A stretch of 50,290 bases of DNA, from contig JAGAPK010000013.1 of assembly GCA_017623295.1 (NCBI GenBank), positions 1 through 50,290 on the forward strand, read 5' to 3'. Below the pieces are notes generated by a model. It saw only the letters and a program-made list of their open reading frames with translations, had not been told where the DNA came from and ran no database searches. Numbering within the stretch: position 1 is the first letter of the stretch; each line of letters opens with the position of its first letter. The stretch comes from Lachnospiraceae bacterium (GTDB lineage: Bacteria > Bacillota > Clostridia > Lachnospirales > Lachnospiraceae). Of the stretch, positions 1 through 50,290 are shown piece by piece. The position numbers and the translations under genes were made by a program.

Positions 1-2
1 AT

Positions 3-101
3 AAAGATATTCAGACAACGATGGATATTTATGCGGAAGTAACAGAATGGAAGAAGAAAGCTTCCTTAAATGAAATTTTTGAACAAATGAAATTATTTTA
101 G
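3..101 (+). CDS. Tyrosine recombinase/integrase, C-terminal end only
   Basis: The frame is open from the window edge to a TAG at 99-101 and gives 32 residues. They include KDIQTTMDIYAEVTE, which matches the segment of phage/ICE integrases that follows the GH dipeptide and contains the catalytic tyrosine (here the Y of DIYAEVT). These enzymes catalyse site-specific strand exchange between attP and attB. The gene reads towards the hemZ remnant, as expected for an integrase next to its att site. Because only the tail is present, subfamily and integrity are unknown. Confidence 0.75.
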   Translation, partial: KDIQTTMDIYAEVTEWKKKASLNEIFEQMKLF

Positions 102-130
102 TATTATGAGAAGTCCTTTGGGCTACTCAG

Positions 131-170
131 GTGCAACAAAAATCCCGAAATACAACAAAACTGCAACAAA
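131..170 (+). repeat. Three short direct repeats, (T/G)(A/G)CAACAAA, possible integrase arm sites
   Basis: GTGCAACAAA occurs at 131-140, TACAACAAA at 151-159 and CTGCAACAAA at 161-170, just after the recombinase stop codon. Many tyrosine integrases bind short direct repeats of this kind, placed 50-150 bp from the crossover. A second small repeat, CGATAATA, occurs at 199-206 and 241-248. The role as arm-type sites is inferred from position and repetition. Confidence 0.45.
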
Positions 171-253
171 TAGGGATTGAATAGCACTTAATAATACTCG
201 ATAATAACTTTTATGAAATTGACATAAAGGGCAAAATAAACGATAATACATCA

Positions 254-272
254 TAATCAGTTAAACTGATTA
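254..272. other. Candidate att core site: 7-bp inverted repeat with 5-bp spacer
   Basis: TAATCAG at 254-260 and CTGATTA at 266-272 are perfect inverted repeats around TTAAA. Tyrosine recombinases bind such inverted core sites and exchange strands across the spacer. The repeat lies exactly where element-like sequence gives way to hemZ, which makes it the best candidate for the attachment core. The matching site at the other element end is outside the window. Confidence 0.45.
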
Positions 273-443
273 ATAATGGAAGAGAAACAGACCATTGTTG
301 CATTAGGTGCAGGAAGTATTACGAAGCGTGTTTTTTCGGATGGCAGAATCGAACGCTGTGACAATGTGAAAGATGTGGCTCTCTATATTGAGAAAATTGA
401 TGAGATGATTGAACGGAAAAAAGACCTTTTGGCAGATTCGTGA
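270..443 (+). pseudogene. hemZ: hemZ 3' remnant (coproporphyrinogen dehydrogenase, anaerobic-type radical SAM)
   Basis: The frame reads LIMEEKQTIVALGAGSITKR and continues to a TGA at 441-443, about 57 codons. This is the distinctive C-terminal segment of HemZ, the oxygen-independent coproporphyrinogen III oxidase-like protein of Firmicutes. The catalytic radical-SAM part is absent and an in-frame TGA lies at 267-269, so only a tail remains. An ATG at 276 has no ribosome binding site, so independent expression is unlikely. hemZ commonly lies just before hisS in clostridia, which fits hisS at 3.6 kb. The missing 5' part probably lies beyond the inserted element, outside the window. Confidence 0.7.
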
Positions 444-468
444 AAAGTTTATCATTTTCAAAATTCTG

Positions 469-498
469 TTGAAAGCTATAGCTAAAATAATGTATTAT
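469..498 (+). promoter_or_regulatory. Predicted sigma-A promoter of the condensation/CNB operon
   Basis: TTGAAA at 469-474 and TATTAT at 493-498 are 18 bp apart. The spacer contains the palindrome AGCTATAGCT (474-483), which could be a binding site. The promoter lies 60 bp before the start codon at 559, which has a good GGGAGG ribosome site. It suggests that the three genes after the hemZ remnant are transcribed independently of the inserted element. Confidence 0.5.
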
Positions 499-558
499 TA
501 GATAAAAGCCTCAGACGACACTGTTCAAGTGCGATGAATATATGGGAGGTAAGGAAAA

Positions 559-2445
559 ATGCAGCGATATGATGTAGAATATCAGAAAATAATTTTAGAA
601 TTGAATGAAGCCTTTGGAATGGAAAGAAAGACAGAAAATAATCTAGGGTCAATGAAGATTGGGAATCAGATATCTGCAAAATGGATTCCCCATGACGAGC
701 TGCAAAAAATAGAAGAAAAAATTTCCACTCCAATTGAAGAAATTGGTTATCTTAACAGTCAAGAGCAGGAATTGATTGAAGAAATTAAATTAGGGAAAAA
801 GCTTGGTTATAAGCAGATTGTCTGGAGAGTGGTTGGAGACATTAACCGTAGACAGATTATGCTAAGATATGCGGATTTTATACAGCATGAGAAAACGTTA
901 CGCACCTATTACCTCTATCGAGGACTGAAGAAACCTGTAAAGGTAGTGTGTGAAAGCAGAGAGAACGCATTTCCTATACATGATTTAAGAAATTTAAAAG
1001 AAGATAACCAGATATATATTTTTAAGAATGTATTAGCGGCTGAAGCTCGTAGGGAATACAATAGTGAAGCAGAATCAGTTGGCCGCATGCAGGGCTTTTT
1101 GATAGGCGATGATGAGATGTTAGTCGTTTTGTCTATTTACCCACATATATCATATTCGTTTGGCGCAAGGGCTATGCTTGGTAAAGTATTTGAGGGAATG
1201 CAGATGAAAATCGGCAACATGCCGATGGTGGATGATGTTACTGTCCGTAAGATGAATGAGCAGTATAAAAATAAGAGTATAGCTTATTGGGAAAAATTAT
1301 TGTCGCCAATCAGTAAAAGCATGTTACTTCCGAAAGCGGAAGGAGAACAGATATTATTAAATGAGAGGGAGAAGACTTGCCAACATAAGGAACTTGGAGA
1401 AGAACTGACTGGAAAATTAAATGATTTTTGCACGAAAAATAAGGTATCTGTAAAAGCTGCATTATTATATACATGGGCAAGGATACTAGGAGCAGCCAAT
1501 GATGAAGATAACCCGGTGTTAGCTGTAGCATGCAGTGGGGAGAAGATGAATATACTCCCTGTTAAAATAGACCGAGTTAATACACAGCCCGAACAACTTG
1601 AAGTTATTGATCAACAGTTGGAAAAATCGACAAAATACAGTTACTGTGAAATTGCAGATGTGGAATCCTTGATGGGTGTTTCTTTTGCGGAATATTTTAA
1701 AATGACACATAACTTTATGGAATTCAGGGAATTGGATAACATGGAGAATGGCGATATAAGGACCATTAGTGGAGTTGGTGAAGAGGATACCAATATTGAT
1801 TTGTTTATCAGCTATCAGTTGTTTACGGATAATATTGTAATCAGCTATAGCTCGAAAGGTGGAGTGAGTGAGTCAGAGCTTGCTGTGCTTCATACAATGC
1901 TCATGGATGAACTGACGTATCTATTATCAGCTGATGCTGTCAGAGTTCCTAAAGAGCCTGTTCAGGAATCCATAGATAAAGACGGCAAGAAGATGTATCA
2001 AGTGAAGCATGCACAGATTGGTCTGTATTTGAAAAGGTCAGGGCTGTTTGATATGTTGTCAGTGGAGGAAATTATGGAACTGGCAGAAACTTGTACCTTA
2101 AAAACATATTTGTCAAATGACATTGTAGTATCCGAAAAAAGCAGGATTTCCAATATGTATATCATTGGAGATGGAAAGCTGGAAGAGAGCATTATGGCTG
2201 TGGATGGTATGGTCAATAGTCTGAGAATCATGAAAGAGGGAAGCTTTTTTGGAATAGAAAGCTTGCTTTCTAAAAAAGAAGTAGAATGTACTTATACTGT
2301 ATTGACACCGCAGGCAAAGATTGTAGAAATAGACAGAGAGGTTTTACTTAATACATTAAATAAAAAGACAGAGATATGGATTGCTTTATTAGAGAAAGAA
2401 AATGAACACAAGAACAAGTTGCAGAAACTTTGGACTATGAGTTAG
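559..2445 (+). CDS. Condensation-domain-like protein fused to a cyclic-nucleotide-binding domain
   Basis: The 628-residue product has two recognisable parts. Residues ~80-460 resemble an NRPS condensation (C) domain: a first half ending near residue 215, the hallmark linker AYWEKLL at ~242-248, and a second half with an NFMEF-type motif. The catalytic HHxxxDG motif is degenerate: at 195-201 it reads PHISYSF, keeping only the second His (H196). Residues ~490-610 resemble a Crp/PKA-type cNMP-binding beta-barrel (LSNDIVVSEKSRISNMYII, later GSFFGIESLL). No helix-turn-helix follows, so it is not a typical transcription factor. No adenylation or carrier domain is present nearby. The next two genes encode anti-sigma-kinase-like and STAS proteins, so a sensory or scaffold role is more likely than peptide synthesis. 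That function is inference; the domain calls are from pattern recognition. Confidence 0.65.
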   Translation: MQRYDVEYQKIILELNEAFGMERKTENNLGSMKIGNQISAKWIPHDELQKIEEKISTPIEEIGYLNSQEQELIEEIKLGKKLGYKQIVWRVVGDINRRQIMLRYADFIQHEKTLRTYYLYRGLKKPVKVVCESRENAFPIHDLRNLKEDNQIYIFKNVLAAEARREYNSEAESVGRMQGFLIGDDEMLVVLSIYPHISYSFGARAMLGKVFEGMQMKIGNMPMVDDVTVRKMNEQYKNKSIAYWEKLLSPISKSMLLPKAEGEQILLNEREKTCQHKELGEELTGKLNDFCTKNKVSVKAALLYTWARILGAANDEDNPVLAVACSGEKMNILPVKIDRVNTQPEQLEVIDQQLEKSTKYSYCEIADVESLMGVSFAEYFKMTHNFMEFRELDNMENGDIRTISGVGEEDTNIDLFISYQLFTDNIVISYSSKGGVSESELAVLHTMLMDELTYLLSADAVRVPKEPVQESIDKDGKKMYQVKHAQIGLYLKRSGLFDMLSVEEIMELAETCTLKTYLSNDIVVSEKSRISNMYIIGDGKLEESIMAVDGMVNSLRIMKEGSFFGIESLLSKKEVECTYTVLTPQAKIVEIDREVLLNTLNKKTEIWIALLEKENEHKNKLQKLWTMS

Positions 2446-2486
2446 AGCCGGAGTATATGTATTTGCATTGAAAAGGAGGTTGTTTT

Positions 2487-3077
2487 TTGAAATCAAACGT
2501 ATGTATATTAAAAGGAGCAAATCCTGACATTGAAAAGGTGTTGCAGGAAGTAGAGAAGGTTGCGGAATATAATGGATTGAACTCAAAAGGAACAATCCGT
2601 CTGAGACTGTTAGCAGAAGAATTAATCGGTATGCAGAATGGTATTCTTGGGTTTGTAAAAGGTGAGTTCTATATTGAAAGTAAAAAGAATACTTACACCT
2701 TTTATTTTCATGCGGATATTAAGACTGATTCTGTGACAAGAGAGCGCTTTGTTGACCTTTCTACAAATAATAGGAATGTTGCCTATAAAGGATTTGCAGG
2801 GAAAATAAGACTGGTGGCAGATACTTTAATGAATGATTCGAAGGAAGGAAGCTTTGATAATTACGACAGTTATCGTGCTGCTGATTCCACAGGGATTTTC
2901 AATTCGGATTTAGAATATGATAAAGTGTGGGCATTAAGTCAATATAGAGAAGAAGTGACGAAAAACTCAGCAGAGTGGGATGAATTGGAGAAATCCATAG
3001 TTGCCAATCTGGCAGATGAATTAATCATAGGGGCAACGAAGGAATATGTGGACATGATTGCTGTTAAGAAATTTTAG
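2487..3077 (+). CDS. Divergent RsbW/SpoIIAB-like ATP-binding (anti-sigma factor-type) protein
   Basis: The 196-residue protein starts at a TTG (2487) preceded six bases upstream by a strong AAAGGAGGT. It contains RLRLLAEELIGM at ~40-51, which resembles the N-box helix of GHKL anti-sigma kinases, and ends with a beta-strand motif (ELIIGATKEYVDMIAVKKF) shared with a Lachnospiraceae family often found next to STAS proteins. Clear glycine-rich G1/G2 ATP-lid motifs are not evident, so kinase activity is doubtful. It lies 41 bp after the condensation/CNB gene and 55 bp before a STAS gene, which supports a partner-switching role. The sigma factor or other final target is not in the window. Confidence 0.55.
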   Translation: MKSNVCILKGANPDIEKVLQEVEKVAEYNGLNSKGTIRLRLLAEELIGMQNGILGFVKGEFYIESKKNTYTFYFHADIKTDSVTRERFVDLSTNNRNVAYKGFAGKIRLVADTLMNDSKEGSFDNYDSYRAADSTGIFNSDLEYDKVWALSQYREEVTKNSAEWDELEKSIVANLADELIIGATKEYVDMIAVKKF

Positions 3078-3132
3078 AGAGGATAAATTTTTATTTGTGA
3101 ATCAGTAATTTAATTTAGAAGGAGAAAACGCT

Positions 3133-3429
3133 ATGAAGATTGAATTAAACAAAAATGGTAATGCTTTGATTATTAGTGTAAGTGGAAGGTTAGATATAGC
3201 AGGGGCCCCTGAGCTGGAAAAGGTAGTGAACAGTGAACTGGAAGGGATTACGGATTTGACATTTGATTTTAAAGAACTGGAGTACATATCAAGTGCCGGT
3301 TTGAGAGTGCTGCTCATTGCGATAAAGAAGATGAATGCGCAAGGAAATATGGTAGTGAAACATGCGAATGATGTGGTGATGGAAGTGTTTGAGGTGACCG
3401 GATTTATTGATCTTATGAATGTAGAATAA
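3133..3429 (+). CDS. STAS-domain anti-anti-sigma factor-like protein
   Basis: The 98-residue protein is a single STAS domain of the SpoIIAA/RsbV type. The opening ALIISVSGRLDIAGAPELE and the central YISSAGLRVLL (51-61) are family signatures. The serine normally phosphorylated by the partner kinase would be S53 or S54. In known systems the unphosphorylated protein binds the anti-sigma kinase and frees its target. GGAG at 3121-3124 precedes the ATG. A terminator follows, so this is the last gene of the operon. Identity as a STAS protein is secure; the partner being the upstream gene product is inferred from adjacency. Confidence 0.85.
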   Translation: MKIELNKNGNALIISVSGRLDIAGAPELEKVVNSELEGITDLTFDFKELEYISSAGLRVLLIAIKKMNAQGNMVVKHANDVVMEVFEVTGFIDLMNVE

Positions 3430-3446
3430 AGCCGGATGGAAAAAAA

Positions 3447-3484
3447 CAAAGAACTTTTCGAATAATAACGGAAAGTTCTTTTTT
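3447..3484 (+). terminator. Rho-independent terminator after the STAS gene
   Basis: A 13-bp stem (3448-3460 with 3469-3481, one G.T pair) closes an 8-base AATAATAA loop and runs into a T tract at 3478-3484. It separates the signalling operon from hisS. Confidence 0.8.
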
Positions 3485-3490
3485 ACTGTC

Positions 3491-3519
3491 TTGAAAAAAC
3501 ACTCAAAAAAGAGTAGAAT
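3491..3519 (+). promoter_or_regulatory. Predicted sigma-A promoter of hisS
   Basis: TTGAAA (3491-3496) and TAGAAT (3514-3519) are separated by 17 bp. The leader to the hisS ATG is about 60 bases. No T-box stem or T-box sequence fits in it, so histidine-tRNA-dependent antitermination is not apparent. Confidence 0.65.
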
Positions 3520-3586
3520 TTTACCATATGAGTTTTAGAAGAAAAAACAGACGAAAGAAAGTGTCTGATAAAGGAGACCAACCGAT

Positions 3587-4846
3587 ATGGCATTAAGTAA
3601 GAAACCGGTTACCGGTATGAAAGATATTCTGCCGGAGGAAATGCAAATTCGAGATTACGTGATGAGCGTAATTAAGGAAACTTATAGAAACTTTGGATTT
3701 ACTTCTATTGAAACTCCTTGCGTGGAGAACATCGCAAACCTGAATTGTAAAGCGGGCGGCGAGAATGAGAAGTTAATTTTTAAGATTTTAAAACGTGGTG
3801 AGAAATTACGTCTTTCGGAAGCACAGTCTGAAGAAGATTTGGTAGATGGTGGACTGCGTTATGATTTGACAGTTCCGCTTGTGCGTTATTATTCCAATCA
3901 TGCGAATGAACTACCTTCTCCGTTTAAGGCATTGCAGATGGGTAATGTCTGGAGAGCAGACAGACCACAGCGAGGACGTTATCGTCAGTTTATGCAGTGT
4001 GATATTGATATTCTGGGTGAGCCGACTAATCTGGCAGAAATCGAATTGATTCTGGCAACAACGACTACACTTGGAAAATTAGGATTTAAGAATTTCCAGA
4101 TTCGTATTAACGACAGACAGATTTTGAAAGCAATGGCTTCTTACAGTGGTTTTGTAGAAGAAGATTACGATCAGGTATTTATTATTCTGGATAAAATGGA
4201 CAAAATAGGTTTGGACGGAGTGAAAGCCGAACTCTTGGAAGCTGGTTACAGCAATGAGCAGGTAGACAAGTATCTGGAACTTTTTACCGGAATGGAACAG
4301 GCAGAGGATGCTGTTACCTATATTACAGACAAGCTGGCAGATGTACTTCCGGCAGGAGTGAAGGAAAGCTTTAAAGAGATTATCGACAGCGTAGAAGCAA
4401 CCAAAGGTGACTTCTTCGAACTTGTTTTTGATCCCACACTGGTGCGTGGTATGTCTTATTACACAGGAACTATTTTTGAAATTGCGATGCCGGAATTTGG
4501 CGGCAGCTGTGGCGGCGGTGGCAGATATGATAAGATGGTTGGCAAGTTTACCGGAAATGACGTTCCGGCATGTGGCTTTTCCATCGGTTTTGAGCGTATC
4601 ATTCTGCTTTTGATGGAAAGTGGTTTCAAAGTGCCGACAGCAGGCAAGAAGACTGCTTATTTGATTGAAAAAGGAATCCCGTCTGAAATGCTTTGTGAGG
4701 TTATGGCACAGGCACAGAAAGAGCGTGAGAGCGGCAATCAGATTTTAGTTGCCCGTATGAATAAAAATAAAAAATTCCAGAAAGAACAGTTGACCGCACA
4801 GGGATATGAAGAGTTCAAGGAATTTTACAAAGAGCCACTTAAATAG
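3587..4846 (+). CDS. hisS: Histidyl-tRNA synthetase (class II)
   Basis: HisRS charges tRNA-His in the cytoplasm. The 419-residue length is normal. Visible signatures are the opening GMKDILPEE, RYDLTVPLVRY (91-101), motif 2 with RADRPQRGRYRQFMQCDIDI (123-142), the histidine-A motif LVRGMSYYTGTIFE (285-298) and motif 3 with GFSIGFERI (330-338). AAAGGAG precedes the ATG. It follows a hemZ remnant and precedes aspS, an order common in clostridia. There is no obvious terminator before aspS; a small hairpin overlaps the stop codon (4846-4852 with 4861-4867). Nothing indicates that it is the short HisZ paralogue, since the substrate motifs are present. Confidence 0.95.
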   Translation: MALSKKPVTGMKDILPEEMQIRDYVMSVIKETYRNFGFTSIETPCVENIANLNCKAGGENEKLIFKILKRGEKLRLSEAQSEEDLVDGGLRYDLTVPLVRYYSNHANELPSPFKALQMGNVWRADRPQRGRYRQFMQCDIDILGEPTNLAEIELILATTTTLGKLGFKNFQIRINDRQILKAMASYSGFVEEDYDQVFIILDKMDKIGLDGVKAELLEAGYSNEQVDKYLELFTGMEQAEDAVTYITDKLADVLPAGVKESFKEIIDSVEATKGDFFELVFDPTLVRGMSYYTGTIFEIAMPEFGGSCGGGGRYDKMVGKFTGNDVPACGFSIGFERIILLLMESGFKVPTAGKKTAYLIEKGIPSEMLCEVMAQAQKERESGNQILVARMNKNKKFQKEQLTAQGYEEFKEFYKEPLK

Positions 4847-4917
4847 AAGAATACAGAAGCATTCTTCCGAAATTGAGTGACGATTTTAAATTTGTATAGA
4901 ATGAGGAGGATACAACA

Positions 4918-6720
4918 ATGGCTGAATCCATGCAAGGATGGAAAAGATCCCATAGATGTACAGAACTTTCAACCGCAAACATTGGTGAAGAAGTAACCGT
5001 TATGGGATGGGTACAGAAACAGAGAAATAAAGGTGGTATTATTTTTGTTGATTTAAGAGACCGTTCCGGTATCTTACAGATTATCTTTGAGGAAAGCGAC
5101 TGTGGTGCGGAAGCTTTTGCAAAAGCAGAGAAAATGAGAAGCGAATTTGTTATCGCTGTTGTTGGTAAAGTAGAGAAACGTTCCGGTGCTGTCAATGAAA
5201 ATCTGGCAACCGGTGAAATTGAGATTCGTGCGAAAGAGGTTCGTATTTTGTCAGAAGCCGAAACACCGCCGTTCCCAATTGAAGCAGATTCTAAGACCAA
5301 AGAAGAAATGCGTTTAAAATATCGTTATCTGGATTTAAGAAGACCTGATTTACAGCAGAAAATGATGTTAAGAAGCAAGATTGCATCCGAGATGCGTGCT
5401 TTTATGGCAAAAGAAGGCTTCTTAGAAATCGAGACACCTATTTTGTGTAAATCTACACCGGAAGGAGCAAGAGATTATCTTGTACCAAGTCGTGTACATC
5501 CGGGTAGCTTCTATGCGTTGCCACAGTCTCCACAGATTTATAAGCAGCTTCTGATGTGCTCCGGTTACGATCGTTATTTCCAGATTGCAAGATGTTTCCG
5601 TGATGAAGACTTACGCGCGGACAGACAGCCGGAATTTACACAGGCTGATATGGAATTGTCCTTCGTTGATGTAGATGATGTCATTGATGTAAATGAGAGA
5701 TTAATTCAGCATATCTGCAAAGAAGCAATCGGTCTGGACGTACAGCTTCCGTTACCAAGAATGCCGTGGCAGGAAGCAATGGACAGATATGGTTCTGACA
5801 AACCGGATACCCGTTTTGAAATGGAACTTGTAAATGTATCTGACGTTGTAAAAGGATGCGGCTTTGGTGTATTTACTTCTGCATTGGAAAATGGTGGTTC
5901 TGTTCGTGGGTTGAATGTTAAAGGGCAGGCTTCTATGCCTCGTAAGAAAATTGATGCTTTGGTTGATTTTGCAAAAGGCTATGGTGCCAAAGGTCTTGCT
6001 TACCTTTGCGTACAGGAAGACGGCACTTATAAATCATCTTTCTCCAAATTCATGACAGAGGAAGAGTTAGAAGCTTTAGTAAAAGCAATGCAGGGTGAAA
6101 AAGGTGACTTACTCCTTTTTGCAGCAGACAATAATAATATTGTTTACAGCGTGCTTGGTGCACTTCGTGTAGAACTCGGAAAACAGCTTGGTCTGATTGA
6201 TGAGTCAAAATTCAATTTCCTCTGGGTAGTGGAATTCCCGCTGCTTGAGTGGAGCGACGAAGAAAACCGTTTTATGGCAATGCACCATCCATTTACGATG
6301 CCGATGGAAGAAGACTGGCAGTACATTGATTCCGATCCGGGACGTGTTCGTGCGAAAGCATATGATATCGTACTGAATGGTGTAGAACTTGGTGGTGGTT
6401 CTGTCAGAATCCATCAGGATGATATTCAGGAGAAAATGTTTGAAGTACTTGGATTTACCAAAGAACAGGCTTGGGAACAGTTTGGTTTCTTGTTAAGTGC
6501 TTTCAAATACGGTGTTCCGCCTCATGCAGGACTGGCATATGGACTTGACCGTTTCGTAATGTTGCTTGTTCACGCAGACAGCATTCGTGAAGTAATTGCA
6601 TTCCCGAAGGTAAAAGATGCTTCCTGTCTGATGACAGATGCACCTGGAACCGTAGACGAGAAGCAGCTTAATGAATTACAGATTGCGATTGTTCTGGCAG
6701 AAGAAGAGGAAGAATCATAA
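4918..6720 (+). CDS. aspS: Aspartyl-tRNA synthetase (bacterial type)
   Basis: AspRS charges tRNA-Asp. The 600-residue protein has an N-terminal OB-fold anticodon-binding domain (~15-110, with KGGIIFVDLRDRSG), the catalytic core with FLEIETPIL (168-176) and FRDEDLRADRQPEFTQ (227-242), an internal GAD insertion (~285-420), and the terminal class II motif 3 GLAYGLDRFVMLL. A GAGGAGG site lies just before the ATG. Whether it also charges tRNA-Asn cannot be decided here; no GatCAB genes are in the window. Confidence 0.95.
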   Translation: MAESMQGWKRSHRCTELSTANIGEEVTVMGWVQKQRNKGGIIFVDLRDRSGILQIIFEESDCGAEAFAKAEKMRSEFVIAVVGKVEKRSGAVNENLATGEIEIRAKEVRILSEAETPPFPIEADSKTKEEMRLKYRYLDLRRPDLQQKMMLRSKIASEMRAFMAKEGFLEIETPILCKSTPEGARDYLVPSRVHPGSFYALPQSPQIYKQLLMCSGYDRYFQIARCFRDEDLRADRQPEFTQADMELSFVDVDDVIDVNERLIQHICKEAIGLDVQLPLPRMPWQEAMDRYGSDKPDTRFEMELVNVSDVVKGCGFGVFTSALENGGSVRGLNVKGQASMPRKKIDALVDFAKGYGAKGLAYLCVQEDGTYKSSFSKFMTEEELEALVKAMQGEKGDLLLFAADNNNIVYSVLGALRVELGKQLGLIDESKFNFLWVVEFPLLEWSDEENRFMAMHHPFTMPMEEDWQYIDSDPGRVRAKAYDIVLNGVELGGGSVRIHQDDIQEKMFEVLGFTKEQAWEQFGFLLSAFKYGVPPHAGLAYGLDRFVMLLVHADSIREVIAFPKVKDASCLMTDAPGTVDEKQLNELQIAIVLAEEEEES

Positions 6721-6789
6721 AATATAGGCAGTAAAAAGTCAACAAAAGTGTAACAAGAGATGTAAAGAAAAGAAAGGACTGAAGAAAGT

Positions 6790-7032
6790 ATGAGTTTTCA
6801 GAATCCGGCAGCTATTTTTCAGATGATGAATATCTGGAATAAATTTAAACAGAATCATCCGAAATTCCCGAAGTTTATGACGGCTGTATATCAGAACGGT
6901 ATCAAAGAGGGAAGCATCATTGAAATTAATGTGACAACAGCGGATGGACAGAGTTTGAATTCTAATTTAAAAATCAGCGCAGAAGATATGGAACTGATTG
7001 AACAGCTTAAAAACCTTTCCTTGAATCAATAA
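6790..7032 (+). CDS. Small conserved-looking hypothetical protein
   Basis: The 80-residue product has no signal peptide or membrane segment. It shows a basic/aromatic N-terminal half (FPKFMTAVYQNG at ~26-37) and a beta-like C-terminal half that ends in an acidic helix. An AAAGAAAGGACTG ribosome site precedes the ATG. The length, composition and clean start suggest a real gene. It lies 69 bp after aspS and before the biotin operator, so it could be the last gene of the hisS-aspS transcript. I do not recognise a family and no function is assigned. Confidence 0.6.
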   Translation: MSFQNPAAIFQMMNIWNKFKQNHPKFPKFMTAVYQNGIKEGSIIEINVTTADGQSLNSNLKISAEDMELIEQLKNLSLNQ

Positions 7033-7048
7033 AAGAAATAACTTAACA

Positions 7049-7081
7049 ATTGTCAACCTTAAAAATGGATGAGTTGACAAT
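7049..7081. promoter_or_regulatory. BirA operator (biotin repressor site)
   Basis: ATTGTCAAC (7049-7057) and GTTGACAAT (7073-7081) form a perfect 9-bp inverted repeat with a 15-bp spacer. This matches the known TTGTnAAC-N14-16-GTTnACAA architecture of Firmicutes BirA sites. The right arm covers the -35 box of the bioY promoter, so bound BirA-biotinyl-AMP would block RNA polymerase. birA itself is not in the window. Confidence 0.9.
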
Positions 7082-7102
7082 AGATAGAACTCTTTATATA
7101 CT
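7074..7102 (+). promoter_or_regulatory. Strong sigma-A promoter of bioY
   Basis: A consensus TTGACA (7074-7079) and TATACT (7097-7102) are 17 bp apart. The -35 lies inside the BirA operator. A second perfect 10-bp inverted repeat, TATATACTGA at 7095-7104 and TCAGTATATA at 7134-7143, starts over the -10 box and ends at the AAGGAG ribosome site. Confidence 0.85.
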
Positions 7103-7159
7103 GATAATTGGTTGGATATGTGATATTCAAAATTCAGTATATAAGGAGTTTTTCGTATC

Positions 7160-7744
7160 ATGCAGAAGAAACATAGAAAAATAGAATCAGAGGCAGACGT
7201 AAAAATAACCACCAAAATAACAACAAAGGAAATGGTCTTTATCGGAATGTTTGCGGCGGTACTTACAGTTTGTTCGCAGATTGCGATTCCTTTGCCGTCA
7301 GGAATACCGGTTACATTGCAGACCTTTGCGGTTGCTCTGATAGGAACCGTACTGGCGTGGAAACTTGGCTGTGCGACAGTATTTGTTTATATATTGCTTG
7401 GTGCAATCGGACTTCCAATATTTACCGGTTTTCGTGGTGGAGTACAAGCGTTAGTAGGTCATACGGGAGGCTTTATCTGGGGGTTTATTATTCTGACACT
7501 TCTTTGCGGTGCTGGTAGTTTGTGCAAGAACAGAATCGTGGCAATGCTGATGGGTTTTTGGGGACTTGCTATTTGCCATTTGTTTGGCTGTCTGCAATTT
7601 ATGTTTCTTACAAGCAGCTCATTTGTGGAGACCTTTTTGTTAGTATCCTTTCCATATCTGCTCAAAGATGTGATTTCAGTGATACTGGGGATTTTATTAG
7701 GAGAAAAAATCCGAAGACAACTTTGGAAAGCAGGATTAATATAA
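7160..7744 (+). CDS. bioY: Biotin transporter BioY (ECF S-component)
   Basis: BioY is the biotin-binding membrane subunit of an energy-coupling factor transporter. The 194-residue protein has about six hydrophobic segments. The N-terminal SQIAIPLPSGIPVTLQTFAV (~38-57) and the central GGVQALVGHTGGFIWGF (~93-109) are family signatures involved in biotin binding. Shared EcfA/EcfT energising subunits are not nearby. The BirA operator and consensus promoter immediately upstream support the role independently. It appears to be a single-gene unit, with a separate gene 56 bp downstream. AAGGAG at 7143-7148 sits 11 bases before the ATG. Confidence 0.93.
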   Translation: MQKKHRKIESEADVKITTKITTKEMVFIGMFAAVLTVCSQIAIPLPSGIPVTLQTFAVALIGTVLAWKLGCATVFVYILLGAIGLPIFTGFRGGVQALVGHTGGFIWGFIILTLLCGAGSLCKNRIVAMLMGFWGLAICHLFGCLQFMFLTSSSFVETFLLVSFPYLLKDVISVILGILLGEKIRRQLWKAGLI

Positions 7745-7800
7745 GAATTCGGCTTTTGAAATAGAGTGATAAAAGATATTTTGTAATATAGAGGGAAATT

Positions 7801-8748
7801 ATGAATAAATTTATCGCAAGACAATCATGTTTATTGTTTTTGACAGCACTTATCTGGGGTGTGGCATTCGTGGCGCAAAGTGCGGGAATGGATTATGTGG
7901 GACCATTTACCTTTAATGCGGTTCGAAGCCTTATTGGCGGCATTGTCTTAATACCATGTATCTGGATTCTGGACCGGTGGAAGAAAAAAAGTGGCGAAGC
8001 ACAGACAGAAGTGGACGGACAGAAGTTTCGGGAACAAAGTACAAAAGTCGAATCAGATAGAGCGAAGAGAGATTTAATTATTGGCGGCACTTCCTGTGGT
8101 GTGCTTCTTTTTATAGCCAGCAATTTTCAGCAGTTTGGTATTCAGTACACGACAGTTGGAAAAGCAGGCTTCGTGACAGCGCTATATATTGTTATTGTGC
8201 CGATTCTCGGGATTTTTTTACATAGAAAAGCGGGGGCAAAAATCTGGTTAGGTGTTACGCTTGCATTGTGCGGTCTTTATCTGCTTTGCATGCAAGGAAA
8301 CTTTAGCTTACAGAAAGGAGATTTTCTGGTACTTTTGTGTGCGTTTTCTTTTTCTTTTCATATACTTGTGGTAGATTATTTTTCTCCAAAAGCAGATGGT
8401 GTAAAAATGTCCTGTATCCAGTTTTTAGTATGTGGAATTCTATCTGCGATTTGTATGTTTCTGTTTGAGACACCACAAATATCTTTGGTTTTAGCAGCGT
8501 GGCTACCAATTCTTTATGCCGGAGTTATGTCATGTGGTGTGGCATATACTTTGCAGATTGTCGGGCAGAAGGGCATGAACCCTACAATTGCATCTTTAAT
8601 ACTTAGCATGGAATCGGTAGTTTCTGTATTGGCAGGATGGATAATTTTGCATGAAACTTTAAGTGCAAAAGAACTGATGGGCTGTGTTCTTATGTTTGCG
8701 GCAATTATTCTGGCACAGTTGCCGGATAGAAAGCGGGGCGAAAAGTGA
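7801..8748 (+). CDS. DMT-superfamily (EamA) permease
   Basis: The 315-residue membrane protein has two EamA repeats, about ten hydrophobic helices in all. The N-terminal LTALIWGVAFVAQSAGMDYV and the start of the second repeat (DFLVLLCAFSFSFHILVVDY) are typical. A hydrophilic, charged stretch (~residues 60-96) interrupts the first repeat between helices 2 and 3, longer than in most members. These transporters usually export or import small metabolites such as amino acids; the substrate cannot be read from sequence. It is preceded by bioY, but its own function in biotin transport is only a weak possibility. Confidence 0.85.
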   Translation: MNKFIARQSCLLFLTALIWGVAFVAQSAGMDYVGPFTFNAVRSLIGGIVLIPCIWILDRWKKKSGEAQTEVDGQKFREQSTKVESDRAKRDLIIGGTSCGVLLFIASNFQQFGIQYTTVGKAGFVTALYIVIVPILGIFLHRKAGAKIWLGVTLALCGLYLLCMQGNFSLQKGDFLVLLCAFSFSFHILVVDYFSPKADGVKMSCIQFLVCGILSAICMFLFETPQISLVLAAWLPILYAGVMSCGVAYTLQIVGQKGMNPTIASLILSMESVVSVLAGWIILHETLSAKELMGCVLMFAAIILAQLPDRKRGEK

Positions 8749-8805
8749 AAATAAATCATATGTTTTCATAAAAGAATCATTGGTCTTTCCCGACAATGAA
8801 AAGTC

Positions 8806-8814
8806 TGGTATAAT
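8806..8814 (+). promoter_or_regulatory. Extended -10 promoter before the SseB-like gene
   Basis: TGG-TATAAT (TGn followed by a consensus -10) lies about 60 bp upstream of the start at 8873. No good -35 is visible at 17 bp, which is acceptable for an extended -10 promoter. Confidence 0.5.
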
Positions 8815-8872
8815 AAAATAATATATGGACAATTATTTTAGATAATAGTTTAAAAGCAAGGAGCAAATATAA

Positions 8873-9793
8873 ATGATGGATAATAGCGCATTAGAAAAGT
8901 TAACAGAAGAATTTGTGCAGGATAGAAACAAAGATAATTTTGTAAAGATTATGGAGCAGCTGGAGAAAGCCATTGTTTATGTACCGACAATGATGCCGGA
9001 AAATCTGGATGAAGAATCCAAGAAGCAGGTAGCGGAAGGAAAAGCCATAAAATTGCCAATGCAAAGTAAGATCATGCCATGCCTGCTTCGAAAGGAAAAT
9101 GGGGAACAGGCAATGCCTATTTTCTCTTCGAATAAGCATTTATCAGCAGACCATAAAAGTCCGGCCGTATTGGCGATGCCGTTTTTTACGACAGTTGCGA
9201 TGGTCATGGCAAATGCAGAAAAGGTGCAGTCGATTGTACTCAATCCTTTTACACAGAATATTACGATTCCGAAGGAAATTCTGGAGGTAGCCCAGAAAAG
9301 AAGCAAAATGCCACAGACAAAGACAGTAAAGGTAACTGAGAAGCAATTTCATGCATTAGCACACAGACAGCTTGCATATGATGCATTACCGAAATTTTTA
9401 TATGAAAAGAAAAAAGAGGGAATGGAACAGATGCAGCGGGAAGAGGGCAAGCTGATGATGAATCTGCTTAGCTCGATTTATCCGAAGGAAATTAAAGTGC
9501 CTTATACAGAAGATGATTTCTCATTTATGACTTTAAATATTACAGAGAATATGCAGATTACCAGAATTGATATGCCGGAAAGTAATCTGGTCAAAGGAAG
9601 TAGTCGTCGTATTTATGCAATCTGGAAAAATGATACAGAGAGTGTAGATTATTATACGATTGAAAAAGCCGATGAAGGAAATGATATCGGCAGAGTAAAT
9701 GAGCAGAAGAAGCATGAAGTGATTGAAAAAGCACCGGATAATGGTGCTGAAATAGAAACAATTATGAATTTGGCATCAGGAATGGAACAATAA
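8873..9793 (+). CDS. SseB-family protein
   Basis: The 306-residue soluble protein contains a pattern typical of the SseB N-terminal domain: AIVYVPTMMP (~33-42), then MPIFSSNKHL (~81-90) and a hydrophobic FFTTVAMVM. The C-terminal part (~170-306) is less recognisable. SseB-like domains occur in many Clostridia and their molecular role is unclear; the name comes from enhanced serine sensitivity in E. coli. It is followed after 22 bp by the hybrid histidine kinase and may be co-transcribed. The start ATGATG offers two choices (8873 or 8876), both after AAGGAG at 8859-8864. Confidence 0.65.
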   Translation: MMDNSALEKLTEEFVQDRNKDNFVKIMEQLEKAIVYVPTMMPENLDEESKKQVAEGKAIKLPMQSKIMPCLLRKENGEQAMPIFSSNKHLSADHKSPAVLAMPFFTTVAMVMANAEKVQSIVLNPFTQNITIPKEILEVAQKRSKMPQTKTVKVTEKQFHALAHRQLAYDALPKFLYEKKKEGMEQMQREEGKLMMNLLSSIYPKEIKVPYTEDDFSFMTLNITENMQITRIDMPESNLVKGSSRRIYAIWKNDTESVDYYTIEKADEGNDIGRVNEQKKHEVIEKAPDNGAEIETIMNLASGMEQ

Positions 9794-9815
9794 AAAGATA
9801 AGGATATAGAAGCAT

Positions 9816-12047
9816 ATGTCATCGGTTATTTTATCATATATACTCTTTGCTCTGGCAATAGCTACCGGATTAACAAGTGTCCGGGTAATTGCCGGAAACG
9901 GAAAAAAACGAAAGATAGATTATGCAATCATTAGTACCTGCATTTGCAGCAGCTGGTGGAGTTTTTTCTGGGCCATGCTGTTTGCGCAGACAGATCCTGA
10001 GATAGCGTGGTTAATGCGCGCTATCGGCATGCTGGGAGTGTTTGCGTTTCTGATTAGCGTTACGTATATTGTTGTATTCTGGAGTGGATTAGAAGGTATC
10101 CGCAAGAAATGCATATTAGGATTTTCTTTGCTGGCTATTTTGGTCTATCCGCTTAATGTACAGCGCGCCGGTTCCAAGTTTTATATGACAGATTTCGGAA
10201 TGTCCTATGAATTTGAATCTGGACTGGGAAGTAATTTGTATAGTATTTATTGTATCGGTATTATCATATGTTTAGTGCTGGCACTTATGTATATGCGTAA
10301 AAATTCCGTGCGGAGAAGAGAAAGAGTGTTATCGATGGAACTATTGCTTTGTACGGGGGTTGTTGCATTTGGTTCCGTGTTAGATACGATTATGCCGACG
10401 TTTGGTTTTACGGCTTTTCCGGGAAGTACATTGGCACAGTCAATAGGTGCGCTTGTATTGTTTGAGGCGTATACTTATTATAATAAGTCACAGATTACGC
10501 TGTCGAATATTTCCAAGTTTATTTATTATTCGGTAGATGAGCCGATTCTTTTGTTTGATGAAAAAGAGAAGCTGTGTATTGTAAACAATGGTGCGGCTGT
10601 TTTTCTTGAGAAAACACCGGAAGAGTGTTGTAAACTGGAAATCAATGATATTTTCGACCTGAATAGCAATATATTCCGGCTAAAAGGAGATAAAAACCAG
10701 ATAGAGGCCAGATGTGTTCTGAACCAGAGCATTTGTAGTCTGTCGATTGATAAAATTTATGATGAGTTCCATGAAATTATGGGCTATATCATTATTGTAC
10801 ATGATATGACGGAACGTATTCAGACCATGCACCAGTTGGAAGAAGAGAAGATGAAGGCAGACCAGGCAAATCAGGCAAAGAGTCGTTTCCTTGCGAATAT
10901 GAGTCATGAAATCAGAACGCCAATCAATGCTGTTATGGGTATGAATGAAATTGTGCTTCGAGAGAGTGAAGAGGCGGAAACTGTGGAATATGCCCGTCAT
11001 ATTCAAGATGCGAGTAAAACTCTGTTAGCACTGATTAATGATATTCTGGATTTCTCAAAGATAGAGTCTGGTATGATGGAAGTAGTAGAAGAGGCCTATT
11101 CGGTAAGAAGTCTGTTTACTAATTTATATACAGAAATTCAGATTAAGACAGAAGATAAGGGGTTGTATCTGAATTTTGAAATACCGGAAGACCTTCCGAC
11201 GATTCTGTGTGGTGATGAAGTAAGAATCCGACAGGTGCTTATGAACATTTTATCCAATGCCAGCAAATATACACAGAAAGGCGGCGTAACACTTACGGTT
11301 ACATGGAAAAATGTTGGCGAGAAGCAGATAGAGCTGCAGGTGGCAGTAGAAGATACCGGAATTGGTATTAAAGAAGAAAATATGGATAAGCTTTTTGGGG
11401 CATTTGACCGTGTAGATGAGGAACGTGTACATACGATTGAAGGTACAGGACTCGGTCTTTCCATTGTACAGCGGCTACTGGAGTTAATGCATGGCGGTAT
11501 TACCGTAGAAAGTGAATATGGTAAGGGTTCTGTCTTTACTGTTACTTTCCGTCAGAAAGTTATTAATCCGGCACCGATAGGAATTTTGATGGAAAAAGCA
11601 GGAAACCAGAAGAAACATGAAAAATATGTTCCAAGCTTCCGGGCACCGGAAGGCAAAGTGCTTGTTGTAGATGATAACAAAGTAAATTTGACCGTTATCA
11701 AAGGCTTACTTCGTAAAACAGGAATGCAGATTACCTGTGTGGAACGAGGGCAAGACTGTCTGGAAATGACAAAGAAGGAACATTACCATATTATACTTCT
11801 GGATCATATGATGCCGGAAATGGACGGTATTGAAACGTTAGAGAAGCTGAAAGCAGATGAAAGTAATCTGTGTAAGGATTCGGCTGTTATTGCTTTGACA
11901 GCGAATGCAATAGCCGGTATGCGTGATATGTATCTGGAGAAAGGTTTTACCGATTATATTTCAAAACCGGTGGAGGGAGTCGTTTTAGAGAAGATATTAA
12001 AACAATATTTGCCGGAAGAACTGGTAAAAGGAACAGAAGAATCATGA
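9816..12047 (+). CDS. Hybrid sensor histidine kinase with 7TM N-terminus and receiver domain
   Basis: The 743-residue protein has an N-terminal seven-helix membrane region of the 7TM-HisK type (~1-225), a PAS-like sensor (~235-335), a HisKA dimerisation domain with phospho-acceptor H364 in FLANMSHEIRTPINAVMG, a HATPase domain (N box ILSNASKYT, then EDTGIGI and GTGLGLSI at ~511-550), and a C-terminal receiver with VVDDNK and D663 in LLDHMMPEMDG. No Hpt domain or separate response regulator is encoded next to it, so the final output is unknown. The stop overlaps the start of the HAD gene by four bases (ATGA), which indicates translational coupling. Confidence 0.9.
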   Translation: MSSVILSYILFALAIATGLTSVRVIAGNGKKRKIDYAIISTCICSSWWSFFWAMLFAQTDPEIAWLMRAIGMLGVFAFLISVTYIVVFWSGLEGIRKKCILGFSLLAILVYPLNVQRAGSKFYMTDFGMSYEFESGLGSNLYSIYCIGIIICLVLALMYMRKNSVRRRERVLSMELLLCTGVVAFGSVLDTIMPTFGFTAFPGSTLAQSIGALVLFEAYTYYNKSQITLSNISKFIYYSVDEPILLFDEKEKLCIVNNGAAVFLEKTPEECCKLEINDIFDLNSNIFRLKGDKNQIEARCVLNQSICSLSIDKIYDEFHEIMGYIIIVHDMTERIQTMHQLEEEKMKADQANQAKSRFLANMSHEIRTPINAVMGMNEIVLRESEEAETVEYARHIQDASKTLLALINDILDFSKIESGMMEVVEEAYSVRSLFTNLYTEIQIKTEDKGLYLNFEIPEDLPTILCGDEVRIRQVLMNILSNASKYTQKGGVTLTVTWKNVGEKQIELQVAVEDTGIGIKEENMDKLFGAFDRVDEERVHTIEGTGLGLSIVQRLLELMHGGITVESEYGKGSVFTVTFRQKVINPAPIGILMEKAGNQKKHEKYVPSFRAPEGKVLVVDDNKVNLTVIKGLLRKTGMQITCVERGQDCLEMTKKEHYHIILLDHMMPEMDGIETLEKLKADESNLCKDSAVIALTANAIAGMRDMYLEKGFTDYISKPVEGVVLEKILKQYLPEELVKGTEES

Positions 12048-12712
12048 TCAATACTATCATTTTTGATTTGGATGGAACATTATTAAATACATTAGAAGAC
12101 TTGACGGACAGCGTAAACTATGCTTTGGCACAGTTACATTGTCCGTCAAGGACGTTAGAGGAAGTAAAAAGCTTTGTGGGCAACGGTGTTGCTAAATTGA
12201 TGGAACGTGCCATTCCGGATGGAAAAGAAAATCCAGACTATGAAGAAGCACTTTCTGTTTTTAAAGAACACTATGCCATTCATTGTAATGAAAAAACAAA
12301 ACCATATGAAAGGATTTTGGAAGTATTAGATGAGTTGTCGGACAGAGGGTATAAGCTTGCGATTGTTTCCAATAAATTTGATACCGCAGTAAAGGAACTG
12401 AATCATATTTATTTTGGAGAGCGAATTCAGACAGCAATCGGAGAGAGTGAGAAAGTAAGAAAAAAACCAGCACCCGATACCGTGTATCAGGCACTGGCTG
12501 AATTATCTGTGAATGCAGACAATGCAATTTATGTTGGAGATTCCGATGTAGACCTTGCTACGGCACGTAATGTACCGATGCCCTGTATCAGTGTCACATG
12601 GGGATTTCGTAGTCCTAAGCAACTGTTAGAAGCAGGAGCCAAGGAATCTCTTATGATTGATTCTCCTTATCAGCTTCTTTCACTTTTTCCTCGTCTGGCG
12701 TTGGAAGAGTAA
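12044..12712 (+). CDS. HAD-superfamily hydrolase, phosphoglycolate phosphatase-like
   Basis: The 222-residue protein carries HAD motif I DLDGTLLNT (8-16), motif II around IVSNKF, the lysine in KKPAPDT, and the acidic motif IV GDSDVDLATARN. The cap domain is the helical C1 type found in Gph and PpaX. Likely substrates are small phosphorylated metabolites or pyrophosphate; the exact substrate cannot be assigned. Its start overlaps the kinase stop by 4 bp. Its last 62 bases lie in the 3' end of the convergent CorC-like gene. Confidence 0.85.
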   Translation: MINTIIFDLDGTLLNTLEDLTDSVNYALAQLHCPSRTLEEVKSFVGNGVAKLMERAIPDGKENPDYEEALSVFKEHYAIHCNEKTKPYERILEVLDELSDRGYKLAIVSNKFDTAVKELNHIYFGERIQTAIGESEKVRKKPAPDTVYQALAELSVNADNAIYVGDSDVDLATARNVPMPCISVTWGFRSPKQLLEAGAKESLMIDSPYQLLSLFPRLALEE

Positions 12713-13961
12713 TCAATACCTTCAGAATACGGTTTTTATTGATACCTTGTGCCTGAAGTGTGATACCATTTTCGAGTTCGATGACTTCCTTATCTTCCGG
12801 AAGTCTTTCGAGCTGTTCAATCATAAGACCGCCAATTGAGTCATAATCTTCAGAATTCAGCTCTGTTTCCAGTGCATCGTTAATATCATCTAACTTCATG
12901 CCGGCTTCCACTAAGAATTTTCCGGGCTCTGTTTCTTTAATCAGTTCTTCTTCGTCAGCATCATATTCATCACGGATTTCACCAACGATTTCCTCGATTA
13001 AGTCTTCCATTGTAATCATACCGACGGTAGTGCCGTATTCGCTTAAAACGAAAGTAATGTTATAGGACTTTTCGCGCATCTCCATCATCAAATCAGAGAT
13101 TCTCTTATACTCATATGTATAATAAGCACTTCGTAATATTTTCTTAATCTGGAACTTTTCTTTGTCTTTTACCAGTATAAAGTCTTTGATGTTGACAATA
13201 CCAATAATATCGTCAGGATCTTCATCGTATACCGGAATTCGCGTAAACATAGAAGCACGGAAGGTTGATAACAGTTCTTCATAAGTTGCAGACAGAGAAA
13301 TACTCGTCATCTGAATTCTTGGAACCATAATATCCTTAGCCACTGCATCGCCGAAGTCGAATACGTTATAAATCAGTTCGCGTTCTTCTGACTCAATTGC
13401 ACCGCCTTCATGGCTGACATCTACATAAGTCTTTAATTCTGTTTCAGTAATACCGATACTCTGACCGTTTGAATTAATGTGCAATACACGCATAATACCG
13501 ATTGACAATTTATCTACCAAAAAGATAACAGGGGTAAGTATCGTCATCAGCGAACGGATAATGCCACTGTAAAGTAAAGCAATTGTTTCGGAATTATTTC
13601 TTGCCCAGGTTTTTGGGGTGATTTCACCAAAAAGAAGAATAACAATCGTTAATACACCGGTTACGATACCGACAATATAGCTGCCCCAAACACGGATTGC
13701 AAAAGTAGTTGCAACAGAAGATGCAGCAATATTTACAATGTTATTTCCAATTAAGATAGTACTCAGCATTTTGCTGTATTGGTCTAATATGGAAAGAACT
13801 CGACTGGCACGCTTTGAACCATCTTGCGCCAGTGTACGAAGACGTACCTGATTTACGGTCGAAAACGCCGTTTCTGCAGAAGAAAAGAATGCAGATAAAA
13901 TAATTAGAATAAGAATAGTAATAAGTTGTATGACACCTGTGGTATCCAATGAAAAATTCAC
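12651..13961 (-). CDS. CNNM/HlyC/CorC-family membrane protein (DUF21-CBS-CorC_HlyC)
   Basis: The 436-residue protein begins with a DUF21 transmembrane domain (~1-190) with ILSAFFSSAETAFSTVNQ, the family signature. A tandem CBS pair follows (~200-335, with VPRIQMTSI and GTTVGMITMEDLIEEIVGEI), then a CorC_HlyC domain (~345-430). Relatives export Mg2+ or Co2+; the older name hemolysin is misleading. It is transcribed alone on the minus strand. The coding end overlaps the HAD gene tail-to-tail by 62 bp and there is no room for a conventional terminator between them. ATG is preceded by AAAGGAG on the minus strand. Confidence 0.9.
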   Translation of the reverse strand: MNFSLDTTGVIQLITILILIILSAFFSSAETAFSTVNQVRLRTLAQDGSKRASRVLSILDQYSKMLSTILIGNNIVNIAASSVATTFAIRVWGSYIVGIVTGVLTIVILLFGEITPKTWARNNSETIALLYSGIIRSLMTILTPVIFLVDKLSIGIMRVLHINSNGQSIGITETELKTYVDVSHEGGAIESEERELIYNVFDFGDAVAKDIMVPRIQMTSISLSATYEELLSTFRASMFTRIPVYDEDPDDIIGIVNIKDFILVKDKEKFQIKKILRSAYYTYEYKRISDLMMEMREKSYNITFVLSEYGTTVGMITMEDLIEEIVGEIRDEYDADEEELIKETEPGKFLVEAGMKLDDINDALETELNSEDYDSIGGLMIEQLERLPEDKEVIELENGITLQAQGINKNRILKVLITLPTPDEEKVKEADKENQS

Positions 13962-14135
13962 TCTCCTTTTGTTTGTTTGAACATTTTATTCATGCCCAAA
14001 ATCATTATATTTCTTAGTACGAAATGATACATGATAAACAATATTGTGTCAAGTTTTTCTGTATGTCTGAATATATATTTAATATCTATGATAGAGATTA
14101 GTTAGAAAAATTTAATGATTTTAAGGAGAAAAGGT

Positions 14136-14510
14136 ATGGAGAAAAAGGCAGTTGACAGTACGAAAGTTATTTTTGCAATGAAATGTATGCTTACGGCATA
14201 TCTTTTAACAGCAGGATTGCTATTGCTTCTGGCACTTATGTTGTATCGTTTTGGGTTATCCGAAAAAGTTGTTTCGATAGGGATTATTCTTATTTATATA
14301 GCAGTTACTTTTCTGGCAGGTTTTATTGCAGGGAAAAGAGCCGGTGAGAAGAAATTCCTTTGGGGATTGGCAATGGGATGTATTTATTTTCTGATTCTGC
14401 TTGCGGTATCCATGATTGTAAACAGGGGAATTGAAGAAGTGTCAAGCAGTTTGGTAACCGTTTTCTTACTATGCGGTGGAAGTGGTATGCTTGGAGGTAT
14501 GTTGAGTTAA
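14136..14510 (+). CDS. TIGR04086-type small membrane protein of the SCIFF neighbourhood
   Basis: The 124-residue protein has four hydrophobic segments and a GGSGMLGGMLS ending. Proteins of this kind (TIGR04086 family) occur next to SCIFF peptide genes in Clostridia, and here scfA starts 92 bp downstream. The start at 14136 was chosen over the upstream ATG at 14115 because AAGGAGAAAAGG lies directly before it. Its role is unknown; a connection to SCIFF export or sensing is only suggested by neighbourhood. Confidence 0.8.
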   Translation: MEKKAVDSTKVIFAMKCMLTAYLLTAGLLLLLALMLYRFGLSEKVVSIGIILIYIAVTFLAGFIAGKRAGEKKFLWGLAMGCIYFLILLAVSMIVNRGIEEVSSSLVTVFLLCGGSGMLGGMLS

Positions 14511-14518
14511 AAAAAGAC

Positions 14519-14547
14519 TTTTCAGAAATGCAAAACTATGTTATACT
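14519..14547 (+). promoter_or_regulatory. Predicted promoter of scfA
   Basis: TGT-TATACT (14539-14547) is an extended -10, with TTTTCA 17 bp upstream as a weak -35. The leader to the scfA start at 14603 is about 50 bases and has an AAGGAGG ribosome site. Confidence 0.5.
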
Positions 14548-14602
14548 ACTCTAAGTTATGAAAATAGCTCTGTATGGGCTTACAACATAAGGAGGCTATG
14601 AC

Positions 14603-14746
14603 ATGAAACATATTAAAACATTAACAACAAGAGACTTGAAAGAATCCATGAAAAAAGGCGGTTGTGGTGAATGCCAGACATCTTGCCAGTCAGCTTGCAA
14701 AACATCTTGTACAGTTGGTAATCAGAGTTGTGAAAAGGTGAAATAA
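14603..14746 (+). CDS. scfA: SCIFF precursor peptide (six cysteines in forty-five residues)
   Basis: The gene encodes 47 residues. The leader opens MKHIKTLTTRDLKESMKKGG and the core contains six cysteines (21, 24, 28, 32, 36, 43) in the pattern C-x2-C-x3-C-x3-C-x3-C-x6-C, as in SCIFF peptides. These nearly universal clostridial ribosomal peptides are modified by the neighbouring radical-SAM enzyme, which in studied cases forms thioether links between Cys sulfur and a nearby Thr. Thr26, Thr34 and Thr37 are possible acceptors here; which is used is not readable. AAGGAGG precedes the ATG. The biological role of SCIFF remains unsettled. Confidence 0.95.
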   Translation: MKHIKTLTTRDLKESMKKGGCGECQTSCQSACKTSCTVGNQSCEKVK

Positions 14747-14769
14747 GCCAAGAAGAAATGATGTTTTTA

Positions 14770-14795
14770 TAAGCAGCGATTTGCATCGCTGCTTA
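14770..14795 (+). terminator. Hairpin between scfA and scfB (attenuator-like)
   Basis: An 11-bp perfect stem, TAAGCAGCGAT with ATCGCTGCTTA, closes a TTGC loop and is followed by TTATA rather than a long T run. It is likely a partial terminator or 3' stabiliser, letting the precursor be made in excess over its maturase. The assignment to partial termination is inferred. Confidence 0.65.
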
Positions 14796-14824
14796 TTATA
14801 CGTTTAGAAAGGGAGAACTTTTTT

Positions 14825-16219
14825 GTGATACATCAATATAAAAGTAATGGTTATAATATCGTACTGGATGTAAACAGTGGAAGTGTACATGTAGTTGACG
14901 ATATTGTCTATGATGTCATCCCGGTTGTGGAACAGCTTTTATCTGAGAAGATAACAGATAAGGATGCCATTGTGGAAAATGTTATTAAGACACAGAATCA
15001 GACTGACAAAGAACAGATAGCAGAAGCTGTAGAAGAAATTCTGGAATTGAAGGAAGCCGGAATGCTTTTTACGGAAGATATCTATGAAAAATATATCGGA
15101 GACTTTAAGCAAAGACAGACTGTAGTAAAAGCGTTGTGTCTGCATATTGCGCATGATTGTAATCTCGCCTGTAAGTACTGTTTTGCAGAAGAGGGAGAAT
15201 ATCATGGAAGAAGAGCTCTTATGAGCTTTGAAGTCGGTAAAAAAGCACTGGATTTTCTCGTTGCTAATTCCGGAAGCCGTGTGAATCTGGAAGTAGATTT
15301 CTTTGGCGGGGAGCCGCTGATGAACTGGGATGTTGTAAAGCAGTTGGTAGAATACGGCAGAAGCATTGAGAAAGAACATAATAAAAAATTCCGTTTCACA
15401 TTGACAACAAATGGTATTTTATTAAATGATGAGATTCTTGAATTTGCCAATAGCGAAATGGGAAATATTGTATTAAGTATTGACGGACGAAAAGAAGTCA
15501 ATGATAAGATGCGTCCGCATCGTGGTGGTCAGGGAAGTTATGATGAAATCGTACCGAAGTTCCAGAAGGTAGCTGAAAGCAGAGATCAGATGAACTATTA
15601 TGTACGTGGTACTTTTACCAGAAATAATCTGGATTTTGCAGAAGATGTGAAGCATCTTGCAGATTTAGGATTTGAGCAGATTTCGGTAGAACCAGTTGTA
15701 GCACCACCGGAAGAGTCTTATGCGCTTAGGGAAGAAGATATTCCGGGTTTGTTGGAAGAGTATGACAAACTGGCATTAGAATATCTGAAGAGAAGAAAAG
15801 AAGGCAAAGGCTTTAATTTCTTCCACTTTATGATAGATTTGGAAGGTGGTCCGTGTGTTGCCAAGAGACTTTCCGGTTGTGGTTCCGGAAATGAATATCT
15901 GGCAGTGACACCTTGGGGAGATTTTTATCCATGCCATCAGTTCGTTGGTAATGAAGAATTCCTGATGGGCAATGTGGATGAAGGAATTACCCGTACAGAT
16001 ATTCGTGACGAATTTAAGACATGCAATGTCTATGCAAAAGAAAAGTGTAAAAAATGTTTTGCTAAGTTCTATTGCAGCGGCGGTTGTGCTGCCAATTCTT
16101 ATAATTTTCACGGAAATATCAATGATGCCTATGACATTGGTTGTGAATTGCAGAGAAAGCGTATTGAATGCGCAATCATGATAAAAGCGGCACTTGCCGA
16201 TGACGAAAAGGAGAATTAA
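14825..16219 (+). CDS. scfB: SCIFF radical-SAM maturase with SPASM domain
   Basis: The 464-residue enzyme starts at a GTG preceded by AAAGGGAG. The N-terminal ~95 residues form a RiPP-recognition-like region that would bind the scfA leader. C112, C116 and C119 (CNLACKYC) hold the SAM-cleaving [4Fe-4S] cluster, with FFGGEP at 159-164. The SPASM region has cysteines at 344, 352, 370, 400, 408, 411, 417, 421 and 440, enough for two auxiliary clusters. It acts on the peptide encoded immediately upstream. It is 2 bp from secDF and likely co-transcribed with it. Confidence 0.95.
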   Translation: MIHQYKSNGYNIVLDVNSGSVHVVDDIVYDVIPVVEQLLSEKITDKDAIVENVIKTQNQTDKEQIAEAVEEILELKEAGMLFTEDIYEKYIGDFKQRQTVVKALCLHIAHDCNLACKYCFAEEGEYHGRRALMSFEVGKKALDFLVANSGSRVNLEVDFFGGEPLMNWDVVKQLVEYGRSIEKEHNKKFRFTLTTNGILLNDEILEFANSEMGNIVLSIDGRKEVNDKMRPHRGGQGSYDEIVPKFQKVAESRDQMNYYVRGTFTRNNLDFAEDVKHLADLGFEQISVEPVVAPPEESYALREEDIPGLLEEYDKLALEYLKRRKEGKGFNFFHFMIDLEGGPCVAKRLSGCGSGNEYLAVTPWGDFYPCHQFVGNEEFLMGNVDEGITRTDIRDEFKTCNVYAKEKCKKCFAKFYCSGGCAANSYNFHGNINDAYDIGCELQRKRIECAIMIKAALADDEKEN

Positions 16220-16221
16220 AA

Positions 16222-18486
16222 ATGAAAAAGAGCAAAGCTATTATTGGGCTGCTTGTTTTTGTGCTGATGCTAGCTGGTTTAGGATATACAGCAATTTTTG
16301 GCCTCGGTGCAGACAAGTCCGGCTCCGCATCCAGCATTAAATTAGGTCTTGACCTTGCTGGTGGTGTCAGTATCACTTATCAGGTAGTAGGCGATGAGAA
16401 GCCTGATGCTAAAGATATGAGTGATACTATTTATAAGTTACAGCAGCGTGTTGAAAATTACAGTACAGAAGCACAGGTTTATCAGGAAGGTGATGACAGA
16501 ATCAATATTGAAATTCCTGGTGTTTCCGATGCTAATGCGATTCTGGAAGAGTTGGGACAACCGGGTTCTTTGTATTTCATTTCACAGACAGACAGTGAAG
16601 GAAACCAGAACTATGAAGGTGGTTATGGAGTTGATGCAGACGGCAATATTATTGTAATGTATCAGCTGACCAAAACTTTAGAAGAGTTGCAGGCAGATGG
16701 TTCTATTGTTTTAACAGGTAATGAAGTAGACAGTGCACAGGCAGGTTCTCAGCAGGACAGCATGGGAAATTCTGAATATGTGGTACAGCTTACTTTAACA
16801 AAAGAAGGTACACAGGCATTTGCAGATGCAACAACCAAAGCATATGAAGCAGGAGAGACCATTGCAATTTATTATGATGGTGAGATTATCAGTGCGCCGA
16901 ATGTACAGTCAGCAATTACAGACGGTAATGCAGTGATTACCGGACAGAGTTCTTTTGAAGAAGCAGAACAGCTTGCTTCTACCATTCGTATCGGTGGTCT
17001 GAAACTGGAATTAGAGGAACTTCGTTCTAACGTAGTCGGTGCTCAGCTTGGTTCTGATGCTATTCGTACCAGTTTATTGGCAGCGGCAGTAGGTTTTGCA
17101 CTGGTTGTAATCTTTATGATTGCAGTTTATTATGTGCCGGGTGCAGCAGCCAGTCTTGCATTATGCTTATATACAGAATTAATTGTTATTTTATTAGATG
17201 CTTTTGAAATTACATTAACACTTCCTGGTATTGCAGGTATTATTCTTTCTATCGGTATGGCAGTTGATGCGAATGTTATCATTTTTGCCCGTATCAGAGA
17301 AGAACTTGCTACCGGCAAAACAGTACAGTCAGCAATTAAGCTTGGTTTCTCCAAAGCATTATCCGCTATCTTAGATGGTAATATTACAACCTTGATTGCG
17401 GCACTTGTTTTAGGAGTTATGGGAAGTGGTACTATTAAAGGCTTTGCGCAGACACTTGCACTTGGTATTATTCTTTCCATGTTTACTGCATTGTTTGTGA
17501 CAAAATTCTTATTAAATGCACTTCATGCACTCGGTGTTCAGAGCCCGAAGGCATATGGTGTAGCAAAGGAAAAGAAGACAATCAATTTCCTTGGAAAGAG
17601 AAAAGTATTCTTTGCTGCTTCAGCAGCAGTTATCCTTGCAGGATTTGTTGTTATGGGCGTAAATCAGGCAAGTGGAAAATCAGCATTGAATTATAGTCTT
17701 GAATTTGTAGGTGGTACTTCTACAACGGTTACTTTGAATGAAGATATGACAATCGAAGAAATTGATGCTCAGATTGTACCGATGATTGAAGATATTACCG
17801 GTGATGGCAACGTGCAGACTACTAAGGTGGCTGGTTCTAATCAGATTATTATTAAAACAAGAACTCTGGATGTAGATGAAAGAGAAGAGTTTGCTAATGT
17901 GATGATAGAAAACTTCGGAGTCGATGAAAATGCAATTACAGCAGAAACCATCAGTGCTACGGTAAGTTCTGAAATGAAATCCGATGCAATTATTGCAATC
18001 GTGGCAGCATCAATCTGTATGCTTGTATATATATGGTTCCGTTTTAAGGATATTTGTTTTGGTGCCGGCGCAGTTATTGCATTATTGCATGACGTTCTCG
18101 TTGTACTTGCATTCTATGCAGCAGTAAGAGTATCTGTTGGTAATACCTTCATTGCATGTATGTTGACCATTGTAGGTTACTCCATTAATGCAACAATCGT
18201 TATTTTTGACCGTATCCGTGAGAATATGAAAACAATGTCCAGAAAAGAAGATTTGGCTGATGTTGTTAACAAGAGTATTTCACAGACATTGTCCAGAAGT
18301 GTATTCACTTCTTTGACAACCTTCTTTATGGTAGCAGCATTGCAGGTATTTGGTGTTTCTTCTATTAAAGAATTTGCGTTACCATTGATTGCAGGTATTA
18401 TTTGCGGTACTTATTCTTCTATCTGTCTTGCAAGTGCATTCTGGTATCTGATGCGTGGTAAGGTAGCTAAGAAGGCTGAGGAATAA
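16222..18486 (+). CDS. secDF: SecDF fused protein-translocase subunit
   Basis: The 754-residue membrane protein joins SecD and SecF in one chain. SecD features are the N-terminal helix, GLDLAGGVSITYQV (~41-54), a periplasmic-type P1 domain and the D-rich helix motif AVDANVIIFARIREE (~349). SecF features begin after residue ~460 with FVGGTSTTVTL and SINATIVIFDRIREN (~655). The proton-motive-force-driven pair helps late steps of Sec secretion. Many bacteria have separate secD and secF; a fusion is known in Bacillus and clostridia. It follows scfB by 2 bp, a conserved clostridial arrangement. Confidence 0.95.
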   Translation: MKKSKAIIGLLVFVLMLAGLGYTAIFGLGADKSGSASSIKLGLDLAGGVSITYQVVGDEKPDAKDMSDTIYKLQQRVENYSTEAQVYQEGDDRINIEIPGVSDANAILEELGQPGSLYFISQTDSEGNQNYEGGYGVDADGNIIVMYQLTKTLEELQADGSIVLTGNEVDSAQAGSQQDSMGNSEYVVQLTLTKEGTQAFADATTKAYEAGETIAIYYDGEIISAPNVQSAITDGNAVITGQSSFEEAEQLASTIRIGGLKLELEELRSNVVGAQLGSDAIRTSLLAAAVGFALVVIFMIAVYYVPGAAASLALCLYTELIVILLDAFEITLTLPGIAGIILSIGMAVDANVIIFARIREELATGKTVQSAIKLGFSKALSAILDGNITTLIAALVLGVMGSGTIKGFAQTLALGIILSMFTALFVTKFLLNALHALGVQSPKAYGVAKEKKTINFLGKRKVFFAASAAVILAGFVVMGVNQASGKSALNYSLEFVGGTSTTVTLNEDMTIEEIDAQIVPMIEDITGDGNVQTTKVAGSNQIIIKTRTLDVDEREEFANVMIENFGVDENAITAETISATVSSEMKSDAIIAIVAASICMLVYIWFRFKDICFGAGAVIALLHDVLVVLAFYAAVRVSVGNTFIACMLTIVGYSINATIVIFDRIRENMKTMSRKEDLADVVNKSISQTLSRSVFTSLTTFFMVAALQVFGVSSIKEFALPLIAGIICGTYSSICLASAFWYLMRGKVAKKAEE

Positions 18487-18519
18487 GTTTTTTTGGAAAA
18501 TAGTCGATCGTTAAGAATA

Positions 18520-18554
18520 AAAGGTGTTCTGTAGTAGTACAGAGCACCTTTTTT
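18520..18554 (+). terminator. Rho-independent terminator between secDF and the convergent XRE gene
   Basis: AAAGGTGTTCTGTA pairs with TACAGAGCACCTTT around a GTAG loop (one G.T pair), followed by a T tract to 18554. The A-rich left flank means it can also work on the minus strand for the XRE gene, whose stop is at 18553. Confidence 0.85.
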
Positions 18555-19035
18555 ATGGCAATAATTTGTTGTTTACAATAGATTTTTTCTGATTCTCAGA
18601 TAGACGGTTGTGGCATTTGACACGCATAAAAGCAAGAATATCTTCCTGGTCGCGAGAATCCAGAAGTTGATAATAATAAAGGAAAAGTTTTTCTTGCCTA
18701 TCCAGAGATTTAAATTTGTTGATATTTTCGGGTGTATTTATATGTTCTAAAAATCCACTTAAATCATTATCAGATAGGATGTCTTTTACAGAATCATTTG
18801 ACTCGTAATGCAGATTGTGATTACAGGTTGTAGTATACTCCAAAAAGTTTTCCATAGGAATTTTATATAATTTTGATAAATTATAAAGAGAATTTACCGG
18901 TGGAGTAATACGCCCGGTTTCATAATGAGAGTATGTTTGTCTAGTGATGAATAAATGAGATGCAACAAATTCCTGTGAATAATTATAGGACTTACGAAGC
19001 TCCTTTAAATATTGCGCTAGACTTTTTTCTGACAC
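18553..19035 (-). CDS. XRE-family transcriptional regulator
   Basis: The 160-residue protein has an N-terminal HTH of the Cro/CI type at ~7-62 (YLKELRKSYNYSQEFVASHL, then ITRQTYSHYETGRITP). The C-terminal half (~65-160) is charged, contains CNHNLHYE (about residue 91) and the segment LDRQEKLFLYYYQLLDSRDQ, and has no known ligand domain. It is divergent from the secreted-protein gene at 19299. That gene's upstream region contains four matching half-sites, so this regulator is the natural candidate to bind them; this is inferred. No cognate toxin or phage gene is adjacent. Confidence 0.85.
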   Translation of the reverse strand: MSEKSLAQYLKELRKSYNYSQEFVASHLFITRQTYSHYETGRITPPVNSLYNLSKLYKIPMENFLEYTTTCNHNLHYESNDSVKDILSDNDLSGFLEHINTPENINKFKSLDRQEKLFLYYYQLLDSRDQEDILAFMRVKCHNRLSENQKKSIVNNKLLP

Positions 19036-19155
19036 TTAATTAATCCACCTTTCTACTATTTTTTATGTGAAAATGATTATCATCTAATAATGATTCGTCG
19101 AAAGTCTATTATCTCCCCAAAATAATAATATATAAATTTTATCAGAAAAAAGTTC

Positions 19156-19187
19156 TTGAAAATATATTGATAATAGCGTATTATAAT
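19156..19187 (+). promoter_or_regulatory. Possible promoter for the secreted-protein gene
   Basis: A consensus TATAAT is at 19182-19187 with TTGAAA at 19156-19161. The 20-bp spacer is longer than optimal, so an activator may be needed. The first half-site AATAGCGT (19172-19179) lies between the two boxes, consistent with direct control. Confidence 0.45.
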
Positions 19188-19229
19188 CATGATGCTATTC
19201 ATAATAGCATTTTTGAGAAAAATGCTATT
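19172..19229. repeat. Four AATAGCAT/ATGCTATT half-sites, operator-like array
   Basis: AATAGCGT (19172-19179), ATGCTATT (19192-19199), AATAGCAT (19203-19210) and ATGCTATT (19222-19229) alternate in orientation with centre spacings of 20, 11 and 19 bp. The first overlaps the promoter region and the others follow its -10. This arrangement suggests cooperative binding by a dimeric regulator such as the divergent XRE protein, which is inferred. Confidence 0.55.
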
Positions 19230-19236
19230 ATGAATA
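19196..19236 (+). ncRNA. 19-bp perfect stem-loop in the leader of the secreted-protein gene
   Basis: Bases 19196-19214 pair perfectly with 19218-19236 around a GAG loop. The left part (19192-19210) can alternatively form its own 8-bp hairpin with a CAT loop (19200-19202), so two exclusive folds are possible. It is not followed by a T tract and hence is not a standard terminator. It would lie in the 5' untranslated region, about 60 bases before the start codon, and could stabilise the mRNA; or it matters only as a DNA operator. I list it as an RNA element with that reserve. Confidence 0.4.
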
Positions 19237-19298
19237 AAAAATAAAGGTGTTTGTGCCTAAAATGCAACACAAATATATTATGAAACGAGGAGGAGAGA

Positions 19299-20006
19299 AT
19301 GATGAAAGCAAAATTCATTCAGAAAATTATGGCTGGTGCTTTAACAGTATCTCTTATTGCAGCACCATCCATGAGCGTACTGGCAAGTGGTGGTTCCACA
19401 GGAAGTAGTGGAACAACTGGAAGCAGTACAGAAGCAGCAGTTGTAGAAATTGTAAACGAATCTGTAATAGCAGGTAGTGCTAATGAAGGAAGTGGTTCTT
19501 CTACAGTTAGCAGCATTGCAGAAATTCCAACAACAAGTTCTGTTGCAGGTATAAGAACGACTGTAAAAGGTGTTTACATGGCAACATGTGTTAATGGCAC
19601 TGCTATTACAACTGGTGTTGACAGTATTGCAAGCAGTTATGCTTTGGGAGCCGGTGAGAAACCATATGCAAGAATTTACAATATGGACACAAAGAAGAGT
19701 CCGCTTGCAGCAGCAGCAATTGATCAGGCAGCAACAGCTAAAGGTGCAGTAGTTGGTCCATATGTAAATGTTGAACTTGGAAAAATGAGTAGTGGTAAAT
19801 TCAGTTTACTTCCGTCTGAAGGAGCACCAATTACCATTAAATTTGGTATTCCGAAATCCTTTGCACAGGACGGAAAAACATTTGCAGTTGTATGCGTTCG
19901 CCCAGGCGGAGTAGTAACTATCTTAGAAGATACAGATACAAACCCAGACACAGTAACATTTAATACAACAGGTGGTCAGGGCGCGTATGCAATCATTAAA
20001 TACTAA
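19299..20006 (+). CDS. Secreted protein of unknown function
   Basis: The 235-residue product has a clear signal peptide: a basic start, a hydrophobic core (AGALTVSLIAAPSM) and likely cleavage after VLA at residue 29. A Gly/Ser/Thr-rich low-complexity linker (~30-70) follows, then a globular, cysteine-poor region (~80-235) ending in a hydrophobic beta-like strand (GAYAIIKY). No LPXTG anchor or membrane segment is present, so it is probably released or wall-associated through a partner. AGGAGGAGAG precedes ATGATG, with starts possible at 19299 or 19302. Its strong ribosome site, leader structure and upstream operator array point to regulated, possibly abundant expression. I do not recognise the family. 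Confidence 0.75.
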   Translation: MMKAKFIQKIMAGALTVSLIAAPSMSVLASGGSTGSSGTTGSSTEAAVVEIVNESVIAGSANEGSGSSTVSSIAEIPTTSSVAGIRTTVKGVYMATCVNGTAITTGVDSIASSYALGAGEKPYARIYNMDTKKSPLAAAAIDQAATAKGAVVGPYVNVELGKMSSGKFSLLPSEGAPITIKFGIPKSFAQDGKTFAVVCVRPGGVVTILEDTDTNPDTVTFNTTGGQGAYAIIKY

Positions 20007-20010
20007 TTTA

Positions 20011-21867
20011 ATGAAGTTTGGTATGAAATCTGGGAGAAGAAATAATTTCTTCTTCCAGTATTTTGTGCTTTTTATTTTGATTATTTTCTGTGTTTTTCAA
20101 TATAGTATACAGAAAATATATGGATTAGCTATATATCCGGATGAATTTGGATATTGGGCAAGTGCAGCGGACTGGATAGGATATGACTGGTCAGAACTGG
20201 CATCACTAGGTTCTTATTATTCGTTTGGATATAGTGTGATTTTATGTCCGATTCTCTTTTTTTGTAAGAATGGAATTGAGGCATATAGAACAGCGGTTGC
20301 AGTAAATATGATACTGCAATGTGTTTCAATTTTATTACTGTGGAGCATTTTTAGAAGAATTGCATATTGGTTAAATTGTGATGAAGGAGATAAAGATACT
20401 GATAAAGCAAGAGAGAGGCAAAGTCTTATTGCTCTTGCTGCTTCTGTGTTTTATCCGGTCTGGACCTTTTATATGCAGATGACATTAACAGAAGCGCTAC
20501 TTACATTTATGTATGTACTTATCTGTTATTTATTGATGATTTTTTTAGAAAAACCGAAGTTGGTTAGTGCAATGCTATTGATACTAGCACTTCTTTATTT
20601 ATATTTTGTGCATATGAGAACGGTTGGAGTAGCAATGGCGGCTGTTTTGACCTTGTTTGTATATGCATGGAAAACGCCGTCTGAACGCAAGAAACTGTTT
20701 CTTTGCATGGTACTTTTGATTGTGGGAGTAGGAGTAGGTTTAGAAATTAAGGGTGTTATTACGGATTCGGTTTATGGAATGGCAGATGCCAGTTCACTAT
20801 CTGGAAATGATTATGCCGGACAAATTGACAAATTTAAACTGTTTTTGTCATTAGATGGAGCAGTGCAATTATTAACAAGCTGTATTGGCAAAATTTATTA
20901 CATGGGAATGGCTACCTTTGGATTCTTTTATATAGCCATAGGACATTTGATAAAAGATGCTTGGAAATTGGTTTCTTGTTGCATTAACAAAAGAAAAGAT
21001 GTTGGGCAAATGGGTAAGATACAGTGGATGAGTTTATTTCTGCTACTTTCTGTTGTTGGGCAACTATTGATTTCTGCTATTTTTATGATGAATCCAGGAC
21101 GACTGGATGGAATCGTATATGGCAGATATAACGATTATATGTTGCCGGTTTTTATTGGCTTAGGAATACTTATTTTGATGCGAAGCACTCATCCGGTTAA
21201 GACATTACTTGCTAATATCGGGATTTCAACTGTTTCCTTTGTGGTAAGTTTATGGATAGCTTTAAAAAGTGGTCAAACACTTATGCAGGGATATTTTGCA
21301 GCAGGCATCAGTTATTTAGCGGATGAGAAAGATTATCAGATTATACCGGAGTTTTGTAAGGCATATTTGTTTGGTTTCTTCTTAATGATAATGATGACAG
21401 GCTGTGTCTGGGTAGGGCACAAGACTGAAAAAAGTATTGTGACTATTGCGGTGATTTTGCTGATAGAAGTAGCACTTACTTTTTGCCTGACAGAAAAATA
21501 TATTTATCCTTTTAATGAAACAAATTATGAGAAATTAAAGATTTATGAATATATAGAGGAATATCAGTCAGAAGAGATTGATAAGAGAGAAACTGGTGAA
21601 ATGAAGGTTTGCTATTTATATAATGGCGGACAGACCTACATTGATTTAATACAGTTTATGATGCAGGAAGAATCTATTCATGTGATAAGGGAAAAGGATG
21701 CTTTAAATCAAACACAAAATTGGGAAGAACTAAAGGAACTGCTGCCACAAGAAGGCTTCCTGATTGTTGATATAAACAGTGATTATCTGGAAAAAATAGA
21801 AAAGCTATATGAAAAATGTGTAGAAAGCAATGATTTTATACTGTTTCTTGGAAAAGACACAGAATAG
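20011..21867 (+). CDS. Large multi-pass membrane protein, putative GT-C-type glycosyltransferase
   Basis: The ~618-residue protein has roughly eleven hydrophobic helices and a hydrophilic C-terminal tail (~120 residues). Just after the first helix it has YPDEFGYWASAADW, with an acidic pair in the first external loop, as in lipid-dependent GT-C enzymes. A paralogue with the same motif (DEFGYWANAA, then YYSFGYS) is at 28361. The adjacent gene makes a polyprenyl-phosphate sugar synthase, which would supply its donor. The start is uncertain: GTG 19972, ATG 19987 and ATG 20011 are in frame, and the first two overlap the previous gene. I chose 20011 as the first ATG after that gene's stop. The glycosyltransferase role is inferred. 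Confidence 0.65.
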   Translation: MKFGMKSGRRNNFFFQYFVLFILIIFCVFQYSIQKIYGLAIYPDEFGYWASAADWIGYDWSELASLGSYYSFGYSVILCPILFFCKNGIEAYRTAVAVNMILQCVSILLLWSIFRRIAYWLNCDEGDKDTDKARERQSLIALAASVFYPVWTFYMQMTLTEALLTFMYVLICYLLMIFLEKPKLVSAMLLILALLYLYFVHMRTVGVAMAAVLTLFVYAWKTPSERKKLFLCMVLLIVGVGVGLEIKGVITDSVYGMADASSLSGNDYAGQIDKFKLFLSLDGAVQLLTSCIGKIYYMGMATFGFFYIAIGHLIKDAWKLVSCCINKRKDVGQMGKIQWMSLFLLLSVVGQLLISAIFMMNPGRLDGIVYGRYNDYMLPVFIGLGILILMRSTHPVKTLLANIGISTVSFVVSLWIALKSGQTLMQGYFAAGISYLADEKDYQIIPEFCKAYLFGFFLMIMMTGCVWVGHKTEKSIVTIAVILLIEVALTFCLTEKYIYPFNETNYEKLKIYEYIEEYQSEEIDKRETGEMKVCYLYNGGQTYIDLIQFMMQEESIHVIREKDALNQTQNWEELKELLPQEGFLIVDINSDYLEKIEKLYEKCVESNDFILFLGKDTE

Positions 21868-21884
21868 AAGGAAGGATACAAAAG

Positions 21885-22859
21885 ATGAAGCTGATTATTC
21901 AAATCCCATGCTATAACGAGGCGGAGACATTGGAAATTGCGTTAAATGACTTGCCTAAGAAACTAGATGGAGTGGATAAAATTGAATATCTGATTATCAA
22001 TGATGGAAGCCAGGATGCTACCGTTGAAGTTGCAAGAAACTGGGGCGTACAGCATGTCGTGAACTTTAAGCAGAATAAAGGCCTGGCGAAAGGCTTTATG
22101 GCAGGACTCGATGGTTGTTTGCGCAATGGTGCAGATATTATTGTGAATACAGATGCAGATAATCAGTATTGTGGAGAAGATATACAGAAATTGATTCAAC
22201 CGATTCTGGATGGAAAAGCAGATATGGTAATTGGCGCCAGACCAATTGATGAAACGGAACACTTTTCTTTCATCAAGAAAAAATTACAGCATCTGGGTAG
22301 TTGGGCAGTACGAAAAGCATCTAATACAGACATTCCTGATGCACCGAGTGGATTTCGTGCATTTTCCAGAGAAGCAGCAATGCACATAAATGTAGTAAAT
22401 GATTATACCTATACATTAGAAACCATTGTGCAAGCGGGAAGAGAACGTATGGCAATTACCAGTGTGCCGATTCGTACTAATGGAGAACTTCGCCCTTCCA
22501 GATTATTTCACAGTATCTGGGGATATGTAAAGAAAAGTATGCTTACTATTCTGAGGGCATATATGATGTACAAGCCATTAAAGTGTTTTACATATCTGGC
22601 CAGCTTGCCAACTTTGTTGGGGATAGGTTATGCTATTCGGTTTCTTATCTATTATATTATGGGAAATGGTAGCGGTCATGTGCAGTCGTTAATTTTGGGT
22701 TGTACTTTAATAATCATAGGGTTTCTGACTTTTATGATTGGATTGGTTGCAGATGTGATTGCTGCTAATAGAAAGATATTGCAAGATACCCAATATCATA
22801 CGAGAAGAGCAGAGTATGAGGCAATTTTGCAGGAAACATGTGATGGTATAGGAAGATAG
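21885..22859 (+). CDS. Polyprenyl-phosphate glycosyltransferase (GT2, DPM/GtrB-like)
   Basis: The 324-residue protein has an N-terminal GT-A domain with IPCYNEAETL (7-16), INDGSQDAT and the metal-binding TDADNQY (89-95), then two C-terminal membrane helices (~235-255 and ~265-290). This is the architecture of enzymes that move a sugar from a nucleotide donor onto undecaprenyl phosphate. The lipid-linked sugar is then used by GT-C enzymes outside the membrane, which fits the large membrane protein 17 bp upstream. The sugar is not predictable. Confidence 0.88.
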   Translation: MKLIIQIPCYNEAETLEIALNDLPKKLDGVDKIEYLIINDGSQDATVEVARNWGVQHVVNFKQNKGLAKGFMAGLDGCLRNGADIIVNTDADNQYCGEDIQKLIQPILDGKADMVIGARPIDETEHFSFIKKKLQHLGSWAVRKASNTDIPDAPSGFRAFSREAAMHINVVNDYTYTLETIVQAGRERMAITSVPIRTNGELRPSRLFHSIWGYVKKSMLTILRAYMMYKPLKCFTYLASLPTLLGIGYAIRFLIYYIMGNGSGHVQSLILGCTLIIIGFLTFMIGLVADVIAANRKILQDTQYHTRRAEYEAILQETCDGIGR

Positions 22860-22913
22860 CAGAAGAAAAAACAAATGTACTTTGACAATTTCATATTTTA
22901 TATCAGAATTTTC

Positions 22914-22942
22914 TTGCATAGTTCAGAAATCTTTGTTATATT
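22914..22942 (+). promoter_or_regulatory. Predicted promoter of the Rpn-family gene
   Basis: TTGCAT (22914-22919) and TATATT (22937-22942, with a TGT extended -10) are 17 bp apart. The leader is then about 180 bases long with inverted repeats, including GTATCCCA at 23028-23035 with TGGGATAC at 23061-23068. Confidence 0.4.
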
Positions 22943-23131
22943 GATAACAGAATATCGCATCTATTCTTGGATGCAGTTTTCTAAATCATAACAAGGAATC
23001 GAGCTTAATTCTAAGAATTTCAAGCAAGTATCCCAAAACAAAATTTTATATGGAAAAGCATGGGATACAGGCTGTCTGATTTGTTTGTGTAAGAAATTTT
23101 GTATGCCATGCCGGAAAGGAAGGTATTACAA

Positions 23132-24229
23132 ATGACACAAAAGCAAAACAATTCAAGACACAGAGATTCCTCCAGTAAGTTGATTTTTTCTGATCCGATT
23201 TTATGTACGCAATTTTTCAGAGACTATGTAGATATACCAATGTTAAAAAACGTACAGCCGGAAGATATTGAAGATGTAACACATCGGTTTGTTCATATGT
23301 TTACAGAAGAAAGGGATTCCGATTCTGTTAAGAAGATACATGTAAAAACAAACGAAACACCGTTTTATCTTATTTCTCTTATTGAACATAAATCGGATGT
23401 GGATTATAATGTAGTTATGCAAGTGTTCCGTTATATGAGCTTTATATGGGAAGACTATGAGAAAGAAATGGAGCAGAAACAGAAAGGTATTACCAAACGG
23501 AAGAATTTCAAGTACCCGCCGATTCTGCCGATAGTTTTCTATGATGGAACGGATAACTGGACAGCAGCGACGAAACTTCATGATAGAATCTTATTTAGCG
23601 ATGTTTTTGGGAAATACATACCGGATTATCAATGTATTCTTGTACAATTGAAGGATTACAGTAATGAAGAGTTAATGAAGAAAAGGGATGAACTGTCCAT
23701 TATTATGATGGTTGATCGGCTCAAAAATGCAGCGGATTTTGTAAAACTCAGAGAAGAGGTGGATGCAAATTATCTGACTGAAATGACATCTGATTCACCG
23801 GAATATTTGTTAAAACTTATGCAACAGATTATTGAAGTTTTTCTGGAAAAATTGAATATACCATCAGAAGAGGTGGATATATTCACAGAGCAGATTAAGG
23901 AGCGGAAAATGGGAGAATTATTTGCACATTTTGAAGGTTGGGATGTACAGGCAATCAGAAAAGAAGCTAGAGAAGAAGCTAGGAAAGAAGCAAGAGAAGA
24001 AGCACAGCGAGAAATACGAGAAGCAAAAGAAAAGATGAAAACACAACTCAAAGAAGAGATGAAAACACAACTCAAAGAAGAAGTAAAAGAGAAAAGTATT
24101 GCCGAGGTAATACGAGTTATGAAAAAGCTTAATGTAAGCAAAGATGTAGCAAAGGAACAACTCGTGGAAGAATATGCCATGTCTGAGAATGAAGCCCAAG
24201 AAAAAATCGAGAAGTATTGGCAGATGTAG
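23132..24229 (+). CDS. Rpn-family recombination-promoting nuclease / putative transposase
   Basis: The 365-residue protein resembles the PD-(D/E)XK Rpn family widespread in Lachnospiraceae. Visible features are DPILCTQFFRDYVDIPML near the N-terminus, YLISLIEHKSDVDYNVVMQV with the E-x-K catalytic pair in IEHKS, and PPILPIVFYDGTDNW. Rpn proteins are DNA endonucleases linked to recombination and, recently, to phage defence. The C-terminal ~90 residues form a highly charged coiled coil with short repeats, including a perfect-but-one 24-bp duplication (24035-24058, 24059-24082). The ATG at 23132 follows AAAGGAAGG and was preferred over the upstream frame start at 23099. It sits alone inside the polysaccharide locus. 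Confidence 0.85.
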   Translation: MTQKQNNSRHRDSSSKLIFSDPILCTQFFRDYVDIPMLKNVQPEDIEDVTHRFVHMFTEERDSDSVKKIHVKTNETPFYLISLIEHKSDVDYNVVMQVFRYMSFIWEDYEKEMEQKQKGITKRKNFKYPPILPIVFYDGTDNWTAATKLHDRILFSDVFGKYIPDYQCILVQLKDYSNEELMKKRDELSIIMMVDRLKNAADFVKLREEVDANYLTEMTSDSPEYLLKLMQQIIEVFLEKLNIPSEEVDIFTEQIKERKMGELFAHFEGWDVQAIRKEAREEARKEAREEAQREIREAKEKMKTQLKEEMKTQLKEEVKEKSIAEVIRVMKKLNVSKDVAKEQLVEEYAMSENEAQEKIEKYWQM

Positions 24230-24358
24230 AAAAAGTAAATAGAAATTAAAGATTAGAAGAAAATCCTGATATAAAGTATGAAATTGCGAAAGCAAGAGTG
24301 ATACTTTGTGTTGGGATTTTTTTGTTGGTATTTTTATACATTAGGAGAGTATAAGTCA

Positions 24359-25315
24359 ATGAAAGTAACTGCAGTAGTAGTGACATATAATAGAATCAAA
24401 CTTTTAGAGGAATGTGTGGCAGCTTTATTAAATCAAGATTATGAAAATATGGATATTTTACTAGTGGATAATTATAGTACGGATGGCACTAGGGAGTATA
24501 TGCAGGAAATATTACAAAAGCATAAAAATAAGATTCATACGCTATTTCTGGAGGAGAACATTGGTGGCGCAGGTGGATTTCATGAAGGAATGAAATACGC
24601 TATGAAGAATAATCCAGATTGGTTGTGGCTAATGGATGACGATACAATTCCAGAGAAAGATGCATGTACAGAACTGTGCAAAGCAGTACAGCTTATTGAT
24701 GGAAAAATCGGATTCTTATCAAGTAATGTATATGGAATGAAGAATGAATGTATGAACACGCCAAGAATGAAAATCTCGCAGAAAGGCGAAAATGGTTATG
24801 CGGATTGGAATGTTCACCTTGAAGAGAGTTTGGTTAAAGTAAACAGTGCAACGTTTTGTTCATGTTTTGTTAGTGCGGAGGCGGTTAGAACTGTTGGCTT
24901 ACCAATTAAAGAATATTTTATTTGGGGTGATGATACAGAATACACATTGAGATTATCAAAATATTATGGACAGGGATGGTTAGTAGGTAAAAGTAAAGTT
25001 TTACATAAAAGAGAGAACGGTCAGTCTTTATCGATTAAAAAAGAGGATAATCCCAATAGGATAAATGTGTATTACTATTATACAAGGAATTATTTGATTA
25101 ATTTGAAACTCTATTATTACGGATACTTAGGAGCTTTGATAAAAACATTTCATTTTAATCTGATTATGCTACAAATATTATTTGGAAAAAGCAGGTATAA
25201 AGGAAGGAAGATTGCTGTGTTATTTAAGGGAATATTTGCTTTTTGGTTTGGAAGATATGATAAAAAAGCAACTGCAAAAAGAATGAATATCATAAATAGC
25301 AAATTGAAACAGTAA
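24359..25315 (+). CDS. GT2-family glycosyltransferase, GlfT2-like
   Basis: The 318-residue protein opens with VTAVVVTYNR (3-12), followed by LVDNYSTDGT, the glycine motif GGAGGF (69-74) and MDDD (92-95), which holds the metal-nucleotide complex. WGDDTEYTLRLS near residue 200 supplies the acidic residue of the GlfT2/rhamnosyltransferase type. It probably adds one sugar to the growing cell-surface glycan on the cytoplasmic face. The start at 24359 has AGGAGA at the correct distance; an upstream GTG at 24308 lacks one. A paralogue is at 27485. Confidence 0.88.
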   Translation: MKVTAVVVTYNRIKLLEECVAALLNQDYENMDILLVDNYSTDGTREYMQEILQKHKNKIHTLFLEENIGGAGGFHEGMKYAMKNNPDWLWLMDDDTIPEKDACTELCKAVQLIDGKIGFLSSNVYGMKNECMNTPRMKISQKGENGYADWNVHLEESLVKVNSATFCSCFVSAEAVRTVGLPIKEYFIWGDDTEYTLRLSKYYGQGWLVGKSKVLHKRENGQSLSIKKEDNPNRINVYYYYTRNYLINLKLYYYGYLGALIKTFHFNLIMLQILFGKSRYKGRKIAVLFKGIFAFWFGRYDKKATAKRMNIINSKLKQ

Positions 25316-25331
25316 AGTTCGGAGAGAAATA

Positions 25332-26345
25332 ATGGGAGAATTAATTAGTTTAATTGTACCAGTATTTAATGGAGAAAAGTGGCTACCAGCTTTCTTTCAG
25401 CAGTTTCAAGAACAGACATATGAGAATTTAGAGCTGATTTTAGTGAATGACGGTTCTGCAGATAATACGGGTGTAATTATAGATGAGTATGCAAAAGAGA
25501 ATAAGAAGGTAACTGTATATCACAAGGACAATGGAGGTCCTTCGTCTGCAAGAAATTATGGAATAAAAAAAGCAACAGGTAAGTATGTTGTTTTTGCAGA
25601 TGTTGATGATAGAATTTTTCCGTCATATGTAGAATACCTATATGATTTGATAAAAAGATATGATTCGGATATGGCAGTGTGCTCATATATTAAAATAACA
25701 GAAGAAGAAAAGTATAAAGCTATTTCTATAGAACAACAACCTAGTGTACAACTTTATACAAATGAGCAGGCAATAAAAGATTTTTGTTATAGAAAACATA
25801 TTACAGGATATAGTTGCTTAAAATTAATAAAAAGAGATTTACTGGAAGATGTATATTTTCCGGATGATATTGTTTATGGAGAAGATTTTTTGTTTTCCTA
25901 TGATATATTAAAAAAATGTTCAAAAGTGGTATTTGGGAAAGAAATACAGTATTTGTATATTCAATATGGTGATAGTTCCACACATGTAAAAAGGGATAAT
26001 ACAGAGAAATATAAAAAAGCATGGGATAAGCATTTACTTTTTTTGGAAGATGTCAAGAAGAATTATCCTGCAAGTTATTATGGAGCGTTATCTAAATGTT
26101 ACATACTGGCAATTAATAATACACAGCGTATTTTTGACGGTAAGAGAGATGCATCTTTTAAAAAAGAACTGTTATTGTTTATTAAAGATAATGCGGTAAG
26201 TGTTTATAAGGACAAAGATAATAAGAAGTTGAATAGAATATTAGGGCTTATGGGGGCTATAAGTGCAAGAGGAACATGTAAATTGTGTGAATATTTCTTT
26301 AAATTACAAGATGTATGGGGAATAACTTTACGGCATACGACTTAA
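25332..26345 (+). CDS. GT2-family glycosyltransferase, EpsH/EpsJ-like
   Basis: The 337-residue protein has the GT-A start LISLIVPVFNGEKWL (4-18), VNDGSADNT, DNGGPSSARNYG and the DVDD metal motif (90-93). Its C-terminal half is basic and lacks membrane helices. It belongs to the large EpsH/WcaA-like group that transfers hexoses to lipid-linked glycans. It is more AT-rich than the preceding gene and begins the AT-rich core of the locus. AGAG precedes the start at 25332. The acceptor sugar is unknown. Confidence 0.9.
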   Translation: MGELISLIVPVFNGEKWLPAFFQQFQEQTYENLELILVNDGSADNTGVIIDEYAKENKKVTVYHKDNGGPSSARNYGIKKATGKYVVFADVDDRIFPSYVEYLYDLIKRYDSDMAVCSYIKITEEEKYKAISIEQQPSVQLYTNEQAIKDFCYRKHITGYSCLKLIKRDLLEDVYFPDDIVYGEDFLFSYDILKKCSKVVFGKEIQYLYIQYGDSSTHVKRDNTEKYKKAWDKHLLFLEDVKKNYPASYYGALSKCYILAINNTQRIFDGKRDASFKKELLLFIKDNAVSVYKDKDNKKLNRILGLMGAISARGTCKLCEYFFKLQDVWGITLRHTT

Positions 26346-26367
26346 GATAAAAAGAGGAACATGAAAG

Positions 26368-27474
26368 ATGAAAATAATAGCATTTTATTTGCCACAATTT
26401 CATACATTCCCAGAAAATGATGAATGGTGGGGAAAAGGATTTACTGAATGGACAAATGTAAAAACGGCAGTACCTATATTTGAAGGTCATGAACAACCAA
26501 GGATTCCTTTAAATAGAAATTACTATAATTTGCTGGATATTGAAACGTTGCGTTGGCAAAGTCGGTTAGCTAAAGAATATGGAATATATGGTTTTTGTTT
26601 TTATCATTATTGGTTTGATGGGAAAATGTTAATGCATCAACCTATGGAGATGCTGCTAAAAAATAAGGACATAAAACAAAAGTTTTGTATATGTTGGGCA
26701 AATGAGGATTGGACAAGAGCATGGGCTAAAAAGGAACGAACTGTTTTGATTGGGCAAACCTATGGAGAAGAGTCTGACTGGAGAATCCATTTTGAATATC
26801 TTTTACCTTTTTTTCAAGATGAAAGATACATAAAAATAGAAAACAAACCATTATTTATAATTTATAGACCAGAGTTGATAAAACCATTGAGAGAAATGCT
26901 AGAGGTATGGGAAGGATTAGCAAGGCAATATGGATTTGAGGGAATTGCTCTTGCATATCAGCAAGCGCCTTATAATCACATGAAAGAGGAAACAGGTGAT
27001 TTATTTGATTATGGAATAGAATATCAACCTGGTTTTGTAAGATTCCAACAACAGAAGACTTTTTCAGTAATTAGAAGAAAAATATTACATGAAATAGTTT
27101 CAAAACTTAAATTACCGCAAAAAAAATGGTCTACTATATATTATGATTATGACGATACTTGGAAAAGAATATTGAATATAAAACCAAGGGATAATAAGAT
27201 GATTCCAGGGGCGTTTGTAGATTGGGATAATACACCTAGATATAATCAACATGCAAGTGTGGTTGTTGGTTATTCGAAAGAGAAGTTTCAAAAATATTTA
27301 TCGGAACAGATTAAGAGGGCAAAAGAAGTCTATCATAAAGACATGTTGTTTTTGTTTGCGTGGAATGAATGGGGCGAAGGTGGATATTTAGAACCAGATG
27401 AAGAAGAGGAATATGGTCGATTGAGTGCCGTACGAGAATCGCTTAAATCATGTAATGAATGGGAAGAGGCGTAA
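26368..27474 (+). CDS. WbsX-family glycan biosynthesis protein (GH99-like)
   Basis: The 368-residue protein starts KIIAFYLPQFHTFPENDEWW and has GKGFTEWTNVKTA, GFCFYHYWFDGK and FAWNEWGEGGYLEPD, the signatures of WbsX-like proteins. They look like glycoside hydrolase family 99 but are common inside O-antigen and capsule loci and are often annotated as glycosyltransferases. Whether this one transfers or cuts sugar is not settled. No signal peptide is present, so it is cytoplasmic. The next gene starts 11 bp downstream. Confidence 0.88.
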   Translation: MKIIAFYLPQFHTFPENDEWWGKGFTEWTNVKTAVPIFEGHEQPRIPLNRNYYNLLDIETLRWQSRLAKEYGIYGFCFYHYWFDGKMLMHQPMEMLLKNKDIKQKFCICWANEDWTRAWAKKERTVLIGQTYGEESDWRIHFEYLLPFFQDERYIKIENKPLFIIYRPELIKPLREMLEVWEGLARQYGFEGIALAYQQAPYNHMKEETGDLFDYGIEYQPGFVRFQQQKTFSVIRRKILHEIVSKLKLPQKKWSTIYYDYDDTWKRILNIKPRDNKMIPGAFVDWDNTPRYNQHASVVVGYSKEKFQKYLSEQIKRAKEVYHKDMLFLFAWNEWGEGGYLEPDEEEEYGRLSAVRESLKSCNEWEEA

Positions 27475-27484
27475 AGAAGTAAAT

Positions 27485-28342
27485 ATGGATAATATTAGGG
27501 AAAAGGGATATGTAATTGTTGTTACATACAATAGAAAAGAAAAATTGGAAAAATGTATTGATTGTTTATTGAATCAAACATACTCAATTAGTAAAATACT
27601 TATTATCGATAATGCGAGTACAGATGGCACAGACATTTTTTTGAAACAAATAAGTAAACAATATCCGTCAATATTCTACTATAGAAATAAAGAAAATGAA
27701 GGAGGGGCAGGAGGATTTGATAAAGGGATTAGACTAGCATATGAAGAGGGAGCGGATTGGATATGGGGAATGGATGATGATGCTTTTCCTGAAAAAAATG
27801 CTTTATATAATCTTTTAAGTTGTAGAAGTGAGAATTCTTTAAAAGATGCATATTGGTCTAATCCAAATAATGATATGGATTTTGAAAAAAGCATTAAGTA
27901 TGTGAATTCTTGGATGTTTGTAGGTTTTTTTTTAACAAGAGAAATAGTACAGTCAATAGGATTTCCAAGAAAAGATTTTTTCATTTATTATGATGATTAT
28001 GAATACGCGGATAGAATAATTGCAAACGGATTTAATATTTGGAAAGTTAAAGATTCTGTGATTAAACATCAAGATGCCGCGTCAAATAAAAGATGTATTT
28101 ATCTTGGAAATATAAAAAAGGAAGTAATCCTTTTGCCAGAACAAAAATGGAAGACATATTATCTTGTAAGAAATGATTTATTAAGACATGCTCAAAAGGA
28201 TAGGAGATATTATCAAACCATCTTTAGAAATATTAGGAGAATTATAAAAGCGATTTTATTTTGTCCAAATCAACTAGGAATTGTGATAAAGGGTTTCTAT
28301 CATGGGTTGACTGGAAAATCTGGAAAAAGAGTTTTACCATAA
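27485..28342 (+). CDS. GT2-family glycosyltransferase, GlfT2-like (paralogue of 24359 gene)
   Basis: The 285-residue protein has YVIVVTYNRKEKLEKC, IIDNASTDGTD, GGAGGF (73-78) and MDDD (96-99), in the same order as the 24359 product. The FFIYYDDYEYADRI segment corresponds to the GDDTEY segment of that paralogue but lacks its Trp-Gly. The N-terminal 20 residues of the longest frame overlap the WbsX gene; the ATG at 27485 is chosen because homologous sequence starts there. A run of nine T (27925-27933) lies in the coding region. Confidence 0.87.
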   Translation: MDNIREKGYVIVVTYNRKEKLEKCIDCLLNQTYSISKILIIDNASTDGTDIFLKQISKQYPSIFYYRNKENEGGAGGFDKGIRLAYEEGADWIWGMDDDAFPEKNALYNLLSCRSENSLKDAYWSNPNNDMDFEKSIKYVNSWMFVGFFLTREIVQSIGFPRKDFFIYYDDYEYADRIIANGFNIWKVKDSVIKHQDAASNKRCIYLGNIKKEVILLPEQKWKTYYLVRNDLLRHAQKDRRYYQTIFRNIRRIIKAILFCPNQLGIVIKGFYHGLTGKSGKRVLP

Positions 28343-28360
28343 TATAGGGTTGAAGATTGT

Positions 28361-30094
28361 ATGAAAAATAAAAGAGAAATTTTTTTGAAGAATAATTTGT
28401 TTCTTATTATAGGAGCAAGTATTTTATTTATAGCGTATATGTATCATTTTGATAAATCAAATATAATATATCATTTAGGTGATGAATTTGGATATTGGGC
28501 TAATGCGGCATTTTTTTATGGACATGATTGGTCTGGAGTAGCATCGCACAATACATATTATTCCTTTGGATATTCAATTATTTTAGCACCATTATTTTGT
28601 ATTAGTAATTTTGATATTCGATATAAAGTGGCACTGTTTATTAATATTTTTATGCAAATTGTATCATTTTTGTTATTATATGGTATGGCAAAGAAATTAT
28701 TTTATACCTTAAATAATAAGGTTATTATGTTGATTGCATTTTGTGTTTCATTATATACAAGTAATACATTTTTTGCAAAAACAACTTTATCAGAAAGTTT
28801 TTTATATTTTGCTTTTGTGAGTATTACGTACTTGGTTGTTCAATTATGTGAAAAAAAAAGATGGATTTATTATATATTATTAGGTTTGCTGTCTGCTTTT
28901 GTATTTGCAATTCATATGAGAGCAATTAGTATTACTATTAGTGTAATTATTTTTTTAATATTAGAATTTGTTTTAGAGCCTGAAAATCGAAAAAAAATAT
29001 TATTAGCTTTTATGGAGATTGTAATAATGTTTTTTTTCTTATTGATATTTAAAGAGCATATAGTTGAAAATTTATATGCATCAAATGAGACTGTAGCAGT
29101 AAATGATTTTAGTGGACAAGTTGGTAAGTTGAATTTATTACTATCTATAGATGGGATAGTTCTTTTGATTAAAAGTGTGGTAGGCAAAGTATATTATTTA
29201 TTGTCGGCTAGTTTTTTGATATTGGCATGGACAGGCGTATGGTTATTTCAAAAGTTATCCAATACATGGCACTCGATAAAAAGATACAATTATTTATCTA
29301 TAGAAAATAAACTCTCAATTTATTTATTTTTTTCATTTTTATTCACTTTAGGTGTGTCTTCTATTTATATGATAAGTGAATCATCTGTCATTGATCATTT
29401 GATATATGGAAGATATAATGAGTACATATTAGGTCCTTTATTGATTCTGGGGGGCTGTTTTTTGTTTGAAACAAAAGGTATATCTTGGCGTGTTCAGATA
29501 AGTATGATTGGTATATATTTAGTTAGTTCGCTCTTGGTAACATTTACATTTAGAAATATAGAGAACCCAACAATAAGAGAGGTAAATATTGCAGGAGTTG
29601 CATATCTAGCATATAATAATGAGTCATGTTTATATGAAAATTGGGAGATAGTTATTACTCTAAAAGTAATATTTATATCGATGATATTTTTTTCTTTGTT
29701 GTGGACACGTAAACAGCAGATAAAAATAATTGCATTTGTGTTTGTTGGAGCACTTTGGTTATATGGGGGGAATTTTGTATTAGATTATCAACTGTGTTAT
29801 AGAGAGAGTTATTATACTTGTAAGAATATTTCAGATTATTTGATTGAAAATGATATAAGTGAAATAACATATATAACAAACGATAGTTATCCTTACTTCG
29901 AGTCATTAAGACCGGATATACTTCAATTTATGAATCCAGAGTTAAAAATAACATATAAAAATATTAAGAATATATCCTTAAATGAAGAAAAAGCTTTTTT
30001 TGTAAGAAGAGGGTATTTTGAAAAAGATTTTTTTAAGAACTATTCCTATATTATTTCAAGTAACGATTTTGATTTATATATTAATAATAATTAG
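28361..30094 (+). CDS. Large multi-pass membrane protein, putative GT-C-type glycosyltransferase (paralogue of 20011 gene)
   Basis: The 577-residue protein shares its layout and several motifs with the protein at 20011: DEFGYWANAAFFYGHDWS after helix 1, YYSFGYSIILAP, a TLSE motif (residues ~144-147), FSGQVGKLNLLLSIDG, and YGRYNEYILGP near residue 350. There are about eleven membrane helices and a ~90-residue hydrophilic tail. It is very AT-rich, clearly more than its paralogue, and includes nine A in a row at 28851-28859. It probably transfers a sugar from a polyprenyl phosphate donor to an exported glycan. That role is inferred from topology and neighbours. Confidence 0.65.
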   Translation: MKNKREIFLKNNLFLIIGASILFIAYMYHFDKSNIIYHLGDEFGYWANAAFFYGHDWSGVASHNTYYSFGYSIILAPLFCISNFDIRYKVALFINIFMQIVSFLLLYGMAKKLFYTLNNKVIMLIAFCVSLYTSNTFFAKTTLSESFLYFAFVSITYLVVQLCEKKRWIYYILLGLLSAFVFAIHMRAISITISVIIFLILEFVLEPENRKKILLAFMEIVIMFFFLLIFKEHIVENLYASNETVAVNDFSGQVGKLNLLLSIDGIVLLIKSVVGKVYYLLSASFLILAWTGVWLFQKLSNTWHSIKRYNYLSIENKLSIYLFFSFLFTLGVSSIYMISESSVIDHLIYGRYNEYILGPLLILGGCFLFETKGISWRVQISMIGIYLVSSLLVTFTFRNIENPTIREVNIAGVAYLAYNNESCLYENWEIVITLKVIFISMIFFSLLWTRKQQIKIIAFVFVGALWLYGGNFVLDYQLCYRESYYTCKNISDYLIENDISEITYITNDSYPYFESLRPDILQFMNPELKITYKNIKNISLNEEKAFFVRRGYFEKDFFKNYSYIISSNDFDLYINNN

Positions 30095-30109
30095 GGAGTT
30101 GAAACATAA

Positions 30110-31159
30110 ATGAGCGCTAACATATATATAAGGCGTAATTGTAATTTAGATTTAATAAAGTTAGTTGCATGTATAGCTGTCATTGGATTACATACATTTA
30201 TGCCTAATGTAATGAGTTTATATTTTTTGTGCGGATTTGCAGTTCCCCTCTTTTTTATGACAAGTGGTTACTTTCTTTTGAATAAAAAAGAAGTAACATC
30301 ATGGTATGTGTGTAAGAAAATTCTATCTATATTTAAAATTGTATTTTGCTGGAATTTATTGAGATATTGTGCAGTTGGATTTATAAGAATGATTTGGGGA
30401 TATGATATAACAAATTATACATTACTTCAATTTTGTAAGGAATTATTTGGGAGCATGTTGCAAAAAGGGGAAATGTGGCAGTTTTGGTATTTGGGAACAT
30501 TGATACTTTTATATGCTTTATTGCCAATTTTTCATAGAGTTATAGTAAAAGGAAAAGTGAGTAAAATACTGAAAATTCCTTATCCAATGGTGAGATTGTG
30601 GAGCATACTTATTATTATATCAATAGTATTACAATGTGCATCTATGTTACTGGGTGAGCCACTACAAAAAAAGGTAATTCAGACATTTCGGTTGTGGAGT
30701 TGGTTGCAGTATTTTGTTTTAGGAGGAATGATGGTATATGTATGTCCTAAAATTATAGCCAAATTATCAATAAAAGTACATTTTTTAATTTTATGTATAA
30801 GCACAGCCTTTGTAAATGTTTATCAATATTGGGTTGGCAAGTACATAATCCATACCGAGTATGCAGAATATTTCTATGATAGTATATTTACAATGATATG
30901 GACGATTATTCTATTTACATGGATAATGCGTATAAAAGTATCTGATAAAGTTACGCCCAAGATATTTAGTTTGTGTTCATTGACATTAGGGGTGTATATC
31001 ATTCATCCGTCAGTTATTCAGTTAATAAGCAAAGTATTTGCAAATAACTCTTTAGGAATTAGCATAGTTAGCTTTGTGATAGTTACAGTTGTTTCGTTTG
31101 GAATAATATGTGTTTTAAATAAAATACCTCTTGTAAAAAGATGGTTCTTATCATTTTAA
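30110..31159 (+). CDS. Acyltransferase family 3 membrane protein (OafA-like)
   Basis: The 349-residue protein has about ten membrane helices and the signature opening NLDLIKLVACIAVIGLHT, with the conserved His at 28. The family O-acylates (often acetylates) sugars of exopolysaccharide, O-antigen or peptidoglycan. Position between a putative glycosyltransferase and the flippase suggests that it decorates this glycan. There is no C-terminal SGNH domain. The ATG follows GGGAGTTG. Confidence 0.88.
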   Translation: MSANIYIRRNCNLDLIKLVACIAVIGLHTFMPNVMSLYFLCGFAVPLFFMTSGYFLLNKKEVTSWYVCKKILSIFKIVFCWNLLRYCAVGFIRMIWGYDITNYTLLQFCKELFGSMLQKGEMWQFWYLGTLILLYALLPIFHRVIVKGKVSKILKIPYPMVRLWSILIIISIVLQCASMLLGEPLQKKVIQTFRLWSWLQYFVLGGMMVYVCPKIIAKLSIKVHFLILCISTAFVNVYQYWVGKYIIHTEYAEYFYDSIFTMIWTIILFTWIMRIKVSDKVTPKIFSLCSLTLGVYIIHPSVIQLISKVFANNSLGISIVSFVIVTVVSFGIICVLNKIPLVKRWFLSF

Positions 31160-31181
31160 ACATAGGATATAGGTAAAGATA

Positions 31182-32630
31182 ATGGAAAAAAACAATTCAG
31201 TATTTCATAATTTCATCATGAATGTAATTCTGACCATGTCATCATTTATTTTTCCATTGATCACATTCCCTTATGTTTCAAGAGTTCTATCCCCTGTTGG
31301 CATTGGTAAGGTATCTTTTGCAACATCGGTAGTAAACTATTTTCTTATTATTGCACAATTAGGAATACCTACCTATGGAATTAGAGCGTGTGCTAAAGTA
31401 CGTGATAGTAAAGAAGAGTTGAATAAGACTGTTCAAGAAATTTTGCTGATAAGTATTATTATGTGCATCGTGTCATATGTACTGTTTTTTATTTGTATTT
31501 TTTTTGTTCCAAAGTTTGTAGAGGAACAAAAGCTATTACTGGTTATAAGTACAATGATTTTATTTACAACATTAGGAGTAGAGTGGTTTTATAAAGCTTT
31601 GGAGATGTATTCTTATATTACATGGCGTTCGATTATTTTCAAAGTAATTGCGCTTGTAGCAATGTTTATATTGGTTAAAAAGCAGGATGACTATGTAATA
31701 TATGGTGCGATTTCAATTTTTGCATCTTCTGCATCTAACATTTTGAATTTTGTTTGTCTTCATAAACTAGTTGATTTGAAAGTACATTTTCGACTGGATA
31801 TTCGCAAACATATGAAACCAATTCTTGTTTTTTTTGCTATGTCTTGTGCAACGACAATATATTTGAATTTGGACACGATTATGCTTGGATTTATGAAAAC
31901 GGATGCAGATGTAGGTTATTATAATGCAGCAGTAAAAATTAAAAATATGTTAGTAAGTGTGGTAACTTCATTAGGGACAGTATTATTGCCAAGAGTTACT
32001 TATTATTTGGAAAAAGGTGAGAAGGCGAAATTTGAAAAGCTGGCTATTAAAGCACTTCGGTTTGTTATGTTTATTTCAGTTCCTTTGTTAGTGTACTTTA
32101 TTATTTTTGCAAGGCAAGGAGTACTTCTTTTATCAGGAAATGAATATGAGAATGCTATTTTGCCAATGCAGTTTATGATGCCAACTTTATTATTTATAGG
32201 ACTTACTAATATTATGGGGATTCAGATATTAGTTCCTAAAGGACGGGAGGATAAGGTACTCGTTTCTGTGATAGCTGGCGCTGCTGTGGATTTAGTATTA
32301 AATGCAATATTAATTCCGAAGTATGCAGCTACCGGAGCAGCAATTGGAACAATGATAGCTGAAGTGGTGGTATATATTGTTCAGTATTTTACTGATAAAG
32401 AGTTATTTAGTAGATTATTTCATTATATTAATCCATTCAAGTTTATTTTGGCAACAGGAATGGGTGCAATAGCTTCTATGTGGGTTCAGAAATTGGAATT
32501 TAATCACTTTATATGTTTAGTATTAGGTGCAATTTGCTTTGGAGGAGTATACCTAATAAGTCTATTATTGTTGAAAGAAAGCTTTATACAGGAAATAATT
32601 GCGACTATTATAAAAAGAAAAAGAACTTAA
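31182..32630 (+). CDS. Oligosaccharide flippase (Wzx-like, MATE/MOP superfamily)
   Basis: The 482-residue protein has about twelve to fourteen hydrophobic helices and the typical N-terminal FPLITFPYVSRVLSPVGIGK. It also has GIPTYGIRACAKVRDS near residue 62 and VPKGREDKVLVSVIAG, which are common in Wzx proteins. It moves an undecaprenyl-diphosphate-linked repeat unit to the outer face. Its presence shows that at least part of the glycan follows a Wzx/Wzy-like route. The initiating phosphoglycosyltransferase is not in the window. Confidence 0.92.
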   Translation: MEKNNSVFHNFIMNVILTMSSFIFPLITFPYVSRVLSPVGIGKVSFATSVVNYFLIIAQLGIPTYGIRACAKVRDSKEELNKTVQEILLISIIMCIVSYVLFFICIFFVPKFVEEQKLLLVISTMILFTTLGVEWFYKALEMYSYITWRSIIFKVIALVAMFILVKKQDDYVIYGAISIFASSASNILNFVCLHKLVDLKVHFRLDIRKHMKPILVFFAMSCATTIYLNLDTIMLGFMKTDADVGYYNAAVKIKNMLVSVVTSLGTVLLPRVTYYLEKGEKAKFEKLAIKALRFVMFISVPLLVYFIIFARQGVLLLSGNEYENAILPMQFMMPTLLFIGLTNIMGIQILVPKGREDKVLVSVIAGAAVDLVLNAILIPKYAATGAAIGTMIAEVVVYIVQYFTDKELFSRLFHYINPFKFILATGMGAIASMWVQKLEFNHFICLVLGAICFGGVYLISLLLLKESFIQEIIATIIKRKRT

Positions 32631-32676
32631 TAAAGGGTAAGATTATAAAATACGAGCCTAATTTAAAGGAGAACCA

Positions 32677-34062
32677 ATGCAACCTAAGATTACATATACC
32701 AAAATATCCAATATAACAATAATCTTGCTTTTAATATTCTCTATGCTTATGCTATCGAATATTGAAATAGCGGGTTTTCCACTATATAGTTTGTTGAGTT
32801 TAATTATTTCTTTATGTTGGTTATCAGCAAGAATCTTCTTTTTTCCAAAGGATGGAAAGCCAATATGGACAATCCGATATGTTAATGACTTGCTGGTTAT
32901 AGCTGTCTTGCTGTTTGAACTATTAGCAATTATTGTGAAACTTTTTCAAGAGCCAGAAAAAGGAGATATCGGAATTGTAAGTAATACTATTATCATTTCT
33001 ATGGCATTACTTTATATTCTTTTATCAGAAGGATATAAGATTAGTGATGTTTATTTCGATTTAATTCTATATAGCGGATTGCTTGTTGTGGGAGCATTTC
33101 TGCTTCCTTATTTTACTGAAATGCAGGGGATGAGCATCATAGAGGCAGTGTCCCGAAGCTCTGGTAAAATGGCATCTTATATTATGTTGATTAGTATGAT
33201 TAGTGTTTATCAATATTGTATTTGTAAAGATAAAGCCCGTTCCATGTTTTATTTGTTAATAGCAGCCTTATCATTTTTTGCGCTTTTTCTGAATCAGAAT
33301 GTGGTTAGTTTTTGGTTGATGGTCACATATTTTATAGCAATGCCAGTCGTGCTTCGGGCTACGGCAAGTCTTATTAAGAAAGATATGCAGATGCTTTTTG
33401 TGTTTGGATTTATGCTCAGTAATATGAGTTTGTTGACGGACTATACGGATATTATCCGGAAAGAAGTGAGCTTTTCACTAGAACATAGCGTTTATTTGGA
33501 GTTATTGTTGGCGGTAGGTGCAATTTTCTTTTTTCATTATTGGGATAGAATTCCGGAAGGGGTAGACTTGGAACGACTAGTAATGAGGAAATTACGCAAG
33601 GGATATCAATTTTTGTTAAAAGCGATAGGAGTTATTTTTACTGGTATTTTATTAGGTGGCGATAGATGGGCATCTCTTCCAGAAATGTTAGGAAACGATG
33701 TTGTGAAAGGATTTGCTGTTCCAGTAGTTACGTCTTTTAAACAGGAAGAAAGCGGATTTTACTGCTGGTTTTCACAGTTGGGTGTGCTTGGAAGTATTGT
33801 GGTTATCATTTTTATTGTGTTGTTATTCGAAAGAATGTGGCGTAATTATCAGTTGGGCAAGCCTTGTACCGGAATTCTAACATTGATTTCTACTATTTTT
33901 ATAGTACAGCTTTTTTTCTGGAATCCCAATGTACAGACATATGTGGTTTACTTTGTGTTATTAATGAGTGCTGCTTTTTATAAGGAAGAAAGAGTACACA
34001 TTACCAGCATTAAAATTAATATGAAAGAAAAAAGGAGTGGAGGAGAAGATGAGAAAATTTAA
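32677..34062 (+). CDS. Multi-pass membrane protein, possible Wzy-type polymerase
   Basis: The 461-residue protein has about eleven or twelve hydrophobic helices and a highly charged C-terminus. A periplasmic-type loop with LLGGDRWASLPEMLGND follows helix ~8, and GFYCWFSQLGVLGSIVVIIF resembles the C-terminal part of Wzy/ligase proteins. No clear family motif is present. Downstream of the flippase and upstream of the SH3 protein, a role in polymerising or ligating repeat units is the best guess. AAAGGAG precedes the ATG. Confidence 0.5.
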   Translation: MQPKITYTKISNITIILLLIFSMLMLSNIEIAGFPLYSLLSLIISLCWLSARIFFFPKDGKPIWTIRYVNDLLVIAVLLFELLAIIVKLFQEPEKGDIGIVSNTIIISMALLYILLSEGYKISDVYFDLILYSGLLVVGAFLLPYFTEMQGMSIIEAVSRSSGKMASYIMLISMISVYQYCICKDKARSMFYLLIAALSFFALFLNQNVVSFWLMVTYFIAMPVVLRATASLIKKDMQMLFVFGFMLSNMSLLTDYTDIIRKEVSFSLEHSVYLELLLAVGAIFFFHYWDRIPEGVDLERLVMRKLRKGYQFLLKAIGVIFTGILLGGDRWASLPEMLGNDVVKGFAVPVVTSFKQEESGFYCWFSQLGVLGSIVVIIFIVLLFERMWRNYQLGKPCTGILTLISTIFIVQLFFWNPNVQTYVVYFVLLMSAAFYKEERVHITSIKINMKEKRSGGEDEKI

Positions 34063-34675
34063 GTGGATGAGAAAGAGTTTGGCGATTGTTTTTTTGATGC
34101 TGATGTTGGTTTCAAATGTGAGCATAAAAGCTAATGCAGAAGAAACAAAAGAAAAACAGGAAACGACAGAAGTACAAGCATATGATGTAACAGAATTAAG
34201 TCAGATTATGGTTGCTGCCAGAGATGTTGAAATGAAAGCAGAGCCGGATTACGATTCTGAAACCCTAATGACATATGAAAAGGGTGCATCAGTTTTTGTT
34301 ACAGGTATGGTAGAAGATGAATGGCTTCAGGTGTCTTATCAGGATAAAACAGGATATGTAGATAAAACAGCATTACTGATACAGAAACTAGATGTGGCAG
34401 GCATTGATGCAGAAATGGCAGTTGAGGCAGAGGAAACAAAGTTTGTCTTAGAAGAGGTAGAACGATATCGTCAAGAAGCAAGACGTTCTAAAATATGGGG
34501 AACAATTATTGTAGTTTTGGTTATCGGTATTTTTGCAACAGGAATTGTTTCTACTATTCGTGCCGGAAAAAGCAAAGAAACGGATGAAACACCAGAAAAG
34601 GGAACAGAAGCAGATGATGATGTTTCTTTAAATATAGAAGATTTGGATAAAGATTCAGAAGAGAATAATGAATAA
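34049..34675 (+). CDS. SH3-domain protein with signal peptide and C-terminal membrane anchor
   Basis: The 208-residue product has a basic hydrophobic signal sequence ending near ANAEE (~29). A bacterial SH3 domain follows (~55-110), with VAARDVEMKAEPDYDSETLM, GASVFVTGMVEDEWLQVSYQ and KTGYVDKTALL. Then come a charged helix, one membrane span (~146-168), and an acidic cytoplasmic tail. Such a topology holds the SH3 domain outside, where SH3b domains often bind peptidoglycan or glycan. The ATG at 34049 follows GGAGGAG and overlaps the previous gene by 14 bases; a GTG at 34037 is the alternative. Confidence 0.82.
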   Translation: MRKFKWMRKSLAIVFLMLMLVSNVSIKANAEETKEKQETTEVQAYDVTELSQIMVAARDVEMKAEPDYDSETLMTYEKGASVFVTGMVEDEWLQVSYQDKTGYVDKTALLIQKLDVAGIDAEMAVEAEETKFVLEEVERYRQEARRSKIWGTIIVVLVIGIFATGIVSTIRAGKSKETDETPEKGTEADDDVSLNIEDLDKDSEENNE

Positions 34676-34725
34676 AAAAGTTTTCAAATAGAGTACTATA
34701 AATCACTCATCAAAAATGTTACAAT

Positions 34726-34770
34726 AAAACTCCCAAAGGAATTTAAGAGAAAGATTCCGATGGGAGTTTT
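34726..34770 (+). terminator. Two-part hairpin terminator ending the polysaccharide locus
   Basis: AAAACTCCCA (34726-34735) pairs with TGGGAGTTTT (34761-34770), and GGAAT pairs with ATTCC inside it, with a small internal loop. The 3' arm ends in TTTT, so termination efficiency may be moderate. It separates the polysaccharide locus from recJ. Confidence 0.7.
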
Positions 34771-34799
34771 CCTATTAAATGATAAGAAGGTTATTTGGC

Positions 34800-36581
34800 A
34801 TGGCGAAATGGATGGTGTCAGCGAAAAAGGCTGATTTTAATGCAATAGCGCAACAGTTTCAGATTGATCCGGTGATTGCGAGAATTATCAGAAACAGGGA
34901 TATCATAGAGGAAGAAGAGATTGCACTTTTTTTGCATGGAACATTGGAGAATTTGCATGATCCTCATTTGCTGCATGACATGGATAAAGCAGTAGCATTT
35001 ATGCTTTCTAAAATAGAAGAGAAAGCAACGATACGAATTATTGGAGATTATGATATTGATGGTGTATGTGCAACGTATATTCTGCTTAGAGGACTGCGTG
35101 CTTGTGGAGCAGTTGTAGATACGGTAATACCGCATCGTATTAAGGATGGCTATGGACTGAATGATAGTTTGATAGAAGAAGCGCATGCAGATGGCATTGA
35201 TACAATTATTACCTGTGATAATGGAATTGCGGCAGCACCCCAGATAGCCTATGCGAAAGAACTTGGAATGAGCATTATTGTGACCGACCATCATGAAGTG
35301 CCTTATGAACTTGCAGAGGACGGCAGCAGAACGGAAGTATTACCACTGGCAGATGCAGTTATCGATCCGAAACAGGAAGCTTGTAAATATCCTTATGAAG
35401 GTATTTGTGGTGCTGTGGTAGCTTACAAATTTGTGCAGGTTTTATTAGAAGAGTATGGGAAGAAAGCTACGGACAGTAATGAGGAATTATTAGAGGAATT
35501 ACTGGAATTTGCTGCATTTGCTACCGTAGGCGATGTAATGGAGCTTAAGGATGAAAACCGTATTATTGTGAAGTACGGTTTGGAACAGATGGTACATACG
35601 AAGAATCTGGGACTTCGGGCTTTAATTGAAGTGAGTGGCTTGCAGGGGAAACCGTTATCGGCATATCACATTGGATTTGTGTTAGGTCCTTGTCTGAATG
35701 CGACAGGCAGACTGGATACTGCAGCGAAGGCTTTGCAGATGTTACAGAGTGAAGAGTGGAGCGAAGCTGTAACGATTGCCGGAGAATTGAAGGAATTAAA
35801 TGACAGCCGTAAAGAAATGACAAGACAAGGGACTCAACAGGCAATAGAAATGATTGAAAGCGGAGATTATGCAGACGACAAAGTTTTTGTGATTTATTTG
35901 CCTGATTGCCATGAAAGTCTGGCAGGTATTATTGCCGGAAGAGTTAAGGAGAAATATCATAAGCCTGCATTTGTGCTGACTAAAGGGGAAGAAGGTGTGA
36001 AGGGCTCAGGTCGTTCCATAGAAAGCTATCATATGTATGAGCAGATGAGCCTTTGCAAACATCTTTTTACCAGATATGGCGGACACAAAATGGCAGCCGG
36101 TTTATCTTTGCCGGAAGAAAATATAGAAGAATTCAGACGGACTCTTAATCAGAACTGTAATTTGTCCGATGAAGATTTTGAAGAGAAAATGGTAATTGAT
36201 GTTCCGATGCCACTATCTTATGTCAGAACAGATTTTGTGAAGCAGTTGAAGGTTCTGGAGCCTTTTGGCAACGGGAATACGAAGCCTGTTTTTGCACAGA
36301 AAAATGTGAGAGTCCTACAAGGTAAAGTATTAGGAAAAAATGCTAATGTAGGAAAATATAAGATTATGGATGAACAGGGACACACTTATGATATGATATA
36401 TTTTGGCGATATGGATAACTGGCATGATTTTCTGGTAAGAAGTTTTGGAGAAGCTGAGAAAGAACGGCTTTATCGCGAAGGCAGCAGGGAAATTGTGATA
36501 CAGATGATTTATTATCCGGATATCAATGTATATCAGGGAAGAGAAAGTTTACAGATTGTGATGCAGGACTATGCCAAATAG
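34800..36581 (+). CDS. recJ: Single-stranded-DNA exonuclease RecJ
   Basis: RecJ degrades ssDNA 5' to 3' in recombination and mismatch repair. The 593-residue protein contains GDYDIDGV (82-89), CDNG, TDHHEVP (162-168) of the DHH domain, SLAGIIAGRVKEKYHKPAF, and the DHHA1 motif GGHKMAAGLSLP. The C-terminal OB domain follows with LEPFGNGNTKPVF. The start at 34800 is preferred to the ATG at 34779 because AAGAAGG lies 9 bases upstream. The length is typical. It is followed by a PfkB kinase gene in the same direction. Confidence 0.95.
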   Translation: MAKWMVSAKKADFNAIAQQFQIDPVIARIIRNRDIIEEEEIALFLHGTLENLHDPHLLHDMDKAVAFMLSKIEEKATIRIIGDYDIDGVCATYILLRGLRACGAVVDTVIPHRIKDGYGLNDSLIEEAHADGIDTIITCDNGIAAAPQIAYAKELGMSIIVTDHHEVPYELAEDGSRTEVLPLADAVIDPKQEACKYPYEGICGAVVAYKFVQVLLEEYGKKATDSNEELLEELLEFAAFATVGDVMELKDENRIIVKYGLEQMVHTKNLGLRALIEVSGLQGKPLSAYHIGFVLGPCLNATGRLDTAAKALQMLQSEEWSEAVTIAGELKELNDSRKEMTRQGTQQAIEMIESGDYADDKVFVIYLPDCHESLAGIIAGRVKEKYHKPAFVLTKGEEGVKGSGRSIESYHMYEQMSLCKHLFTRYGGHKMAAGLSLPEENIEEFRRTLNQNCNLSDEDFEEKMVIDVPMPLSYVRTDFVKQLKVLEPFGNGNTKPVFAQKNVRVLQGKVLGKNANVGKYKIMDEQGHTYDMIYFGDMDNWHDFLVRSFGEAEKERLYREGSREIVIQMIYYPDINVYQGRESLQIVMQDYAK

Positions 36582-36608
36582 AAAGCTGCGTCCGGAGGGA
36601 GGACATAG

Positions 36609-37538
36609 ATGATACTTACAGTGACGCTTAATCCGGCAGTGGATAAAACATATACAACAGGAGAATTAATCACAGGGCATGTGAATCGTATGCGGACAAT
36701 GATGAAGATTGCAGGCGGTAAGGGAATCAATGTTACTAAAATTCTGAATCAATACGGTCATGCGGTCTGTGCGACCGGTTTTCTGGGTGGCTATGCAGGT
36801 AAGTTTATTGAGGACTATATGAAAGGAAAACAGGTTGATTGTAAATTTGTACAGGTAGAAGAGGAAACCAGAAGTAATATGAACATTCTGGCAGATAATG
36901 GTTATGTGACAGAAATTTTAGAGCCGGGACCTGTGATTAATGAAGAAAGCCAGAAGGAGTTTTTAAAGCAGTATGAAGAATTACTTCCTTCCTGTGAACT
37001 GGTCATTTTGTCCGGCAGTATTGGAAAAGGTATGCCTGAGGATATTTATAAAACCTTGATAGAAATTGCGGAAAAAAAGGGAATTCGTGTATTGTTAGAT
37101 ACCAGCGGAGAAAGTCTTAAGAAAGGTATCGAGGCAAAGCCATATCTGATAAAGCCGAATCAGAAGGAATTAGAATATATTGTTGGGCATAAACTGAGTA
37201 GTAAAGAGGCTGTTTTAAGTGCGGCACGGGCATTACAGGCGGCAGGAATTGAGAAAGTTATTGTATCTATGGGGAAAAATGGACTTATGTCGGTAAGCGG
37301 CGAACATATTTATTGCGCAAAGTCCAGAAGAATTCAGACCGTAAATACAGTGGGATGTGGCGACAGTGTTGTGGCTTCTTATGCCATGTCACTCATAAGT
37401 GGCGATTCTGAGGAAGAGGCAATTCGGAAAGCAGCAGCCATTTCAGCGGCAAATGCAACCACGATAGAAAGTGCCAATATCCCGATGGATACGGCAGAAG
37501 AATTATATGATGCAATTACAGTAGAGGAACTGGCATAG
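36609..37538 (+). CDS. PfkB-family hexose kinase (1-phosphofructokinase/tagatose-6-phosphate kinase type)
   Basis: The 309-residue protein carries the family start MILTVTLNPAVDKTY, the sugar-binding GGKGINV (36-42) and the ATP/anion-hole motif VGCGDSVVAS (248-257) with catalytic D252. This subgroup phosphorylates fructose-1-phosphate or tagatose-6-phosphate. The usual GAGDS is GCGDS here. There is no fructose PTS or DeoR regulator next to it, so the substrate stays open. GGAGGGAGG precedes the ATG and a perfect terminator follows. Confidence 0.88.
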   Translation: MILTVTLNPAVDKTYTTGELITGHVNRMRTMMKIAGGKGINVTKILNQYGHAVCATGFLGGYAGKFIEDYMKGKQVDCKFVQVEEETRSNMNILADNGYVTEILEPGPVINEESQKEFLKQYEELLPSCELVILSGSIGKGMPEDIYKTLIEIAEKKGIRVLLDTSGESLKKGIEAKPYLIKPNQKELEYIVGHKLSSKEAVLSAARALQAAGIEKVIVSMGKNGLMSVSGEHIYCAKSRRIQTVNTVGCGDSVVASYAMSLISGDSEEEAIRKAAAISAANATTIESANIPMDTAEELYDAITVEELA

Positions 37539-37556
37539 TTTTTATAGGAAAGACTA

Positions 37557-37588
37557 CGAAAAAGCCTGAGACAATCTCAGGCTTTTCG
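37557..37588 (+). terminator. Strong bidirectional-looking terminator after the PfkB gene
   Basis: AAAAGCCTGAGA (37560-37571) pairs perfectly with TCTCAGGCTTTT (37575-37586) around a CAA loop, with a further CG pair beyond a bulged A. The remaining ~215 bases before murE contain AT-rich sequence with no gene; no well-spaced promoter could be chosen there with confidence. Confidence 0.9.
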
Positions 37589-37804
37589 CATTTTCTTATG
37601 AGGGGGGAGATAGTGAGTTTTTCAACTATCTTGGTTATTATCATAAATTGAAAATGTGTCCAAAATGTGTTTTCTTTCTTATAAAAATATAAACTTCCAT
37701 AAACAAAGTTTGAAGTAAGTATGAAATCAAAGTGAAGTTGAAAAAGGGCGTGTTTCGTGCTATTTTATTTAAAGAAGAATGCGATAAAGCAAGGAGTGGA
37801 TTTC

Positions 37805-39271
37805 ATGGCTAAATTAAAAGATTTATTATCCAAACTGGAATATCAGTGCGTTCAGGGAACGGAAGAAATAGAAGTAACAGAAGTTGTTTATGATTCAAGA
37901 AAAGTAACACCGGGAAGTCTTTTTATCTGTATTGTGGGAGCAAACGTGGATGGGCACGATTTTGCCATGCAGGTAGTAGAAGCTGGTGCAAAGGTTCTTG
38001 TGGTACAAAGAGAGATTGAACTTCCTAAGGAAGCAGATGTGACAGTTATCAAAGTAGAAGATACTCGTTATGCGATGGCATTTATTTCTGCTGCTTATTT
38101 TGGAAATCCGGCGGAGAAGTTACAGGTAATCGGTATTACCGGAACGAAAGGAAAGACAACAACAACTTATCTGGTGAAATCCATTCTGGAACAGGCAGGT
38201 CGCAAAGTCGGATTGATTGGTACAATTGAAGTAATTATTGGTGATACCCATATTCATGCCAATAATACTACGCCGGAGTCTTATCTGTTACAGCAGTATT
38301 TCAGACAGATGGTAGATGCCGGTTGCGATACGGTTGTTATGGAGGTATCATCTCAGGGCTTGATGCTTCACAGAACACAGGGGTTTGTATTTGATTTTGG
38401 CATCTTTACCAATATTGAACCGGATCATATCGGACCGAATGAACATAAGGATTTTGAAGATTACATGTCCTGTAAAGGCTTATTATTTAAGCAATGTAAA
38501 GTTGGCATTGTAAACAAGGACGACAAACATTGGGAGCAGGTTACAGATGGGCACACCTGTAAACTGGAAACTTATGGTATCGAATCCGATGCTGATTTGA
38601 AAGCAGAAAATCTGAAACTGCTTTCCGGTGGCGGAAAACTTGGAGTAGCATTTGATGTAAAAGGTCTTATGGATTTCCCGGTGGAAATTGCAACACCAGG
38701 TAAATTCAGTGTATATAATGCACTGACTGCAATTGCTATCTGTCGTCATTTTGAAGTGTCTGAAGAAGCTATTCAAAAAGCACTTCTGGCAGCAAAAGTA
38801 AAAGGCAGAATTGAACTTGTAAAAGTATCCGATGATTTTACATTAATGATTGACTATGCGCATAATGCGATGGCATTGGAAAGTCTTTTATCTACCTTAA
38901 AAGAATATAAACCGCATCGACTGGTCAGTGTGTTTGGTTGTGGCGGAAACCGTTCAAAACTGCGAAGATATGAAATGGGAGAAGTCAGTGGAAGAATGGC
39001 TGATTTGACAATTATCACTTCGGATAATCCACGTTTTGAGGAACCACAGGCAATTATTGATGATATTAAAATTGGTATTGGCAAAACCGATGGAAAATAT
39101 GTAGAGATTTGTGATAGAAAAGAAGCGATTGCTTATGCGATTGCCAATGGAGAACCGGGAGACATTATTGTTTTAGCCGGTAAGGGACATGAAGATTATC
39201 AGGAAATCAAAGGGGTTAAATACCCAATGGATGAAAGAGATCTGATACAGGATATTCTGGCAGGCAGATAA
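37805..39271 (+). CDS. murE: UDP-MurNAc-L-Ala-D-Glu:meso-diaminopimelate ligase
   Basis: MurE adds the third amino acid of the peptidoglycan stem peptide. The 488-residue protein has the ATP loop GITGTKGKTTTTYL (110-123), the DNPR motif at 407-410 that selects meso-diaminopimelate, and TTPESYLL. The peptidoglycan is therefore probably DAP-type. The longest open frame begins at 37757, but AAGGAGTGG at 37793 supports the ATG at 37805. priA follows after 24 bp. Confidence 0.95.
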   Translation: MAKLKDLLSKLEYQCVQGTEEIEVTEVVYDSRKVTPGSLFICIVGANVDGHDFAMQVVEAGAKVLVVQREIELPKEADVTVIKVEDTRYAMAFISAAYFGNPAEKLQVIGITGTKGKTTTTYLVKSILEQAGRKVGLIGTIEVIIGDTHIHANNTTPESYLLQQYFRQMVDAGCDTVVMEVSSQGLMLHRTQGFVFDFGIFTNIEPDHIGPNEHKDFEDYMSCKGLLFKQCKVGIVNKDDKHWEQVTDGHTCKLETYGIESDADLKAENLKLLSGGGKLGVAFDVKGLMDFPVEIATPGKFSVYNALTAIAICRHFEVSEEAIQKALLAAKVKGRIELVKVSDDFTLMIDYAHNAMALESLLSTLKEYKPHRLVSVFGCGGNRSKLRRYEMGEVSGRMADLTIITSDNPRFEEPQAIIDDIKIGIGKTDGKYVEICDRKEAIAYAIANGEPGDIIVLAGKGHEDYQEIKGVKYPMDERDLIQDILAGR

Positions 39272-39295
39272 GATACCAAAGTGAGAGGTTAAGGA

Positions 39296-41533
39296 ATGAG
39301 TGATAAATATGCGGATATTATCGTAGATATATCCCATGAAAAAGTTGACAGACCTTTTCAATATAAGATTCCGGATAGACTATTGGGACAGATTGCACCC
39401 GGTGTCCGGGTGCATGTTCCCTTTGGAAAAGGCAATAAGGATATGATTGGCTATGTAGTCGATATCTCGGAAGAAACTGATTATCCGGTGGATAAAATTA
39501 AGGAAATTACCTGTCTGGATGAAAAGGGAACTACGGTAGAAAGCGATTTGATTCAGACCGCTTACTGGATGAAGAAACATTATGGTTCTACCATGATTAC
39601 AGCACTCAAAACGGTACTTCCCGTAAAGCAGAAGTTAAAACAGTTAGAGAAAAAGAAAGTCACCAGATGCTGTGACAGGGAAGAAATAGAAAAGCATTTA
39701 GCCGAATGTGCCAGAAAGCACCAGACGGCCAAAGTACGTGTATTGGAAGCGTTGTTAAATGAAGAAGTTTTACCATATGAACTGCTTAGACAGAAATTAA
39801 ATGTAGCAGCACCTACCCTGCAAAGTTTAGAAAAGCAGGGACTTATTAGAATAGAATCCGAGAATTATTATCGTAATCCGGTAAAACAGATTACCGAGCG
39901 TGACAGTGCTAAGCCACTCAGTGAGAAACAGCGGTTTATTATAGAAGATGTGGCGCAGGATTACCGGAATGGTAAGCATGGAACATATTTGATACATGGC
40001 ATTACCGGAAGTGGTAAGACAGAAGTATATCTGGGAATTATTGAGCAGATGATCGCGATGGGAAAACAGGCGATTGTACTGATTCCGGAAATTGCTTTGA
40101 CGTACCAGACACTTCTTCGGTTCTATAAGCGATTTGGAGACCGGGTTTCGGTGATGAATTCCACCTTGACGATGGGCGAAAAATATGACCAGATGGAACG
40201 GGCCAAAAACGGACAGTTAGATGTGATCATCGGTCCTCGTTCTGCGTTGTTTACGCCATTTCCAAATCTGGGCGTTATTATTATCGATGAGGAACATGAG
40301 AACAGTTATAAAAGTGAGTCAATGCCAAAGTATCATGCGCGTGAGACCGCAATACAGATTGCGGAGAGAAAAGGCGCAAGCGTGGTACTGGGCTCAGCAA
40401 CCCCTTCTTTGGAAGCCTATTACCGTGCAAGGCAGGGAGAATATAAATTATATGAGTTAAAAGAGCGACTGACCGGAGGACAACTGCCGCAGGTATATAC
40501 GGTAGATTTGAGGGAAGAATTGAAAGAGGGAAATCGTTCTATTTTCAGCCGAAAATTGAAGGAGCTGATAGCCGGACGATTGCAGGCAGGAGAGCAGACC
40601 ATGCTGTTCTTAAACAGGCGAGGTTACGCAGGTTTTGTTTCCTGTAGAGCTTGTGGGCATGTGATGAAATGTCCGCACTGTGATGTTTCCTTATCAGAGC
40701 ATCGTAATGGCAAGTTAGTATGCCATTATTGTGGACACGAGGAATATAAGCCGGAAAAATGTCCTTCCTGTGGTTCCAAATACTTATTAGGTTTCAAAGC
40801 AGGAACCGAGCAGATAGAAGCAGCGGTGCATAAGGAATTTCCGCAGGCAAGGGTGCTTCGTATGGATGCTGACTCCACCAGAACCAAAGACAGCTATGAG
40901 AAAATTTTATCTGCTTTTGCGGATGGTCAGGCGGATATTCTGGTAGGAACACAGATGATAGTGAAAGGTCATGATTTTCCGAATGTAACACTGGTAGGAA
41001 TTCTGGCAGCAGATTTATCCTTAAATCAGAATGATTATCGTGCCGGAGAAAGAACCTTTCAGCTTTTGACACAGGCCGCCGGCAGAGCAGGAAGAGGAGC
41101 CAAATCCGGAGAAGTTGTGATTCAGACTTATCAGCCGGAGCATTACAGTATTGTGCATGCGGCAAATCAGGATTATGAGGACTTTTACGAAGAAGAAATT
41201 ATGTATCGTGAATTGCTTGCCTATCCACCGGCAGCCCATATGTTAGCGATTCTGGTAGTTTCCAAAGTAGAAGAAGCCGGTAGCAGTCTGTTGGAACAAT
41301 TTGCAACACAGATACGCGAGAAGTTTAACGGGGATTGCAAGCTTTGTGTGATTGGTCCGACACCGGCCGCTGTATCAAAGATTAACGATTTATACCGACA
41401 TGTGTTATACTTAAAGCATTGTGATTATGAGAAGTTGGTTCAGATAAAAGATATTCTGGAAGAATATAGTAAACAACAGGAACTTAGAAATCAAACGGTA
41501 CAGTTTGACTTCGATCCGATGAACACATATTAG
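39296..41533 (+). CDS. priA: Primosomal protein N' (PriA helicase)
   Basis: PriA reloads the replicative helicase at stalled forks. The 745-residue protein has a DNA-binding N-terminal domain, the Walker A motif GSGKT (238-242), DEEH (331-334), and helicase motif GSATPSLEAYY. Eight zinc-binding cysteines are at 450, 453, 459, 462, 476, 479, 489 and 492. Later helicase motifs include LVGTQMIVKGHDFP and QAAGRAGRG. It is followed by def and fmt, the usual bacterial order. Confidence 0.96.
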   Translation: MSDKYADIIVDISHEKVDRPFQYKIPDRLLGQIAPGVRVHVPFGKGNKDMIGYVVDISEETDYPVDKIKEITCLDEKGTTVESDLIQTAYWMKKHYGSTMITALKTVLPVKQKLKQLEKKKVTRCCDREEIEKHLAECARKHQTAKVRVLEALLNEEVLPYELLRQKLNVAAPTLQSLEKQGLIRIESENYYRNPVKQITERDSAKPLSEKQRFIIEDVAQDYRNGKHGTYLIHGITGSGKTEVYLGIIEQMIAMGKQAIVLIPEIALTYQTLLRFYKRFGDRVSVMNSTLTMGEKYDQMERAKNGQLDVIIGPRSALFTPFPNLGVIIIDEEHENSYKSESMPKYHARETAIQIAERKGASVVLGSATPSLEAYYRARQGEYKLYELKERLTGGQLPQVYTVDLREELKEGNRSIFSRKLKELIAGRLQAGEQTMLFLNRRGYAGFVSCRACGHVMKCPHCDVSLSEHRNGKLVCHYCGHEEYKPEKCPSCGSKYLLGFKAGTEQIEAAVHKEFPQARVLRMDADSTRTKDSYEKILSAFADGQADILVGTQMIVKGHDFPNVTLVGILAADLSLNQNDYRAGERTFQLLTQAAGRAGRGAKSGEVVIQTYQPEHYSIVHAANQDYEDFYEEEIMYRELLAYPPAAHMLAILVVSKVEEAGSSLLEQFATQIREKFNGDCKLCVIGPTPAAVSKINDLYRHVLYLKHCDYEKLVQIKDILEEYSKQQELRNQTVQFDFDPMNTY

Positions 41534-41566
41534 AAAAATATATACTTATTTAAAAGGAGAAGAAAA

Positions 41567-42043
41567 ATGGCAATCAGAAAAATCAGAGAAATAGGAGACC
41601 CTGTATTAGAAAAAGTATCCAAAGAGGTCACAGAGGTAACTCCTCGTATTCAGGAGTTAATTGATGATATGTTTGATACATTATATGAAGCAAATGGTGT
41701 TGGACTGGCAGCACCACAGGTTGGTATTTTGAAACGAATTGTAGTGATTGATACAACAGGTGAAGACCCGATTTTAATGATTAACCCTAGAATTATTGAA
41801 AAGAGTGGAGAACAGACCGGATATGAAGGCTGTCTTAGTGTTCCGGGCAAAACCGGCAATGTGACAAGAGCAAACTATGTGAAAGCCATTGCATATGATG
41901 AAAATATGGAACCATTTGAAATAGAAGGAACAGAACTTCTTGCAAGAGCCATTCAGCATGAGCTTGACCATTTGGATGGTCATTTGTATGTAGAAAAAGT
42001 AGATGGACCACTGCAGGATGTAGAAGACTTGGAAGAGGAATAA
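41567..42043 (+). CDS. def: Peptide deformylase
   Basis: The 158-residue metalloenzyme removes the N-formyl group from new proteins. Motif 1 GVGLAAPQVG (44-53), motif 2 EGCLSVPG (87-94) and motif 3 QHELDH (130-135) give the metal ligands Cys89, His131 and His135. The ending EDLEEE is acidic. It lies 33 bp after priA and 14 bp before fmt. Fmt adds the formyl group that this enzyme removes, so the two form a functional pair. Confidence 0.96.
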   Translation: MAIRKIREIGDPVLEKVSKEVTEVTPRIQELIDDMFDTLYEANGVGLAAPQVGILKRIVVIDTTGEDPILMINPRIIEKSGEQTGYEGCLSVPGKTGNVTRANYVKAIAYDENMEPFEIEGTELLARAIQHELDHLDGHLYVEKVDGPLQDVEDLEEE

Positions 42044-42057
42044 TTTGTGGAGGAAAT

Positions 42058-43020
42058 ATGAAAGTAGTATTTATGGGAACGCCGGACTTCGCAGTCGGCG
42101 CATTGGAAGCGATTATAAAAGCAGGCCATCAGGTAACAGCAGTAGTAACACAGCCGGACAAACCAAAAGGGCGCGGTAAAGAGATGCAGATTACGCCGGT
42201 AAAGGCATGTGCACTCAAATATGACATCCCTGTTTTTCAGCCGGTAAAAATCAAAACACCGGAGGCAATCGAGCAACTGCGTACTTATGAAGCCGACATT
42301 TTTGTAGTAGCAGCATTTGGACAACTTCTTTCAGAAGAAATTCTGAATATGCCGAAGTTTGGCTGCGTTAATATCCATGCATCTTTGTTGCCGAAATATC
42401 GTGGCGCTGGTCCGATTCAGTGGGTTATTTTAGATGGCGAAAAAGAAACCGGTATTACCATTATGCAGATGGATAAGGGGTTGGATACCGGCGATATGTT
42501 ATTTTCCCGTAAGGTTCCAATTGCAGAGAAAGAAACAGGCGACAGTCTGCATGACAAGCTGGCACAGGTAGGTGCAGAGCTGATTGTAGAAGCATTGCCG
42601 AAGATTGAAGCCGGTGAGGTGACTCCGGTGAAACAGAATGATGCAGACTCCTGCTATGCCAAGATGTTACAGAAATCAATGGGTAAGATTGACTGGACAA
42701 AGCAGTCAGTAGAGATAGAACGTCTGGTGCGTGGTTTAAATTCCTGGCCAAGTGCATATACTTCCTATCATGGTAAAACATTGAAAATATGGGCAAGCGA
42801 TATTAGTGACAAAACAGGAGAGGGAATTGTGTTACCGACAGAGGTAACAGAGGTTGTACCGGGCATGATTGTGGCAGTAGAGAAGGATGCTGTTTACGTG
42901 AAAACCGGTGACGGCAGCCTGAAACTGACAGAAGTACAGTTAGAAGGCAAGAAAAGAATGCCGGTAAAAAACTTTTTGTTAGGATATCAAGTGAAAGTCG
43001 GAGAGATGCTTGGACAATAG
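42058..43020 (+). CDS. fmt: Methionyl-tRNA formyltransferase
   Basis: Fmt formylates Met-tRNA-fMet for initiation. The 320-residue protein has MGTPDFAV (6-13), NIHASLLPKYRGA (105-117) with the catalytic Asn and His, and GLDTGDMLF (141-149). The C-terminal OB-like domain (~210-320) is present. GGAGG lies just before the ATG. It belongs to the def-fmt pair. Confidence 0.96.
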   Translation: MKVVFMGTPDFAVGALEAIIKAGHQVTAVVTQPDKPKGRGKEMQITPVKACALKYDIPVFQPVKIKTPEAIEQLRTYEADIFVVAAFGQLLSEEILNMPKFGCVNIHASLLPKYRGAGPIQWVILDGEKETGITIMQMDKGLDTGDMLFSRKVPIAEKETGDSLHDKLAQVGAELIVEALPKIEAGEVTPVKQNDADSCYAKMLQKSMGKIDWTKQSVEIERLVRGLNSWPSAYTSYHGKTLKIWASDISDKTGEGIVLPTEVTEVVPGMIVAVEKDAVYVKTGDGSLKLTEVQLEGKKRMPVKNFLLGYQVKVGEMLGQ

Positions 43021-43065
43021 TATGTTTGTTGAGCTTGCAAGAGATAGAGAAAAGGAGCGTAACAG

Positions 43066-43785
43066 ATGAGATATTACGGTGGTTTTTATGGATTCTATTT
43101 TGACCCAACATACTGGTTGGTAATTATTGGTGCCATATTGTGTGTTCTGGCACAGACACGTGTCAGCAGTACCTTTCGTAAATATGCGAAAGTGCGAAGT
43201 AGAAGCGGCATGACAGGAGCACAAGCCGCACAGAGAATTCTGGAATTATCCGGCATTTATGATGTGCGTGTGGAATACATCAAAGGCGAGTTGACTGATC
43301 ATTATGATCCCAAAGAAAAAGTTGTGCGCCTTTCACAGTCTACCTATGGTTCGAATTCGATTGCAGCAATTGGTGTAGCAGCACATGAATGTGGTCACGC
43401 CCTGCAGCATAACAAAGGTTATGCACCATTGAAAATCAGAACAGCGCTGGTTCCGGCTGCTAATATTGGTTCGAAGCTGGGAATTCCAATTATCCTGTTA
43501 GGTGTGTTGTTTGGGATGAATCAGATTTTTATCCAGATTGGTATCTGGGTGTTTGCGCTGGCGGTTTTGTTTCAGGTTGTAACCTTGCCGGTAGAATATA
43601 ATGCTTCAAACAGAGCGCTTGCAATGCTTGGTGATTATGGATTGATGGAGAACGAAGAAACGAAAGGATGCCGCAAAGTATTAAGTGCAGCAGCACTAAC
43701 TTATGTAGCGGCAGCAGCATCCTCTATTTTACAGCTGCTTCGTCTTATCCTTTTATTTGGAAACAATAACAGAAGAAGAGATTGA
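43066..43785 (+). CDS. Zinc metallopeptidase, YugP-like membrane protein
   Basis: The 239-residue protein has an N-terminal membrane helix, then the zinc motif HECGH (107-111) and two or three further membrane helices. LPVEYNASNRAL near residue 170 supplies the third ligand region typical of YugP. It is a predicted membrane-bound peptidase of unknown substrate. It is 45 bp after fmt and 2 bp before rsmB, a frequent clostridial arrangement. Confidence 0.9.
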   Translation: MRYYGGFYGFYFDPTYWLVIIGAILCVLAQTRVSSTFRKYAKVRSRSGMTGAQAAQRILELSGIYDVRVEYIKGELTDHYDPKEKVVRLSQSTYGSNSIAAIGVAAHECGHALQHNKGYAPLKIRTALVPAANIGSKLGIPIILLGVLFGMNQIFIQIGIWVFALAVLFQVVTLPVEYNASNRALAMLGDYGLMENEETKGCRKVLSAAALTYVAAAASSILQLLRLILLFGNNNRRRD

Positions 43786-43787
43786 TC

Positions 43788-45134
43788 ATGAATACAAGAG
43801 AAATTATTTTAGATATTTTATTGGAACTTGCAAAGTCGGACGAGTATAGTAATCTGCTGCTTGCAGGAGTGTTAGAAAAATATGATTATCTGGATGCGAA
43901 AGAGAAGGCTTTTATCAAAAGAGTGACAGAAGGTACGATTGAGCGAAGAATTCAGATTGATTATATTTTAGACCATGTTTCCAAAGTACCTGTGAAAAAA
44001 ATGAAACCCTTGATTCGGGAACTCCTTCGTATGAGTGTTTATCAGCTTCTGTTTATGGAAGGTACACCGGATGCAGCGGTTTGTAACGAAGCAGTGAAAC
44101 TGGCAAAAAAGAGAAAATTCCAGTCATTGCAAGGCTATGTGAATGGTGTGCTTCGAAATGTATCCCGTCAGAAAGAAAACATTGCATATCCGGATAAAAA
44201 GAAGGATGTGCTTACTTATCTGTCTGTGGTCTACTCCATGCCGCAATGGCTTGTGGAACGATTTGTGAAAACTTATGGGGAAGAAAAGACGGAAATAATT
44301 TTACAGGCTTTTCTGGAAAGAGGCGCGGTAACGATTCGTTTGGAAGAAAGCCTGTCAGAAGAAAAAAGAGCGGAGCTTATCAGAGAATGGGAAGAAAACG
44401 GTGTGGTTGTGAAGAAGCATCCATATCTTTCTTATGCAGTGCAGGTAGAAAAATCAGAGGGGATTCGCAATCTCTCCGGTTATGAAGAAGGTCTTTTTAC
44501 GGTACAGGATGTGAGTTCCATGCTGGTAGTAGAAGCGGCAGGAATCAAAGAAGGACAGACAGTCATCGATGTTTGTGCTGCACCGGGGGGAAAAACTTTG
44601 CATGCTGCTTGTAAGACCGGGGCAAAAGGAAAGGTTCTTGCATTTGATTTGACAGAGAATAAAGTTGCTAAAATAGAAGAAAACAGACAACGCATGGGAA
44701 AAGAAAATGTAACGGCAGCAGTCGGTGATGCCCGTATCTGTAATGAAGCACTTAGGCAGCTTGCAGACGTGGTAATTGCAGATGTACCATGCTCTGGCCT
44801 GGGCGTAATTGGCAAGAAACAGGACATTAAATATCATGTAACGCCTCAGTCATTAGAAGAGATTGGAAAGCTGCAGAAAGAAATTGTAAGCAATGTAATT
44901 TCTTATGTAAAACCGGGTGGTATTTTTATGTACAGTACATGTACCATAAATACGGAAGAAAATGAGAAAATGGTAGAATGGATTTGCGGAAAATTTCCGT
45001 TCGAGAAGGAAAGCATGGAAGCATTTTTGCCGGAAATGTTGAAAGAAGAGGGCACAAATGGTATGATACAACTGTTGCCCGGCGTTCACAAGACAGACGG
45101 CTTTTTCTTTGCCCGGTTACGTAGAATTGAGTAA
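43788..45134 (+). CDS. rsmB: 16S rRNA m5C967 methyltransferase
   Basis: The 448-residue enzyme has an N-terminal NusB-like RNA-binding domain (~1-130), then the SAM-binding CAAPGGKT (263-270), catalytic motif DVPCSGLG (332-339) and the active cysteine C385 in MYSTCTIN. It methylates a cytidine of 16S rRNA. The ATG at 43788 was chosen over a TTG at 43782 and follows AGAAGAAGAG. It forms a ribosome-maturation pair with rlmN, 40 bp downstream. Confidence 0.95.
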   Translation: MNTREIILDILLELAKSDEYSNLLLAGVLEKYDYLDAKEKAFIKRVTEGTIERRIQIDYILDHVSKVPVKKMKPLIRELLRMSVYQLLFMEGTPDAAVCNEAVKLAKKRKFQSLQGYVNGVLRNVSRQKENIAYPDKKKDVLTYLSVVYSMPQWLVERFVKTYGEEKTEIILQAFLERGAVTIRLEESLSEEKRAELIREWEENGVVVKKHPYLSYAVQVEKSEGIRNLSGYEEGLFTVQDVSSMLVVEAAGIKEGQTVIDVCAAPGGKTLHAACKTGAKGKVLAFDLTENKVAKIEENRQRMGKENVTAAVGDARICNEALRQLADVVIADVPCSGLGVIGKKQDIKYHVTPQSLEEIGKLQKEIVSNVISYVKPGGIFMYSTCTINTEENEKMVEWICGKFPFEKESMEAFLPEMLKEEGTNGMIQLLPGVHKTDGFFFARLRRIE

Positions 45135-45174
45135 GTAAAAGCAACACATATATAAGGATGAAAAGTAATTTATT

Positions 45175-46224
45175 ATGACACAGGAAAACAAACAGGACAT
45201 CAAATCGTTAACGCTAACACAGCTTCAAGAACAGATGCAGGAACTGGGTGAAAAAGCATTTCGTGCTAAACAGCTTTATGAATGGATGCACGTGAAACTT
45301 GCAAGAAGCTATGATGAAATGACAAATCTTCCAAAATCGCTGAAGGAGAAGTGTGGCGAAATTTTTACTTATACCGCATTGGAGCCTGTAAAAGTGCAGG
45401 AATCCCAGATAGATGGAACGAAGAAATTTTTGTTCCGGTTAGAAGATGGAAATCTGGTAGAAAGTGTCTGGATGCGATATAAACATGGTAATTCTGTTTG
45501 CATTTCCTCACAGGTTGGGTGTAAAATGGGGTGTCGTTTCTGCGCATCGACATTAGACGGCTGGGAGAGAAATTTACTGCCTTCTGAAATGTTAGACCAG
45601 ATATATGCGATTACAAGACTGACTGGTGAGAGGGTTTCTAATGTTGTTGTTATGGGAACCGGCGAACCGATGGACAATTATGATAATCTGTTGCGCTTTT
45701 TAACGCTTTTGACAGATGAGAATGGTTTGAATATCAGTCAGCGTAATATTACTGTTTCTACCTGCGGAATTGTGCCGAGAATGCGCCAGTTGGCAGATGA
45801 GAAGCTACAGATTACACTGGCACTTTCCTTACATGCAACAACCGATGAAAAACGTCGGAAATTGATGCCGATAGCCAATCAGTATTCACTGGATGAACTG
45901 ATGAAGGCATGTGCATACTATTTTGAAAAGACCGGAAGAAGAATTACTTTTGAATATAGTTTAGTAGGCGGCGTGAACGATACGAAGGAGGATGCGAGTG
46001 AATTGATTGCACTTGCGAAGCCTTTGTGTTGTCATATAAACCTGATTCCTGTAAACCCGATTAAAGAGCGGGAGTACGTGCAATCGGACAAGGCTGCTAT
46101 TCAGGCATTCAAAAATAAACTTGAAAAAAATGGAATAAATGTTACTATTAGAAGGGAAATGGGCAGGGACATAGATGGTGCCTGCGGACAGCTTAGACGT
46201 AGTCATATTAAGAAGCAGTCATAG
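45175..46224 (+). CDS. rlmN: 23S rRNA (and tRNA) adenine-C2 methyltransferase, radical SAM
   Basis: The 349-residue enzyme holds a [4Fe-4S] cluster with C116, C120 and C123 (CKMGCRFC). MGTGEPMDNYDN and the catalytic cysteine in GACGQLRR near residue 340 complete the family pattern. It adds the C2 methyl of A2503 of 23S rRNA; the closely related Cfr resistance methyltransferase acts at C8. The context between rsmB and prpC favours housekeeping RlmN. A start ATG at 45175 lacks a strong ribosome site. Confidence 0.95.
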   Translation: MTQENKQDIKSLTLTQLQEQMQELGEKAFRAKQLYEWMHVKLARSYDEMTNLPKSLKEKCGEIFTYTALEPVKVQESQIDGTKKFLFRLEDGNLVESVWMRYKHGNSVCISSQVGCKMGCRFCASTLDGWERNLLPSEMLDQIYAITRLTGERVSNVVVMGTGEPMDNYDNLLRFLTLLTDENGLNISQRNITVSTCGIVPRMRQLADEKLQITLALSLHATTDEKRRKLMPIANQYSLDELMKACAYYFEKTGRRITFEYSLVGGVNDTKEDASELIALAKPLCCHINLIPVNPIKEREYVQSDKAAIQAFKNKLEKNGINVTIRREMGRDIDGACGQLRRSHIKKQS

Positions 46225-46236
46225 GAGGAAAATAAG

Positions 46237-46983
46237 GTGTTAAGGTCCTATGCAATTACAGATATTGGACAAAGAAGACAACTGAATCAGGATTTTATAT
46301 ATCTTTCGGAAACTCCTATCGGAAATTTACCGAATGTTTTTATTGTTGCCGATGGAATGGGCGGACATAATGCAGGTGAATTGGCTTCCCGATATGCCGT
46401 AGAAACGATTGTAGATGAAATTGCGCTTTCCTTTGAAAAGAATCCGGTTATGATTCTTGGAAAAGCCATAGAGAAAGCGAATACCAACACAAGACAGAAA
46501 GCGAAAGAAGATAAACATCTTACGGGTATGGGTACAACAGTAGTCATTGCAACTTGTATCGGTAAGTATTTAGAGGTTGCAAATGTAGGTGACAGCAGAC
46601 TCTATGTTGTGAATGATAAAATAGAGCAGATTACAGTGGATCATTCTCTCGTGGAAGAAATGATTCGTATGGGTGGCATTGACAGGGCGGCTGCCAGAAA
46701 CCATCCGGACAAAAATATAATTACAAGAGCAATCGGTGCAAGAGATACGGTTGAGGCAGACTTTTTTAATCTGGAATTAAACACAGGTGATATAGTGCTT
46801 CTTTGTTCAGACGGATTGACGAATATGGTGGATGATGATACGATACAGCATGTTCTGAAACAAAAGATAAGTCTGAAAGAAAGAGCAGAGGAATTGGTTG
46901 CGATAGCCAATCAAAACGGCGGCAAAGATAATATTTCTGTAATTATTATTGAACCGTTAACGGACGAGGTGGAACATGATTAA
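46237..46983 (+). CDS. prpC: PP2C-type Ser/Thr phosphatase (Stp/PrpC)
   Basis: The 248-residue protein starts at GTG (46237) after ATAGGAGG. It has ADGMGGHNAGE (38-48), VGDSRLY (~115), CSDGLTNMV (~188) and GGKDNISVI (~227), the metal-binding aspartates of the PP2C family. It dephosphorylates proteins modified by the adjacent PASTA kinase. Its last 8 bases overlap the kinase gene, which supports coupled synthesis of the antagonistic pair. Confidence 0.96.
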   Translation: MLRSYAITDIGQRRQLNQDFIYLSETPIGNLPNVFIVADGMGGHNAGELASRYAVETIVDEIALSFEKNPVMILGKAIEKANTNTRQKAKEDKHLTGMGTTVVIATCIGKYLEVANVGDSRLYVVNDKIEQITVDHSLVEEMIRMGGIDRAAARNHPDKNIITRAIGARDTVEADFFNLELNTGDIVLLCSDGLTNMVDDDTIQHVLKQKISLKERAEELVAIANQNGGKDNISVIIIEPLTDEVEHD

Positions 46984-49117
46984 GATAGGAATGATAATCG
47001 GGGACCGATATGAAATATTGGAAAAAATCGGCACCGGCGGTATGTCAGATGTATATAAAGCAAAAGATCATAAGTTGAATCGTTTTGTTGCAGTAAAAGT
47101 TTTGAAACAGGAATTTAGTGAAAATGCAAATTTTGTTTCCAAATTCCGTATCGAAGCACAGGCGGCAGCGGGACTTATGCATCCGAATATCGTAAATGTA
47201 TATGATGTTGGAGAAGAAGGTGGTATCTACTACATTGTTATGGAGTTAGTAGAAGGTATCACATTAAAGAAATATATTGAGAAGAAAGCCAGACTTTCCG
47301 TAAAAGAAGCTATCAGTATTGCGATTCAGGTTTCTATGGGAATTGAGGCAGCACATAATAATCACATTATTCATCGTGATATTAAACCACAGAATATTAT
47401 TATATCCAAAGAAGGTAAAGTTAAAGTAACAGATTTTGGTATTGCCAAGGCGGCAACCAGTAATACCATTACTTCAAATGTAATGGGTTCTGTTCATTAT
47501 ACATCGCCGGAACAGGCAAGAGGCGGTTATAGTGATGAGAAGAGTGATATTTATTCACTTGGTGTTACTATGTTTGAGATGCTGACCGGTCGCGTTCCTT
47601 TTAATGGTGAGACTACGGTAGCCATTGCTATCAAGCATATTCAGGAAGAATTACCATCTCCGAGAGATTATGTACCGGAGATTCCATATAGTGTAGAGCA
47701 GATTGTTTTCAAATGCTGTCAGACGAGTCCGGACAGACGTTATCAGTCTATGGGAGAACTGATTGTAGATTTGAAACAGTCTTTGATGAATCCGGATGAG
47801 GATTTTGTCAAAGTAATTGATCCGGATGAAGAAGCTTCTACCCGAATGATTACAGACAAAGATATGGCACAGATTAAAAAACAGTCCGACCGAAGAGATT
47901 CTATGGATGAGGCGATGCGCTTAAACAAAAGTGCGGAATATGCCAGAGAAGAGTACTACGAGGAAGACGACGAAGACGAGGATGAAGAAGAGTATTATGA
48001 GGATGATGACGATGATGATTATGATCCAAAGATGGAGAAAATCACAACAGTTCTTGCTATCGTAGCAGCTCTTTTGATTGGTGGTATTATCATTTTCCTG
48101 GTAGGCCGTGCGTTTGGAATGTTCCAGTTTGGAGAATCTACAACTGATCCTACTACGACACAGAATGAACAGCAGGCAGAGCAGAGTGAACAGGTTGCTA
48201 TGATTGCAGTAGCAGGCAAAACACTTGATGAAGCCAAGAAAGCGCTGATAGAAATTGGACTGACACCGGAAATTCAGTATGAGGTTACAGATGCCTATGA
48301 AGAGGGCATCGTTATTAAAGCAAGTGTAGCAGAGGGAGAAATGGTTCCTCTGAATAGCAATGTTATTTTGACGGTTGCAGAAGGAAGTGACGGAGTAGTC
48401 GTTCCGACCGTAACCGGCAAATCCAAATCCGAAGCCACAGCCCTTTTGGAAAAAGCGGGCTTTGTAGTGAACGTAACAGAAAGTTATGATTCTGCTGTAC
48501 AAAATGGTTACGTTATTTCCCAGTCACCGGAAGCAGAAACAACAGCTCCGGCAGGGTCTTCTATTACCATTCGTGTGAGTCAGGGAGCAGAAGATACAAA
48601 AGTACGAGTGCCAAATGTCATTGGTCTGACAGAAGAAGATGCGATTGTAAGTTTGACAGAGAGTGGATTGTCAGCTGGAAGTATTACACAGGTTCATCAT
48701 GAAGATGCGAACCTTACCGATAAAATTTGTTATCAGAGTTATTCGGTTGGTTCTTATGTAGAAAAAGGAACTTTGATCGACTTAAAAGTAAGTGTTGGTC
48801 CGGAAGAAGTAACTTACAGTTATGCAGAAAGCATTACTGCACCAACTGAAGATGCAGATTACAAAAGTGGAATGTCAGTTACGGTAACGGTAACAACAGC
48901 AGATGGCACACAGTTATTAAGCACACAGACATCTTCTTTCCCGGTATCCGTAAACTACAAGGGAATTAAGTCGCCAACCGGAACAATCACTTATAAGTTT
49001 ACGGTAACGACAGAAGCAACAACGACAACTGACCCGGAAACCGGAGAAACAATTACGGTGGAAGGAACTTCGACTGAGAAGAATGTTGAGAGAGCAATTA
49101 CATTTACACAAGAATAG
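46976..49117 (+). CDS. prkC: Membrane Ser/Thr kinase with PASTA repeats (PrkC/Stk)
   Basis: The 713-residue protein has an N-terminal kinase domain (~12-270) with IGTGGMSDVYKA (18-29), K41, HRD (133-135) and DFG (153-155). An unusually acidic juxtamembrane stretch (~326-350, mostly Glu, Asp and Tyr) precedes the membrane helix (~357-379). Three PASTA repeats (~408-475, 476-545, 548-617) follow, which in relatives bind muropeptides or lipid II. The last ~95 residues form a Thr-rich extracellular tail. It senses cell-wall state and phosphorylates division and wall proteins. It forms an operon with prpC and rsgA. Confidence 0.95.
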   Translation: MIKIGMIIGDRYEILEKIGTGGMSDVYKAKDHKLNRFVAVKVLKQEFSENANFVSKFRIEAQAAAGLMHPNIVNVYDVGEEGGIYYIVMELVEGITLKKYIEKKARLSVKEAISIAIQVSMGIEAAHNNHIIHRDIKPQNIIISKEGKVKVTDFGIAKAATSNTITSNVMGSVHYTSPEQARGGYSDEKSDIYSLGVTMFEMLTGRVPFNGETTVAIAIKHIQEELPSPRDYVPEIPYSVEQIVFKCCQTSPDRRYQSMGELIVDLKQSLMNPDEDFVKVIDPDEEASTRMITDKDMAQIKKQSDRRDSMDEAMRLNKSAEYAREEYYEEDDEDEDEEEYYEDDDDDDYDPKMEKITTVLAIVAALLIGGIIIFLVGRAFGMFQFGESTTDPTTTQNEQQAEQSEQVAMIAVAGKTLDEAKKALIEIGLTPEIQYEVTDAYEEGIVIKASVAEGEMVPLNSNVILTVAEGSDGVVVPTVTGKSKSEATALLEKAGFVVNVTESYDSAVQNGYVISQSPEAETTAPAGSSITIRVSQGAEDTKVRVPNVIGLTEEDAIVSLTESGLSAGSITQVHHEDANLTDKICYQSYSVGSYVEKGTLIDLKVSVGPEEVTYSYAESITAPTEDADYKSGMSVTVTVTTADGTQLLSTQTSSFPVSVNYKGIKSPTGTITYKFTVTTEATTTTDPETGETITVEGTSTEKNVERAITFTQE

Positions 49118-49178
49118 GGTAAAAAGAACATCTAAGAGATGCAATTCTTTCAAATATGAGGATAGTTAAGTAGAGTAT

Positions 49179-50057
49179 ATGACAGGGAAGATTATAAAGG
49201 GAATTGCCGGTTTCTATTATGTGCATGTAGAAGGCCAGGGAATTTATGAATGTCGTGCCAAAGGCATTTTCAGAAATGTTCATATCAAACCGCTTGTAGG
49301 GGATAATGTTCGTCTGGATGTGTTGGATGAGCAGGAGAAAAAGGGCAACGTAACAGAGATACTGCCGCGAAAAAACGCGTTGATACGTCCGGCAGTTGCC
49401 AACATTGATCAGGCGCTTGTTATTTTTGCCATTGTAAAGCCAAATCCCAATTTTAACTTACTGGATCGGTTTCTGATTCAGATGGAGCGGCAGAACCTGC
49501 CAAGCATCATTTGCTTTAACAAGCAGGATATTGCTTCGGAAGAAGAAAAAATGTCACTTCGCAAAGCTTACGAAACCTGTGGCTATAAGGTGCTGTTTGT
49601 TAGTGCTCTTGAGAATGAAGGAATGGATGAACTGAGAAGTCTGTTGGCGGGAAAGACAACAACGGTAGCTGGACCAAGTGGTGTTGGGAAATCCACAATT
49701 ATAAACTGTTTGCATCCGGAAGCTAACATGGAAACTGGAAGTATCAGTCAGAAAATCGAGCGAGGTAAGCATACTACCAGACATTCTGAAATTATTGCAC
49801 TGGGTGAGAATACCTACATTATGGATACACCGGGATTTACCTCTCTTAGCATTTCAGAAGTGACAAAAGAAGAACTTGGCAATTATTATCCGGAATTTAC
49901 ACAATATGAACCATACTGTAAATTCAGCGGATGTGCCCATATCAGCGAACCGTCATGTGGCGTAAAGGATGCCGTGCGAGAAGGCAAAATCAGTCAGGTG
50001 CGCTATGAGAATTATCAGATATTGTATCAGGAACTGAAGGATATTCGGAGATATTAG
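49179..50057 (+). CDS. rsgA: Ribosome small-subunit GTPase RsgA
   Basis: The 292-residue protein is a circularly permuted GTPase that helps mature the 30S subunit. G4 (NKQD, 114-117) precedes G1 (GPSGVGKS, 165-172) and G3 (DTPGF, 216-220), as expected. The N-terminal OB domain is present, and a zinc site with C247, C252, H254 and C260 lies at the C-terminus. It follows prkC, the usual order in Firmicutes. No thiN or rpe follows here; ychF comes next. Confidence 0.95.
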   Translation: MTGKIIKGIAGFYYVHVEGQGIYECRAKGIFRNVHIKPLVGDNVRLDVLDEQEKKGNVTEILPRKNALIRPAVANIDQALVIFAIVKPNPNFNLLDRFLIQMERQNLPSIICFNKQDIASEEEKMSLRKAYETCGYKVLFVSALENEGMDELRSLLAGKTTTVAGPSGVGKSTIINCLHPEANMETGSISQKIERGKHTTRHSEIIALGENTYIMDTPGFTSLSISEVTKEELGNYYPEFTQYEPYCKFSGCAHISEPSCGVKDAVREGKISQVRYENYQILYQELKDIRRY

Positions 50058-50137
50058 AAATAAAGAAAAAGTTGTTAGAAATAGGAATGTAGAAATATAG
50101 TTAAATGAAATATTAGCTTAGGAGGAAATAGAGCATT

Positions 50138-50290
50138 ATGAAACTTGGTATCGTAGGATTACCTAATGTTGGAAAAAGTACATTATTCAATTCTTTGACA
50201 AAGGCAGGAGCGGAATCTGCAAACTATCCGTTTTGTACGATTGACCCGAATATCGGTATCGTGGCTGTACCGGATGAAAGATTAAAATTA
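50138..50290 (+). CDS. ychF: YchF-type ATPase, N-terminal part (runs off the window)
   Basis: The first 51 codons are visible and read in frame to the window end. [20 protein letters not shown] is the P-loop of the Obg/YchF family, and [19 protein letters not shown] is characteristic of YchF rather than Obg. YchF binds ATP preferentially and associates with ribosomes; it is linked to stress responses. AGGAGG lies ten bases before the ATG. Confidence 0.9.

Follow-up and report, generated by a model that had tools for sequence, protein, structure and literature searches.

Partner-switching systems are those of the RsbV/RsbW/SpoIIE type. For the condensation (C) domains of NRPSs, one report states that activity can survive mutation of the second His of the active-site motif (PMC11546977). 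The same report and a second one describe the X-domain of glycopeptide antibiotic NRPSs as a condensation fold whose active-site motif is altered and which recruits other proteins, specifically P450s, while itself forming part of an NRPS (PMC11546977, PMC6565677). In family 2B encapsulins, the cNMP domain is reported to lack cyclic-nucleotide binding (PMC12407261). In the open-access literature searched we found nothing that treats condensation or NRPS domains, or partner switching, together with cNMP, SpoIIE or STAS domains, and nothing that treats MATE, HATPase and SpoIIE together.

The window analyzed here, a stretch of 50,290 nucleotides from a Lachnospiraceae bacterium, encodes a 628-aa protein in which a condensation-like part is fused to a cNMP-type part. 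The original prediction knew of no described function for this pairing, and the open-access literature likewise yielded none. We tentatively interpret the protein as a pseudo-condensation scaffold or ligand-binding protein that is non-catalytic and that may, in this genome, be controlled by an adjoining STAS pair.

Domain architecture and distribution

The reading frame of the 628-aa protein begins with ATG, and the sequence GGGAGGT lies closely 5' of this start (Table 1). Its matches to the Pfam families Condensation (PF00668; 34.0 bits against a cut-off of 30.6, E = 1.7e-8) and cNMP_binding (35.9 bits against 27.5, E = 7.3e-9, aa 515-602) both exceed their cut-offs, which bears out the fusion that had been predicted. 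A single-sequence search of solved structures retrieves bacitracin synthase 3 (E = 3e-9) together with cGMP- and cAMP-binding proteins. The profile of 14 relatives aligns across the two lobes of condensation domains of known structure (bacitracin synthase 3, E = 1e-65, profile positions 12-434), and the same profile matches CRP/FNR proteins (E = 9e-17). Judged from these sequence comparisons, both the condensation-like and the cNMP-type half are real.

Table 1. Coordinates of the features discussed, in the window unless another contig is given.
Feature	Positions	Strand	Basis or remark
Condensation-like/cNMP-type fusion protein, 628 aa	559..2445	+	ORF, Pfam, profile search
Stretch matching Pfam Condensation, aa 86-322	814..1524	+	
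Degenerate HHxxxDG position, PHISYSF, aa 195-201	1141..1161	+	Alignment
cNMP-type domain, about aa 489-612, canonical Glu/Arg replaced by I566/V575	2023..2394	+	Pfam, alignment
C-terminal K-L-W, aa 623-625	2425..2433	+	(L/M)W near the end of 13 of 14 members
196-aa protein of an undescribed family adjoining STAS genes	2487..3077	+	TTG start as called
98-aa STAS protein, anti-sigma factor antagonist superfamily	3133..3429	+	Pfam; TIGR00377, 68.4 bits against a cut-off of 53.45
Intrinsic-terminator-like hairpin, 13 pairs then T run, 3' of STAS gene	3448..3481	+	
PP2C protein phosphatase, 43 kb downstream	46237-46983		PP2C 55 bits; SpoIIE 28.1 bits (cut-off 25)
Consecutive genes for condensation, carrier and AMP-ligase proteins	L034 8399-11616 (G000:C4, window's genome)		Carrier between the other two

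No helix-turn-helix family of Pfam matches the 628-aa protein, whose C-terminus lies 26 residues past the cNMP_binding match. A short motif, (L/M)W, falls within eight residues of the terminus in 13 of the 14 family members and also occurs near the end of an NRPS from genome G146; the 14th member (G224b) carries a C-terminal extension without it. Defense families gave no match to the 628-aa, 196-aa or STAS protein, and pattern scans of viral contigs confirmed no relative of the first two.

This C-cNMP family is rare. Among 397 genomes from the taxonomic family to which the window belongs, 12 (its own included) carry the full-length gene, in 14 copies altogether. This count comes from a profile built from the 14 members themselves, with at most three candidates scored per genome, so that absences are not strict; the preceding protein search had covered 299 genomes of the same family. 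With the same limit of three candidates, and hence with absences that are again not strict, a search of 392 genomes of the order returns a full-length gene only from the window's genome (G000) and from G190, which is already among the 12. One further relative, cut by a contig end, occurs in another family of the order (G651), and a scan of named-genome contigs adds one from a Clostridiales MAG (JAQXIP010000029.1). Both Pfam cut-offs are passed by seven of the 14 members, and the other seven miss one or both. In two members (G187 and G199) the condensation domain escapes Pfam altogether, and this part of them consequently rests on the family alignment.

Gene neighborhood and partner-switch proteins

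In the window, the 628-aa gene is followed after a 41-base gap by the gene for the 196-aa protein and, after a further 55 bases, by the STAS gene, beyond which lies the terminator-like hairpin. We consider these three genes one putative operon; the original prediction had left out the second and third of them. Promoter-like matches were no more frequent than in shuffled sequence (16 against 13.5, sd 3.6).

Partner-switch genes recur beside the family. STAS, HATPase_c_2 or SpoIIE domains that exceed their Pfam cut-offs lie within 5 kb of five of the 14 members, against 0.51 expected from domain density when gene positions are taken as random and histidine-kinase-type HATPase matches are counted too (P = 9e-5). 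On the same basis, five members are found against 0.86 expected within 10 kb (P = 1e-3), and the enrichment is weaker when the window is left out (4 of 13 members, P = 1e-3) or when it is counted per genome (3 of 11, P = 1e-2). In one locus (G080), genes for a SpoIIE-dCache protein, an HATPase_c_2 protein and the C-cNMP protein stand in a row, and in another (G187) the member adjoins GGDEF-EAL and STAS genes.

The 196-aa protein may be a very divergent RsbW-like protein, an assignment that comes from sequence comparison. An alignment of 13 members of its family has no relevant Pfam match and no recognized HATPase domain, and its profile finds no match among PDB chains. When this family was compared with HATPase_c_2 by hhalign, the probability was 2.5 with small alignments and rose to 39.5 (E = 3e-4) with 24 against 20 sequences; the STAS and cNMP controls gave 1.2 and <0.1. 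One homologue of the 196-aa protein carries a fused mechanosensitive-channel domain (L116 5764-7176). As for a phosphatase that could act on the STAS protein, the PP2C protein of the window is a possible candidate. No dedicated SpoIIE was found in the window's genome, which is 88% complete, and the single match there (19.4 bits in the genome scan) fits PP2C better.

A different explanation of the locus is that the 628-aa protein is indeed a non-catalytic scaffold or ligand-binding protein but has its partners elsewhere, with the adjoining STAS pair being incidental. Nine of the 14 members, several of them near contig ends, show no Pfam domain of the partner-switch kind in the surrounding 5 kb. 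Some sit instead beside histidine kinase and GGDEF genes (G074), an HD-domain gene (G128) or 5'-nucleotidase genes (G199 and G241), and others have neighbors that were read as unrelated. The distribution of the 196-aa protein also speaks for this explanation. Of 299 genomes, 23 contain a homologue of it, that of the window among them, and at 12 of the 19 other loci examined, all of them without a C-cNMP gene, a same-strand STAS gene lies within 500 bases. Among the 12 C-cNMP genomes and G146, the protein is present only in G000, G135 and G023 (G074 lacks it), and only in the window does its gene adjoin a C-cNMP gene. Against an incidental neighbor stand the enrichment of partner-switch genes and the close spacing of the three window genes ahead of a single terminator-like hairpin, and we regard this explanation as somewhat unlikely.

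Two observations concern the upstream edge of the locus. A 55-aa frame without a Pfam match (window 276-443) lies near the contig start; to our eye it resembles a HemZ tail, and a short frame before it resembles an integrase tail. An attempt to date a possible recent insertion between hemZ-like and hisS sequences found other genes upstream of hisS in G370 (within 8 kb) and a contig end about 230 bases upstream of hisS in G060.

Condensation active site and NRPS context

The 14 members were aligned with five condensation domains from sampled genomes. At the HHxxxDG position the window protein reads P195-H196-I-S-Y-S200-F201 and keeps only a His of the motif, in a register that is fixed through the nearest relative, G074, and for which a one-residue shift is conceivable. 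The family alignment thus agrees with the degenerate motif and retained H196 that the original prediction had described. The G074 motif, PHMPYDT, keeps both His and Asp. PHxxxDG is intact, with H, D and G kept, in two of the 14 members, both from genome G135. The other ten members do not show the motif, the closest approach being KHSSDG, one residue short, in G134. A 13-residue deletion downstream of the motif is common to 12 of the 14 members, including the window protein, and is absent from the two G135 genes. Since the condensation domain of the G146 NRPS also has Pro in place of the first His, this particular change means little by itself.

The NRPS context differs between the window and some of its relatives. 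Next to the 628-aa gene we found no adenylation (A), carrier or other C domain, as had been predicted; ten further ORFs of the window, eight of them between 3587 and 18486, have Pfam matches to unrelated families only, and none is a carrier. The only other Condensation match and the only AMP-binding match of this genome both lie on contig C4 (Table 1). In G135, the surroundings of the first member include three A-T genes (two of them with an additional C domain), an A gene that stands alone, a gene for two carriers and a STAS-bearing gene of 401 aa. The second has a two-carrier gene on one side and, on the other, a MATE exporter fused to HATPase_c_2 and then an A-domain protein. The G190 member lies 2.3 kb from an A-T gene, with a STAS-bearing gene of 388 aa at a greater distance, and the truncated G651 relative is situated behind a two-carrier gene. 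The original prediction had named a complete NRPS partner set for this gene in related genomes as evidence against itself, and such a set is found in part, as the A and carrier clusters of G135 and the two-carrier gene of G651. Because the G135 members and the G651 relative are accompanied by NRPS-like genes, we infer that the condensation fold came from an NRPS context.

The G146 locus (L122, G146:C6, 4948-11400) encodes a 2150-aa NRPS with two A domains, two carriers, a C domain and a reductase-type domain, and with a C-terminal cNMP domain that scores 22.4 bits (E = 1.2e-4), under the cut-off of 27.5, and ends in the tail QRLW. An HATPase_c_2 gene precedes this NRPS gene, and a PPTase gene and two SpoIIE genes follow it. 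The G146 NRPS is thus apparently wired to partner-switch proteins.

Several other gene arrangements were seen at the loci surveyed. MATE exporters with a C-terminal HATPase_c_2 domain, mostly of about 600 aa, occur at L031 11386-13176 and L107 2074-3837 and as 15 genes in 13 of 20 loci, most of which had been chosen for an HATPase or STAS match. Genes for SpoIIE, STAS or A-domain proteins lie beside some of these exporters. A single terminal STAS domain is found in several proteins about 400 aa long (L029 4928-6133, L142 8045-9313, L123 6233-8746, L128 10363-11529), some of them encoded within or close to NRPS-like clusters or MATE-HATPase genes. At L143 2349-3645 (G135:C50), a STAS gene, an HATPase_c_2 gene and a 178-aa cNMP-binding-family gene without any further domain stand in a row.

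The retained His raises the question of whether the protein is still an enzyme. It could be a free-standing acyl- or aminoacyl-transferase that acts through H196, uses the contig C4 carrier in trans and is tuned by its cNMP-type domain. P195 and H196 are kept in G074 together with an Asp, relatives in NRPS clusters have PHxxxDG, and the same genome has one set of condensation, carrier and AMP-ligase genes. The replacement of Asp and Gly, the 13-residue deletion, the loss of the motif from most relatives and the missing A and further C domains near the gene argue the other way, and they make such an activity improbable. The earlier suggestion that the fold serves binding or scaffolding and not peptide bonds is strengthened for the window protein by the 12 members without PHxxxDG, by the deletion and by the constraint described below, but it does not extend comfortably to the two G135 members, which keep the motif within NRPS-like clusters.

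Conservation of the coding sequence

The nearest relative, G074, belongs to another genus and is 46% identical to the window protein across its full length. Between the two genes pN is 0.34 and pS, which is near saturation, is 0.74, and this difference indicates that the 628-aa protein is maintained. Both parts are kept by the 11 members that make up the window's branch, four of them shortened to 514-565 aa. That the gene is instead a decaying NRPS remnant without function would agree with the disappearance of active residues from both domains and with the profile search of the two same-genus genomes sampled (G060 and G370), neither of which has a match. An open frame of 628 codons, the identity to a relative from another genus at a pN well under pS, and the retention of both parts throughout the branch render decay highly improbable.

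Ligand residues of the cNMP-type domain

In the alignment from the solved-structure search, a cGMP kinase has Glu and Arg where the window protein has I566 and V575; we take these two kinase residues to be those of the phosphate-binding cassette that contact the cyclic nucleotide. The best NCBIfam match of this part is the cNMP domain of family 2B encapsulins, at 29.3 bits against a 400-bit cut-off and over aa 499-618 only. Because the canonical Glu and Arg are both replaced, the residues do not support a sensor function such as the Crp-type sensor of the original prediction would have. For the same reason very little weight falls on a regulator gated by a cyclic nucleotide or cyclic di-nucleotide, even with a cNMP fold that exceeds its Pfam cut-off and with GGDEF or GGDEF-EAL genes adjoining the G074 and G187 members.

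Domain phylogenies

A branch separates the condensation parts of the 14 members from 27 condensation domains that are either stand-alone or part of an NRPS, with a support of 95/86 when G651 is left out and of 85/80 when it is counted in the C-cNMP family; several end branches of this tree are long. A one-clade test of the 14 parts is rejected (p = 1.9e-5) when G651 is labeled an ordinary NRPS domain. We read this rejection as a labeling error, since G651 groups with one of the G135 genes (G135b) and also follows a two-carrier gene. In the cNMP tree, a branch supported at 95/93 separates 15 domains, the one from the G146 NRPS among them, from 11 CRP-type proteins hand-picked from nearby matches. 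That the family is set apart by a branch in both domain trees fits a single fusion.

A profile score for the K(L/M)W region was considered as a way of setting the family apart. The initial scoring used a profile that contained the scored rows themselves, and in leave-one-out scoring G146 (68.3 bits) and G224b (65.5 bits) fell below the best CRP-type proteins (78-79 bits), so this score was dropped. The place of G146 in the family accordingly rests on the tree and on the K(L/M)W tail.

Proposed function and origin

In the favored model, a non-catalytic protein under STAS control, the condensation fold would no longer make amide bonds and would bind either a partner protein or a ligand, the latter being small or tethered to a carrier. 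The CRP-like roll, which is without cyclic-nucleotide residues and ends in K(L/M)W, may serve as a dimerization or docking module. In the window's genome the 628-aa protein is probably made together with the STAS protein and its 196-aa partner, which is why control by STAS is proposed, and phosphorylation or release of the STAS protein could then decide between a bound and a free state of the C-cNMP protein. The non-catalytic part of this model follows from the loss of active residues in a coding sequence that is under constraint, and the part played by the STAS pair is suggested by the gene order and the partner-switch enrichment. In its favor we count the homologies, the losses of active residues in both domains, the trees, the constraint, the gene spacing and hairpin, the enrichment, the G080 and G146 loci and the PP2C of the window. 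Against it we count the rarity of the 196-aa protein and its not being a recognized kinase, the nine members without a nearby partner-switch domain, the lack of a dedicated SpoIIE and the retention of H196.

A broader and rather unlikely scenario is that a branch of the condensation superfamily left biosynthesis and took on the role of effector in a STAS partner switch. A single fusion between a C domain and a CRP-like K(L/M)W domain would first have served NRPS-like lines under partner-switch control, as the HATPase, STAS and SpoIIE genes or fusions in the clusters could reflect, and its dead descendants would now signal elsewhere. If this scenario is true, then partner switching would be a form of post-translational control of NRPS-like clusters in Clostridia.

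New here are an undescribed protein family neighboring STAS genes and a cNMP-type module at the end of a whole NRPS. If the interpretation is right, then an NRPS domain has turned into a signaling part while NRPS-linked relatives persist in related genomes, and the link between partner switching and NRPS-like clusters would be testable.

Comparison with known systems

The window protein resembles the NRPS C domain (PF00668) in that both lobes align by profile and two members of its family, located in NRPS-like clusters, retain PHxxxDG. It differs in being free-standing, in having one His of the motif and a 13-residue deletion, and in the addition of a cNMP-type domain. This added domain shares its fold family with the CRP/FNR domain and with the cNMP domain of family 2B encapsulins, and the encapsulin domain likewise has divergent ligand residues. 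Unlike CRP/FNR proteins, however, the window protein has no helix-turn-helix match and carries a K(L/M)W tail, and unlike the encapsulins it has no match to the HK97 shell domain.

Similarity to partner-switching systems lies in the anti-sigma-antagonist-type STAS protein near the window gene and in the SpoIIE and HATPase_c_2 genes that adjoin some relatives. The 196-aa partner, in contrast, has no recognized HATPase domain, and the proposed target is a protein with a condensation fold and not a sigma factor. By analogy, and short of a claim that it is one, the 628-aa protein would work most like an X-domain.
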